This document shows, piece by piece, positions 1-64,000 of a stretch of DNA of 64,000 bases. This stretch comes from Daphnia pulex (Eukaryota > Arthropoda > Branchiopoda > Diplostraca > Daphniidae). How positions within the stretch are numbered: the stretch's first letter is position 1; each line of letters begins with the position of its first letter. Made by a program: the position numbers and the translations under genes. The stretch lies in the NCBI RefSeq assembly GCF_021134715.1, contig NC_060017.1, forward strand, positions 4,154,001-4,218,000, read 5' to 3'. The notes under the pieces are model-generated. The model was not told where the DNA came from, ran no database searches, and was given only the letters and a program-made list of their open reading frames with translations.

Positions 1-3000
1 GCGCCGATTTCTAGAAAAGCCAAATTAGGTGGAGGGCCAGTTGGATCGTTGGGATTCTCGAGTGGGTTGGTGGCAAAAAGAATGGCATCTCTATGCAGGG
101 CGGTGATAGCTTCGCGATTTTTTAACGCGTCCAATCCGAAAGAAAGGGCAAATCGTTTGGCCAATTCCTACGTACAAAATAATTTTGTTTAGTATTCGCG
201 TGAGTTTACTATCAATAAGATTTAAATGGATAGATAAATTTTATACCTTGACGCTCAAAAACTCTTCTGATTGTCGATCAATACGACTTCCGGCATCTCT
301 ACTTAAATCGCGAAAGAGCATGGAGAGACTTAGAACCATAGTCCTGGCACAGCTAACTTTGTTGATTTCTCGGGCTTTTCCCAACGTCGTTTTAATGATG
401 TCACCGTAATCATTGTAATACTTCACGTAGTGTCGGAAAACATCTGCCGCAGTTTTTATGGGCAGGACGTTGTAAACGACCAGTTTGCAGAAGCTAGACA
501 GGTAGCTGCGGCGTTTGTGCAATTCTTCAATTTTTGTGTGCTCGTCGTGTTCTTCGTCCTCCTCTTCAACGAACACGTAAGTCTGAATAAAATCATTTAA
601 AGTTTGTTGCAGGCCGCGGTCAGGCTCATAAACCAGCGGTCTCAAAAGGGGATTGTCTTCCAGTTGCTTGCAAAAAGATATGAGCAAATCGCACACAGAT
701 ATGTAGGCCTGCAAAAATTGAAAATTTACAAGAAATGAAACGAACTTCTACACTGACACGACGAACCTCTTCTCTAAACAGAGCAACATTTGAAGTGATG
801 ACGAGCTCGGTCATCAATGGAATGTAAGCATCCAAATGATCTCTCAGTTGCTTTTGTTGTTGAGCGGCAGACGTTCCTCGTCCAGAACCGTTTTCCAGCT
901 GTAGAAGTTCCCATAAAATGGCAGAATAGCAGGCTGAGATGCAGTATTTTATAGCCTAAAACATTTAACATGTATTATTGCGTGAAAATAAACAGTTAAA
1001 TAATGTGTTACTTCAGGTGGCATAGACCGGCTTAGATCTTTGGCTTCTCGAACAGCGTTGAAAAGAGGATCCCACAAATTCCATGGTCCAAGATTGTGGC
1101 ACGACCAGAAGATGGCAACTTTTTTCAAACTTGATACCAGGGCAAACACCTCATCTTCGTTGGGCTCTTCGTCCTATTACCCAAAGAATATGCTTTATCT
1201 CTTTGAGACGAGAGAAAAAACAAAAAACAAAAAACAAAAAAACAAAACAAGCAGGCAAACTTACACCAGCGATCAGAGTTAGATGATCGTCAAGAACTTC
1301 ACGCAATTTGTTGACCAGGCGATCGATTAAAGTACTTCTTATGACGTCACATCGAGAGTAGATTGCGTGATCTTCAGTACAAAGAACTTCCAATGTTTTG
1401 GCACAATTTTCAAGCACTTCTGTTTCGGTGTGTCTCTCGACAACATTTTGCATCAAACGCAATAACGATTCTAAACTCTGTAAGCAAGAAGTAACGCATA
1501 AAAGCAATGAGTACAATTTCATACACACTTAGTATAAAAAGAAACTAACCTTTTCTTGACGTGAGGTAGTGTAGATTTCCATATCAAAGTATTGGGGAAT
1601 CAACAGGAGGTTTGCAACTTTTTCAGGATCCGCGATATATTTCCCGAGTAACAGAGGAAGGGTTTGGATAAAATGTTCAGTTAGTCGAACACGATCATCT
1701 TGGGCTTGTTTGGTTTCTTTCGCGGTGGTAATCTTTAGAAAAAAATACAAGATTCACACACGTATTATTGTGTTTGCATGATGAGCATGTTAAAAGATAA
1801 TGTGGTAGTTACCTTTCTTGTAGGTCCACGCCCAACGGGTGGCTCTCCAGTCGCGGCTTGTTTGATGCAACATGTCATCAGTTCGATCAAACTTGTTTCT
1901 TGCCGATCATCCAAAGACTCTTCACCTGGCCCAGGATCTTCCATTAACAAATCCGTCATGCACTCCCAATCTTTCATCATTTCATTTGAATCAATTAGGG
2001 AGTCGACCAAATATGCTCCGTGTTCATGCAACTATGAAGATTGCAAAGTCATTAACCTATTTGAATTGTTACTTGACTGTAATTTTACCTCAGACTCGAT
2101 GAAGAATTGAACCAAATCCCGAATGAGAGGTGTATTAGGCAGTCTCTTTTTGCCACGGTGAGTACGTAGAGCCGGGGGACTGGTATCATCGAGTGTGAAA
2201 AGCCGCTCGTTGAGAAACTCACCAGCAGCTTGCGCAACGGCTCGATGGGAAGAGAACACCAACTCATAAACAGCCTCGCAATCCTTATCTGACAATATTT
2301 CTCGATGATACTTATGAATGCTGATGATCAAACGAACAGCTTGTACGGCAACATCGTACTCTTTGTCTAGTGTCATCGAGACGACACGATCCTGTAAAAA
2401 ACAGTCAAATTATTGTTGACGGGGTTAAGTGAAATTAGATAAAAATAAATCACCTTAAATTTGCTAGTAAAAAGTTCCAATTTTCCCTTAAGTTCTTCTG
2501 AAGCATAGAGCGGTTGGAGAGCTTGAAGACATCTTAAACGAACATCACCAACTTTATCATGCAAAGTCCACCCTATATACTTGAGGTAGGAGTCATCGAG
2601 GAAATTTTGGGGGAACCGCTTCATCCAAATGCCAATTTCCGCCATACAAATGGCTCGAATTTCAGGAACGATATCTCGGTAACGATGGACGAAAACCGAC
2701 TTGAATGTGTAAGTCAACATGTTTTTGATTTCATCCATGTTTTCTTCAAGTTCTTGGTGTTTGGCAAGCAACGCTTCTAGACGATCACTGGCTCGTTTAT
2801 CCCGAGTTTTCTGTCGCTCAGCTTCATACTGACGAGACGTGTTATCAAGATGAATCGATACAGTCAGAGCCACATCAACCAACGCAGTCATTAGTTTCAT
2901 AGCTAAAACAAATATTTTGACATTAAGTGAAGATGAAACAAAAAAATCTATTTATATAAAATAAAGTTTACCAGCTAGTGTAGCAGTATGACGAAACGCT

Positions 3001-4155
3001 CTTACTTGTGAATCAGAAAGACCAGTAAGTAGTGAAATTACATTATCCATTAGATACTGATCATAAATGATGGAATATTGGCATTGCTTCACAAGTGTTT
3101 GAACGAAGTCACAGAAGTTGCTTCGAAATTTCTTCCATTGTGGACCAGACATGATCATCGGGTATTCACCACTTTCCTAAAGGATTTAAGAGTCACAATG
3201 TAATCATCAACAGTTAAAAAATCAATGGTTGACAATCATATAGAAAAAGTATAATACTTCATCAAACTCTTCGGTCATGCGACGGATAATCGCGGCATGT
3301 TCCATGCTACTTTGCATTTGAGAGGTGATTTTCCCTTTGCATCCAGAAGCACTAATGAAGAACTGCATTATGGCCCGCAATCCTGAGTCACGATCAGCTT
3401 TGTACTGTTCAATCCATTCATCTACAATTTGCTGCAATCAGTAATGGAATAAAGTATTAATTTTTAGAAAACACTATTATAATTGAGGAATCTAGTGGTT
3501 TTACCTGTAAAGAGCTTTTGCCATTTCTAATAATACAAAATAAAGTGCTTTCGTCTTCAACAGTAGATTGTTCCATCACTGGATTTTTCCTTGGACGTCC
3601 TCGTCGTCGAGGGGCAGGGCTTGGAGTAGGTACAGGAGTATCTTCTGGGCTAGACATTACTCTCTGCGAATTTGCAGCAGCAGCAGCCAGTCCTTTTTTC
3701 CCAGCAGGGGTAACTGAGACTTCATCACACAACATTGAAAAATATGGTAAAAGAAACATAATAGCAAAATAATAAGATTACTTCTGCCACGAGAACTTCG
3801 AGTTGTCCGTCCACGCCCAATAGAAAGAGTTGGAACTGCAGGTTCTTCCAATTGATTTGAACTGAACACATTCACATTCTGCTGTGCTGGACCGAAGTTT
3901 TGGTCGTACTCCATGTTGGAAGTATTTCCAGAATCATATTGCAGAGAGACATTTTCATTGTATTGCCCATATTGTCCACCAAATAAATTACTGCAATTGA
4001 ATAAAGTTAGAACTGTGCTTAAAATTGTATAGAAAGATTTGAAACCTTTGTTGATCCATAGGAGTTTGTGGTTGAACGGAATAAGGAGTAAATGGTGGTT
4101 CATAATCCTCAGGAGGATCATCCATCCTTATTCTTTTCCCCCCTCTACGTAGCAT
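1..4155 (-). CDS. STAG: Cohesin subunit SA/STAG (stromalin), 5' part
   Basis: This is the STAG/SA subunit of cohesin, a nuclear HEAT-repeat protein that binds the RAD21 kleisin and loads or holds cohesin on chromatin. Exons read on the minus strand give an acidic, Gly/Asn-rich N-terminus, an AT-hook-like basic stretch ([10 protein letters not shown]), then the conserved STAG segments [34 protein letters not shown] and [20 protein letters not shown], typical of the stromalin conserved domain. The start at 4153-4155 opens [18 protein letters not shown]. The first coding exons are 4046-4155, 3782-3990 and 3505-3713. A consensus acceptor just upstream implies a 5'UTR intron. The C-terminal part lies beyond the left edge, so the gene is partial. 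The family identity is clear; the exact boundaries of later exons were not all resolved. Confidence 0.93.
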
Positions 4156-5460
4156 TTTCAGTTCTTTTGGCTAAGCACCAATTCTGTAACATTTAATACA
4201 ATTAATTAGATAACAAGCACTTATGTTAGAGGTATGGAATTTTTCGTAGTCATAATAAGCCTACTGTATTCACTGCTATTCGTAAATTTATAAAGTCTAA
4301 AGCTGTTTTCGTGTGTAACAAACGTGACTAGATACCATTTAAGACTTACTTTGCTTTCTTATTTAAAATTTCCCTTCGAAAATAACTTCAGAATCAAGAA
4401 ATAACGCGGGAAGTCCCAGCAACAATTCAACAAAGTCACTGAAATTTTGACGACTGGGGAGCGGGAAAACAAACGGAATTACTTTTAGTTGTTTGGAACG
4501 CCGTTTAGCGTCATCTACCATGGACTTCGTAGGCTATAGTCTGGAGGACAAGATACTTGTCCTATCTGCTATCTCGCTGTTTTATTTCCTATCTCCTGGT
4601 TTTTTAGCAACTTAAAAAAAAAGGAATCAATCACTAGACTTTTATTACAAACTCGTTTTAAGTCTCCATAAAATTTTAATAAAGCTGGTAACATAAGAAA
4701 ATTGCAGTTCAATCATGGTATGGTTCAATTATGGGGGGATAAGACCGTAAGGGAGATGTGCATGGGTTGTCTCCACCTAGCGCTGAAGACTTTAAACTGT
4801 TGCTCAGTAAGTCAGTTTCAAGAGGGAAAATCTTCGGATTTGAAAAGGTTTTTTGTATGCTGGCATCGAAGGGTTTGCGTAGTTCCCGTAGTAAATAGGA
4901 AAACATCAATAATATACATATTTCTTACATAAAACAAGACGGGGATGATTCGAATTCTAAAATAATACATCAGATTTGGGAGTTTAAAAATAAAAATAAC
5001 TGTTGTCATTCTTATTCTTCTGCCGCCAATATGGGCAAACATTTTCAATATTACAATTTCAATAGGCAAATATTTAATAATTTTTTAAGTGGTCGGTACC
5101 TAAATGGATGTGCGATGGATAGGCCTATCTATGGAGAAAATATGGATTTCAAAATACGAAGTCTAACAATCTTTTTAGATAAATCTATTCTGTTTTTTGT
5201 TTTTCATTTTCAACACAGAACACTCTTTTAGGGTTTGTTGGATGTGTTTTCTCTAAAGAATCTTAACAGCTTTGCCATGAAAGCTAGCCAAAATTTATCA
5301 ATTCATTCCTGTGTCACAAACCACACGTTTTATTGAAATAATTATTGAAAAAAAAAAAATCTATGATTCATTTTTACTGGCAATTGATTTATATTGTCCA
5401 GGGATATTCAATGTTCAATAAAATGAATGTTGAAATATTGTTTTCATTAAACAAACATCC
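4156..5460. other. Spacer between STAG and eIF2A
   Basis: This AT-rich spacer should hold the STAG 5'UTR and promoter (nearest 4155) and the 3'UTR of eIF2A (nearest 5460). Short open frames at 4702-5231 have no recognisable domain, splice context or codon character and are taken as chance. I see no transposon ends or RNA gene here. Confidence 0.6.
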
Positions 5461-8139
5461 TCACTTTTTTTTCAGAGACAATTCCATCAACTGCTTCGTT
5501 AATTCGCTTTCTTTCTGAATCTTCTCGACTTGATTTACCTCCAATTTCTTTCCCGCGGACTGTTCAGCTTTCAAACGTGCGATCTGGTCAAGCTTCTACA
5601 ATTTTAACATTAAAGGTAAGTTTTTTTTTTAATATCAATTTTCATAGATCAAATTGGGTGATATCGGGTGTTATCCAATTATCAATCCTAATTTCATACC
5701 TTCTTAAGGTCCTTTAGCTTTTTATCAGTTGTTTCGTCTCCAGTAAGTTCAAATTGGACATCAGACGTTATTCCTGTTGTATCTATAGGAGGCGAACTCT
5801 CGACTGGGACTGAGGATTTTTCAGCTGCCGCTTTCTTGATTTTACGTTCATTGCGTTTATTTGGTTTAACTTGACTCGGTCCTTTTTCAACTAAACAAAA
5901 TCTCATTGCCACAAAATTTAAGAGATAAGTAAAAATTATTTTACCTGGTTTCACAGCCTTTGGATTAGACGGAGCCTCCCTTTCTTCTAAAAATTTCAAG
6001 ATTGCGCTTGTTCCTCGTGCACCCGGAGGTCGATAAAGTTCTTTTGAAACTAGTATAAAATAATAAGAATAAGAATAAATAATAATTTTTGATATAATCA
6101 TAATACAAAAAAAAGTGTTTGCACCTTGAGGTTGAGATGGTTTGATACCAGCCACTTTTTTTGTGGAAACCTTGAAATCTTTTAAATAACCATCTGGCAT
6201 GGGCTGCCAGGTTGCTTCCCACAGCTCATTAGGAGACTGAATATTATGTTCAAACAGCAATCCGCCGCTGTAATGCCAGATTTTGAAACTAGCAATACAA
6301 AAAAGTAGTGATTTATTTTCGAACCATCAATTTTGTAGAATATTTGAGACTTTTTATTACCCATTGCTCACCCGAAGTCGTGGAGCAGTTGTCGAAGTCA
6401 TGAAATGTTGTCCATCAGGACTCCATTGTAAGTGAGTTGTATCAGGAGCATCCATTGGTGATATTAGTTTCAGTGTTTGTGTGTCCCAAATTTCAATCTT
6501 GCCCTGAAGGTTACCAAAACCACCAAGAAGAAGAAGTGCACAAGAATGTTAAGGAAAACAAAAGAATGATAACTGAAATTTTTCTCCCTTCTCTTGTAAA
6601 TTTATAGACATATATACACAGTTGACTGAAAAGGATATTGTTCCCCAAAGGGTTGTAAAAACTCGAATTCCGCGGGCCAGTTCCAAAATCAAACTTAGCC
6701 TCACACTTCAAATCATATAGTGTGGCTTTCGCAGGCATGAATCCGTAAACGACACAAAACTCGGTTCCGTTTGGATTCCACTCAACTGAATAAATTGGTC
6801 CATCTCTAGCTGCAGGTGAAAACATAATGTTAACATTAGTGATTTACTAAAAAATAACTAGAATGCTATAAATTATTACGCAGTTGGACCATTGCCGATG
6901 TGCCTTTCACGTCAAGGAAATGTAATGTTTGTTTCCCATAATAAGATGCTCCAGAAGTATCAACATCAGTTGATGTCATAAGCAAAACACAATTTCCTGG
7001 CTTGCTCCACTTCATTTCAACACGATCACCTTGAAAGAAACTTTTGGAAGCGACCAATCCAGATGGATTTAGGTTTGGATATTTGAACAGCTTGGCAAAT
7101 GAAGGCTGACCCTTAGAACCTGCACAAGTGATGCATATTATAAATGACTGGATAATTTTTTTTTAAATCTAGCTGTTTGTTTTTGCTGACCTTGGATATA
7201 ACAGAGGAAGAAATATGGAGAATACCCTGGAGATGTTGAGTAATCACTAATCTTGAGACTTGCATCAGATCTTTGACTGATGGAATCCATTTTATCAACT
7301 TCATACACTTGAAGCTCAAGATTCAGGTTACGTGACAACAGTTTTTCATCCTTACTCCAGGATGGCTCCCTTTATTGGATAAAATAAATTGGCACAATAT
7401 AAAATAAATTATTTCTTGACATTAAAAATTTCAAAATCAAAAGTGCTAACCATTTTGAATGGTTTTTTTGAACATAGGATTTGACACTTTGTTTGGTCTG
7501 AAGATTCCAAATATGCAAGTTTGGAGTATTAACTGGTATGTCCTTTGTAACTGCAATGTGATAAATTACAAAGTGAAACGATAAAAGAAAGAAATCTGGA
7601 TTTTAATACCTTGATAAGGCTCCCATGTTACAAGGAAATTTCCTTTAGGGGAAAATTGCAATCCAGATGTTTTCGGTTTTGGAAATGTAGCAATTACACT
7701 CCATTTCTCTGTTTCAGCAACACTAACACTTAACATTCAAAAATACAAATAGAAAATAATACAAATACAATTATTAAACATAAAGCAACAAGCTTTCACT
7801 TTTGTTTTTGTTTTTTTGGAGCAAAGTTTTGATTGAGTTTACCTTACCTTACTAAATTGCAATAAAACATTTTTTTTAAGTTGCAAAAAGTATTTCTACT
7901 TACACTGTTCCATTAGCCCATGCTAAATATTTCCCGTCTGGGCTCCACATAGCCAGCCTGCAAGTTTTACTGGATTCATTTTTAAATTCTTCAACAGGTT
8001 GGAAATGTGTCCCTTCAAAGACTTGGACTCCATGGGTTCCTCGACCTAGAAGGTGTTCTAAATTCTGACAGTTCTTTTTTTAGTTTCTGTAAGCACAAAA
8101 CTTACAGGAAATGAAAGGAGTAGGTGTTGAACTCATCAT
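5461..8139 (-). CDS. eIF2A: Eukaryotic translation initiation factor 2A
   Basis: eIF2A is a cytoplasmic WD-repeat protein that can deliver initiator tRNA to the 40S subunit independently of eIF2, mainly in alternative or stress initiation. Minus-strand exons give the diagnostic beta-propeller segments GASYYGKQTLHFLDVKG, VYGFMPAKATLYDLKC and FDFGTGPRNSSFYNPLGN, then LRVSNGFKIWHYSGG. A hydrophilic tail carries the YRPPGARG motif and a C-terminal lysine-rich helix ending LSLKKK. The start (ATG 8137-8139) opens MMSSTPTPFIS. The stop TGA is at 5461-5463. The first coding exon is only about 34 bases and splices through a short intron to the exon beginning RGTHGVQVFEG. Domain order matches the animal family from end to end. 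The locus is split by many short introns, and I did not fix every junction. Confidence 0.93.
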
Positions 8140-9081
8140 GTGCAAGCAATGGGTTAAACTTAAAAGCTTGATTTAATTCCTGTAATTTTTAGGCACTGCG
8201 TGTTGTAGCGTGTAGTGTTGTGACAAACTTGAAGGGGCCAACACTCATACTTTATGGGAAAACGAAAAAAAGGCAAGTATCAAGTATGACCGTTCAGTAT
8301 TTACCGCGGTTTTAACGTGTGCGCACGATGTCAAGTAAATTCGTCTGCTTGCCCATGCATGGACTACTTACCCTTTCGTCCTTCATGCTCTAACTAGAGG
8401 GCGAGACTCTTTCGACTCTTGTTGAAGCTTGTCACGGGGGGGATATCAATTTAAAATATTTTAAACGCCGATTTAATCTTCATATGGTTCTAAGTGAATT
8501 TTATTAGTTAATAAATTATTTCAATTTTAATTTCAAAAGGGAGAACCGCGGATGCCATCTAGCATCTAGCAACCATGCACGCTAAGCTCTTTCTCATTTT
8601 TAACGCGCCACGTTCCAACTTTTCATCTTCAACAAATTGATAGATTTTAATTCGCCTGATTCACTTTTTAGTTTTTGAACGGTGTCTAAAAAACCCTGAA
8701 GACATTTCGATTGCATTTTTTTAACCTCATTCATTGTTTAATCATTTATTTACGTATTTCATTAGTGAATTACTTAACCATTTTTCTTACTGCGACACTT
8801 GAATTTCGATTTCGAAATGGATATTATGTCTAGACCGTCGAATTGTTGGGGGTCGGGTTCGTATCATAGTTAAATATAAAAAGCAATAATCACACAACGG
8901 GTTTTTCCAGCATATTTTTTTTGAAATTATGCTAATCAAATTTTTAAAATTAACCCCTTTCTTACACTAGTTATGTTACTCTCTGACCGAGTAATATATT
9001 TTTGTGAAATCCCACACGCATCATCAAGAAATGAAACGATAAGAATATTTTATGTAAACGAACAAAGTATATAATGCACAA
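8140..9081. other. eIF2A promoter region and ATG9 3' flank
   Basis: About 940 bases separate the eIF2A start from the ATG9 stop, both on the minus strand. The part nearest 8140 should carry the eIF2A promoter and 5'UTR; the part near 9081 should be the ATG9 3'UTR. No coding exon or repeat structure was recognised. Confidence 0.55.
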
Positions 9082-12000
9082 TCATTTCGAATTCAGTGTA
9101 CGACTGCGGGAAGAAAGACTTGTTACTGCAGCAGAGAAAGCTGCTGACGCAACTTCAACAGGGTCAGCATTGATATCTTCATCCGGGGATTCTCGTATTC
9201 CAGGCATTCCCCCAAGTTGTGTATTTCGGACTGGTTGACTTCGCCTGTATTGGTTCTGGATATCTCGAAGCAATAGAGTGGAAAGAGCCATATTGGCAGC
9301 AACCGGTTCGGCAACAGCTAATCCTTCCAATCCCGAATCCGAATAAGAAGCATCGTTGACACCACAGCTATAAATATTTGAACTTTATCACATATTCTGT
9401 TCTGCAACTGCTACGAATCAGCTTGGTACTTTGACACGCATAAAAACATTATTGTATACACTGTATATATAAAAATTCATACCCTCCAATGTAAGAACTG
9501 TTTTCAATGATGGCACGAGAACCTAACGGACCTTCGTGTTTAGAAATTCCGCGTCCAATCAACGAATAATTTTTTGATCGCAAAGTTTCATTCGAAGTGG
9601 GAACTAAGCTGCAAGATCTCGCTAAGCTGTGTACGATTGAAGGAATGCCTCTATCTGAATTGATCATTCCAAATACGTAATTAATTTTCGTTTCTTAGGA
9701 AATAAGAGATTTCTTACTTGGTGATAACATGCTACGCTGAATTAAGGGATTTTCAATAAGCTCATTTTGAACTAAACTTCTCAATGCTGTTAAAAATTCT
9801 TCGGCCGCTTCAGGAGGACGCCATTCAGGATTAGTCAGGGCGAAATGTATGAGAGATAGTTCAATTTTCCCATCTTCCGCCTATAGGAAAATCAAATAGA
9901 ATTAATTTTAAGAAAAGAATTCAAAATGATTAAACTGAAATTTACTTCTATATCATTTTCAACAACTGGCAGAGATTCTTGAAATGAATTTCTTCTTTCA
10001 TCCGATGTCTGACTTAAACCAGCATGCCACTTTGCCTGTCCATGCTTGTGTAGATCCAATTGAGCAAATGAACAAACATCGCCGACCCCAACAACCTCTA
10101 CCGTAAATTGTCGCAAAAAGTCGACTATCTCCTGGGCTTTAGGTCGAAGCCCAAAATATAGAATGAATGGTGTAACTATGGGAGATATGAGCTCCTCAAG
10201 AAGATACACAGCTTTGTATTGGAACAATCTCGATAGACCTAAGCGTACCTTCAAAGTAACCAACAAAATTATCTGGCTCAAGAATCTAATAATTAGAATA
10301 TCATTACCTCGTGTGTATGGGCCTTATCTTTCCATTCAGCGGGTAAGTAGTGAACTTGGGTTAAAATAGTCTCCATAAGGCTTTCAGGACACCATACAAT
10401 ATTTTCTTCGGGAATCAAAACTCGACAGCCTGAACCGATTTTCAAGTATAGAAAGTTAGAAGGGTGGCAAGTTTTTTGTTTTTACTTCTTAAAATAATAA
10501 ATGAACAACTGGTTCTAAGTTGTGTTTTAACTTCATTTTATGAAAAATAAAGTTGAATTTAATTGTGAATGAATAAACGAAAATTTAAAATTAAGATACC
10601 AACTTACCCGCAACAACGGCACCAAGAACGGTCATTATGGTGAGCACATGCTCCACCGTAATAACGTCTTCATCGTAAACAGTCAGCAGAACTAAAACTG
10701 CCAAAATGGCACCCGCCAAGAAAGCGAAATTCCGCGCAAAGATAGCTACCAAGTTAGAAGAAAAGCCAGAAAGGTAATGAGTAGCCGGTCGATAAGCTCT
10801 ACTTAGACGGGCCTAAGTAAAAATTCCATTTAACATAATATTTACAAAATTTTTGCCAAAAAATCGTACTTGTAACTCGTGATCTAGTTCATTGAAATGC
10901 CGCAAATATAATCTCCCATAAAGTGACCACCTGCGAGCGCCAAGGCTTCCGGGCTCTCTTTTCACAACTTCGGCGTAATTGAAGAAAGCATAGAGTAGTT
11001 GCCATAGCAATACCAACGGAGCCAACACGAAATTAAGGATGCCTGTAGTTAAATTTGTAAACAGCATGCATTTAGTAACGACATTTTAGCTTGAATGCCT
11101 CGACAAAAAAGTGAAACAAAACAATTACCGATATATCCAATTACTTTTGATAAATCTTTGGCCAACTCTCTTCGCTGGTTAACACTTTTGTACTCTTCAC
11201 GCAAATGCCAACTGTTGTCAAAAGGAGCCCAAGGACCCCAGAATAGAAGAAATTCGATATTATACTTCAGTCCTCGACTAAGAAATAATGTTTCTCCAAC
11301 AAGTGGCGCCTTAAACTTTAGTGGGAGGATGGACTTGTTGACCATTGCGACAAAGTAATTCTTAAACCTGAATTTAAAAAATGAGTATAAATACAAATAT
11401 ATGGAAACTACACATTTTTAAAAAAACAGTATTACTGTGTTTACCTTAATATTCGATGATAAATATCAAGTTCCGTTAGCTCGGCTTTATGAATACACAT
11501 CTGGTACTCCTGCTGAGCCTTTCTTACTCTCTGTTGAACTTCGTGCCAAGTTAAGTTTTCGAGATCTTGGTCACCTGAAATTATGAAATTCTATAAATGT
11601 TGTTGCTAGTAAAGCATTAGGAGGACAATTAAATACCAATTTGTAGAGCTGATTGATAAAAACAACGAATTTCAGAATATTGAAAAAAATGGTAGATAAC
11701 ACCAATAAGTCGTAATATCCAGCAGAACAATGCAATAAAAATACAAATCCACATTGTTAGACTGAAAGAAGACACACATTCCCCTGGGCTTTCAACCACA
11801 TCTGATAACTAAAGAAATATTTGAAAAATATTATCCCTCTAAGCTTTAATTATGTAAAACAATAAAAACTCACAGTTATTTTTGATGTGCTGTTGACTGT
11901 AAATTCATCCCTAGGGAGTTACAATGTAACCGTTAAAATTCATAATATGAAATAAACTATACTCACTACCATTTAGAAAAAAAACAATATTGTTTTAAAT

Positions 12001-12543
12001 AAAAGAGCTATGCATGTGAAAACCAAATAAGGCACTTCCTATTGAATCTTGAAAACAACCATTACTGTTGAAATTTTATATTCAATTCAAAAGTGCTGAA
12101 AATGTCAACACTCCTCTCAAATTTGTACTAGTTTTCAAAAGGTATTTCATCTTTTGCAGATAGCAAATAAATAATAACAATGTTTAACTATACAAAAATT
12201 CAGTAATTACCTGAATAAAATTTTGTAGTTCACACATTGCAGCAAAAACGAAGAAAACCCCACTATGAATGCAAACTGTAAAAGTTCAAAACACTCCTGC
12301 AACATCATGCAGAGAAATCCATGTTGCTGATGATAAAAGTAAACACGTGAAAAAAATGAATCCAGGTCTTCTATATGATTCCACCTTGCTAAAATAATTA
12401 AAAAGATGAATTACTTGTTTAGAAAAAAATTATCAAAATCACCTACATTTATTTTCAGGAACCACATGAATCAACACAGTTTCATTGCTGTTATCTTCTT
12501 CTCCTTCAAGAAACTGACTGTGTTTTCCTGCTGAATTTTTCAT
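9082..12543 (-). CDS. ATG9: Autophagy-related protein 9 (lipid scramblase)
   Basis: ATG9 is the multi-pass membrane protein of small Golgi/endosome vesicles that seed autophagosomes; it scrambles lipids as the phagophore expands. The model opens MKNSAGKHSQFLEGEEDN and reaches the first membrane region after WNHIEDLDSFFSRVYFYHQQ. The highly conserved core NYAEVVKREPGSLGARRWSL followed by YGRLYLRHFNELDHEL is diagnostic. Later segments VYLLEELISPIVTPFILYFG and VVGVGDVCSFAQLDLHKHGQ match the re-entrant helices and the region after them. The cytosolic C-terminus ends SSRSRTLNSK at stop 9082-9084. The start at 12541-12543 is the first ATG of the exon that splices in frame to WNHIEDLD. Exons are numerous with short introns. 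I see no truncation or missing core motif. Confidence 0.94.
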
Positions 12544-13121
12544 CTTGATGTTTACAAATTGTTAACAGAATCCCAGAATCCTACATTCAAAAAATTGCGT
12601 AGAAATAGAAATTTCTACAGCAGTTTTAGAACAAGGTATAGCTGTCTAATGAAGTCAATGTAAACAAATTGCGTAAAATTCTTTCTTCTAGAATCTAGTC
12701 AGAAACTGGAGTAAATAAATAAAAGCAAGAGAAGTTGCAAAATATGATGCCACGTTGCCAGGTGGCATGAATCCATCTCACTTTGTCCTTTATTTTCATA
12801 CAATTTTGTTTTTATTGTTATTATTTATTTAAAAATAAGTTTTAATTAAGAAATTTTTTGAATTCGAGATAAGGGATTTTATTTCCAGCAATATGAGATA
12901 ATTTACAAATTTATTTGAACTCACTAACATAAACTGTATTTTCTGATTAGCTCCTACATAATTCTAAAACAGTGTTTTAAAGAGCAGAATGTGCAAATTT
13001 TCAATCAAAGAAAAACAATCAAGAGAGATGAACACCTTATTTGAAAACGAGGAATATATGTAGTGGCACCCACTGGAAATTTCATCTACGCTGGCGAAAA
13101 GTATAACAAGTTTGAACATGT
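12544..13121. other. ATG9 upstream region and 3' flank of the CIDE-N gene
   Basis: A short AT-rich spacer between two minus-strand genes. It should contain the ATG9 5'UTR and promoter and the 3'UTR of the CIDE-N gene. No further feature was identified. Confidence 0.5.
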
Positions 13122-14590
13122 TCACAATGAATCTTGACGTTCTTCTTCGTCATCCCGAAAACCACTCAGAGGATCAGATAATAAAGGGCTCTCAGAAATG
13201 GAATAATAATTCCCGTTGTACAAAACTCCGAGATCCCGCAGAATTTCACCTCGTATTGTGGCGTTGATAGTCCAACGAAAACACCGCAGATCCTCACGCT
13301 CGCGCTCCAATCGGTGAACATCGATTATTTTGGTTTTCAGTCTCTCAAGTATGACCCCAAGATCGAAAATGGTCAAGTGCTTGTGTTTTTCATTGCACAG
13401 CTGATCCGTCAGAAGAAGCAACTTCTCCGTCGTCACGCTATTCTCGTTTTCAAAATCGTCTTCCATGGTGTTGCTGCTGTCTTGCTCCATCTCCGATCCT
13501 GATGCGTTCTCCTGGTGCTGATGCTGGGATCTGGACGCGGCGAGACTAGAACGGCTCTCCACTCCATCATGAATCACATTCGTACCGTCGTCACAGAAAT
13601 GAACGTGAGTAGACTTCAAAATTTTACTCATGGAATGAATTCGATGACGATGACATTCGGCACTTTGGATGGAGCGGCCTCTGTCGTGTAGTGATCCACA
13701 GTGAAATTCACATTTATTCAAATCGTGCTGGAACGCTGCTGAAGAAGCGCTTGAACGCAAAAGCTGGGGGTCTTTACTTGAGCCAGAAATTGGAACGTGA
13801 TTGGCGGCTTGCGAGTCATGGGCTACTACTACATTTGAACAAGCCCCTGAAACTGCATTGCAATCCCTAAGAGTCGACTTGAAAGTCGCGCCTGCACTGG
13901 CAGTGGAAGCAGATTGTTTGACGTTAATAGGCTGACTGTCGACGATTTCCTTGTCGCTGATGGTTGCAGCAACTGAATCTTTTAGTATAGAACTAGCACC
14001 AGTCAAAGAGTGACTGGCAAACATAGGAACCTTATTGTTGTAATCAAATCTAGCATTGGGAAAGTCTTGCGAATAGGTCGGTTTGACATTGGGGTGATAG
14101 CCTCGGTCACTCCGCTGGTTCCAATGAAGGACTAACGTAATTTTATCTTGATTGTCGACAATCTTCCAAAAGGGGGGCTCATGGTAAATATTTAACGTAG
14201 TTAGGGCATCACAAACAACACGTGGAAGAAGATAAGTTTTTAAGGAACCGCCATCACTATTCTGGTCAGTAGAACCAGACGTATGTTGAACAGGCTTTGT
14301 CCAAGATTCTCCTGCTCGCAGTAGAAGAAATGCAGTGTTATCTGGAAACCACTTTAAGAATTCGTCATCATCTACATAGGTACCGTCTGTCTCTAGGACC
14401 AGGTAGACAGTTTCCTCTTTACTATAGTCTATCTTTTCACGGCCTATCAAAATTCAACAAATTTTAAAACATTAAACATAAATATTTTATTCAAAACGAC
14501 AACCTTTTCGATGCAATTCTTCAAGTGACGAAGCCAAGACAAGGCGCTTTTTTATTCGTGACGCATCCCATATTTTCCAGGGTCGCCGCT
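13122..14590 (-). CDS. CIDE-N domain protein, DFF/Drep-like
   Basis: Two coding exons (13122-14443 and 14504 to about 14590) join in frame to form a CIDE-N domain: RRPWKIWDASRIKKRLVLAS, LEELHRKG, then YLVLETDGTYVDDDEFLKW and LPDNT-like FPDNTAFLLLRAGE. CIDE-N domains pair head to tail in the apoptotic nuclease DFF40/CAD and its inhibitor DFF45/ICAD, and in the insect Drep proteins. A long Ser/His-rich linker follows, then a conserved-looking C-terminal helical block (LTIFDLGVILERLKTKIIDV, WTINATIRGEILRDLGVLYN) that fits the Drep inhibitor-like branch better than the nuclease. No CAD nuclease His motif is seen. The initiator ATG is not in the exon at 14504-14590: an in-frame stop lies just upstream without an ATG, so at least one further 5' exon is missing from this model. 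Confidence 0.78.
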
Positions 14591-17500
14591 CCCGAGTTTC
14601 CTTTTTTAAATTTTTTGATTGTTAACGTTAATTGAACAGAGTTATACTAGATCGGACAAAGATAAGCTTATTAGCCATTACTGTGTGAGATTCCATATGA
14701 AGGGCCTATACTGTCAAATATATTAGCTTTTATTAATCATTTAGATATTAGTAATAATGTATTACGTAAATGTTTGTTTGTTCATGCTATAATAGAAAGT
14801 GCCAGTATCTCAGACAAAATTCTCAAACAATTATCAATTAAACAGCTTTTAAATTTTCGCGTAGTCGTAATTCCATCTCGATTTGCAACATTACTTTAAT
14901 TGTTAATACTTTTCTCATTAATTTTTAATTTGGAGTACCCTTCGATCGATCCATTAGAACACTCGAACTGTATGATTTCTCTTGAAATAATGATTTTGCT
15001 CGAATAAATATTTCTCCCAATAATTGAATCCGTAAAAAAATCTCATTTACAGTAAATTATGTAAGACCTATAAATGTAATCCCTTTTAAAAGAAATATAT
15101 GAAAATATTTCTTTTACACAAATATAGCTCTTGAAGGAGGAACGTTTGTACATGTTGCAGATTTCAGTTCAAGAACACACAACCGCGTAAAAGTATAACG
15201 AATTCGCTAAAATGGCAAATCAATTGAATGCATACAAAAGTACGAGCATATTATAAGAATAGATATTTGCCAAAGTAACATACTTCTCTCGGCATCACGG
15301 CATCATGTTGCTCAAGATCTGCTATACTTCAAAAGTCTCAATACATACGTATTTGAATGACTCAAGTTGAGGGGAGGGTGTCGCAATTATAAGCAATGAC
15401 TATTACTTTTCAAAATGGATCACTAATGTTGCACATTATATGGGAAATATTGAAGAATTGTTTAAGACGCCATTTTTGTAGCAACGAGAAGAACTAGTCG
15501 ACAACTAAGTCTGCAACTGATTGCGCAGACGCGCAATTCTTAAAACGATTCCGAGTACGGCAAGGAAGCCGTTCATGTGACACATTTCATGGATTGTTAA
15601 TGGGTAATAGTCATCCTTAATACCATGGCAAACAGCTTTAGTAATGCGCACATTACTAAAGTAATATCTAATATGAAAAATATGACGACATTAAAATCAA
15701 GAAATCGATAAAAAAGTACCAATTACGTCAATCATTAAAAATCTCTTGATTGTACATTTTTCTGCAAGAATCGATTGTTAATTAGATTATTGCGAAATCA
15801 CGATAACATGTCTAATTCCATCGCAGTTTTATAATACCTTTTTTTAAAAACACGCCACTGGCCTTCGAGACTTCCTGTGATTTGAAAAGAATCAATGCAA
15901 TGATAAACTCACAACAATTAATAAAGTACAAAAATGTATTGAAACATGAATAGCCTTACTTTCAATACATTTTATGACAATCAATGTTTCCATCAATCCA
16001 TTGGAGCACTTAACACAGCAAATCAATCTACTTAAAAATAATTAAAAAAAAAACTTTATGCTGATAATCTCAAATTGCCATATTATGTTCAAAAAAGAGG
16101 AAAAGGAACATTCAAACATACCTGACTGTTTTGATGCAAACCACATGACAAGTCTATTTTTGAATGTCTTGTTTTACTTATGATTCAAATCGCTTCACGG
16201 AAGTTGCCAAAGTATCTGAATTGCAAATATGTTTGGAGAATCACTTGTGAATTGCTCCCTGTCTGATTATTGGTAGAAAGTAGAAACACATGTGCAATTT
16301 CAGTAGTTGAAAGTTTTGGACAGTACCGTAATATGCATATGATTTACTCTGGTCCTTAACGAGGTTTTTTGTAGCAGTGTTTAGGCCCATTGCAAAGTAA
16401 CCAGTATGTTTTTCAATTCCAATTGTGAACCTGAAAAAATGGAAATAAAAAAAATACATCGCAAAATAAATTCCTACAATTACAAATCCAAATATAACAT
16501 GCTATCTGGTCGCTATCTCTTCAGTTAAATAATATGACAATGCTTTTAAAAACTGAAACTTTGAATTATAACCATTCTAGAAACGATAATGAAGAGTTAA
16601 AAAAAAACTCTTGACACTTGAGAACTGACGAGTGACGACTGATACGCTGGAAGCTGGAAACTGGAATGCTGGATCACTGGATGAAGTATCCAACGGGACA
16701 ACATCACGGACGAAAAAATCAAAACAATAAACAAATGACACACGCCACACGCAATAATATTCCTAGTTGACTTTCTGCCTCCATGATTCCCCTATTTGTA
16801 GAGTCAAAATCATTTTTACCCTCAAACCTATTTACAATAAGTGATTTTTCTTCATGAACATTGTATTTACTATTGAGTAGAACAAGTAGCAAAAACCACT
16901 CCGCAAAATAAATTGGTTTACTATTTTAAAAATGATTTAAATATAGATTTTTTTTCTTTTCATTCTCATAGTACTTACAACAATAATTGTAATATCAGTA
17001 GAGCTCATTTAAAGTTACAGTTTTTTAAGTTGTATCGTCCTCGCACCCCGTTTTCGGCTAGGATGTTCGTGCTTAATTCAATCATTGATGCGAATCGCGA
17101 TCCTGTTCAATAGGAATGTCAGTCGGACAATAATTTTTCTGTTGTCTGTTGTCCTAAATGTCATTAAAAGAAAACAGGAATATAAAAAACTGCATAACAA
17201 AAAAATATATATAAATCACGTTATATGAGTGTATGGATAGCCAACTACGAGAATCCTAGAGCATCCATTTCAATCAATTGAGTTCCAAACTCTTACTATA
17301 TAACATTGTAGGCCTATTGCATAATAATAAGTGATGTTTCAGTTCCCCACTATTAACCGCAGCATAAATGGATGAATAATGTTTTAAAAATTAGGCTGTA
17401 GTGTAGATGCACTTTGCAGCCAAACCGTTATAATAGCAGCCCAATAACTGTTCAGCGAAAAACGAGAAGCATTCGACATGAAAACCGGTTAACTTTCTAG

Positions 17501-17715
17501 ACTTTTACCGACTTGTAACGAAGAGAGCATAATATGTAGTAAAGGGAAACGCAGCATAGCTCAGAATGGACATATTCCTGTTTTGTTGGATTGAGAATCA
17601 AATTAGCTTTCATTTCTAAACAAGTTTGATTTCGTACTTCCTATACGTCTGTTGAGCAACTCAGAAAACGGGTTCACAATCCCTTAATATTGAGATTGAA
17701 TGCCAGACAGTGGCC
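14591..17715. other. Large spacer between the CIDE-N gene and ELOVL
   Basis: About 3.1 kb of AT-rich DNA between divergently transcribed genes. It should hold the missing first exon(s) of the CIDE-N gene and the ELOVL promoter. A 26-base hairpin with 11-base arms (CTTTAGTAATG, loop CGCA) sits at 15636-15661. A possible minus-strand exon is listed separately. Otherwise I see nothing firm. Confidence 0.5.
16241..16434 (-). other. Possible orphan exon upstream of the CIDE-N gene
   Basis: A minus-strand open stretch begins right after a strong acceptor (T-rich tract then TTTCAG) at about 16435 and reads FTIGIEKHTGYFAMGLNT onward to IRQGAIHK and a stop. It matches no family I know. It could be a terminal coding exon, a non-coding exon of the CIDE-N gene, or chance; a clear donor is missing. 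Confidence 0.2.
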
Positions 17716-17756
17716 TATATAAAGAAAAGGGGTCCTGTCACCCGCGAGTCAGTTGG
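17716..17756 (+). promoter_or_regulatory. ELOVL core promoter (TATA box and initiator)
   Basis: A TATATAAAG box at 17716-17724 is followed by an arthropod-type initiator TCAGTT at 17749-17754. Taking the A at 17751 as +1 puts the TATA about 33 bases upstream, the expected spacing. The ELOVL start codon follows at 17907. Confidence 0.7.
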
Positions 17757-17906
17757 TTTCGCGGATTACTAGTTTACACGCTGCTGTTTGAGGGTTGTGC
17801 GTACGTATGAATAACCCTTACCTCTTCAAATAACGAACCGAATTTTATTGACTCCCATTCTCATCAGCTTCTTTTTATTACTCAATTAGGTTTTGGCAAA
17901 AGAAAA

Positions 17907-19149
17907 ATGTTTGCCGCCGTGAAGGATTTCATCGACGGTTATAATGATTTGATGATCAACAGGCGAGGTAGGTCATTTGTGTCTTGATTTATTTTAACAT
18001 TATTTGCTGATTTTCTTTTTTAAAGATCCTAGGGTGGACGGATGGTTCTTAATGAGTTCATTTTTCCCAACCCTGATCATCTGCTCTTGCTACATCTATT
18101 TCGTCAAATCCTTGGGACCGAGGCTAATGCGCGATCGGAAACCCTTCGAGCTCCGTTCCGCCATCATCATTTATAATGTCATTCAAGTTCTCGCCAGTAT
18201 TTACTTGGTGTACAAGGTATGAAAATCTCTATAACCTTTGACCATTTCCTTACTGGGCGACAATTTCATTTGATTTTACTTCCTTTTTTCTCTTTTCTCT
18301 GTCATTTCGACTCTTCCGCTAATTCAGGGTCTGGTTCACGCCTGGCTGTTCCGCTACAGCCTCCGCTGCCAACCGGTCGACTATTCCGACGATCCCGACG
18401 AGTTGATTGTTGCCCAAATGTGTTGGTGGTATTACTTTTGCAAATTCACCGAGTTTCTGGATACGGTTTTCTTCGTCCTGCGGAAAAAGTTTGATCAAAT
18501 CACCAACCTCCACGTCATTCACCATAGCATCATGCCGGCCGTCTGTTGGTGGGGTGTCAAGTTTGCCGCTGGTGGTCACGGTACATTCTTTGGAATGCTG
18601 AACTCGTTCGTTCACATTATCATGTACACCTACTACTTATTCTCCTCAATGGGACCGAAATATCAGAAATATTTGTGGTGGAAGAAGCATCTGACCTCGA
18701 TGCAAATGATTCAGTTCGTTGCAGTTTTCATACATTCAGCTCAGCTTTTCTTCATCGACTGCAATTACCCCAAGATTCTGGCTTACGCAATGTGTTTCAA
18801 CGCTCTCATGTTCTTGAGCCTCTTCTCAAACTTCTACATTCAGGTATGAGGAAAAGATAATTTGATGAATTGGAATTAGCAGGTTTTGTTAAACATCCGT
18901 TTCATTCCGCAGGCTTATATCAAACGCCGTCGTTTGCCTACGGTAAAGAAAGAAGATGACGCTGCCAATGGAAAGACTAAAGTGACAAGTCAAAAGGCCG
19001 AAAAAGAAAAACGCGGTGTCGGAAAGATGATCACCAACATTATGACCAACACATCAAACGCCTGTTATATCGGACAGAATGGTCTCTATCAATCAGCTGA
19101 TAAAGCGAAATCAAACGGATCCTCTAGCGAAAAGAAGAAACACATGTAA
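17907..19149 (+). CDS. Very-long-chain fatty acid elongase (ELOVL family)
   Basis: This is an ER multi-pass 3-ketoacyl-CoA synthase that condenses malonyl-CoA with long acyl-CoA. Four exons (17907-17967, 18026-18216, 18328-18843, 18913-19149) sum to 1005 bases, giving 334 residues. Family signatures are KFTEFLDTVFFVLRKK (residues 123-138), the catalytic histidine box HVIHH (146-150), NSFVHIIMYTYYLFSS, and the final membrane segments before YIQAYIKRRR. Several hydrophobic helices are visible, starting around residue 30. The C-terminus is unusually long and lysine-rich, ending SSSEKKKHM, where many elongases carry a short di-lysine ER-retrieval signal. The gene has its own TATA promoter and no close coding neighbour. 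It resembles the ELOVL1/4/7 branch, but I cannot assign substrate chain length. Confidence 0.95.
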
Positions 19150-22100
19150 AAGTGCTTTATTCGTATGCAATTCTTACTTTTGTAAAAGGAAATTGCCAAG
19201 TTCTGCTCATCTGTTTCAAACGTTTGATTCATATTATTGTTTCAAGTAATTGAATTATTCGTTACTTATTTGTTGTACATAACGAACTTGTGGCCCCTTA
19301 TTTAGTTACCAAAAATTATAGGCTCTTGTTCCTAGATGAAGAATCTTGCTCGACATGAAGAAAGAAAACATACACGTGTAAAGATTTTTACAACGGGATT
19401 GTCAGTATGATTATTAGACTCATGGCAGCACGTTTATAATGAAACGTTTTTTTAAAATACAAGCAGATTCAATATCAGAGTATATGTAAATTTGTATAAA
19501 TTATTTGTTTCCCAACAAGTGAGTCCTATTTTGTTAAGAAGAACCGTTGATGAAAATGTAGGACCATGGCATTTTGAAAAAAATAACGTTAAAACCTGTT
19601 AATGCTCACAGTACTTCCGTAAGTATTGGACAGGCTAAAATGCGCAACACTACTGCTATATCGTTGTATAAGGAATACCAGAATTTCCTTTTAGAACAAA
19701 TATGTCGCGACTGATGTGTTTAATTAAATTGAGTATTCAACGTTTTCCGGCTAACAAACAGATATGGTCAGGTGCGTTTCTTTGCCCGCTCACATTCGTT
19801 TTGGAAGTGAGTGTATACTCTCAAATCGAATGGGGAAATGAGGCCACAGACTTCTGAATTCGATTAACGAGTTCTCCATTCACACTGGTTTCTTCGAAAC
19901 AGACACAGTAAGCGGCCTACTCACATACATCTTAATCGCTGAATGGGATCAAGTAAATCGATTTCTGGATTCTTCTCTTAAAAGAAGTTAAATAAAGGAA
20001 GTAAAATCAAATACATTATTATGTTATCACATAAGTTCACTCTAATGGCGGGGAAGAACCCAGATTCTCCCCTTGAAACTATTATTTGTTTTTATTTTTT
20101 AACTTCTCAACGTCTAAATCTTCCCCGGTTTTAAGTAACATTGAATGTTTTTTTTACTGCGTATTGTACGTTACATTTTGCCCTGCATTCTGCGAGATCC
20201 ACAACTGGGATGGCATGTGGCCTACATTAAGTGAACCGGATCAAAGCTATATAGTCTAAACCGTTGAATCAACGATGGAATATAACCTAAACTGGTCGGC
20301 GTCAGGTTGAAGTTGTGCACGAAGCAAATTCTGCGGTGATGCCCCTAACAATGTCTGCCAAATATCTCTCAATTATTGCATTTCTGACGACATGTTCACG
20401 AGAAATAAAAATTATAGTTATTAAATTAACGAGGTCTGCACACTTTTAAGTATTTCGGCATTTTTACGTGTTACGCACAAAATTTTAATTAATGGCGAAA
20501 TCTTTGTTCCTTAATTCCAAACAGGTGCTACTGTGTATTCATAATTTAAAATTTGCATCAATGAAGCTGCAATTTCCATCAACTTGACTTCATCATCAAT
20601 GTTCGAAGAAAGTTTCCCAAGGAGCAGTTGCGCAATAAATTTCGCTCCATCCACCAATAAAATAAATAAAACTTTCCTTTTCTTGAATATTTAGATTCGT
20701 TAGAATAGATAGACCCCGTTCCCTAGTTTAAACAACTCCCTTCTCTAACTAAAAAGAAAAAAACAGCCTCCTCAAAAAATTAAAATTTTATTTTGAACCA
20801 CTTATTCAATGGAGGATTGCTTGTTAAGACTTGAATTTCAGCGATCCGAAAATTTCCTCTAGTTTATTCTGCCTGAAAACATTTGGAGAACTCGTTTCAA
20901 ACCTGATTCTCCCCTACACACACGTAAAAACAAAAAAAAAACGTTACACTTATCCACAAAAAGTTTTCTGAATAGTTTCCATGTCTGGAGATCTTGTTCA
21001 AAGCACATCTGACAAGCTTTCTAACTTATATAACGGAACTTTCCTTTTTCTAGACCGTATTCAAATAGCCAATGTTAAAATTAGGGCACAGCTTTTATAA
21101 CTAATAATCAACTTGCGCCTTATAGCGCTATTCAATCGAATTCAATCACACAGGCGCAATAAATAGAGGTTTGTACTGTATTCTCCCATGATTATTATGA
21201 TGTAACATTCATTAAATTTTATGCGATAACGTAGCTATGACAATTGAACGTGATAGTTTTTTCTAATTCGAAAATGGTGTCAGATTTCTTGTCCGTCTGT
21301 TGGTAACAGACGTTGACCGGAGGCGTTGGGTCATGTCACGATGCAACATAGTTCCGGTACATTAAGCGCATACCACCATGAATATCAAAAATTGGTATCA
21401 GGCAGGGATTTCACTTTTAAAAAAACACCCTTTAGCCGTGAGGTCAGCAGGAGAAGAAAGTTTTGAATTTGAAAAGACCTCAAATCATCTGATTGGAAAT
21501 CTAAGCCGCTTTTCTTTTATTCCCTTTTTTATTTTTAAGGGTAGGGATAAAGAAAGTAGGGTTGGCTCAGCTGAAAATGACTGCAATTAAGAATATTAAG
21601 AATTTTACAACTTCAAAAGCTGGTGTAAAATTATGAAAACTCATAAAATGATGATCCTGAGAGAAAATAACGATCCTTGATTATGCGTTTTACAGCAAAC
21701 TGGACGAATAAGAAAATCAAACCAATTTAATGAGGAACAACTGGAGATACTCTATAGGACTATTTACGTCGTTCCAAATATAGTCTTCGAGATATTTAGA
21801 GAAAAAACGCGAATTTACGTGATGTTTTCACTCAATTATTGTGCAAAGCTATAGAATATTCACTGATTGTGTTCCAGTTTTTAGTCCCAAAAGGGATTGC
21901 CGGTTCTTTTGCGTCGTATTGAAAAGGAAACATCGACCGAAATTCATTTCTAAAATAGAGTTGCTTAATGCTTAGCGAGTATAACTAATAATAGCTGTGG
22001 TCCTGATGCTATTTCTGCGCGAATTCAAATGGTTAATTTCTAAAAATAAAATGATTAAAATATCCAAAAGTAGTGACACGTGCATGAACCTCGACCGCAC

Positions 22101-23838
22101 ATTGGAATGCTATTTTAAACGAAACCGGTGGCTGTAAGCAGCTAGAAATGAACGTTTGATTAACAACGGCGAAAAAAAAAAAAAAAAACTTCGAATGTAC
22201 AAATATTATTTAAAATCATTTGCTCGCTCGTTTTCAATCATCAAAATATCCCTAGGAATGACGAAACGTCTCAAAATTTAGTTTTAAGAAAATTTAAAAA
22301 TCTCCTTTACAGTTGCTCAATTTTCTAACTAGCGAACAGGAGTGTCCGGTCAAACAGTATAACAAGAAAAGGAGAAAATAAATAAAGTTGAAAAAACTAC
22401 CACTAGATGGTGGTTCGAAAGTATAGCTTTTAATTAAGTTAATTGAGATTTTCGTTTTACGATTTGTAGAGGGCAAAGCCCAGTCAAAATTCCGCGTAAC
22501 TAGGGTTGGGTTTACGTAACAAGTTTAGAGGCAGTGAACTCGATTAAAGAGAATCAGCTTTATCCCAACTTTTAAATTATTGGATAATTATTTGCTAACA
22601 GGACCCGCGTTTTTCGTTTCAAAAGTGGCGCCACCACCAAAATTAATTTTTCTTTAATTCAATTCACACTTAACTAATCTAAATATCTGTACCTGAAAAC
22701 CCTCTTCAGACGCATCTTTAACAACACATTCTATAACAATTTGACTATTTGAATAAACTACATGTTTAAAAGTTGAGTAGGCTAAAGCAAAATAGGTAAA
22801 AACTGCAATAGGTCTTCCATTCGAATTAAACTAATGGAGTTACGAGCTACTTACGTCAATCAAATTATTTAAAAATAGCTAACTTGCGTTGATTCTATGA
22901 TGTTTACTGCAGAAAAATAAATTGTCCAATTGAGCAAAGAAATTGGCTAATAGACACACTAGTAGGTCTAAACGGAGGGTTGTGCGGATTATCTAAAAGT
23001 TTTCCAACAAGGTCCTGAAACAACCTTGAAGAAAAAGACGAGTGTCCTTGTAAGGATGAGCAGTAGCAGGTAGTGGCAAAAACCTTTAGATGACCATGTT
23101 TCTTCTGAGAGTGGTGATACTTGACCTTGTGCATTTTTATCTTCCTCCTTTAATGTGGAACACATGTCTCTCTCACTTCTCGGAAGACGCAATTGTATGG
23201 CGAGCGAGGTCATCCAGTCTATACTCTCTTCCTCTTCATTTATTCGCCCAGCCCGTTTTCAAAGAAACCGCGCAAGGTCAGCTCTTCCGGTCATCAACCC
23301 TTTTTTTAAAAATATTTCACTCGGAGCAATACGTCATTACAATTTGCCAGTTTCATTCGTGTTAACATTAACAAACGTGAAATTTGAAGTAAGAATTTCA
23401 AACTAGAAATAACCAAAATCGGCTCCTGATATTTCTCCAAAGTAGTTGGGCACAACTGGGTACAGGGCGATATCCATCTGCCGCCTGGGTATTCCCCAGA
23501 CACCCAAAAGGGTTTTTCCAGGAACCACACGAGTTTTACTTCTCATTGAATTCGTCCTACCGACTAAAATAGAGAGAAGATTTGCTCAGAAAAAGAATCG
23601 CATCTTGGTCACATTTTCTCGGAAAGGTCATTGGTTAGCCAAGGATTTCTCAGAACGGAACTGGTGCCTGGAAATACTCAATTTCTACGTAGAAATTTGA
23701 AAATGGCAGTGGGAAAATCAACGACAAAATCAATTTTTTTTTATTTCATTGTAGAACAAAAGACAATTTTAGAGATGCAACATAATAAGCATCAAGGGGA
23801 AAAACAGGTTCATGAATTAATTATAGACTTAACTTGAT
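19150..23838. other. Convergent intergenic region, about 4.7 kb
   Basis: This lies between the 3' ends of ELOVL (+) and the zinc-finger gene (-). It is AT-rich, with homopolymer runs (for example an A-run near 22170) and a small inverted repeat GTCTGTTGGTAACAGAC near 21296. Open frames are short and lack splice context or domains. Beyond the two 3'UTRs I recognise no gene. Confidence 0.5.
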
Positions 23839-25033
23839 TTAAGGACTTTGAGCGCCAGTTTGATATCGCTTGGACATGCGCAGCTTCTTGGGCACGTACG
23901 TGAAATCATCTTCCAACGATTCCTGATTGAGAGACGAACGATAAAGATCAACCATCTGCCACGGGCGTTTGTGTCCTGATGCACAGGCGTGATCCGACAC
24001 GGATGAATCCATATCGGAATTAAGTTCATGACTACTCTGACTAGCATCGGCGAACGTTGGCGATTCGTTACTTTGGCGCAGGGCTGATAAATGTCCAATC
24101 GACCAGTGATTAGACGAGGTGGTAACGACACACGACGACGTTGGCACATTCACATCCTGTCCGGTACAGTAAAGAAAGCCAGGCCGTGTTTTAGGCAATT
24201 CTTCTTTGATACCGAGTATGACATCAATGGCGTGACGAAGAGGAACTTCTCTAGCGACTGTCGACGATTCAAACTTCGTTTCCTGGCAATCGTAACTCCA
24301 TCGGCGAGCTTGTTGGGCTGGCGGATCGCCTACAGTGTTGACTGGCGGATTAAACATCTGAGAAGGATAAGCGTCGTAGGGAGAGTGATAGATCCATTGC
24401 ATCACCTCTCCATCGTTGGCCGGTTGACTGAGTAGACTGGCGAGAATAGGATTGTGATCCCGCGATGGCGGAGGAACGCAAAAAGATTTGCTCGAATCAT
24501 CAGCTTGATAAAAATCTTCCGGAGACGAGCGATCGTGTTGTTGGCCAGACGATGATGGCGAAGAAGTGGAATACTTGTCGCCACTTTCGTGAATCTTCAT
24601 GTGTCGTTCCAGGTTACTTTTATGCGAAGTGGCGTAATCGCAGAGACTGCACGTGAATTCTTTGAAACCGGAATGGACGGCGTGATGGCGTCGCAGTAAA
24701 GCTCGACGGCAAAAGACTCGAGAACAAATGGTACAAATGTATCTGCATCGAGATAACATTTTAAAATAAATAGGCATTAAGTTAATGAGTGTGAAATTAC
24801 CCATGGCGATGATAGGCTGCCGTGTGATGTCGCAGTGCCGCCTTGTTGGCAAAACGACTGCCACAACATTCGAGCACGGCGGTGCTCTGTTCGTGCATCG
24901 TCGCCGTGTGACGCTTCAAATTATTGCGCCTGTCGGTTCGGTATGGGCATAACGTGCAGGCAAATAATCGTTTCTCCTGTATCGAACTTCTTTCCTCTCT
25001 TAAATAAACTTCTAGCAACTCGGATTGGGCCAT
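23839..25033 (-). CDS. C2H2 zinc-finger protein with four N-terminal fingers
   Basis: Two exons (24801-25033 and 23839-24742) encode 378 residues, probably a nuclear DNA-binding transcription factor. Finger 1 is FACTLCPYRTDRRNNLKRH (Cys26, Cys29, His42, His47). Finger 2 is atypical: its two cysteines are adjacent (LECCGSRFANKAALRHH) instead of C-x2-C. Finger 3 (YICTICSRVFCRRALLRRHH) spans the splice junction, and finger 4 is FTCSLCDYATSHKSNLERH. The remaining 230 or so residues are Ser/Pro/Gln-rich and low in structure, a layout typical of regulatory proteins. The ATG at 25031-25033 sits only a few bases after a splice acceptor; a 5'UTR intron spans about 25037-25142. I do not recognise a named orthologue. 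The predicted target is unknown. Confidence 0.85.
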
Positions 25034-26338
25034 GACCTATCGAAAACAACTTATTATTGGCGATTCACAGGCAACACGTGTTTCACTCGTCTCAACAATA
25101 ATTGACAACATGAAAAATTCCACTAAATTATAAAATGCTCACCTGCAGTGGCGTGCAATTAAATAACTAGACACTTGAACTTGTTCAACATCAACTGGAG
25201 TAGAGAATGATAATAAATCCTTTTGGGAAGCGCTACGAGAGACTGTGAGCGACTGTCTTGAAACGTTCGATAGCGTTGAATGTATAGTTTCAACTCTCCT
25301 CCTTCCTCGCCCTCCCTCCTCTCTATTATTCCCAACTCTACAAAATAGTGACCCTACCCCTGCGAGTTGCATTACTCCCCAAAGAATTGCGACGAGATTC
25401 TGCATTTTTTCGACAAGAAACGGAGCAACACGACCCCCCAAAAAGGTCAGACGACGAACAAAAAGTTATATGAATAATTTTTAAGAAAATTTTTGTTGTT
25501 TTAGAAAACTTTTTTGTTTTTAAAAAAATGGTTAGTAGACACGTTCGGATTAACTGCCGATTCCGATTATTCGTAATGGGATTCTAGGGGTTTGATTTTC
25601 ATTTCATTTATTTAAATTTCTTTTTTCTTTTCTCGGGTAATTGTTTTGTAATTTTCTTGGAATATTTCCGCCCTCGTTATGATGACTGGTGTGTCTACCG
25701 TTTTCGACGAACAAATCGGTTGAATTGACCTTGAAAAACATAATTTTTTGATCAAGGCCTTTTTTCTTATGTTTTCTTGGGGTAAAGTTTTGTCCCGTTT
25801 AGTTTCGTTTGTTGGGGGGGAAGGGATGGAAAAAACTGAGATGGATGACCTTTCGCAAATGTGTCGCATGTTGTACGTCTGGCCGAACCCGTACAACGAG
25901 AGAAAAAACCCAGTTATCCTTTACGAGGTTTTCTATTAGTGTAATTCTTTTAGAGTTCCACATTAATCATTAAATCACTTGTAGCATTTAGGATGGCTAA
26001 ACCGACTGTCTTTTTTGTACCGTCGCAAAACTCCTTGTTAACGAAATTAACTTATTTTTAGGGAAGTTAGTGTGTAACTGATTAATATGATTTAATTTGT
26101 TCAATTAATTGAATTTAAAGCTCTGAACTTGGTATTTTCATGACTGATGACTTTTCTATTTAAATACGAATAATAATACCATGATACGAATAATTTTAAC
26201 TATTCTTTTTTTAGACATGTTTAATTACTACTAACTAAAAAAAAAATTCAAGATTTTTGATTTATCGAAAGCCCTACTGTAATTTGCGGAATTAATTTCA
26301 CTGCACATTTATATATGATGACTCAAATTTCACGTTTG
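25034..26338. other. Zinc-finger 5' region and LIPT1 3' flank
   Basis: It contains the spliced 5'UTR of the zinc-finger gene (non-coding exon ending at 25143, intron to 25037) and its presumed promoter upstream. The far part is the 3' flank of LIPT1. Short open frames near 25245-25940 show no domain and are regarded as chance. Confidence 0.5.
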
Positions 26339-27801
26339 TCAAACAGATGTTAAACACAGAAGTAATAACATTTCCTTCAGTTTTGCACAGTTATCATTCA
26401 TTTTTTCAAAAACATTGCTACTTAAAATTTTATTATACAAATTGTTATCAAGTTTTTGGTTCAATAACAGCTCACTAAGTTTTCTTGAATGTTCTTTATC
26501 AATGGTGATGTTTTGAAAGTCTAACCTTTCTATTTGACCATTTTGCACCACAATACTTAGTTCTGGCGACTGCTCACCTAATGGCCAACAAACAACGAAC
26601 GAAGGTGTTTTCCCGTAAGTCCAATGCCAGTTTGAAAAAGACAGTTTTAACATGTCTATGCCTAATATTCAATAGAATTAAGTTATATCGTAAATCATTC
26701 TGAGTATTAAAATTACCGGGGAATTTTTCTTCAGATGGCTCCACAAAATTTAAACCCTCAAATTGTGAAGAAGAATTTCTTATGTAGTAATTTCCCAAGA
26801 CCTGTATTATCTCATCAACTGAAATCTGGGAACAGATTGATTTCAGATTCAAAGTTGGAGACCGAACACTGGGTGTAGAATTACTCTTTATTCCTAGCTA
26901 AAATACCAAAATAAAAAATAAATTATGATTCATATAAATGAGTGCACACTTCTTAGTATAATACCTGATCAACCTTCAACATGTGGTGAAGCTTTGTTGA
27001 GTCAACATCAACAAGAAGAGTACTATAACAATTACCAAATACTCATTATAGAATATTTAGTTGATCATGACTAAGTGATTTTGAAATATCTCACACCAAT
27101 GATGATATGCATTCTTATGCCCAAGCTTGGATGCAGTTCCAGACACTTTATAACTATTGAGCAGGATATCTTCCCTTGGGGAAATTGTTAGATCCAAATT
27201 CCAATTGCACTTCATCGATTGGCAGATGTTTTCAAGATTGGACTTTCGGTTATATCTAGCTCTAGATGAGAAAAAAGAGCAATTCAAATTTCCTGTGTCA
27301 TGATATACAGTACCACCTGTGAATGTAAATAGGAATAGTAATTACTTATTATATAATACAACAATCTTTAAATATGCAGTATATTCACCTCCACTATTTC
27401 GACGTGACAAGAAAACACCATTTTCCGACATGTTTTTTAGATTTACTTCCACCCATGGATTTTGATGTCTACCAATAACCACACTATTGTAAGTACAATT
27501 TAATTACTGTAGAGTATTTTCATAGGTATTTATAAAGTAAATTAATCACAAACCATGGAGTATTCACCCACATGAAAAGGAGGGACTGTGTTTCAAAATC
27601 AAAATTTTTGTACAACCAATCTTCTATTGCTAGATTTTCAAAAATGTTGGTACTTTTTGAAACAAATACCAGTTTTTTTGAAACATCATTGTGAAAGCTC
27701 TGACTTGCAATTGTGCTAAGTTTCATATTTCTCAAAATTATAGTTTTCCCTTGACGAAATTGCCGGAAAAAACATATTTGTCGATAACGAAGATATGTCA
27801 T
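26339..27801 (-). CDS. LIPT1: Mitochondrial lipoyltransferase 1
   Basis: LIPT1 moves lipoyl groups to the E2 subunits of mitochondrial 2-oxoacid dehydrogenases. Six exons (27554-27801, 27389-27483, 27097-27316, 26965-27022, 26717-26897, 26339-26661) sum to 1125 bases, giving 374 residues, nearly the human length. Signatures seen: [25 protein letters not shown], the lipoate/adenylate-pocket motif [60 protein letters not shown], and the C-terminal [11 protein letters not shown]. The first 40 or so residues are basic with Ser/Thr and hydrophobics, fitting a mitochondrial presequence. The first exon uses a weak donor (GTTTGT), chosen because it restores the conserved [11 protein letters not shown]. 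The locus lies head to head with UBR3, 0.8 kb away. Confidence 0.95.
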
Positions 27802-28619
27802 AGTACTATTTGTTATTGGTATGCACTCAGTGGAAATGTGAATATTTTCAAAAAGAAATTTAAAACATCCATTAAAGATTGTTTGTACTCAGCAGAAGAC
27901 AGCACTTCAGTTTTCTAATAATATTAACCCATCCCCATCTAAACAGGTGCGTTCATGTTCATGTCACATCCTGTATACAATGTATGGCCCACAAGGTTTT
28001 TGCAGTTTGTCCTTTTTGGCAACTACCTTAGTGCTGACAGTATTACCCATCGTGCGTCACCTAGCGACGGAATGCAATACGGGTAATATTTGGAACAGCT
28101 TAATGTAAATTACTTTGTACATAAATTAAAGAAACAATTAAATTTCTTTTCTCTTTCGTTCCTTTTTTATTTTATTCCTCCATAAACTTTTCATGGATCG
28201 CACCTGTAGAAATGAATATATCTACTTTTTCTGTTACAAGGTGGCGTCATAGAGGTGTGATTCGCAAGTTGCGAGATACAAGAAAGGCCTTTGGTTTCAA
28301 TACTACAGCTGATTAGTGATTACGTTCTCAGTTCGCTTATTCCTGTGAAATTGTGGATTTCTGTTAAAATAATGATTGATTCTCCGTTTTGATTTACGTT
28401 GCCTTGTTTTGACAGAAAATCTCGTCGGAGAATCTCGTATGTAATCTAGTGAATATTTATTTTATCGAAAACCAAGAATAGAAAACTTAGGCCCTTTCTC
28501 ATGTTCTTGGTTGTAGCCTCTTACTTGATTTACCTTTATTTAGATGGATTTAATACGATTTCGAAATCTTCGTTAAGACTTATAACCAAGGCTCAGAAAT
28601 CCAAGTATTAGTTGCAAAA
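27802..28619. promoter_or_regulatory. Bidirectional spacer between LIPT1 and UBR3
   Basis: LIPT1 (-) and UBR3 (+) diverge from this 818-base interval, which must hold both promoters and 5'UTRs. No TATA box is obvious, as expected for housekeeping genes. Confidence 0.45.
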
Positions 28620-31600
28620 ATGCATTCACCATCATCTCAAATTTTAATGCGCAAAGGTAATCATTCCAACTTGCAATCTCCACCTGTTTTGAGGTCAACT
28701 CTGTTTTATGTAACTTAATTTTTATCTCCTCTTTTCAGGTAAAAGAGGAGCTGCAGTGTATATACAAGCTGAGTGTAGTAGAACAACTGATCCTCAGCAT
28801 CTTAAAGAATTACTTAGCACACTTCTTAATCCCCAAAAACCCATTGAGGAGTTGGAAACAGTTGACTGGATAAAATGGTTGATTGCTGGTGGGAAAACTC
28901 CTGTGGAATTTGCTTCTATTGGTAAATATATACTCATGTTGTGCCATTATTAAAGTTGAGATATGTTCATGTTTTTTTATGTCTTAGTGAGAAGATATGA
29001 TAATGGGACCACTTGTGGCCTAGTTTGGACAGCAAATTTTGTTGCCTATCGGTGTAGGACGTGTGGAATATCTCCATGTATGTCTCTATGTGCTGAATGT
29101 TTTCAAAAAGGAAATCATGAAGGTCATGATTTCAACATGTTCAGGTATGTACATTAAAATTTTTATACTCCCATTACTTCCTTCATTAAGTAATTATTTC
29201 AAAAATCTAGGTCACAGGCTGGAGGTGCATGTGATTGTGGTGATACTAGTGTCATGAAAGAAGCTGGTTTTTGTGAACGTCATGGTCCCCATGCTCATGT
29301 AGGGAAACCCATTCTGCCACCTGAACTGCTTGCTGTTTCTCAAGCTGTAATGCCACTAATTATTTTACGATTGATTCAACATTTGAGATCACACAGGTAA
29401 GAATTGTTTAATTCTTTCTCTGCGTTCACAGACTGTTTATACATATTCATCTTTTTTCCAGTATACCAGACATTTTGGAAGATCAACTCCAATCTGTTCA
29501 AGATGCAGACTGTTTCATCACTATGTTGCATGACTATAGTGGAATGGGAGCAGCTATGAGACATGTCATGACATCAGCACTAATTAGCCCACAAGTATGA
29601 TCAATTTTTATTTTTTGAATAAAATCAATTCATTTGTACTGTGATTGTATCTTTACACAGCTTTATGCTCAGCTAACTGAAGTCCCTTCAGGTGATTCAG
29701 AATATGCTCAGTTTATGAAAGAGGCACAAAGGATGTATGAAAAGTCTCTAGAAAGTCTTCCAGGTCCTGAACCACCAGATGAATATAAAGGTATAACAAC
29801 CAATAATAAAAAAATTAGCTTTTGCTTCAACTTTTTATTGTTGTACACAGCATATCCTGCACTTCAAGATAGTCTTGTTCATCGTACTTTTCTCGAAGAA
29901 CTAGTGTTTTGGACTGTGAAGTTTGAATTTCCTCAAAAGCTAGTATGTCTTCTTTTGAATATGTTACCTGATCCCGATTATAAGGTAAATTTGTTATTCT
30001 TCATAGAAAATGCGATTACTAATTTTTTACATTTTAGGAAGCATTTACACGTGCCTTTGTGTTACATTATGCACGGATATCCCGCCTGTTGGTGGGATCA
30101 TCAGATCCCGACACACTTAGCAATCGTGTTGTACATGTTAGTGTTCAGTTATTCAGCAATGAAGAATTGGCAACAAAAATGGCGGAAGAACTCCATCTCT
30201 TGCATGTGATGGTTGTCTCATTGCGGGATATGATGAGTAAAATTCTCGTGCCTAGTACATTGCAAGGTAATATTGTCATAAATCTTGTAAATTCCAGACG
30301 TTTATGAATTTATTTCACAATTTACAGATCCAAAGAAAAACTTCCATTTTGTGGTTGATTGTTCCAAGCATGTTATGCGAGATCACTGCTATTGGCCACT
30401 CGTTTCTGATTTAAGCAATTTGTTGTCTCATCGACCAGTGGCGCTCCTATTTCTCTCAGATGACAGTCTTTTGGAGATGTGGTTTTCATTTCTTAGCATG
30501 TTTCAAGGTAAACATTATTTTACTCTCATTTTGTGAATTAAATTAAATGAACTACTACTTATCCTACTTGTAGGGTATTTAGTTCTTTTTGATTATTATC
30601 AAAATTTAAGAGTTTCTAGTGTTCACGTAATATGTAATATTATTTTAAATTTGAACAGGAATGAATGTAAATCAGCGAGAGTTGAGTACTCATGTGGAAT
30701 TCGAGCCAAACACTTACTATGCTGCGTTTTCAGCTGAACTTGAAGCACCTGCTTCTGCCATGTGGGCATTGGCTATTCATCTGCGGGATACAGGCTCCAT
30801 TCACCTCACCAAAATGTTGTTAAAGCATTGTTTAGCAGCATTAGAAGAGTGGCTTGAAGCTATCAACTTTAAATCTCCTGATCAGGCAAGAAGTTTATTT
30901 CATTGTTGTGGTTAATGCCCAAATCTAGATTCAGTGTGTGAATCGAATATTCGTGTAAAGAAAAGCGATGACAGCCATCTTCATACTTATTATTATATCG
31001 CGAATTTCTTTTTTACTTTCAGACGGATCCCTATCAAGTTAGCTTTCACATCCCACTCCATCGCTATCTTGCAGCTTTCACTTGTCAAGCTGTTCGGGCA
31101 CAGGGAATACTTTTGAAAGATGCCTTACCACCTGCAAGCCTTCTCCAGTTAATTATGATGCATCCTCTTCGAATTCAAGTAAGTCGTTGCACAAGTAACG
31201 TTTTCTCTTTTATTTCTCGGGAATTGAAATTGACATGAGTCCTGTATTTATTTCAAATGGTTTTACTTGAACATGGCGGAGTAATAGAAGCATAAGGCAT
31301 GGTAGGCATACGAAAAAAACAAGTAGCGCCACAGAATAACTAAATTAATTAATTTGGATATTCGGACGTTTAATTAACAATGCCGTCTGCGGATGTATAA
31401 TTGAATTCTTTTGATGGGAAAATCATGTAATGCGAAAAGTTGAGAGTAGCGATGCGGAGAGCGATGTACCCACCATATCCAGGCTGACCTTTGTGATAGA
31501 TACCGATTCCTGTCAACCAGGTTGATGGTTGATTAGTTACAGGAGTTGATTCTATAAATGGCACCGTATTTTGAGAAACGTCCTTTTCCAATGATGAGAC

Positions 31601-34600
31601 CTGGAATTCAACGAACTGATCGGAAGCTGAATCTGGAACTGAAGGCTTTAGGGAACGAGTGGGGACATCAGGAGACAAAAGAGCAAGTTTTGTACGCGGA
31701 TTTAATTCTGAGGCTGGAGTGTTGTCGTTGGATAACCAAATGGCCCGTTCGTTGTCAATTGCTCCAGTCGTAAAATCGATGGGCGACGCTTGAACTTCCA
31801 AATTCAAGTGTCCGCCCAGTTTTCGGAAACGCAAGCCAGTAACGACGTGCCCTTTCGGAGCAACTAAATCATCCAGGTCAATTGCTCGTTCTTCATAGCG
31901 CAAAGTGGCATAGCCAAGCCCATCTTCTACCGATTCTTCTTGACCCTTTAATACAGTGAGAGGCGGTGTAGGCAGCCATTGGACCGTTGATTCGTTAACT
32001 GAACCTCTTGGTAGGGCTTCGCCTTCTTGTATTTGGATGTGAAGAATGCGGTTAATTTTTACGAACCGCACTCCCGTTACTAGTCGGTTGCTGGAAGTAG
32101 ATGCCATTGCGGATTGTAGGCTAACGTAGCGGTCGGATTGTAGCCCTGGTTGATCACACAGGCACATACAGTAGGAGCAGTGGTAGAGAAAGCGCCACCA
32201 CGAATCGACTTTGTGATTCTTGTTGCTGGGCGCCTTGCATTCCGACTTTTGACCGATTACTTTCCCACTCTTGTATTGGATCCAATCGTACCTTCTTCCG
32301 GGCGAATTGTTGACGCAAATGTTTGAATCGGCTTCGATGAAACCGCAATTGTAAATGCGGCCGCTGGAACATCTGCGTGAACTAGCACAAAATTTTTTAT
32401 CGAAGCAACCTTTTTCTTGGGTATTTGTGTAAGCGGAGCAGCTCTCTTTGCAAGTGTTGTCTTGGTTGAGATCCACCTCGTTGACAACGTAACCCTGAGG
32501 GAAAAAAAAAAGAAGAAAGCATCAGTAGGCGGAGTTATTAACTTTTCACGTCTCAATGGTCTTACTTGCAATAATTCTTTGAATCGAATGTAGGTTTCGT
32601 TCTCTATCTGGTCGTTTATGGGTGGATCGCATTTCCACATCCAAGTGGATAGCTGTGATAACACTTTTTGTGCAGCTTCAGCCTTTTCAGTCATGCGCTT
32701 TTCGAAATCGACTCGAGCTTGTTCTGTCTCATTGGCATTATTTCCTGGAAAAACCCAAAAAATCCAGCTTAGAATCGCTGGTTATGTTTGTTTGACTTAA
32801 AAAGTACCTCTTCCGTATAGACGCAAAATCATCCAAGAGAACTGCATCATTGCGTAACCCTTGGCGTCAGTCAAAGTTAAAAGGGCATAAAGGTCATAGA
32901 CGAGTTGGTGCGTAGATTTGGGCAAAGAGCAGATAAAGCTATCGTTGGCCTGTTGATTTCAAAATATAAACAAATCCTTGGTTAGTTTGAAACCGCTCTT
33001 GACATGGTAAAAATACTGAACATTCGAACCCGAGTCAAAGCTGTTTGCAAAGTCTCCAGAACTCCTCCGCGACAGATATCTGTGCTGTTATTTTCGCTTT
33101 CCGTGTAATCGTCGTAGGCGTCGTCCATGCTGAACGGGCAGACAGCCTTGTGGATTGAAATCAAAGCTTGACCAATGGTTAGCCCATCCGTGCTATGAAC
33201 GGTGTCAGCGTAGTCGCGCAAAGTGCGTTCGTTGACGACAGCAGCGTTACGTTGGTAGCGGTCGAACCAGTCGTGTAGATTACCGACTGTGTGTATCAAT
33301 GTTTGCAATTGCGGCCAGATACGAGTCCACGTTGTCATCGATGTGTTTAGAGCAGCCAGCTCGTTGAGTTGCTCTTCGATACCTCCATCTTGTCCTTGGT
33401 TGAGTCTCTTTTCCAGTGAGGCAAAGTGAGGTCGCATTTCCGCGAATCGTTTGAGAATTTCACGGTCACCACCAAGAGCTCGCAGCATGGCCTGCCACTT
33501 TGGTAAATTCATCTCTCGATTCAAGGCATCTGTTACGTGCATGACTGCAATTTGCAACGACAACGGCTGAGCGAACTCTGTTGGCACTTCTTCTTTGTCT
33601 CCTTCTAGTTCGAACAAACGCAGTTCTTCATCGTTTAATGTCGAGTTGATGAAAACTCGAGCTTGATGAATCAATTCTCTGACTTTTTCGTGTGCCACGA
33701 TGGCTGACCAGGCGGGTTGCAAACACACCAAAAGTAGTAAACAGGAACCGAGTAACTTGTTATTGATTAACGGCTTCATCGTCTCACTTTTGACGAACGT
33801 ACAGCTTAAACAAAGGAGCACTAACAGATTGTGGCAACCCCTCTTCTGCCCAAACAGATGAAGAGTCGTGCGTTACGGAGAACTCGACTCGGTTTGATCC
33901 TGGCTGCGCTGGTTCAAGTGGTTCATGTAGTTTTGACATGCACATCTAGCCTGGAGCGGGGTAGTGCTGGCGACTGGGAGTTTATCTACATTAACAGTTG
34001 TACCAGAAGAGAGTCTTTGGGGGGCTGAGGGAGGAGGTGGTGCAGAGATGGTCGCCAGAGGGAATTGTTAAGGCCTTGACGATGAAGGGGGGAGTAAGTC
34101 GAACTGCTGCTTCCATCTGAGATCTGCCCTTCCTGTTATTGCCGTATTCTTTCGTCGTCCCTAAACTTTGTTATGAATAAAACCAAAATTCTGAAAATTA
34201 TATGAAGGCTGTTCAAAAAACAAAATGGCCCTAGCAATAACGGATTTAGTCGATGCAATCGTCCAGTTTTCTTCTTTAACTATTTTAATTAGTATTTCAA
34301 AAGATTTACTGAAAATTCAAATTCTACTAGAGATGAAAAATATAAATATTTATTTATTTTCGCTTCATTACGTAACCAACCAATGCCGATTGAGCAAACT
34401 GGTTCAACCGTTTATTCTTAACTTATTTCAGACTAAATTAATTTTAATAAATTTGCTTGTTCTATTTTCTATAAAGTAATAACATTTTGTAATTTTTTTT
34501 ATAGGCTGCTTTCTATGAAATTCTTTCTGGTTTGTGGGTACGAAATGGATTGCAAATCAAGGGACAAGCGATGTCTTACATCCAGTGTCATTTTGGCAAC

Positions 34601-37600
34601 TCGATGGTGGATGCGGATATTTATCTCCTTCAAATTTGCGCAACACAGTTGTCACCCACCTTAGTCTTACCAACAATTTTCGAGAGGTAAGTTGGACAAC
34701 TAAAATCATGTTTTCCGTCGTTTTGCTTTAATTATTATGTCTTTGTCGTTTCAGATTTCACGTCATGGAGCTTCTTTCCATGAATCCTCTGCTGAAATCG
34801 AATTTTCTAGAAGGAGAACAAGAATCCACTATGCTAGAAAGCTGCCTAACGTTTATTGCTAGCCTCATGTCTATCAGGACCAACATCGGTAAAAAAAACC
34901 CATTACTGAATGTTATATTGTCACAAGTTGCGAACGCCAGTTTTCTTACAACGTATTTTCATGAATTTTTTCAGGTGCAAATGAATCTGATCTTGATCGA
35001 TTAGAAATGGTATCGCTGTTGTGTATGAGTGACCGCACGCATAGCCAGCTCATGGAATTGCTACCCGAAAAATGCGGGGCACCCCAAAACAAAGATTTTG
35101 ACGCAATTCTTGCTCAGGTATTTATTCCAACTTGAAGCTGAACCTTTTGCCATATGCATTTGTTAATTTACTGAAGCTATAAAACGTTGTCGCGGGATTT
35201 TTTTTCTAGGTCGCTGATTACAAGGCTCCCAATTTCGAAGCTAGTGGATCAATGCAGCAGGGAATGTATGTACCGAAAGCTGTCGTCTGGGAACAATTAT
35301 ACGATCCCGTATACGTACTGCTGCGGGCTGTGCACCGAAGAGATTTTCAGACTTCAATGGATCGATTTACTCAATAGTAAAGGATTTTCTATCAATGTTT
35401 TCATGTTCGCTAATTTGAAACGCCCTCTAATTTGATTTAAAAATTGCTCTTAGTGTCCGGCAAAGTGGCAAATATCCGAATTATTCGTCTGGAACTCTAT
35501 GGCCTCCGTTTCGACTACCCATCGCCACACATCTAAATTACGAAGACCCTCGCAAAGTTCTCTTATCGAGGACTTTCCATGCCATCTTGTTTGTTTTGTT
35601 GTACAAAGCAACCCATTCCCCGTCACTCGTGAGCGAGCAATCTTTAGCTCTGGTCATCTATCTACTAGATATGGCGGTGTCTTTGGTCCACCAGTCGAAA
35701 ACACAAGGAAACGTGAGTTATAAATACTTAGAAAATGATCAACTGAAGTACTTGGAAAAATCAATCTCTGACCAGTAACTATACACGGATTAGTGATAGT
35801 CTATCACTAATATTTATTGTTAATCAATTAATTAAAACTATTAATCAATTAATCAATTATTACTATCACTGATAGTAATAAAGTTAATGAATAACGTTTT
35901 GTTAACAAACCCATATCCAACACGAACGATAGCATGAAAATTAACCACAATTACTCTTTTAATTCCCTAAACTCATTTTAATGTCTCTCCAACTAATGAA
36001 ATTTGCACTTACATGAATTGATGTCGAAAATTAATTTGCAATTGTGTCACAGGAGGTTTGCATTCGTGAACCAATCATCCATTTACCCGATGACCGCATT
36101 GACCTCCAGCTTAATGATTGGTTCTCAACGGACAGTTTGGCAGAAAATGTGATCACGGTTGTTAACAATGTGACTTTAACTACCTCAACAGCGGTTACTG
36201 TCAACAGCACCGAAGGTAAAGTAATGCTCATTTGCTAAATATTGAAACTAAATTAAGCATCGCTACTTTGATATTCGTTTCCAGCTGCCGAACTTGATTT
36301 GGAATCTTCAGCTTCTTCTACTTCTTCAACTTCAGAAGGAGAGTCAAGTGATCAGGACATGGATTTGGATGTTCCTGAAGTCTCCGGGGCAAATATTTTG
36401 CTCGCATTGCCCGAGACGGACTCCCAGGCATTGGTACCGGTTGTTTCCAGCAGACCAGGAACGTCCTCCGACATGGCCACTGTTTCAGTGTACCGCAATC
36501 CAAGCCGAATAGGCACCTCGTCTCATTTTCGTGTCATGCCCGCTTTATCTGCCGTTGGCCAGGCGAGTATGGTGATAGCTGGAGCTATTTCACCGACCCC
36601 GACGCTGCCTCAGCTAGCATATCCAAATATCCGCGCCATCACTTCCGGTAACGAAGTCACCAAGTATACCAGCCAGATTTCAGTTGATTCAAACCTTTCC
36701 GATGCTTCCCCTGGCACCATCCAATACGAAGAAGTGACGGAGAGTGACAATCAGCGGGAACGTTTGTGCGTCCGGGAATCCATCGTCTCCCTTTTATTGC
36801 GGCTGCACTCGTCTTTCAACGGACATAGTGATAGCTATCGTCTTCCAGACAACTCAAATCAAGGATCTGATATTGCTTCCGAATCGGGTGCAACTGCCGA
36901 GGAGGACGGAAGGATTGGCAACAGCTCATTTTGGATTGGCAAAGTGCTCGATAAACTCAGCCGGACGGATCTTCGAGTCAGGCAATCGATCATTTCGACA
37001 AAGCAAACGCTATGGCCGCCTCGCACGGCTGAGGACTCCTTGCCTAGTGAAACTGCCGATGAATTGAGAGAGAAAGAGAAGAAGAGGAAGATTAAGGAAA
37101 GGCAACAGCGTCTACTACAGGAATTTGCGACGAAGCAGAAACAATTTATGCAGCAAGCTATGGCTGCCGAAGATGTGGAGATGGACTTGGAAGCGAACTC
37201 GGTGGGTCCTACCTCCACTATTACCCCATCTGCCGAAACCACCACCTATCAAGGATCGGGATTGGCAAATTTAATTTCAAACCCTGCTTCAGCAGCTGAT
37301 CCCTCCTCTGCTCATTCTACGTATTCAGCATCGAACGAAGAGCACAATTTAGAAGAATACGACTGTGTCATTTGCAACCAAGCTTCGCCCAGCACCTCTG
37401 ATCGACCCATGTGCCTGGTCGTATTGCTTCAAGCTACAAGCGTGCTGGCTCACAAGCGTTACTGGCCAAGCGGATCCAGCCTCGCGTTGCCCGTCTGTGA
37501 GGAAGATCGGTTCAACTTGGACAAAGTGGATTCCCTTCACGTCGAAATGAACCGAAGGGTGGAGAACTTGCGCCAGCACTTTGACGAAAGCTCGTGGCTC

Positions 37601-39731
37601 ACCTCACTCAACATCGGCTACGAAGGCGGTGTCTACGTTCACACGTGCGGCCATTATTTGCATCTGGATTGTCACAAGCAGTACTTGCAATCTCTGCGGT
37701 CGCAGCAAAGACAGCAGAGTCTCAATGTTGAGAGGGGCGAGTATTCTTGTCCGCTTTGCCGACAGCTGGCCAACTCGGCTCTACCTATAGCTACCAAATT
37801 GTATGGCGCCAAGGGAGGGCGATCCAACGAAGCGACTAGGATGGTGCCTTGCCTCAACCAAGCCAGCGAAGAAGTGAAGAACATGTTGGGCGCTGAACCT
37901 GCTATATCGCCGCACCTCGGTTCAAACCTGATGGAAGCCATGGGACGCGTCATGGAAGACATGACCAATGCGACATTTCCGCGCTTTAGACAAATCACCT
38001 CAACCCCTAGTCCAGCTAGTCTCTTCCTGTTTGTCCAGTCGATAGCGAGAACTAATCTCGAGATCGAGCTGATGCAAAGAAACGACTCGATTATCCAAAG
38101 TTCGGGGTTAACCATGGGTTCCTCTGGAGTCAACTGTTCCTCAGTTTCGAACGTATCTTCTAGCATGCACGGTCAAGCTATTGGCGAGTCGAGCCCCACG
38201 CCTGGAACATCGAGTGCTAGTTGGATTAGCCCCGGTTTAGAGCTGCGCTTCTCCTCTTCACCGACCCCCAGCGGATCCAGCATGGGATCGTCGTCTCAAG
38301 CCATGTCTCACTCAACTTCCCCTTGGTCCCTTTTGCCGAAACGATCCTGTTTACTTCCTTTGCTTCACGTTTTGGCCACCCATAGCAAAATACTTAGCAC
38401 CAGAACGCACCAGCATATTTGGTCACGGACAGCTGGACTTGATATCGGTGAATCCTTCAGCCGCAGTTTAGCCAACACCTCTGAAATGGAAGTCCCTCTG
38501 CTGATTCAGGATGTTCCTTGTCTTCTCATCCAGATGGTGTTGATTCTTCCTCTTCCGCTGGAGCAACGGCATTTCGTTTGCCTACTGCAGCGCTTTTTCA
38601 ATCTTACCATGGTTCAAATAATTGTGCAGCTGAGTTGCCGTTTGGGCGAGAAAAAGCGGGCGCTTTACAAGACGGTGTCTCTGAGCGATTGGAATATTGC
38701 AGCTCTAATGTCGTTTGTGATTAGCAACATGGAAGATGCCCATCTTTACAGGGAGGACGACATCGACATCGGGTTCAACGAAAATAAGATGTTGAATGTT
38801 GAGGGTGATATTCATCAGCCTTTGTACAAAATGGCTTTGCATTTTCTTCGCATAGCATCGTTATTGCAGTTTCACTTATTCGGCGACGCACTTCCTTCTT
38901 CCGGGATCAGTCACACTGATCACGAAGAGTTCGTCGAACTTTGTTCGTACTTGAACATCAGCTATGAAATGAAATTTGATTCCTGTCTGGCGCCCAATGC
39001 TATTATTGGCCATTGGTGCCACGAACTCCGCAAATTCCTCGGAAACTCCAGGAATTTATTGGCAGCCAAAGATCTTCTAATGCAGCATCGTGAATGGAGA
39101 GGTCCGCGACTTTTGACACTTCCTAATTCGTATGATACACTTTTCAAGGTATTATTTGTTTTAATGAGATACTTTTTTAGCCAAAGGGTCTATTTTTAAT
39201 AATATTTAAATATTTTTTAAATCTAGTTTTATCATCACAAATCTTGTCCACAATGCAACTCCGTTCCAAAGGAACCTAGTCTGTGTCTAGTGTGCGGAGC
39301 TCTTGTCTGTCTTCGAGAAAACTGTTGCAAAGAAGAAAATATTCACGAAGCTGTGCAGGTATAGATGCTAGTAAAACAAACAATTGTAAACTTTTCTAAT
39401 CTATTTTGTTTACAGCATTCGATTGACTGTGGGGCTGGAACAGCCATCTTTCTTGCTATTAATAGCTCAACTATTATTGTGATCCGCGGAAAACGAGCTT
39501 GTCTTTGGGGATCCGTTTACCTTGACGCTTTTGGAGAAGAAGATCGCGAGCTTAAGTATTTTTATTTTAATGTTGTAGAGAAAACTAAACCTTACACATA
39601 ATTTAACTTTTAGGCGTGGAAAACCGTTGTATTTAAGTAAGGAACGTTACGCATTGCTACAAAGCCAATGGTTATCCCATCGGTTTGATCACACCAGCAA
39701 GAAATGGATTTGGCACCGCGATGTATTGTAA
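28620..39731 (+). CDS. UBR3: E3 ubiquitin-protein ligase UBR3
   Basis: UBR3 is a large E3 ligase of the UBR family; in flies it acts in Hedgehog and apoptosis control. I modelled 21 coding exons: 28620-28656, 28739-28921, 28988-29144, 29211-29396, 29462-29594, 29661-29790, 29851-29984, 30038-30266, 30328-30507, 30659-30885, 31023-31178, 34505-34686, 34755-34888, 34975-35117, 35210-35376, 35454-35712, 36053-36215, 36285-39148, 39227-39358, 39416-39555 and 39614-39731. They total 6054 bases, giving 2017 residues (human about 1890). The UBR box lies around residues 80-150 ([26 protein letters not shown]). The RING region spans about 1290-1425 ([29 protein letters not shown]). A C-terminal Cys-rich UBR-LD-type domain is near 1890 ([20 protein letters not shown]). 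One intron is GC-AG, and another hosts an antisense gene. Confidence 0.95.
30886..31022 (+). other. GC-AG intron of UBR3
   Basis: The donor reads CAG|GCAAGA and the acceptor TTTCAG|ACG. Joining DQ to [17 protein letters not shown] keeps the frame and the family sequence, so the non-canonical GC donor is required. Confidence 0.85.
31370..33779 (-). CDS. Secreted DUF4803-like protein nested in a UBR3 intron
   Basis: This complete gene lies antisense within the UBR3 intron 31179-34504. Four exons (33030-33779, 32808-32949, 32566-32744, 31370-32494) total 2196 bases, giving 731 residues. I chose ATG 33777-33779 because it begins a clean signal peptide ([20 protein letters not shown]...AWSA); an upstream ATG at 33821 would bury it. 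After a helical N-terminal half ([20 protein letters not shown] is a good landmark) comes a Cys-rich block ([20 protein letters not shown] to [12 protein letters not shown]), then a beta-rich C-terminal half with two similar motifs, [20 protein letters not shown] and [20 protein letters not shown]. This fits the uncharacterised arthropod family DUF4803, which I recall from insects without a known function. Extracellular location is inferred from the signal peptide. Confidence 0.8.
35789..35880. repeat. Two near-palindromes in UBR3 intron 16
   Basis: ATTAGTGATAG-T-CTATCACTAAT at 35789-35811 and TATTACTATCA-C-TGATAGTAATA at 35858-35880 are each perfect around a single central base and flank an ATTAATCAATTA-rich stretch. 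They share the core CTATCA/TGATAG. This may be a short foldback remnant. Confidence 0.5.
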
Positions 39732-41499
39732 AGTAAAATTAGTTTCACTTCACTGAAAACGTCGGAATCTCTCATGATACACTGTTGCGGACACTTACTG
39801 ATGCACTGAGTGAGTTTTTCTTCATTTAACTTTTAATAATATAATTGAAAATCACTTGTACTGTAGATACAATTTCATTTATACCCTAATTTATTCTGTA
39901 AACGTTTGTTGCTGAGCTTATTTTTTCTTTGGTTTTTCAATCTTAAGTTTTTTTCTTTTTCTTCTTTTGCTGTAAAGATGTATGAGACTAATTAGCTTGC
40001 GCACAGTTCGAAAATATTGAGTAATCAGTTGAGCATCGATGTGTCATTTTCATTACAACCTTCATCAAGTGAAATCAGACCTTTTGTGCCTTTAACATTA
40101 ACTTCTCAGCCGAAGGTTTCTTTTGCAATGTTTTTGCCTTGATCGTCCATAAAATTTCTTCAAAGTACACTATCCAATTTTAAATGATTCAACTCGGCAT
40201 TTTTTGTTGAGGAAAGAATGTGAAATGAGGTGACGTATGAAACAGCCCTATTTTACGAAAAAAACCTAAGAAAAATTTGTTTTAGCCACTATTGCGTTGA
40301 TCTTTTTTTCTCCCTCATTCTATTTTACACGCTATATAATAAGACACTGGAATGTTATTGGTAATATTTCCCATTTCCTCGCCGATGAATGTAAAAATGG
40401 AAAATTGTAATTAAGTAAAAAAAAAAAACAAACAAACAAGTATTGCCCTGCGAATACCTTGGCATTATAATGTATCATGTATCACACACACCAACACGTG
40501 AGGATAACAGAAACTAGCTACGATGCGATTGCAGTTTGGCATCTGCCACCAAGTCTTTTGTTAAATTTCTCAATTATCATGCTTATATTCGCTTTTGACG
40601 TACAGTGTTCCTTAAAAGGTTTGTCGTTCGAATTCAATATCAATAAAGAATTTGACGATTTCAAGTGATGAGTGTAATTTTATTGTTCTAGTTAAATAAC
40701 AGTTTAGTTATAAGAACTTAATTCATTTCTTATTTTAATCAGGGAAGATTCTTGCACTAGAAAGTAAAATTTGTGTCATAGAAATATAAATATTACAAAA
40801 CCCTTAGTGAATTGCGTAATCTGTGCATTTCTAAGCAGTTTGCCATCAGCATTACTTTAACCATTATGATATATGATATTATTAAAATGATAAAAAAAAA
40901 TTTGAACAAAACATAATTGAATTTGAATATATTGTGCCTTTTCACCTTGGGCTTGGGGCGTGCCTTTGCTTCCTAAAATATGAAAAAAAAAATAATCTAA
41001 TTTTGAACCGAAGCCGAAACGCCATCTCTAGAGCTCACCAAGCGTATAACAGGCTTTCCAATCCATCCAATGGAAAAAGAGTACCCCCGTTAGGCCGTTA
41101 CTTCCCTTTGTCGCCCTTTATGTACTTCATCATGCTGAAATAATAAAAGCAATAAAATAAAGAAATAGTGGAGAGAAAAAATACGGAAACTTACATTCAA
41201 CTTCTTTCAAAATTATAGTAATTCTAAATTTTACTTCAATAGATTTAAGACTTCATTTTCAATTGTAGTAAAAACCTAACTTGGCCTGTCTTTAGGTTTA
41301 TCTTGCCAGTCTAGGAAAAACCAAATTTTGTTATTTCAAGATAAAAATAAATGTACGTAGAATTCGTAATCGGTAAATGAAAAATCAATCATAAATCTTA
41401 GAATGCTTCGAAACTTTTGATAATATTTCAAGAAATGAATAAGATACAAAAAAGAATGCTTTATACTATCGCCGAATCGCGCATTAGAATTGCACTATC
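39732..41499. other. UBR3 3' flank and Y-box gene upstream region
   Basis: The left part should be the UBR3 3'UTR. The remainder is AT-rich with short unsupported open frames (40477-40668, 40934-41143). No repeats with clear ends were found. Confidence 0.5.
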
Positions 41500-41507
41500 T
41501 ATCGATA
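41500..41507. promoter_or_regulatory. DRE-like element TATCGATA
   Basis: The palindrome TATCGATA lies 160 bases upstream of the Y-box start codon. In Drosophila this is the core of the DRE, bound by DREF in housekeeping promoters. Function here is inferred from sequence and position only. Confidence 0.4.
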
Positions 41508-41667
41508 GTTTTGATGCTAGTGAGTTAGCGTGGACTTCTGCAGAAGTGGCACCACTGTAGAGCGTCTGCAGAAACAGAAGAACGACTGATAGATCAAAAG
41601 GAAGGGCGTGCAGTGCTACCATCAAGGAGTGTGGGTCCTTTTACCATCTTTAGCCAATTTAAACATC

Positions 41668-43281
41668 ATGGCCGACCCGGAAAACCAGCCCGAACAGCAG
41701 AAGGCTGCCCCGGAAAAGCAAGTCATTGGTAAGACATTGTAGAATTAAGTAATTGTGATTTCATAAAAATAAAATGGCCCGCACCGGCGTGGTGCGAACA
41801 CATCATGGAGGACGCTTCGGTTTACGATAGCCGCCATGACGATGCTATGCCAATAGCTTGCAATAGTGTTTTGTTTTTCGGCTTGACGATTTTCTTTAGT
41901 TGGGTTAGTAATAATAATTTATCTTTCTTTTTCAGCTACCAAAGTGACGGGCGTGGTCAAATGGTTCAATGTGAAGAGTGGATATGGCTTCATCAATCGG
42001 TAAAAAAAAAGTTTATAATCCTTTTGGAAAAATTATATGTTTTCATGATCCTGCATTTAAGATATTTATGGAAATTTAGAACTTCCGAGACAAAGTTTAT
42101 TAATTTATTATGTTTTTTTTTTCAGCAATGACACCAAAGAAGACATCTTTGTCCACCAGGTATTTATTTTTTAATCAAGTCTTTTATGCTCAAGTACATA
42201 ATTGCTGACTTTTCTTGCAGACGGCCATTTCCCGTAACAACCCCAGGAAAGCTGTTAGAAGTGTTGGGGATGGAGAAATTGTCGAGTTTGATGTGGTTGT
42301 TGGTGAGAAGGGCCATGAAGCAGCTAATGTTACTGGGCCAGAAGGTGAACCAGTAAAGGTAATAATTCAAAATTTCGAGTGTTTTAAATAGCACTTGGTA
42401 TAATTTTCTTTTCTTTCATAGGGTTCTCCATATGCTGCCGATCGGCGTGGTCCTGGTGGGTACGGCTACCGTAGACGTGGAGCTGGGGGTACTGGTGGGT
42501 TAGGTAGTGGGTATCGACGCAGGCCAAGAGGATCACGTCGTGAAGGAGATGAGGGTAACACAATGCAAATCTCAAGTTAAAGGAATTTTTCTTAAAACTT
42601 TCCACTTTATAGAAGGTAAAGATCATTCGGAAGAACGCGGAGAGGGAGATGAAGAGAATGATGAATCAAATGCTCCACGAGAAGGTTCTTCTCGTGGACG
42701 TTTCCGTGGCCGTTATCGTGGAGTAAGCTACCGTCCTCGATATTTTAATCGTCCCCGTAAGAACACAGAAGGCGAAGAAGTTTCTGGTGACAAGTCTCAT
42801 ATGGATGGCGATGCTGATCAAGTAAATGATTTCTTTTTATCCCTTATGTGCGAAACGTAAGATTCTAATATTTTTTTGTGTTAAAGGAGGGTGGAGAAGA
42901 AAACAAATCTCGTGGTTCTCGTGGAGGTCTTCGTGATGGTGTCCGAGGAAGTGGTCGTCCTCGGGCTCGCGCTCGCGCTCGTGGCTACTACGGACGTGGA
43001 CGTGGAGCACGTTCCGATCAAGGAGTTGGACAAGAATCATCCGAAGGAGTTCAAGAAGACGGCTCTGGCGACATTCGTGGGGGGTATCGCGGACGTCCTT
43101 TCAGAGGTCGACGTGGCGGACGCAGCCGTGGTGCCAGACCACGCTCCGGAGAGGGAATTGAAGGAAAGGTCAGTATTTTACGAAACTTTTTTTTTAGCTG
43201 CAGATAACTTACACACAAAATTTTTATTTTCAGGTTGAAGGGCAGTCTATGAATGCCACTAGTAATGAGAGCAACGCGTAA
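41668..43281 (+). CDS. Y-box (cold-shock domain) nucleic-acid-binding protein
   Basis: Y-box proteins package and regulate mRNA in cytoplasmic RNPs and can bind DNA. Eight exons (41668-41728, 41936-41999, 42126-42159, 42221-42358, 42422-42554, 42613-42821, 42887-43168, 43234-43281) total 969 bases, giving 322 residues. The cold-shock domain occupies about residues 22-95, with [17 protein letters not shown] (RNP1 motif GYGFI) and EDIFVHQTAI (RNP2), followed by [18 protein letters not shown] and the conserved YAADRRGP. The tail has alternating acidic stretches and Arg/Gly-rich patches ([36 protein letters not shown]), as in YBX1 and fly Yps. The 34-base third exon splits the RNP region. Identity is very secure; which animal paralogue it equals is not decided. 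Confidence 0.95.
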
Positions 43282-46264
43282 ATTCATGATGACTCAAGAA
43301 GGGAGCGTACGCATAGGGTGGGGAATGATGGGGAATCGGACGGGAATTTAATCATCCCTGGCTTATTCCTCTACATTTTGTTTTTGTCTCGATACCAAGA
43401 CGTCATTGTTGGGTGACACTTAGCGTTTCTTTTCTTGGTCGTCCTTCTCCACCTAAAATTACAAATAATGACTAGAATTGTTAACTCTAGCGTAAAACAA
43501 GAGGGAATTGTCTTAATTTAATTTTGATTGGAAAATTCGTCGGTTGTAAGCGGGTCGAAACGATATTTTTTTTTTCTTTATTATCGTGTAAAGGACCTGA
43601 GCTATGGCTTTACATCCCTCCGCATTGCTCTCGTCAACACGTGTGCTTGATTACGAACCATTTGTGCAGAAAATGTGTAGCCAAACCTTTGTGCTCGATC
43701 TCGGTCTTAATACTTTTCCATCCCGTTTTTTTTTGTCCCGAGTTTTGAATCTGTTTTCAATAATTTTGGGTTATAGGAAAATTACTGCAACCACATGTAA
43801 TATTTAGTCAGTTAACTAAGTACAAAATTTGCGCGCCTTAAAGAAAGTGCTGCCGTTTTTTGTTATTTGACCATTTTTTATGTTAAATTTCTTTACCAGC
43901 TCTTAAATTTAAACGGGATTTAAGTAATTGACCAAGATCGAGGCAATTGTTCGTCTATGAAACTTCTGTTCCTCGAGACGAATCGCTCACTTTTTTTTTT
44001 CATTCTATAAATCTGTTGGTTGAAATCTGAATTTGATTTTGTGAAACCTCAAGCTTTGACAGCAAAGTGTTTTGGTAGATTTGTTCAACTGCATTGTGTG
44101 GGAAAATAGTTTTTCCGCTTCGATGAGTCAGACACGTAAACCTTGACTTTTCGCTCCAAAGTTAATTCTAACTTATCCTCATCCACATGCTACTCTATTG
44201 GCAACTGCTGAATCCCTGAGTCTGTACTTGAAGAAACGCTCTTAAAGATTTGTCAATACAACAGCAAAGACACTTGTTCATGTTTTTGTACTTTTTAATA
44301 CTTATTTTTAAGTGTTAATTTAAATTTAAAATATTTCTCCATATTTAATTTTAAATGATAATTAACTTCTTATTTAAAACCTTTATTCCTTATTTTGTGA
44401 AAGAATAGGTATGTTAACAAACAGTTATTGGGATGGTCCGGACGGAATACACATCTTATCTACCCTGGATTACTCAGTATGAGACTTACGTCGAATATGG
44501 TCGGTTGTGAAGGCAATCGAACAGTACGCGTCATTTTATTCGTTGTCTGTTGTCCCATCAGGTTTATAATTCATGGTACATTTACTTCTCATGGTATAGA
44601 AGTATCTTAAAATTTATGTCACTAAATTATAAACAAGACGATTTAATTTACTTTATTTTACGAAGTATCTCTTGACTCGGAATAATTGGTTCTTCAATAT
44701 TGTTTTCGTAGTGTTCATTACGTAGTGATGTACCAGAATTACTTTCCACTTTCCTGGAAGAAAGTATGCAACAAACTTCTAACAGACAGGTATATATGAC
44801 CGAGCTATATTCGGTCTTGCCTAAATGTAAAATCTAAAACAATTTGTGGCTACCAAGCAAAGAAATTGACAATCACCAAGATTTTGGATTTTGTACGGTA
44901 GTTCAGTAAATATTCATTTTGCGTGAAATAGAAGTGTCAGTAAAAAAATATAAGAAAATCGGCCAAAATCGAGATTTTAGAGTTTCCAAAATCCCGATTT
45001 TGGCTGTTCTTTTGGTACTGGTTCTTTACTGACCGCTAGATGCCACTGACTTCAATTGATTTGTCAAGAAACAGCCTGCATAAAAATAAAAAAACATGGC
45101 GAAACAAATTGTTGCTATTATACTTATTTTTCTGTGCCTCCAAATACCGAATTGAATTTCGTTTGTGTGGGTTTATCTTGACCAAGTTTCCTTATTTTTA
45201 CATATTACACCCATTTCTTAAAATTTTAGAAAGTCTTTCGGTCACTCCAACAAGTTGACTTTGTGCTCAGCAGTCACTTTCCATGGTTCATTAGATCCCA
45301 ATGCTGTCGAAAGCCTGAAACTGATATTTGAAACCCACATACAGTGGAATTGGACAAATGTGCCGAGATGAGGTATTTTCCCATTTTTACTACCACACCA
45401 TAAAAATGAAGCATTAAGACTGTTATAATTCATATTTTCATATAACATAGGTATTCTTGCGCATTGACCATAGGATCTTTTCCGAATCTTACGGTTTTGA
45501 TAGTGTAACCTATGACGGCATGTTTGCTATTATGACTGTTTCTACATCCGTTTAGAAGGCAACCCAGCTGAGATATAGGTAGAATTTTATTTTTCATGGA
45601 TAAATTTGTGTAAATTTGTAAATAATGTTTTCCTTATCTCATTGCAATGTAGAGTTTCAGTTACATGAGGAGTGTGAAGTGAATAACCTGCCATGGATGT
45701 GCATGTACCAGATCTGCTTGAAGAGAGTCAAATGCCTTACTGAATGCATCACCCAAATGATAAAGGTAAGCATCATTATCACCTTTTTCCATGCTACAAT
45801 GAGTTTAATGACTGAGAAGTTGCCCAGCCGCCATAGTGTCAATCTACAACGCAGTTTCGTGCGGTCCTGGCACGGACATCCTTTAGCCAATGCTGGCTTT
45901 TGTCCATGACAGAAGAGGGACTTCCACCAACGTTCTGCTCCATCCCTATCTTCACGACGTACGCTCATCAAGCTTCTGCTTCACAGCTTCTTCCACAAAA
46001 ATAAAACTTGTCTTACTTCGCTGACGAGTTGGAAAACTTCAGTGGTCGCTTCCGTGCCGCTGTTACACACCTGCAGTCACTCACCACGGGATTATGCCCA
46101 GGTACCCGACAATTTACTTGTTATTGTAGATTATCTATTCCTAAGTCTACTTACTTGTGTCTGTAATAATTCCGAAATCAGGCCCTAATTGCGCGCAAAC
46201 GTAGTGTTGCTTAGACGTTTTTTTTTTTCTAAAACGCTAGATGGCTTTTCGATAATTGTCAGCT

Positions 46265-46440
46265 GTCAAAACAGTCAATTTCAGTTACTTTGCAAATCTC
46301 TTTTAACATTTATCGGCAGTTATTTTTTGAAATATTTAGTGATAACTGACGATTACTATGCCAGCAACAAAGCTCACTTGTTAAATTTTCGATATTTTGC
46401 TTTTTTTTCTACTTCCGGTTTGCTCATTTAAGTCTGTAGT
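46265..46440. repeat. Dispersed repeat, copy A
   Basis: About 170 bases containing ACATTTATCGGCAGTTATT and ending at TTCTACTTCCGGTTT match, in reverse complement, the stretch near 51010-51180 with scattered mismatches. Landmarks shared in order are TTTGCA.ATCTCT, ACATTTATCGGCAGTT, TTTAGTGATAA.TGAC, CAGCAACAAA and CTACTTCCGGTTT. The family is unknown to me. Confidence 0.7.
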
Positions 46441-46550
46441 TCAGTAAATATTCATTTGAGGAGCAAAAGAACCACATATTCGTGATCCTCGTAAAATTTG
46501 TGGTAAAGTTCATGTTATATTTTTTACGTTTTCGTACTTCCGGTTTCGAA

Positions 46551-46580
46551 AATTTTCCTGAACTATAGTTCAGGAAAATT
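46551..46580. repeat. Perfect 30-base palindrome
   Basis: The 15-base half AATTTTCCTGAACTA is followed directly by its exact reverse complement. It sits in the repeat-rich interval beside CTTCCGGTTT sequences and carries the TAGTTCAG word seen at 44903 and 46438. It may be the join of two repeat copies in opposite orientation. Confidence 0.75.
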
Positions 46581-47240
46581 CTCGATTTTGGCCAAATTTT
46601 GGATTTCGTTTAAATCACACCTAATCGACCCCAAATTTCATGGAGATCACGAATATGTGGTTTAATTTGACGACAGCTCAATTGTTGAGGCGCTGTGGTT
46701 ACTTCCGGTATACTTCCGGAATTTTTTTTTAAAGACTAGCAAGTGAGCTTTGTTATGTTTACAGTTCTCAATATTGTTAGGTAGATTTTAAGCAATTTAA
46801 AGCGCGCCTTTGAAGTTTTGAGCAAAAAAACCAGATCAATGAACCTATTTGTGACTATTATGTAACTTTTATTGGCATGTCACATAATAAGAATTGTTTT
46901 GTCTTTTTTCAGGCAATGCAGAGGAGACGTCGAGAAGATGGATTTTCTCATCTTTAAAAATCGTCACCGGTCTCCGTCGGATGTTGCCCCTGCTCCTGGT
47001 GCGAACGAAACTCGGTGGAGTGAATGGATGTTAGTTCATCATTTACAAGTTACTCACATTTTGGTTGTGTGTATTGTATTCTAATCCAATTTTTCTTATC
47101 TGAATTAGAATGCGCCAACAAAATACTTCTGGCAATGGAAATGGACAATCGCTGACTTGGAAAAAGACAATCGCGGCCGGCACCAAGACTCGTCATCAAC
47201 GTGGATCATCGTATTGTTGGTATTATTGCGTTTGTGTTAG

Positions 47241-47575
47241 TTAACCCGTTGGCTGCCACGCCTTTGTTCTCCCCTAGCTCCTTAGCACGGGCCGCGCTGT
47301 TCGGTCTCGTGGTTTACATGCCGCGGGGTCGGACAGTCGCACCAGCCCCAGATTCGCCGAAAGGCCCTGTTAGGCAATGCACCATAGGGACTCCCCCCTT
47401 GTCGATACGGTGATGGATTCTAGAGGTTGTGCATTCCATCTTCTCCTGTCACCGTGTCAGCCCGGACTTGTCAGCAATGGCAAGTCCCTCCTTGGTCATG
47501 GATCCTTCAGACGTGACGCGTAGAGTAGTAGAAGAACAACCTACGGGTTGTATGGCGTGGCAGCCAACGGGTTAA
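47241..47575. mobile_element. piggyBac-like MITE (non-autonomous)
   Basis: The 327-base element 47245-47571 has perfect 18-base terminal inverted repeats beginning CCCGTTGGCTGCCACGCC. It is flanked on both sides by the target TTAA (47241-47244 and 47572-47575). A TTAA target with ends starting CCC is the hallmark of piggyBac transposons. The interior has no transposase frame and is GC-richer than the surroundings. Perfect ends suggest a fairly recent insertion. Mobilisation would need a transposase elsewhere in the genome. Confidence 0.85.
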
Positions 47576-48114
47576 CTAAGTGTATTGTGTATGTATGTAT
47601 GCATGTATGTGACTGTAAAATGTGGTGGAATTGTGGGAGGAGGTGGGACAATATAACACAATTCTTTCTATTCAGTTTTTTGTTCATTGTCTCTTAATTT
47701 ATCCCAAGTCTTGTTTAGGAATTGTATCAATATATTTCTCTCAACTTCAAAGTCTTTCATTTACACAAAGATCAGCCAATTGCCTTTTACCAAATTTGCA
47801 AAAATCAACAGTTATAAGTGTTTGTCGTATCCTACCCTTGAAACTTCGTCAAAACACAAGAATACGACCGTATGTAGAGCGACTAAGGCAGTAGTCACCT
47901 CCAAAACATAAAACAGACATATCACAACATTGGATACTGGCTTTGAAGAAGTTCAACACCACCCTGCCGCAATGTTGACACGCTTGAAGTTACTTTAAAA
48001 AGAATTTCCGGCATAAAAATTTTTATTTTCTCATTGAAGATCAACAATTAATTCCCAGTGACCAATGGCCAGTTGACCGACAAATGTAAATAAAATCAAA
48101 TAGAAATTTTGGTT
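47576..48114. other. Spacer between the MITE and YYTT copy 1
   Basis: AT-rich sequence with a short GTAT/GCAT-rich stretch at 47585-47612. Short open frames at 47622-47911 overlap but lack domains. Nothing else was recognised. Confidence 0.45.
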
Positions 48115-48998
48115 CTAGTATTTTGGAATTTCCTTGTAGTAAGATCCGGAAGCGTAGTTTGTGGTGTAATAATCGGCTGTCTTAGTGGTGTAGTAACTCG
48201 GGGCAGAGTAGTGATTTCTGAGCTTCGTTGTAGTAGGTGGGAGTAGCGTAAGTAGTGGTGTAGTACTTGGGAGCCTCGGTTGGAAGCGTGGGTTGTAGTG
48301 CAATATACGGCCTCGTCGATGTAGTACTTGGGGGCTTTGATGTAGTACCTGCGAGCAGCGTAGATTGTAGTGTAGTAAATTGGAGCTTCGGTTTATTCCA
48401 GTTCAACGAAGTACGAATTAGCAGCTGCTGTGGTATGTGTAGGACTCCGCTGCCTTCGTGGTGTAGGACTCCGCTGCCTTCGTGGTGTAGGACTCCGCTG
48501 CCTTCGTGGTGTAGGACTCCGCTGCCTTCGTGGTGTAGGACTCCGCTGCCTTCGTGGTGTAGGACTCCGCTGCCTTCGTGGTGTAGGACTCCGCTGCCTT
48601 CGTGGTGTAGGACTCCGCTGCCTTCGTGGTGTAGGACTCCGCTGCCTTCGTGGTGTAGGACTCCGCTGCCTTCGTGGTGTAGGACTCCGCTGCCTTCGTG
48701 GTGTAGGACTCCGCTGCCTTCGTGGTGTAGGACTCCGCTGCCTTCGTATGTTGTTGTCGGAAACAGAAGCCTGAGTTTGGTAGTAGCTTGGAACAGAGTA
48801 GTACTTGAACGCGTCGGTGTAGTAGGCTGGGGCAGACAACTCGGTGGTGTAGTACTTGGGAGCCTTCGTTGTGACTTGGTTATGTAGTAAGGCGGCGTCG
48901 TTACGGTTTGGTACTCACCATAACCAGGAGACATCGGTACACCAGTGGTCGACCCAGCCATCAACGACACAACTCCCAAAAACAGCACGGCGCCATAG
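48115..48998 (-). pseudogene. YYTT-rich secreted protein, copy 1 (frameshifted)
   Basis: Minus-strand sequence encodes a hydrophobic leader (AVLFLGVVSLMAG) and then Tyr/Thr/Pro-rich blocks such as KAPKYYTTELSAPAYYTDA, TEAPIYYTTIYAARRYY, TEAPKYYTTTYATPTYYNEA and APSYYTTKTADYYTTNYA, ending SGSYYKEIPKY at stop 48115-48117. These blocks sit in different reading frames: at least five frame changes are needed to read them as one protein, and the KAAESYTT repeat frame ends in a stop after SYTYHSSC. The leader frame also has no ATG of its own in this exon (the nearby ATG reads a different frame to a stop). I therefore call a decayed gene. Real sequence indels from assembly could mimic this. The protein type resembles repeat-rich cuticle or matrix proteins of arthropods; function is not known. 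Confidence 0.65.
48437..48748. repeat. 24-base minisatellite, thirteen copies
   Basis: Thirteen units of 24 bases (starting GTGTAGGACTCCGCTGCCTT) run without spacing; all agree except the last two bases of the final unit. On the minus strand one frame reads KAAESYTT, an 8-residue variant of the flanking KAPKYYTT motif. Because 24 is a multiple of three and the unit lacks stops in several frames, long spurious open frames (EGSGVLHH, RRQRSPTP, and RTPLPSWC on the plus strand) arise over it. Confidence 0.95.
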
Positions 48999-49123
48999 TA
49001 AGTTAACTAAACAATTGGCGATATGAAAATTAATTTTCGAATGTAGCTGGTCATATCAACAACTAAAACAAAATGGAATTGATTCAAGAATCGAAATAAA
49101 AATGAATATTTACCGAATCGGTA

Positions 49124-49447
49124 TTACGACGAAGAATACAGTTGGTGACAAATATTGCGCTGCAGCTGTTGCTGTGTCGGGTGTCGGAGATGAACACTCG
49201 ACTGCTTTCTATCGTACTGGGGCACTTCTGTGTAGTATTCGACCACTTTAGTGTTGTAATAAGCTGGAGAATCGGTGTAGCTGAGAGCAGAGTAGTACTT
49301 TGGAGCATCGGTGTAGTATTCAGGCGCTTTATTAGTAGTCTAGCTCGGGGAAGAAGAATAATACTTCAGGGCAAGTGCAGTAGCTGTAGTGTAAGACCCA
49401 GCGATCAACGACACAACAACCAAGAACAGCAATGCAGCACGACGGCA
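49124..49447 (-). pseudogene. YYTT-rich secreted protein, copy 2 (nonsense and fusion)
   Basis: A leader (RAALLFLVVVSLIAGSYTT) runs in one frame into KYYSSSPS, a TAG stop at 49340-49342, then TTNKAPEYYTDAPKYYSA and YYNTKVVEYYTEVPQY. The stop stands where the repeat expects Tyr. After VPQY the frame continues into DRKQSSVHLRHPTQQQLQ, whose DNA is homologous to the 5' leader exon of copy 3 (near 49850-49780). So coding sequence runs directly into an upstream leader of the next copy, with the intervening 3'UTR and TATA box lost. The leader retains its GTAAATATT donor at about 49118. This is best read as a recombination product between tandem copies. Confidence 0.65.
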
Positions 49448-49556
49448 TAGTTTACTAGACAATATTCAATATTCAATCATAACGAGCATATTAACAAATA
49501 GAAACAAATATTTAAAATTGATACAAAGCTCAATTAACAGAATATTTACCCATGAC

Positions 49557-49859
49557 GAAATTCAATTACCGCTCGACAAAATTTTGCTGTCTCCTTTTCT
49601 TTCGTGCTCACACTAACACTCGTGCTAACACCCAACAGCAACACAACGCCATGGCTAACTATAAAATAGACGATTTGAAAATTAATTTGTGAATACAACC
49701 AGTCATATCAACAACTAAAATAAGATAGAATTCATTCACGACTCGAAATAAAAATGAATAATTACCTATGATTGCGAACCGTTTATGCGATGAAGAAGGT
49801 AGTTGAAAAAAGTGTGCTGCAGTTGTTGCCGTGTCGGAGATGCTCACTCGACTGATTTC
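49557..49859 (-). pseudogene. YYTT family copy 3: leader exon and truncated second exon
   Basis: A non-coding leader exon (about 49854-49767, donor GTAATTATTC) lies just downstream of a TATA promoter. After an intron, an exon at about 49658-49557 begins after TTTTATAG and encodes HGVVLLLGVSTSV in the frame of the other copies' signal peptides, then runs KFCRAVIEFRHG to a GTAAATATT donor. No YYTT repeats remain. Compared with copy 1 the exon start is four bases shorter, so its frame is shifted. I interpret it as the promoter-bearing but truncated end of the array. Confidence 0.5.
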
Positions 49860-49886
49860 CCTTCGCCTTTTCTCTCTCCTTTTATA
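49850..49886 (-). promoter_or_regulatory. TATA and initiator promoter of the YYTT array
   Basis: On the minus strand TATAAAAG occupies 49886-49879 and the initiator TCAGTC 49855-49850, with the presumed +1 A at 49853, about 33 bases from the TATA. This is the same layout as the ELOVL promoter. It is the only clear promoter found for the three YYTT copies. Confidence 0.65.
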
Positions 49887-49950
49887 CGATTTTTCCTCAC
49901 CCTCACCTCTTGAGCCTTGCGGCTATAGTACCTGCTTGATAATGAAGCAA

Positions 49951-50273
49951 CACGTGTCGTTCTCACCCAACCTCTACACCACTGCATGACACGTTTTTTT
50001 GTGACCTTCAAGTGAAACACATGCAAACTGGCCTTTCCTTTTGCAGGTGGGCGTTGCTGGGGATGGGTCAGCAACAACCAATATCAAAATGAATACCAAA
50101 TGGTTATGTAACACATCCCGTTCTCACCCAACCTCTACACCACTGCATGACACGTTTTACGTAATGATCTCCGTGACCTTCGATTATGAAAGATATGTAA
50201 ACTGGCCCTTCCTCCTGCAGGTTGACGTTGCTGGGATGGGTTTACAACCATTATCAAAATGAATACCAAATGA
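49951..50273. repeat. 161-base tandem duplication
   Basis: The stretch from about 49951 recurs from about 50112 with a period of 161 bases. Shared words include TTCTCACCCAACCTCTACAC, CACTGCATGACACGTTTT, AAACTGGCC and AAAATGAATACCAAATG. The copies differ by substitutions and a small insertion, so it is not recent. It lies just upstream of the YYTT promoter and may duplicate regulatory sequence. Confidence 0.8.
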
Positions 50274-50751
50274 TTATAGCTTAAACTTTTTTCACTTTTT
50301 ACCAATTAACATTTGAGTCATTTGACTCGTTTCTTCGGTGAATGAATTAATCTTCTATTTCGAACCATTTGAAGGAAAGTCGGTTTTTTGAAAAACAAAA
50401 TTCCTCTGCAACCACCGTTATCCAAGCTCACTATCCTCCAAACTACAAACCCTCACTCAAGTGACTCAACAAGTTTTTCCTTGCTCAAATCACAGCATCA
50501 GACAAGTCTAGTCTACAGTAGATAAAAAATTGCTCACAATGAATAAAACAGATGAATAATTGCTTGAAATGCTGTTCAACTTACACATTACAGCTGATTG
50601 GATTCTAGTTTCTTCTCTGCCACTCTTTGCTGAAAAGTCAGCCTGACATTAGGCCATTAGCTGAGGAAGAATAACAAGAGAATGTAACATGCGTAACATG
50701 TACCATCACTGCAAATTTAAAGGTAAATAAGCTTACCAAGAGTACGACTGT

Positions 50752-50882
50752 ACGAGTCACTTGAGCAACAATGGCGCCATGAGTCAGCATAGCAGAGAGG
50801 TAGAGGGGAAATCGTGGGCTTGATCCTTCAGTTCCTGGGTTTCCCGTTCCCGTTATTACATATCGAACAATTTCTTGGCTGC
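50752..50882 (-). other. Possible orphan exon
   Basis: On the minus strand a good acceptor (TCTCTATTTGCAG) precedes an open stretch reading QEIVRYVITGTGNPGTEG and PLYLSAMLTHGAIVAQVT, ending at CTCTTG|GTAAGC, a consensus donor. The peptide is not one I recognise. It may be an internal exon of an unknown gene or of a mobile element. Confidence 0.3.
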
Positions 50883-51009
50883 AAATAGAGAACGAATTCA
50901 AGCCAATATTGCAAAAGAAATTTTAAATCTGAAACCATCATGCTACCAAATTCGGTCGACTCGCACTTGGAGCATCAGGAGACGTAAGTCATGCTTAGAT
51001 TGAAATACA

Positions 51010-51185
51010 AACTCATTTAGAAACCGGAAGTAGGAAAAAAGCACATTTTAAAAAAATCTAACAAATGAGTTTGTTGCTGACACAGTCACTGTCATTTATC
51101 ACTAAAAATGTCTTCACAACAACTGCCGATAAATGTTTTAGAGATGTGCAAAGTACTGCAACAAATGCAAAATGAGCTGCAAAAT
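51010..51185. repeat. Dispersed repeat, copy B (inverted)
   Basis: This is the reverse-complement partner of the repeat at 46265-46440, starting at AAACCGGAAGTAG and containing AACTGCCGATAAATGT. The two copies are about 4.7 kb apart and moderately diverged. Confidence 0.7.
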
Positions 51186-51327
51186 AAGCTTCTACTCATC
51201 TAGCGTTAGAAAGAAAAATGTTTAAAATGGTTTGAAAACCATTCCCTCTTTAGGTCATCCCCACTAATTAAAATAACAAAGACATAACAAATAAGAAACA
51301 TCGATACTTACGCAATATTCTCTTCAC

Positions 51328-51416
51328 TATATAATCACATCATCTTCTCATCACCATCACCAAGAAACCACCACACATCACCAAGACACCAACAGCCAAA
51401 AATTAAACTCAAAATG
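51328..51416 (+). promoter_or_regulatory. Promoter and ATG-only first exon, possibly stranded
   Basis: TATATAA at 51328-51334 is followed by an ACC/ATC-rich leader and AAAATG|GTGAGT with ATG at 51414-51416. An exon that ends right after the ATG is common in arthropod cuticle-type genes. No matching second exon is evident; a Mutator-like element sits 88 bases further on. It could be a gene fragment or chance. Confidence 0.3.
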
Positions 51417-51495
51417 GTGAGTCAGTCAAATGTCTCCATCCTGCTCCCGAGCAGTTGGCCGATGGCCGTCGTGAATTCTAAGCTAACTCGCAGAC

Positions 51496-52440
51496 GAACT
51501 TTCGGGGCGTCCCTAAAATGCGAAAGCGAAACGCGAAACGCGAAACGCCTAAAATGCGAAACAGCTGTGCGAAACGGACCCAAAAGTTGGGACCCTGTTT
51601 CGCATTTTAGTCTTTGGGTCCGTACTAAACTGCGAAATCGGTGTGTGCGAAACGTCGCAGTGTAAACGTCTTGGTAGCAGACGACAATGGACGCCATCAA
51701 CCAACAAATTGTTAGAGTTTCAATTTATCGAGACTTCGAGTTTCGCACACCTTATGACCGGTCTATTTGTGTGTTGACCATGAATACGGAATACCTTGAA
51801 TGCATTAGGTGTTTTTGATTAAAAGATTGGTATGAAAAAATTAATGGGAAATTTAATTCATGTATCAATCATATTAACATTCTTAATTTTAAGGAAAGTT
51901 TTAGCCGATTAAATTTTAGCTTGATTTGGAACATGGGAGCTTTGATGTTTAGCTTGATATAAGGCACTCATACTGTTATGGCCGATGCTTTCTTTGTGCA
52001 CGTACCTACTGGTTGATTTAAATTATTTAATGTAATGTATAATCCCTGGGCCATTACCTAATATTTTATTATTTAAAAATATCACCATAACGTGCTGCTC
52101 TATGTCTTTCATTAGTTTAATTATCGTAAAATGCGCATTAAAAAATACAGGGGTAGTGGCGAAGAAATCGAATTTGATTGCCCCCCTTCCTCCTTTAATG
52201 CCTCATCATAGCGGGAGACAACGAAAAATGGCGGCAATCTCCGTCAATTTGGACCTCTGTGGAGAAAAGGAAAACTTCGTTTCGCAAGATGTTTCGCTCT
52301 TTAGTATGCCCTCCGGCATTTGGTCCCGCGAAACGGTCCCAAAATTTTGGTCCGTTTCGCACAGCTTTTCCGCATTTTAGGCGTTTCGCGTTTCGCGTTT
52401 CGCGTTTCGCTTTCGCAGTTTAGGGACGCCCGAACTTTCG
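51496..52440. mobile_element. Mutator-like MITE with 9-base target duplication
   Basis: The 927-base element 51505-52431 is bounded by inverted repeats beginning GGGCGTCCCTAAA and flanked by the direct repeat GAACTTTCG (51496-51504 and 52432-52440). The inverted repeats extend about 90-100 bases and contain tandem GCGAAAC units; the right end has one more repeat unit than the left. Long inverted ends plus a 9-base duplication are the hallmarks of Mutator/MULE elements. No transposase frame is present, so it is non-autonomous. Further TGCGAAA words occur subterminally on the left side. Confidence 0.85.
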
Positions 52441-52734
52441 GCCTTTTGCGAGAACTGTGGGCATCTAACGCGGGGTTGCCAAATTCTCTTTGTATAAATC
52501 AACTCCGGTCCGGAAACCGGAATCCGGATACGCACAACGCACGCAATCGATGACCATATCTCTATAACTATAACAATGCAAAAATCGGCAAAAATAACAT
52601 TAATTCGTCTTATCCTGGTTCGTACAAGGGGTCTCTTTTATAATCAGAAAATCAGAAACCCAATTCCAAAAAATTTTATTATATAATCTCCTTGTTACTC
52701 AACAGAACAGTACACAATTAATAATTAATTAAAA

Positions 52735-55700
52735 CTATACTTTCCGAGATAGAGTGCGTTGTTTCTCGGCGAACTCTACGACCTTTTCAGATACTGCCAA
52801 TCCTTTGCGGCGCCGTACTGAGTTCATATAAATGTGAGCACGATTAACGGAATCTCCTTTATCACCGTACAACTCCAGCTCTTCATCGGTGGTGGGAACC
52901 CAAAACGGATCAATATCAATCACCTAATAAAAGAAAGGACATTTGAATTTTTTTTTCGATTACAATACGTTAAGGAAATGAATTATATCTATTATCTATT
53001 TTTTAAATATTACAACAGCTTTAAAATCAATATATGGGTTGGATTGTTAAAAATTTGAATGAGAGCATACACAACTACAAACTACAACACCAAATACGTT
53101 TAAGGTAAGAAAAGATTTTAAAAAGTATCCTCTAATCACTGCAAATTTGACACTTAAACTTCTGTGGGCTGATCAATCACACCAGTTCCAACAGGCAAAC
53201 ATTTTTTTTCTACATTTTGTATCATTGCAACTGAGGTAGCATAAGCTCTGCGACAATGAAAAGTCGATTAACAATGAATTCTGTTTTAATTTAGTTTGAC
53301 CAAGACTGACAACTCTGTTCGGGCAATCCACAAACGAGAAGAAAACGAAACATATTTAGGGGAAAAGATAGAGATAAAAAAAGGAATACAAATATTATAC
53401 ATAACTATACATCCATAAAAATCCTAGGTTTAACAGAAAACACACATGTGTTTTAAAGCTGTATTTATTACTTCTAACTTAACCAAGTAGTAACGTTAAA
53501 TTTTAGCGGTACCTCCCAATGGCTAAAAACCAGCTGATGGCTAGCCAAACCTGACGTTTGCTTGCGTATTTCGTTTGCTAAGTCGAAGGACTCCACGACA
53601 GGCAAAACAGCAGTAATACTAAAGGAAGCAGATCCTTCCTCTAGATCTCCATCCAAAATTTTGCCATGGCGCCGACTTAATACCCCATACATTTTACCTA
53701 CAATTCAAACGTAATATCAGCTTAAAAAATTCAACTCACTTGTAAATCATGAAAAATATTAACATTTCACTTACCAACCACCTCGCCACTGACTTGGATG
53801 GAGCAAGTGTACATTGCAGCCATAAGCCGCTGCGGCTGATTCATAAATGCTCGTCTGCATCCATCCTTGACGACTGACATGATCTGGCCAGTGAGTGAGC
53901 CATACTGTTGTTGAAGGTTGCTGCCGTCATTGTTGTCATCTCCATTGGATAAGGGTGTGGACGGATGGTTTAGCATGATAGACAAGTCTTCTAGGATGAA
54001 AGCAACTCCAAATAAAGGTTCTTCACAGAGAGGTCCAGCTAGAGTTGCTAACTGAAAACCATTGATAACGCTGCTAAGGCACTCCAAAGTTGATCTTTCG
54101 ACAATAGTTTCGGGTACATTTCTCTTCCATGGATTAGGTAAAGTAATTGGCGAATAGTTAATTAGCACGTTAGGTCCACATCGACGTGGTCCAAAACTGA
54201 GAATCTTATCCACGGCATTATCCTTCCAATCACTTCTTTGGAAAGCTTGATCCAGTTCGTCATAGAGTTTGCTAATTTTACTTTGCAATTGTAAGATGAG
54301 CTTTTCATTCAATTCGTCTTCGATCGCTGTCGTTTCCAGGGAATTTACGCATCGAGTTTGACTCATGGTTCTAATTATGTCAACGTGCTTTTCTAGCAAA
54401 GCGGTGACTTCTTCTGGAAGTGATACGGCTCGTAAACGCATCGAAAATCGCTTTCCTGAAGTATTTACTTCAACGCGGCCAGCGCTGTCATTATCAATGG
54501 GTTCCAAAGGGGCCACTATAGTCTCGCGGAATGGAACAATAGGCTGTGATGCATTAATTTCAATTTTTGCATAAGATTCTCTAAGATCTCGGAGACATCG
54601 TTGTAAATGGACTTCACCAGCGGTGATTAATACGTGTTCTCCACTTTCTTGCAGTACCACCTGTTATTAAGAAAAGGTTAGACGCACTACACGTTTAATG
54701 TTATTGGAAATGAAAGAAGTTACCTGAACGCAAGGGTCAGCTTGGTTTAGAAGTTTAAGACCTTTAATGAGTTCAGGCATTTCACTAGGCCGTGCGGGTT
54801 CTACAGCCACGCGCACAATAGGCACAACCATTTGAGACAGTTCAGTGAAGGCAGGACAAGTCAGAGTAGAGCTTAGAGTTCCTGATTTAAGAATATGCTC
54901 TTCTAAACCACCTATACCGACCACGCTTCCAGCTGGAGCACTCTCCAAAGTTTCCAGCTCCCGACCCATCATAAGGTACAGATCCCCAATTTTGACACGA
55001 GTAACGTGATGGCCGCTTTTCAAATCCTGAATTCATAGAATAATGAAAATGTTAATCATTCTTTCATTTCTATCGCAAATGAACTTACTTTTAAAGTCAA
55101 GCTGGGATCAATGTCGCCCTCCGTCGGGCACTCCATGGGATCATACTTTGGACCCAAAACGTACAATTCCTGTCCTTTTTTTAGGGTTCCGCTGAAGACA
55201 CGGGCGAAAGCAACGAAAACAGGAGCTTCTTCAATTACTTCTTTTGGTTTTACTGGTTCTTCAACTTCACAAACTTTTCCTTGCTCTTGTTGTAGAGTAA
55301 GTTCGGCGAGTTTCTGTCTGACTTGCTGCCGGCGAAGTGCAATATCCTCGCAAGTTAAAAGTGTTACTTTACTCTTGGGCAAACATTGTCGATCCACCTA
55401 GATTGTAAGCAAAAATTTATCACAGATCTTTTCAAATATTCAATTATTTTACACTATCACACACGTCTAAATTGTTCAAGTTTAATTTAATATTGATTAC
55501 AGAATCGTTCTTTTACCATTATCATTTTTGAAACAAACGCGATTGCAGGTGCATCGCTGGAAGAAGAACATGCTACGAATGCCTTTTTTAGTTGCTGTGT
55601 AGCTTCAGGAAGTAAACAAAATGGTTTTGACAGTGAAGACATAAGCTTTTCAGCTTTCGCATCGGTTATGTCAGACGGACTAGGTAATTTTTCGCAAACC

Positions 55701-57288
55701 ATTCCTTCATGTAATTTCGGATTTAAAAGATTTTTTTTAAATTTAGGAATTGTAAAATGTAATCTATACTTACGAAGTACACTCTCAGATAGCGGAAGCC
55801 ATTTGCTGAGTATGGCTTGTATTTGCACTTTCGGATCGGAATGCTTGAGATCTCGAGGGGCCATCTGTAACTGAAGACTCTGAACTATTTTCTCAGTCAT
55901 AATTTTGTCCTTACGCACAACGACTGCATCATAAATGGACCACAAATTCTCTAAAACAACTTGGACAAACAATGGCTTTTTTGCTTTCTCTTGTGCCCCT
56001 TTTACAACAGTTTTCGTTTTGGAATTGAAATAGTTATCACCCCACAATGAAAGTTGGAGCTCTTCTTCATGTAGCCCAAGCTTAGAAGCAAACATTCGTG
56101 AAAAATCTCGTATTCTACGATTGGAAGAAAAATAAATTAATCAAGCGTATAATAAGGTCATGTCAGAAACCTACGAAAATCCCCAACCATCGGCCGCGCT
56201 TGCAAAAACAACATTGCCTTGTTCTGGAGCAAAGTAAATGTTGGAATCGTCTGCTTCTTCTAAGCCGGAGCTGCTATCCGTATTATTTTCTTTTTTACTC
56301 ATTACATCGATAGTGAAGAGTTCTGCTACTTGAGCGTTTACTTGTTCAAGTAATTGTACCATACGGATATAAGCATCTAAGGCTGGTTAGATAATAAGCT
56401 ATTAGAAAAACTTGTCACTGATATTTAACTATTTAAGCATGTTTTAAAATACTTACGTTGCATTTTCATTTCTACTATCAAACGATCAATCTTGTTCAAC
56501 ACAAGGACTGGCTTTATGTGTTCAAGCCATACCTGTTTCAACACCACTTTTGTTTGGGCACATACACCTTCAACTACATCTACTACAACAACTGCACCAT
56601 CACACAACCTTCAGAAAAATTCAAACCAAAATTCAAGCCAAAATTATTAATTTTTTACATTTTTTTAGCATATTACCTCACTGCTGTTGATACCTCTGAA
56701 GAGAAATCCACATGCCCTGGGCTGTCAATAAGGTTCACCAAAAATTCTTTATTGTTATGTGTATGTAATAACGAAATACTACTGCTCTTCATGGTTATTC
56801 CTCTTTCTTGTTCATCTTTTCTGCTATCCATGTATCTGGAAACATTTCAAAATTAAATCTAGCTGCTATTCTTACAAAAATGTCATTATTTTTTACAACT
56901 AAGCAAATTCTAACAACACTATTTATACCTGCGTTATGCACATAATAAAACCAAACGATAACTTAAAGAGAAGTCAGTTTCCTGAAGCATGAATGAAAAT
57001 CATAACATTTGATGTGGTCAAAGAAATAGAAAACCCAGATAACATTAAAATATTCATACCTCAATTTACCAACCAATTTCTGAGATATGATACCATTGGA
57101 GGCAACAAGTGAGTCAGCTAATGTGGTTTTTCCATGATCTACATGGGCCACTATACTGGATGAAAAAAATTTCAAGTTGTGTAGAGATTTATGATTATTT
57201 AATATTGTCAAATAACTTACCAGATATTCCTGATATTCAAGGGATTGTTTTGAAGTTCACCTATCCTCTGTCTATTAAATTGCTTCAT
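52735..57288 (-). CDS. EFL1: Elongation factor-like GTPase 1 (60S maturation)
   Basis: EFL1 is the cytoplasmic EF-2-like GTPase that, with SBDS, releases eIF6 from late pre-60S subunits. Twelve exons (57221-57288, 57060-57155, 56677-56835, 56457-56608, 56175-56382, 55774-56114, 55517-55704, 55089-55397, 54724-55026, 53775-54660, 53513-53697, 52735-52923) total 3084 bases, giving 1027 residues (human 1120). G motifs: AHVDHGKT (26-33), RGIT (66-69), DSPGH (92-96), NKID (146-149). An acidic insertion (about residues 180-230) and a second insert are typical of EFL1 and absent from EF-2. Domain II includes [20 protein letters not shown]. Domain IV contains [17 protein letters not shown]. The C-terminus ends [18 protein letters not shown] and [10 protein letters not shown]. 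The exon-6 donor was chosen because it joins SVLR to MVCEKLPSP as in the family. No defect is seen. Confidence 0.95.
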
Positions 57289-57507
57289 GGTGCTGAAGGT
57301 TCTGGTTTAACAAACTTAGGCACTAGATTACAAGTTTAGAACCATGCAGCTTTACCTAATAACATGCCTGTAGCAGACAGACTAGCAGTAGTACACAATA
57401 ACACATTACACCACAGCATTACACATAACCGGCGTAACTAAAATGCGCGTACTAAACTTGCGCGGAATTTTTCTGCAACTCATCGGCACGAAATATGAAA
57501 TGGATTA
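57289..57507 (-). promoter_or_regulatory. EFL1 upstream region
   Basis: The 219 bases between the EFL1 start and a MITE should contain its promoter and 5'UTR. No TATA box is evident. Confidence 0.4.
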
Positions 57508-57762
57508 GACTTGGCTAACGTCCGATGCCAGTTCGATGAAAGGGTGAAAAAAAAATTGTATTATTTTGTTTATTTTACCTGGATATTGAGTGTACTTTAT
57601 TTATTATTAATTTTTTGGTAGTTTGTAGTTCAACTAAATGTGAATGTGTACCATTTACAAACAATCAGGAAATTTTGCCGAATTGGAAAGGCGATTCGGC
57701 AAAATGTCGATTCGGCAGCCCATTTTTTTGCCGAATCGACGAGTTCGGACGTTAGCCAAGTC
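57508..57762. mobile_element. Small MITE or foldback element
   Basis: Perfect 18-base inverted repeats GACTTGGCTAACGTCCGA close a 255-base stretch. Inside, GATTCGGC and GCCGAATCGAC words form a second inverted arrangement (about 57690-57740). I cannot see a convincing target-site duplication, so the superfamily is not assigned. Confidence 0.65.
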
Positions 57763-58632
57763 AAATTTTTAGAAATGAATTTCTAATTTGATGTCTCATT
57801 AAGTATGCCGGATGTACCGTTTTATTTATATTGTGTATTATAAAATAGAAAGCTTTGTACCTATACATACAATACCCATGAAGAATTTATGCATTTAACT
57901 CGTCCGAAAGTGCACACAAAAGAAAGTAAGATAAAGCACTTACTTCACCATTCTATTTCGTAGTTGGAAAAGCATGAAACTTTTATAGACATGTTGACAA
58001 TCCTTTTTTAACCTTTCGGCATAGTAAATGTGACTCGGGCAAGTTCGAAATAGTTGTCTCGCACCTTATCGATTCATATATCAAAGATTACACATTTATT
58101 CATTGAGGAAAGGCCACAAATACCCGAAGCAAGGGGGAAATTAAATATGATAATGATCATAATAGTTACGCACATTTCCATATATTTATTATATATATTA
58201 ACTCCAAAGGGAAAAGAAAAGCAATGCTGGAATAGTCTGTGACCTATGTCAGATTCATTTTGTCAAGAATTATAGAAGTGATTGGGAATTATAGAAGTGG
58301 AGGCTTACAGATCAATCATAATTTTTTTCGCTTTGTAAATAGGATTTTGGAAAGCAAAGTGAAACAATGAATGTTGGCATCATCAATACAATCAACCATT
58401 TAATCGCCAACCATCTCTTTGAGATACATACGATTTTTAAATATAGGAAACCAATTACAATCCTAAAAAAAAGGAACATTCCATTGTTTCACTGCAGCTG
58501 GGCTTATGTGTGTAAATCTACTCGTGTATATTATATTAAACCCTACTCTTGTAGAAAATAAAAAATTAATTTCGTTTGCTGCACAATAAGGTAATGCCTG
58601 TGGAAGAGCAATAAATGGGAAAATTAACCTCA
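57763..58632. other. 3' flank of the chitin-binding gene
   Basis: AT-rich sequence between the MITE and the chitin-binding gene stop. It should hold that gene's 3'UTR. Small open frames (58054-58242, 58367-58561) have no support. Confidence 0.5.
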
Positions 58633-61600
58633 TCAGACGGTAGACAGGAGCTGTGGGTACAGCTTGACCGCTTCATGAGGTACACAAGCGGGTCCGTCCA
58701 ACGGCCAATTGCAGGCAGTGATGTAGTCATCGTACACAAGGTGAACGGGGCATTTGAAAATGTGAACTGTGTACTGGTGAATCCAGCGATCCCAGTAGCA
58801 CTCGTAGAACTTTTGACAGTCTGACGGATGACGGAAGAGACCGGCTCGTACACATACCTCCGGGCCCAGCGTCTCGTTTTTGGCCGTCGCTTGGGCGACG
58901 GTGATCTTCTCCAAGTATCGGTGACCATATTCAGATCCGCTACTGCCAGTCGAGACTTTTCCGTCGTTTTTGTTCAAGGCGAGGCTGACAGAAGATGCGC
59001 TAGAATCAACAAGCTTGACGCTGGGTTGCGCAACGCTGGTGGTGAGTTGTTGGTTTTTGGAATTGACGTTCAATCTTCCCTTGATTCGTTGGCGTGGAGA
59101 AGATTTGTAATCACCAGTCGAACCTTTTTGTTCGGTAAGGGCCAGTTCAGTCTCAGTAACTGGACTAACAGTTGCCCACTTGTCTAGAATAGCCGCTTTG
59201 TTGGTGGAAGGGACTTTAACGGTGACTCTTTTATCGCCGTATGAAATTTCACCTTTCGTGGAAGAATCTGCTTTCGTTTTTTCGTAATTAACCGAAACGG
59301 AATGTGGTGTCGTCGTGTAGGAATTTGATTCACTAGATGCTGATCCTGCTGGCTTTTTGTAATCGGAATCTTGATATTTGGTTGTTCCAACGGTGGCGTA
59401 AGTCTTGCCACTCGTGCTGCTGCCAGCGCCTCTCTCTAGCTGAGTACGACTCTTGCCATTCGTTGAACTGTACTCATTGGGAATTCTTTTATTGGTGTCT
59501 ATTACCTTTTCGTTTGCAGCTGGTGATTTGCTTGCCAAAGGTCTGGAACCAGTATATTTCCCCTTGGATTTGCTGTTGTCTTTTAATCCAAATGTGTCGT
59601 CCCCAATCTGGCCGGTCGTCTCGTAATCACTCGGATATCTGGACATGGTCGAATGGGTTGATTTGTTCTTATCATATGATCCTGCACTAGGTCTGACCGA
59701 CGCTGGATTATATTCTGGTTCAGAGTATTTCACTGCGCCTTTAGATCCACGAGTTCCACCTACTCCGCCTGTACCTCGTGATCCAGCAGATCCACCTGTG
59801 CCCCTTGATCCAGCAGATCCGTCTGTACCTTGTGATCCAGCAGATCCACCTGTGCCACGTGATCCAGCAGATCCTCCTGTACCCCGTGATCCAGCAGATC
59901 CAGCAGCTCCACCAGTTCCACGGTATCCTTTCTTTCCTTGATCTTCGGTTTCCATAGTGACAACTACTTTAGTTGGAGTCTTGTACACTGATTCTGGTGC
60001 ATCGTAAACGGGAGAATATTCGTCGATGGAAGCAGAGGCGGTATTGGCCGGGAGTTTTGTGTTAGACGCCCGATAGTCGGAAGCCGTTGAATCGTAAACA
60101 GAAATTGGAGACTTATCTGTGTAGACGGAAGGAGAATAAGCCGGAGCAGAAGTAATGGGAGTTTTATACTCGACGGTTTTTTCGGTGTAGGCTAGAGTAG
60201 AGTAAACTGGCGCAGCAGTGGTGGAAGTTTTGTACCCTGGAGTTTTTTCAGTATAGGCTGGAGCAGTAGGCTTGGAGTATGCCGGAACGGAGTAAGCCGG
60301 AGCAGAGGAGTAAACCGGTGCGGCAGTAGTGGGAGCTTTGTACCCAGTTGTTTTTTCAGTATAGGTCGGAGCAGAGTAAACTGGTGCAGCTGTAGTTGGA
60401 GTTTTGTACTCGGGAGCTTTTGTCGTATAGGCTGGGGCAGAATAAACTGGAGTAGAAGTTGTGGGAGTTTTGTACTCGGGAGATTTTTCGGTATAGGACG
60501 GCGCTGAGTAAACTGGCGCAGCAGTGGTAGATGTTTTGTATTCGGTAACTTTAGCAGTATAGGCTGGAGCCGAGTAAACTGGTGCAGCAGTAGTAGATGT
60601 TTTGTATCCAGGAGCTTTTTCGGTGTAGGCTGGAGCAGAGTAAACTGGAGAGGTGGTAGTGGGAGTTTTGTACTCGGGAGATTTTTCGGTATTAGCCGGA
60701 GCAGAGTAAACCGGAGCAGAGTATGCTGGGGCAGCGTAAACCGGAGCAGAGTATGCCGGGGCAGCGTAAACTGGTGAGGTGGTAGTGGGAGTTTTGTACT
60801 CAGGAGCCTTTTCGGTATAAGCTGGGGCAGTGTAAACCGGAGCAGAGTATGCCGGGGCAGCGTAAACTGGAGAGGTGGTAGTGGGAGTTTTGTACTCGGG
60901 AGCTTTTTCGGTATAAGCCGGAGCAGAGTAAACCGGAGCAGAGTATGCTGGGGCAGAGTAAACCGGAGATGAATACGCTGGGGCAGAGTAAACAGGAGAA
61001 GAGTACGCCGGGGCAGAGTAAACTGTCGAAGCAGTAGTAGAAGAATCATACTCGGGAGCTTTTTCGGTGTAAGCTGGGGCAGAGTAAACCGGTGAAGAGT
61101 ATGATGGAGCGGACGGAGAGTAGACTGGCGCAGCAGTAGTAGAAGTTTTGTATTCGGGAGCTTTTTCGGTGTAGGCTGGAGCAGAGTAAACTGGTGCGGC
61201 AGTAGTAAGAGGTTTGTATTCACGAACGCTTTCCGAATAAGCTGGAGCGGAATAGGCTGGAGGGGAGTAGGACGGAGTGGAATAGGCTGGAGCGGAGTAG
61301 GACGGAGCGGATTGAGAAGAGTCGGCTGGGGCAGAGTAAACGGGATTGTAGTCCTGATCGGAAGGCTCTGGAGCGGAGTAGGTTGAAGAGGTGTAAGTCG
61401 GAGAGGAATACGTTGGAGCGGAATACGTTGGAGCGGGGTAAGCCGGGGCGGAGTAAGCCGGGGCGGACTTGGTCGGCACGGAATAAGCCGGAGCGGGCTT
61501 GGCCGGTTCGGAGTAAGCCGGGGCAGAGTAAGCCGGAGCAGAGTAAGCCGGGGCAGAGTAAGCCGGGGCGGTCTTGGTCGGCTCGGAGTAAGCCGGGGCG

Positions 61601-64000
61601 GACTTTGTCTGCTCGGAATAAGTCGGGGGCTTGGCCGGTTCGGAGTAAGCCGGAGCAGAGTAAGTTGGGGCGGTCTTGGCCGGTTCGGAGTAAGCCGGGG
61701 CAGAGTAAGCCGGGGCAGAGTAAGCCGGGGCAGTGTAAGCCGGCGCAGAGTAAGCCGGCGCAGAGTATGCCGGGGTGGAGTAAGCCGGGGCGGTCTTGGT
61801 CGGCTCGGAATAAGCCGGGGCGGTCTTGGCCGGTTCGGAGTAAGCCGGGGCAGAGTAAGCCGGAGCAGAGTAAGCCGGGGCAGAGTAAGCCGGGGCGGTC
61901 TTCGTCGGCTCGGAGTAAGCCGGAGCGGGCTTGGCCGGTTCGGAGTAAGCCGGGGCAGAGTAAGCCGGGGCAGAGTAAGCCGGGGCAGAGTAAGCCGGCG
62001 CAGAGTAAACCGGCGCAGAGTAAGCCGGGGCGGTCTTGGTCGGCTCGGAGTAAGCCGGGGCGGTCTTGGTCGGCTCGGAGTAAGCTGGAGCAGAGTAAGT
62101 TGGGGCGGTCTTGGCCGGTTCGGAGTAAGCCGGGGCCGAATAAGTTGGAGCTGAATAAGCCGGAGCGGAATACGTTGGAGCGGTGTAAGCCGGAGCAGAA
62201 TATGTCGGTTCGGAGTAAGCCGGGGCGGAATATGTCGGCTCGGAGTAAGCCGGAGCGGAGTAGACTGGAGCTGAATAAGCCGGAGCGGAGTAAGACGGTG
62301 AGGGTACATATTTTCCATCCGATGTATGAGCCGAGTCGTATTTTCCATTTTCAACAGTCCTATCTGGGCCACGAATTTCACCGTTGCCTGGTTGTTTGAC
62401 TATATAAAAAAAGAAACAAAAAACAAACAGTTAATTTTGCATACAAGAGACAAAAATTCAAATCAATTCTGTTGATTGTTGAAAACGCATTTACCTAGGT
62501 AATAAGGAGTATTGGCCACCTCATCCTTGGTAGACTTATCATAAGTGCTAGTTTCTTTGTAGCTGAAAGAGTTGTCCGGTTTGGAAGGTCCTACAGGGCC
62601 GGAAACTTTACCGGATTCACCGTATTTGTTATCAGTTTGGGAATAGCTAGCCAGCTGGGCGTTATTGATAGCTACAGCAGTTTCGCGATTCCCAGCTGAG
62701 GCATATGAACCATAAGGATCAGATGATCCAGACACTGCAAGGGAATCTGTATATTTCTGCGACTGATAACTGCCCGTCGATGCCCCACCTTCGTATTTGA
62801 CAGCTTTCGAATAGGATGGCGTGGTTGTAGTCGTTGTATATTGCTGGTCACCGGAGTAAGCGGGGGAGGCGACAATGATGCGCACAGGGTTGGATTCACC
62901 GGCTATGGTGGCGGCAGGAATAGCCAGGACAACTTTCGTCTGTTGTTTTCCTGAGTAAGAGCCCTGCGATGGTTCCTTGACGACTAGTCCAGCCGATTGG
63001 CAATCACCGCAACCGGAAGAGACGACAGATTCACCGTAGTACGTCGGTCGGGGATCCTTGTAGAGACCTTCTCCCGTCACCAACTTGCCACTCAGATATC
63101 CTGGACTTCCCATAGGGATGGCGGCCGGTTTCTTCTCCAGTGGTTGCTTCAACTTGACGGCGTTGGCATTGCTGGAACTGCCGACGGCCCCTCCAGAGCA
63201 CTGAGGAACCAGCCACGGCCAGTTGCACAACAAATTTTCCTCGTCAAAGAGGAGCCCAAATGGACAACGGAATTCGTATTGGGTGAAGGTGACACCGTCC
63301 TTGGCGTAGTCGCGACAGGCGAAGAACCAGCGACAGTTTTCAGGATCGGCAAAGTATCCCTCGCCTGGGCAGACGAATTTGTTCATGGGAACTGGGCGAA
63401 TCTCGCTGGATCCTCCGCAAGGAGCGGCCTGGGACGGCCAGGTGCAGACTTCCCACTTCTCATCAAAGACTAATCCTTCCGGGCAGTCGTACTCGAAAAC
63501 GGTGAAATCGTCCACGTACTGGTCGAATTTGACGCAACGGTAGAAACTTCCGCAATCCTCCGGATGGCGGTAATAGCCTTGACGGGAGCACTGCAGACTG
63601 CTCTCCAGCGGCTGGCGGACGACGCTGGTCTCGCCGGAACGGGCGACGATGCGGACGATCCGGTAGGGTGAAGCTCGGACACGGTCGTTGTACAACGGGC
63701 TGGACAGGGTGGTGGCAACAGAAGAAAGATCGTCCTGCAGGGATTTGGCCAGCTGACGCCTGGTCCGATTGCCAGATTCTTGGTTGAGAAATTGTTCGTA
63801 GTAGATTTGAGTCATGGATGGAGAAACGGGCGTTTCTGATTGGCTGGGCTTCTCGTCAATATTGCCGGGCATGATTGCCACTCCAGCGATATCGCGCAAA
63901 AGGAAGTACTTGGCCTGTATTTGTAATGATTATTAAGGCTGTATACAATGGACGGAAATGACTAGAGTGGCTTTGAGTGGTTTACCTTGATCATAGCGGC
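58633..64000 (-). CDS. Giant chitin-binding, Tyr/Pro-repeat mucin-like protein
   Basis: Exons 63986-64000 (continuing off the right edge or starting at ATG 63992-63994), 62495-63914 and 58633-62399 join in frame to about 1731 residues. Two peritrophin-A/CBM14 chitin-binding domains lie near the N-terminus: CSRQGYYRHPEDCGSFYRC to CTWPSQAAPCGG, and CPGEGYFADPENCRWFFAC to CNWPWLVPQC. A third closes the C-terminus: CVRAGLFRHPSDCQKFYECY to CNWPLDGPAC. Between them are about 700 residues of repeats: first AYSAPAYSEPTKTAP units, then APVYSAPAYTEKAPEYKT units. A Gly/Ser block (GTGGSAGSRGTGGSAGS) and a Lys/Ser-rich region follow. I saw no cysteine in the repeats. Such proteins cross-link chitin in cuticle or peritrophic matrix; the tyrosines could allow dityrosine bonds (inference). 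No clear signal peptide is visible, so the true N-terminus probably lies outside the window. Confidence 0.88.
60100..62330. repeat. Coding tandem repeats (YSAP/YSEP and YTEKAPEYKT blocks)
   Basis: Two adjoining repeat blocks lie in the large exon. Block A (about 61400-62330) is GC-rich and nearly homogeneous at DNA level, built from 12- to 15-base words such as GCCGGGGCAGAGTAA on the plus strand. Block B (about 60100-61200) has longer units of roughly 60-80 bases. Both antisense and shifted frames remain open across block A purely from the repeat. Confidence 0.9.

Follow-up and report, generated by a model that had tools for sequence, protein, structure and literature searches.

The array at 48115-49886 on the minus strand of the window (the 64,000-nucleotide stretch of Daphnia pulex DNA that was analyzed) is most likely a dead copy, mosaic in make-up, from a very large gene family that encodes putatively secreted proteins with YYTT repeats. 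Its cassettes were most plausibly fused by unequal recombination, and it lies in one arm of a palindrome type that occurs genome-wide. Homology between cassettes, a fused junction, a mosaic make-up, and several coding lesions were all present in the array, the family has hundreds of matches in the genome, and its palindromes recur at many loci. The first-pass annotation, which had described the array as a decayed tandem cluster of such genes, was real and not a product of chance; it was confirmed in part and corrected in the points given below.

Layout, junction, and origin of the array

Read from 5' to 3', the array consisted of a TATA box, leader 1, a rudiment, a YYTT-coding segment fused to leader 3, and a last exon, and it also contained a 24-bp tandem array that had been absent from the earlier description. 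The claim that the outermost copy alone has a TATA promoter held, as TATAAAAGG was found 5' of leader 1 and nowhere else in the array. Donors and acceptors were of standard form. Each leader had been said to be followed by the same donor; two of the three, those after the rudiment and leader 3, were indeed GTAAATATT, and that of leader 1 was GTAATTATT.

Features of the YYTT array and its flanks (positions in the window)
Feature	Position	Strand	Basis or remark
TATA box TATAAAAGG	49886-49878	-	Profile search; sole one found, 5' of leader 1
Leader 1 (exon 1), start TCAGTCGAG, donor GTAATTATT	49855-49766	-	LEAD profile match 49855-49760
Rudiment: exon-2 start VSHGVVLLLGV joined to leader end TCATGG, then donor GTAAATATT	49658-49550	-	Weak (10-11 of 500 shuffles)
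Second exon-2 segment with YYTT repeats, acceptor TCTAG	49454-49216	-	Profiles and frame reading
Leader 3, joined to the coding segment, donor GTAAATATT	49215-49114	-	Alignment
Last exon-2 segment up to the family stop TAG	49006-48115	-	Profiles; TEND profile match 48138-48045
24-bp tandem array, 13 perfect copies, TKAAESYT in the repeat frame	48437-48747	-	Repeat search
Upstream promoter region, unit of ~170 bp present twice, also at other family loci	49915-50284	-	Repeat families D9, D10, and D12
Inner arm, common to other loci	45098-48114		~45098 is the position of the palindrome centre elsewhere
MITE-like insert in the inner arm, perfect 26-bp inverted ends	47237-47579		Repeat search

The relatedness of the copies was assessed by comparing each alignment score with those of 500 dinucleotide shuffles of the sequence. 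Leader 3 (49110-49215) aligned with leader 1 (49760-49860) at a score of 56, which none of the 500 shuffles reached (highest score, 32), and the introns behind these leaders (49000-49114 and 49655-49770) aligned at 127, compared with a highest shuffle of 33. The shorter intervals 49190-49240 and 49790-49860, the second of which was extended by 10 bases, were also similar (score, 25; highest shuffle, 23), and the repeat families D3 (111 nt, 83%) and D14 (29 nt, 90%) likewise linked the two leader regions. Chance similarity was thus ruled out for leader 3, and for the rudiment the comparison was not decisive: the score of its leader part (49540-49612) against leader 1 was reached by 11 of 500 shuffles, that of the intron behind it against intron 1 by 5, and that of its exon start (49600-49658) by 10 against exon 3 and by 156 against exon 2. 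The LEAD and exon-2 profile searches of the window array also missed the rudiment, whose reading frame is open, lacks YYTT repeats, and exits in phase 2 compared with phase 1 in the family. Of the three related head-to-tail copies originally described, the two bearing leaders 1 and 3 stood, and the third was only a rudiment.

The passage of copy 2 coding sequence into the leader of copy 3 was borne out and could be placed. YYTT-coding DNA runs straight into leader 3 at ~49215, a point that falls 3' of the expected TATA position and 5' of the start site, and neither a TATA box nor the 3' end of the preceding gene is present. The sequence 5' of leader 3 was ACGATAGAAAgCAGTCGAG, and the equivalent core-promoter site in the intact gene L033 was ACGATAGAAAtCAGTCGAG. 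This comparison places the break 3' of the TATA box and 5' of the start site, with ~10 bases of the core promoter retained and the TATA box lost.

When the array was compared in 100-base pieces with seven loci, positions 49950-48901 were nearest to L023 (C1, 4.05 Mb; 83 to 100%), positions 48900-48751 were nearest to the next cassette of the same locus (94 to 100%), and positions 48450-48001 were nearest to L024 (C1, 3.67 Mb; 88 to 96%); the 24-bp array region was similar across several loci. The array is thus a mosaic drawn from two further copies on C1, one L023-like and one L024-like, a pattern which implies that one L023 cassette was skipped and that the 3' half came from a different lineage. 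Furthermore, the 5' part of the array, including the fused junction, recurred in L023, 150 kb away, with 92.8% identity over 1,082 columns. The fusion is therefore older than the window locus, and a unique local collapse was ruled out. The notion of a single cluster that had collapsed at this site had to be abandoned on both this shared front and the finding of fused arrays at 27 of 39 family loci.

These features are best accounted for if leader-plus-exon cassettes were gained and lost through unequal recombination between similar copies. In one such event, a YYTT-coding segment would have been joined to a leader farther along, with the breakpoint in the core promoter of that leader, 3' of the TATA box and 5' of the start site; this single step would have removed the TATA box as well as the 3' end of the preceding gene. 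A second exchange would have skipped a cassette that L023, a close relative of the array, still has, and an L024-like copy would have supplied the 3' half. The unit that contains the array corresponds to a single arm of the genome-wide palindrome type, which carries two such genes in facing orientation.

The surroundings of the array contained several further features. The homology of the upstream promoter region between family loci petered out ~345 to 460 bases outward. At 42110-43290 on the plus strand, a Y-box-like gene with a cold-shock domain and RG-rich exons (Pfam CSD, E value of 8e-6, score of 26 bits, cut-off 27) ended ~1.8 kb from the inner end of the YYTT unit. An inverted-repeat element with arms of 44 nt (98%) and 72 nt (92%) and runs of the heptamer GCGTTTC was located at 51505-52431, and an inverted piece at 51016-51218 was ~80% like the inner-arm segment 46222-46421 and also had matches inside the arms of other loci.

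The intact family and the decay of the window copy

The plan of an intact member was read from 12 genes of the same genome. It comprises a TATA promoter, a leader ending in the start codon, one intron, and one exon. The leader usually ends in ATGG immediately before GTAAATATT, and exon 2 opens with TTAACTATGGCG, which is translated as MVNYGVVLLLGVVSLMAGSTTGVPM and followed by the YYTT repeats. The N-terminal part of the protein is, on our reading, a predicted signal peptide. Intact genes had open frames of 300 to 600 codons, and 11 of them, compared in 55 pairs, gave Ka/Ks values of 0.06 to 0.39 throughout, with many Ks values above 1 (saturated) and uncertain alignments of the repeats; these look like working genes. 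The family is very large: a 25-mer from the leader had 598 genome matches at up to three mismatches and a 41-mer from exon 2 had 289, and the control had none in either search. Two composite YYTT protein sequences matched no Pfam family, and no PDB sequence matched the YYTT protein, so that assignment to a known protein family was dropped.

In addition, three features of family loci were recorded. The 24-bp arrays were perfect within a locus and showed single-base differences between loci, as if locally homogenised. The motif GTGACCTTC was repeated in the promoters of the family (window positions 49915-50284); we take these motifs to resemble nuclear-receptor half-sites, which would presumably fit expression in the moult cycle. 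L024 carried a different tyrosine- and threonine-rich, coding-like stretch 500 to 750 bases upstream of its YYTT promoter.

The window array shared with the family its TATA box, its TCAGTCGAG start, a leader of ~100 nt, and a 3' end and inner arm like those of other loci; a leader closing with a start codon (ATGG directly before GT) and a YYTT-repeat exon 2 open to its stop were both missing. Leader 1 contained no ATG and ended in ATAG in place of the ATGG of intact genes, and leader 3 had no ATG 5' of its donor. The segment that begins at 49454 reached a stop after 15 codons in the family phase and had an in-frame TAG in the repeat frame. The last exon carried a 4-base insertion at its start relative to nine aligned copies; in the family phase, it stopped after 29 codons, with two stops in all up to 48115, and an alternative phase that was open for 274 codons was not the repeat frame. 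The array thus belongs to the family by descent and looks dead, probably yielding no protein.

Palindromes, fused arrays, and competing readings

Ten loci, chosen for symmetric matches, were viewed for palindromes. In the first set viewed, the arms were 92 to 100% alike over kilobases; in C9i, two intact convergent genes lay in arms that were 99.1% alike over 3.9 kb, and the arms of C7i were only 85% alike. At the 7 of 10 loci for which both arms were obtainable, a 1-kb inner segment was 99.7 to 100% identical between arms of the same locus, compared with 85.4 to 97.5% (median, 89.4%) between loci. Six of seven aligned centres were one sequence, common to C3, C4, C7 (two loci), C9, and C11, and C11a differed; a 26-mer from the centre had 195 genome matches (control, 0). 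Opposite-strand neighbours within 22 kb were convergent in 25 of 26 cases among the 100 exact leader matches listed and in 19 of 21 among the first 100 exon-2 matches listed. Among 40 scored inner-arm copies, 18 formed nine within-locus pairs, all of which were in diverging order with near-equal scores. DNA homologous to the MITE-like insert was found in both intact and decayed palindromes. The window itself holds one arm (unit, ~45098-50366): no long inverted partner was found within 45000-53000, and the genome match list showed a single full copy nearby.

The simplest account of these data would be one ancestral palindrome present in many copies, with arms homogenised within each locus, most likely by gene conversion, which usually underlies patterns of this kind. 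More tentatively, and at somewhat less than even probability, we propose that a gene-bearing palindromic unit formed once, was copied to well over a hundred places, and multiplies whether its gene works or not, so that it would carry intact, selected genes as well as broken ones, its arms being homogenised within each locus as the loci diverge. Six C4 loci (L037, L039, L048, L054, L055, and L056, at 3.88 to 5.54 Mb) had the same extra base in GCTACTTACTGCACC, with a stop directly behind it in five of the six, and a variant of this string also occurred in L032 (C5). Since the six loci share one frameshift, copying of the unit continued once its frame was broken, and dead copies multiplied. The same observation, together with the common centre, its 195 matches, and the MITE-like insert common to the copies, would also be expected if the palindrome were a mobile element with the YYTT gene as cargo and the window held half of one insertion. 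That reading is possible but rather unlikely, since the arm ends differed among the four palindromes compared, the outer homology between copies was ragged and faded at different distances, and Pfam detected no transposase in the three proteins tested, in which the inner part was represented by one ORF of one locus. A standard transposon with fixed ends was likewise unsupported by the differing arm ends.

The TATA box and start-site motif retained in the window, and the convergent geometry of the neighbours among the exact leader matches listed, would suit transcription of the array into a noncoding RNA, with read-through of paired loci giving a long hairpin that feeds small-RNA control of the family. 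This is improbable for the copy at hand: a hairpin cannot form from the window, as only one arm is present there, and Rfam reported no structured RNA at the gathering score within 42000-54000, on which ground a structured RNA was dropped.

Several leaders or exon starts on one strand, seen in leader, exon-start, and 3'-end profiles, were found at the 27 of 39 loci mentioned above, a nonrandom sample in which palindromes had been picked for symmetric matches and other loci ranked by protein score. The fusion in the window is one instance of a tendency seen across the family. Among these 27 multicassette loci, L030 was the one whose last exon stayed open as far as the 3' end over at least 300 codons; of 12 single-cassette loci, 11 were open for at least 303 codons, the exception being L053. 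In L030, a TATA box precedes the first leader alone, the first cassette is dead, the second leader lacks a TATA box, and the last exon is open for 303 codons, with Ka/Ks values of 0.07 to 0.39 against 10 other intact genes, which suggests a precedent within the family for a live read-through plan. Multicassette arrays are not always dead, because the internal cassettes of L045, plus two cassettes of L046/L047, were open to a phase-1 donor with no stops (one acceptor was GG). The differences between the L045 and L046 internal cassettes, three synonymous and three nonsynonymous in c2 and one and three in c3, were too few to judge selection. In addition, C4, C9, L028, L048, and C7b contained internal leaders with a TATA box of their own, and C7b included a 519-codon open exon, mostly 24-bp array, whose twin in the other arm stopped after 16 codons.

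The first-pass annotation had left open whether the decayed array was dead or still a live fused unit, in which splicing of leader 1, transcribed from the promoter at 49886, would skip the dead segments and join it to the last exon to yield a protein. The decay was upheld, with a missing ATG, frameshifts, and stops. The example of L030 and the standard splice sites of the window speak for a live unit; such a unit is nevertheless very improbable here, because leader 1 lacks an ATG, the last exon stops after 29 codons, and a start at the surviving ATG, which closes the rudiment (49550), would run into exons with stops after 15 or 29 codons. Finally, PacBio reads with a missed adapter can produce false palindromes, and the remaining suggestion, that the palindromes are assembly artefacts, is scarcely credible when the same centre sequence occurs at different places, the arms show small changes, the outer flanks of a palindrome differ, and one pair of arms is just 85% alike.

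Comparison with known systems

If the proposed history is true, the unit would be a dispersal unit intermediate between gene families and mobile elements, with autosomal palindromes kept up by gene conversion from arm to arm in a cyclical parthenogen. The YYTT palindromes offer many independent cases of a single type, spread across chromosomes, so that gene conversion between arms could be measured on autosomes instead of a sex chromosome, and the intact and broken copies of one unit allow one to ask whether the DNA block or its gene drives the spread. They also set a trap for annotation, since dozens of fused leader/exon arrays mimic multiexon genes. A search of titles and abstracts in the open-access literature, with subscription papers outside its scope, returned no report of the YYTT family or of palindromes in Daphnia.

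With ordinary tandem arrays that contain pseudogenes and undergo unequal crossing-over, the window array shares the gain and loss of cassettes, fused junctions, and mosaics, and the window copy does not differ from them in principle. Taken alone, it is an ordinary pseudogene; what is unusual is its family, in which a gene-bearing palindrome recurs throughout the genome. Passages of an earlier study describe 24-bp tandem repeats of D. pulex as denser in coding sequence than elsewhere (PMC3152781). The YYTT family carries 24-bp arrays as well and may contribute to that class, although those passages name no family.

Genes in palindromes have been described in parthenogenetic animals, with 19 in Adineta vaga and 15 or 16 in Folsomia candida; according to passages of the same survey, D. 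pulex was excluded for want of an annotation (PMC7953838). Both systems consist of palindromic genes in animals, and the YYTT palindromes differ in being one repeated unit. Mammalian sex-chromosome palindromes resemble them in being gene-bearing inverted repeats with nearly identical arms, a likeness shown there to result from gene conversion, as for the human Y palindrome P6 (PMC3723533). In contrast, the YYTT palindromes have short arms (~4 to 6 kb) and are spread over many contigs with one centre and one gene family, and conversion between their arms is a probable explanation of their likeness.
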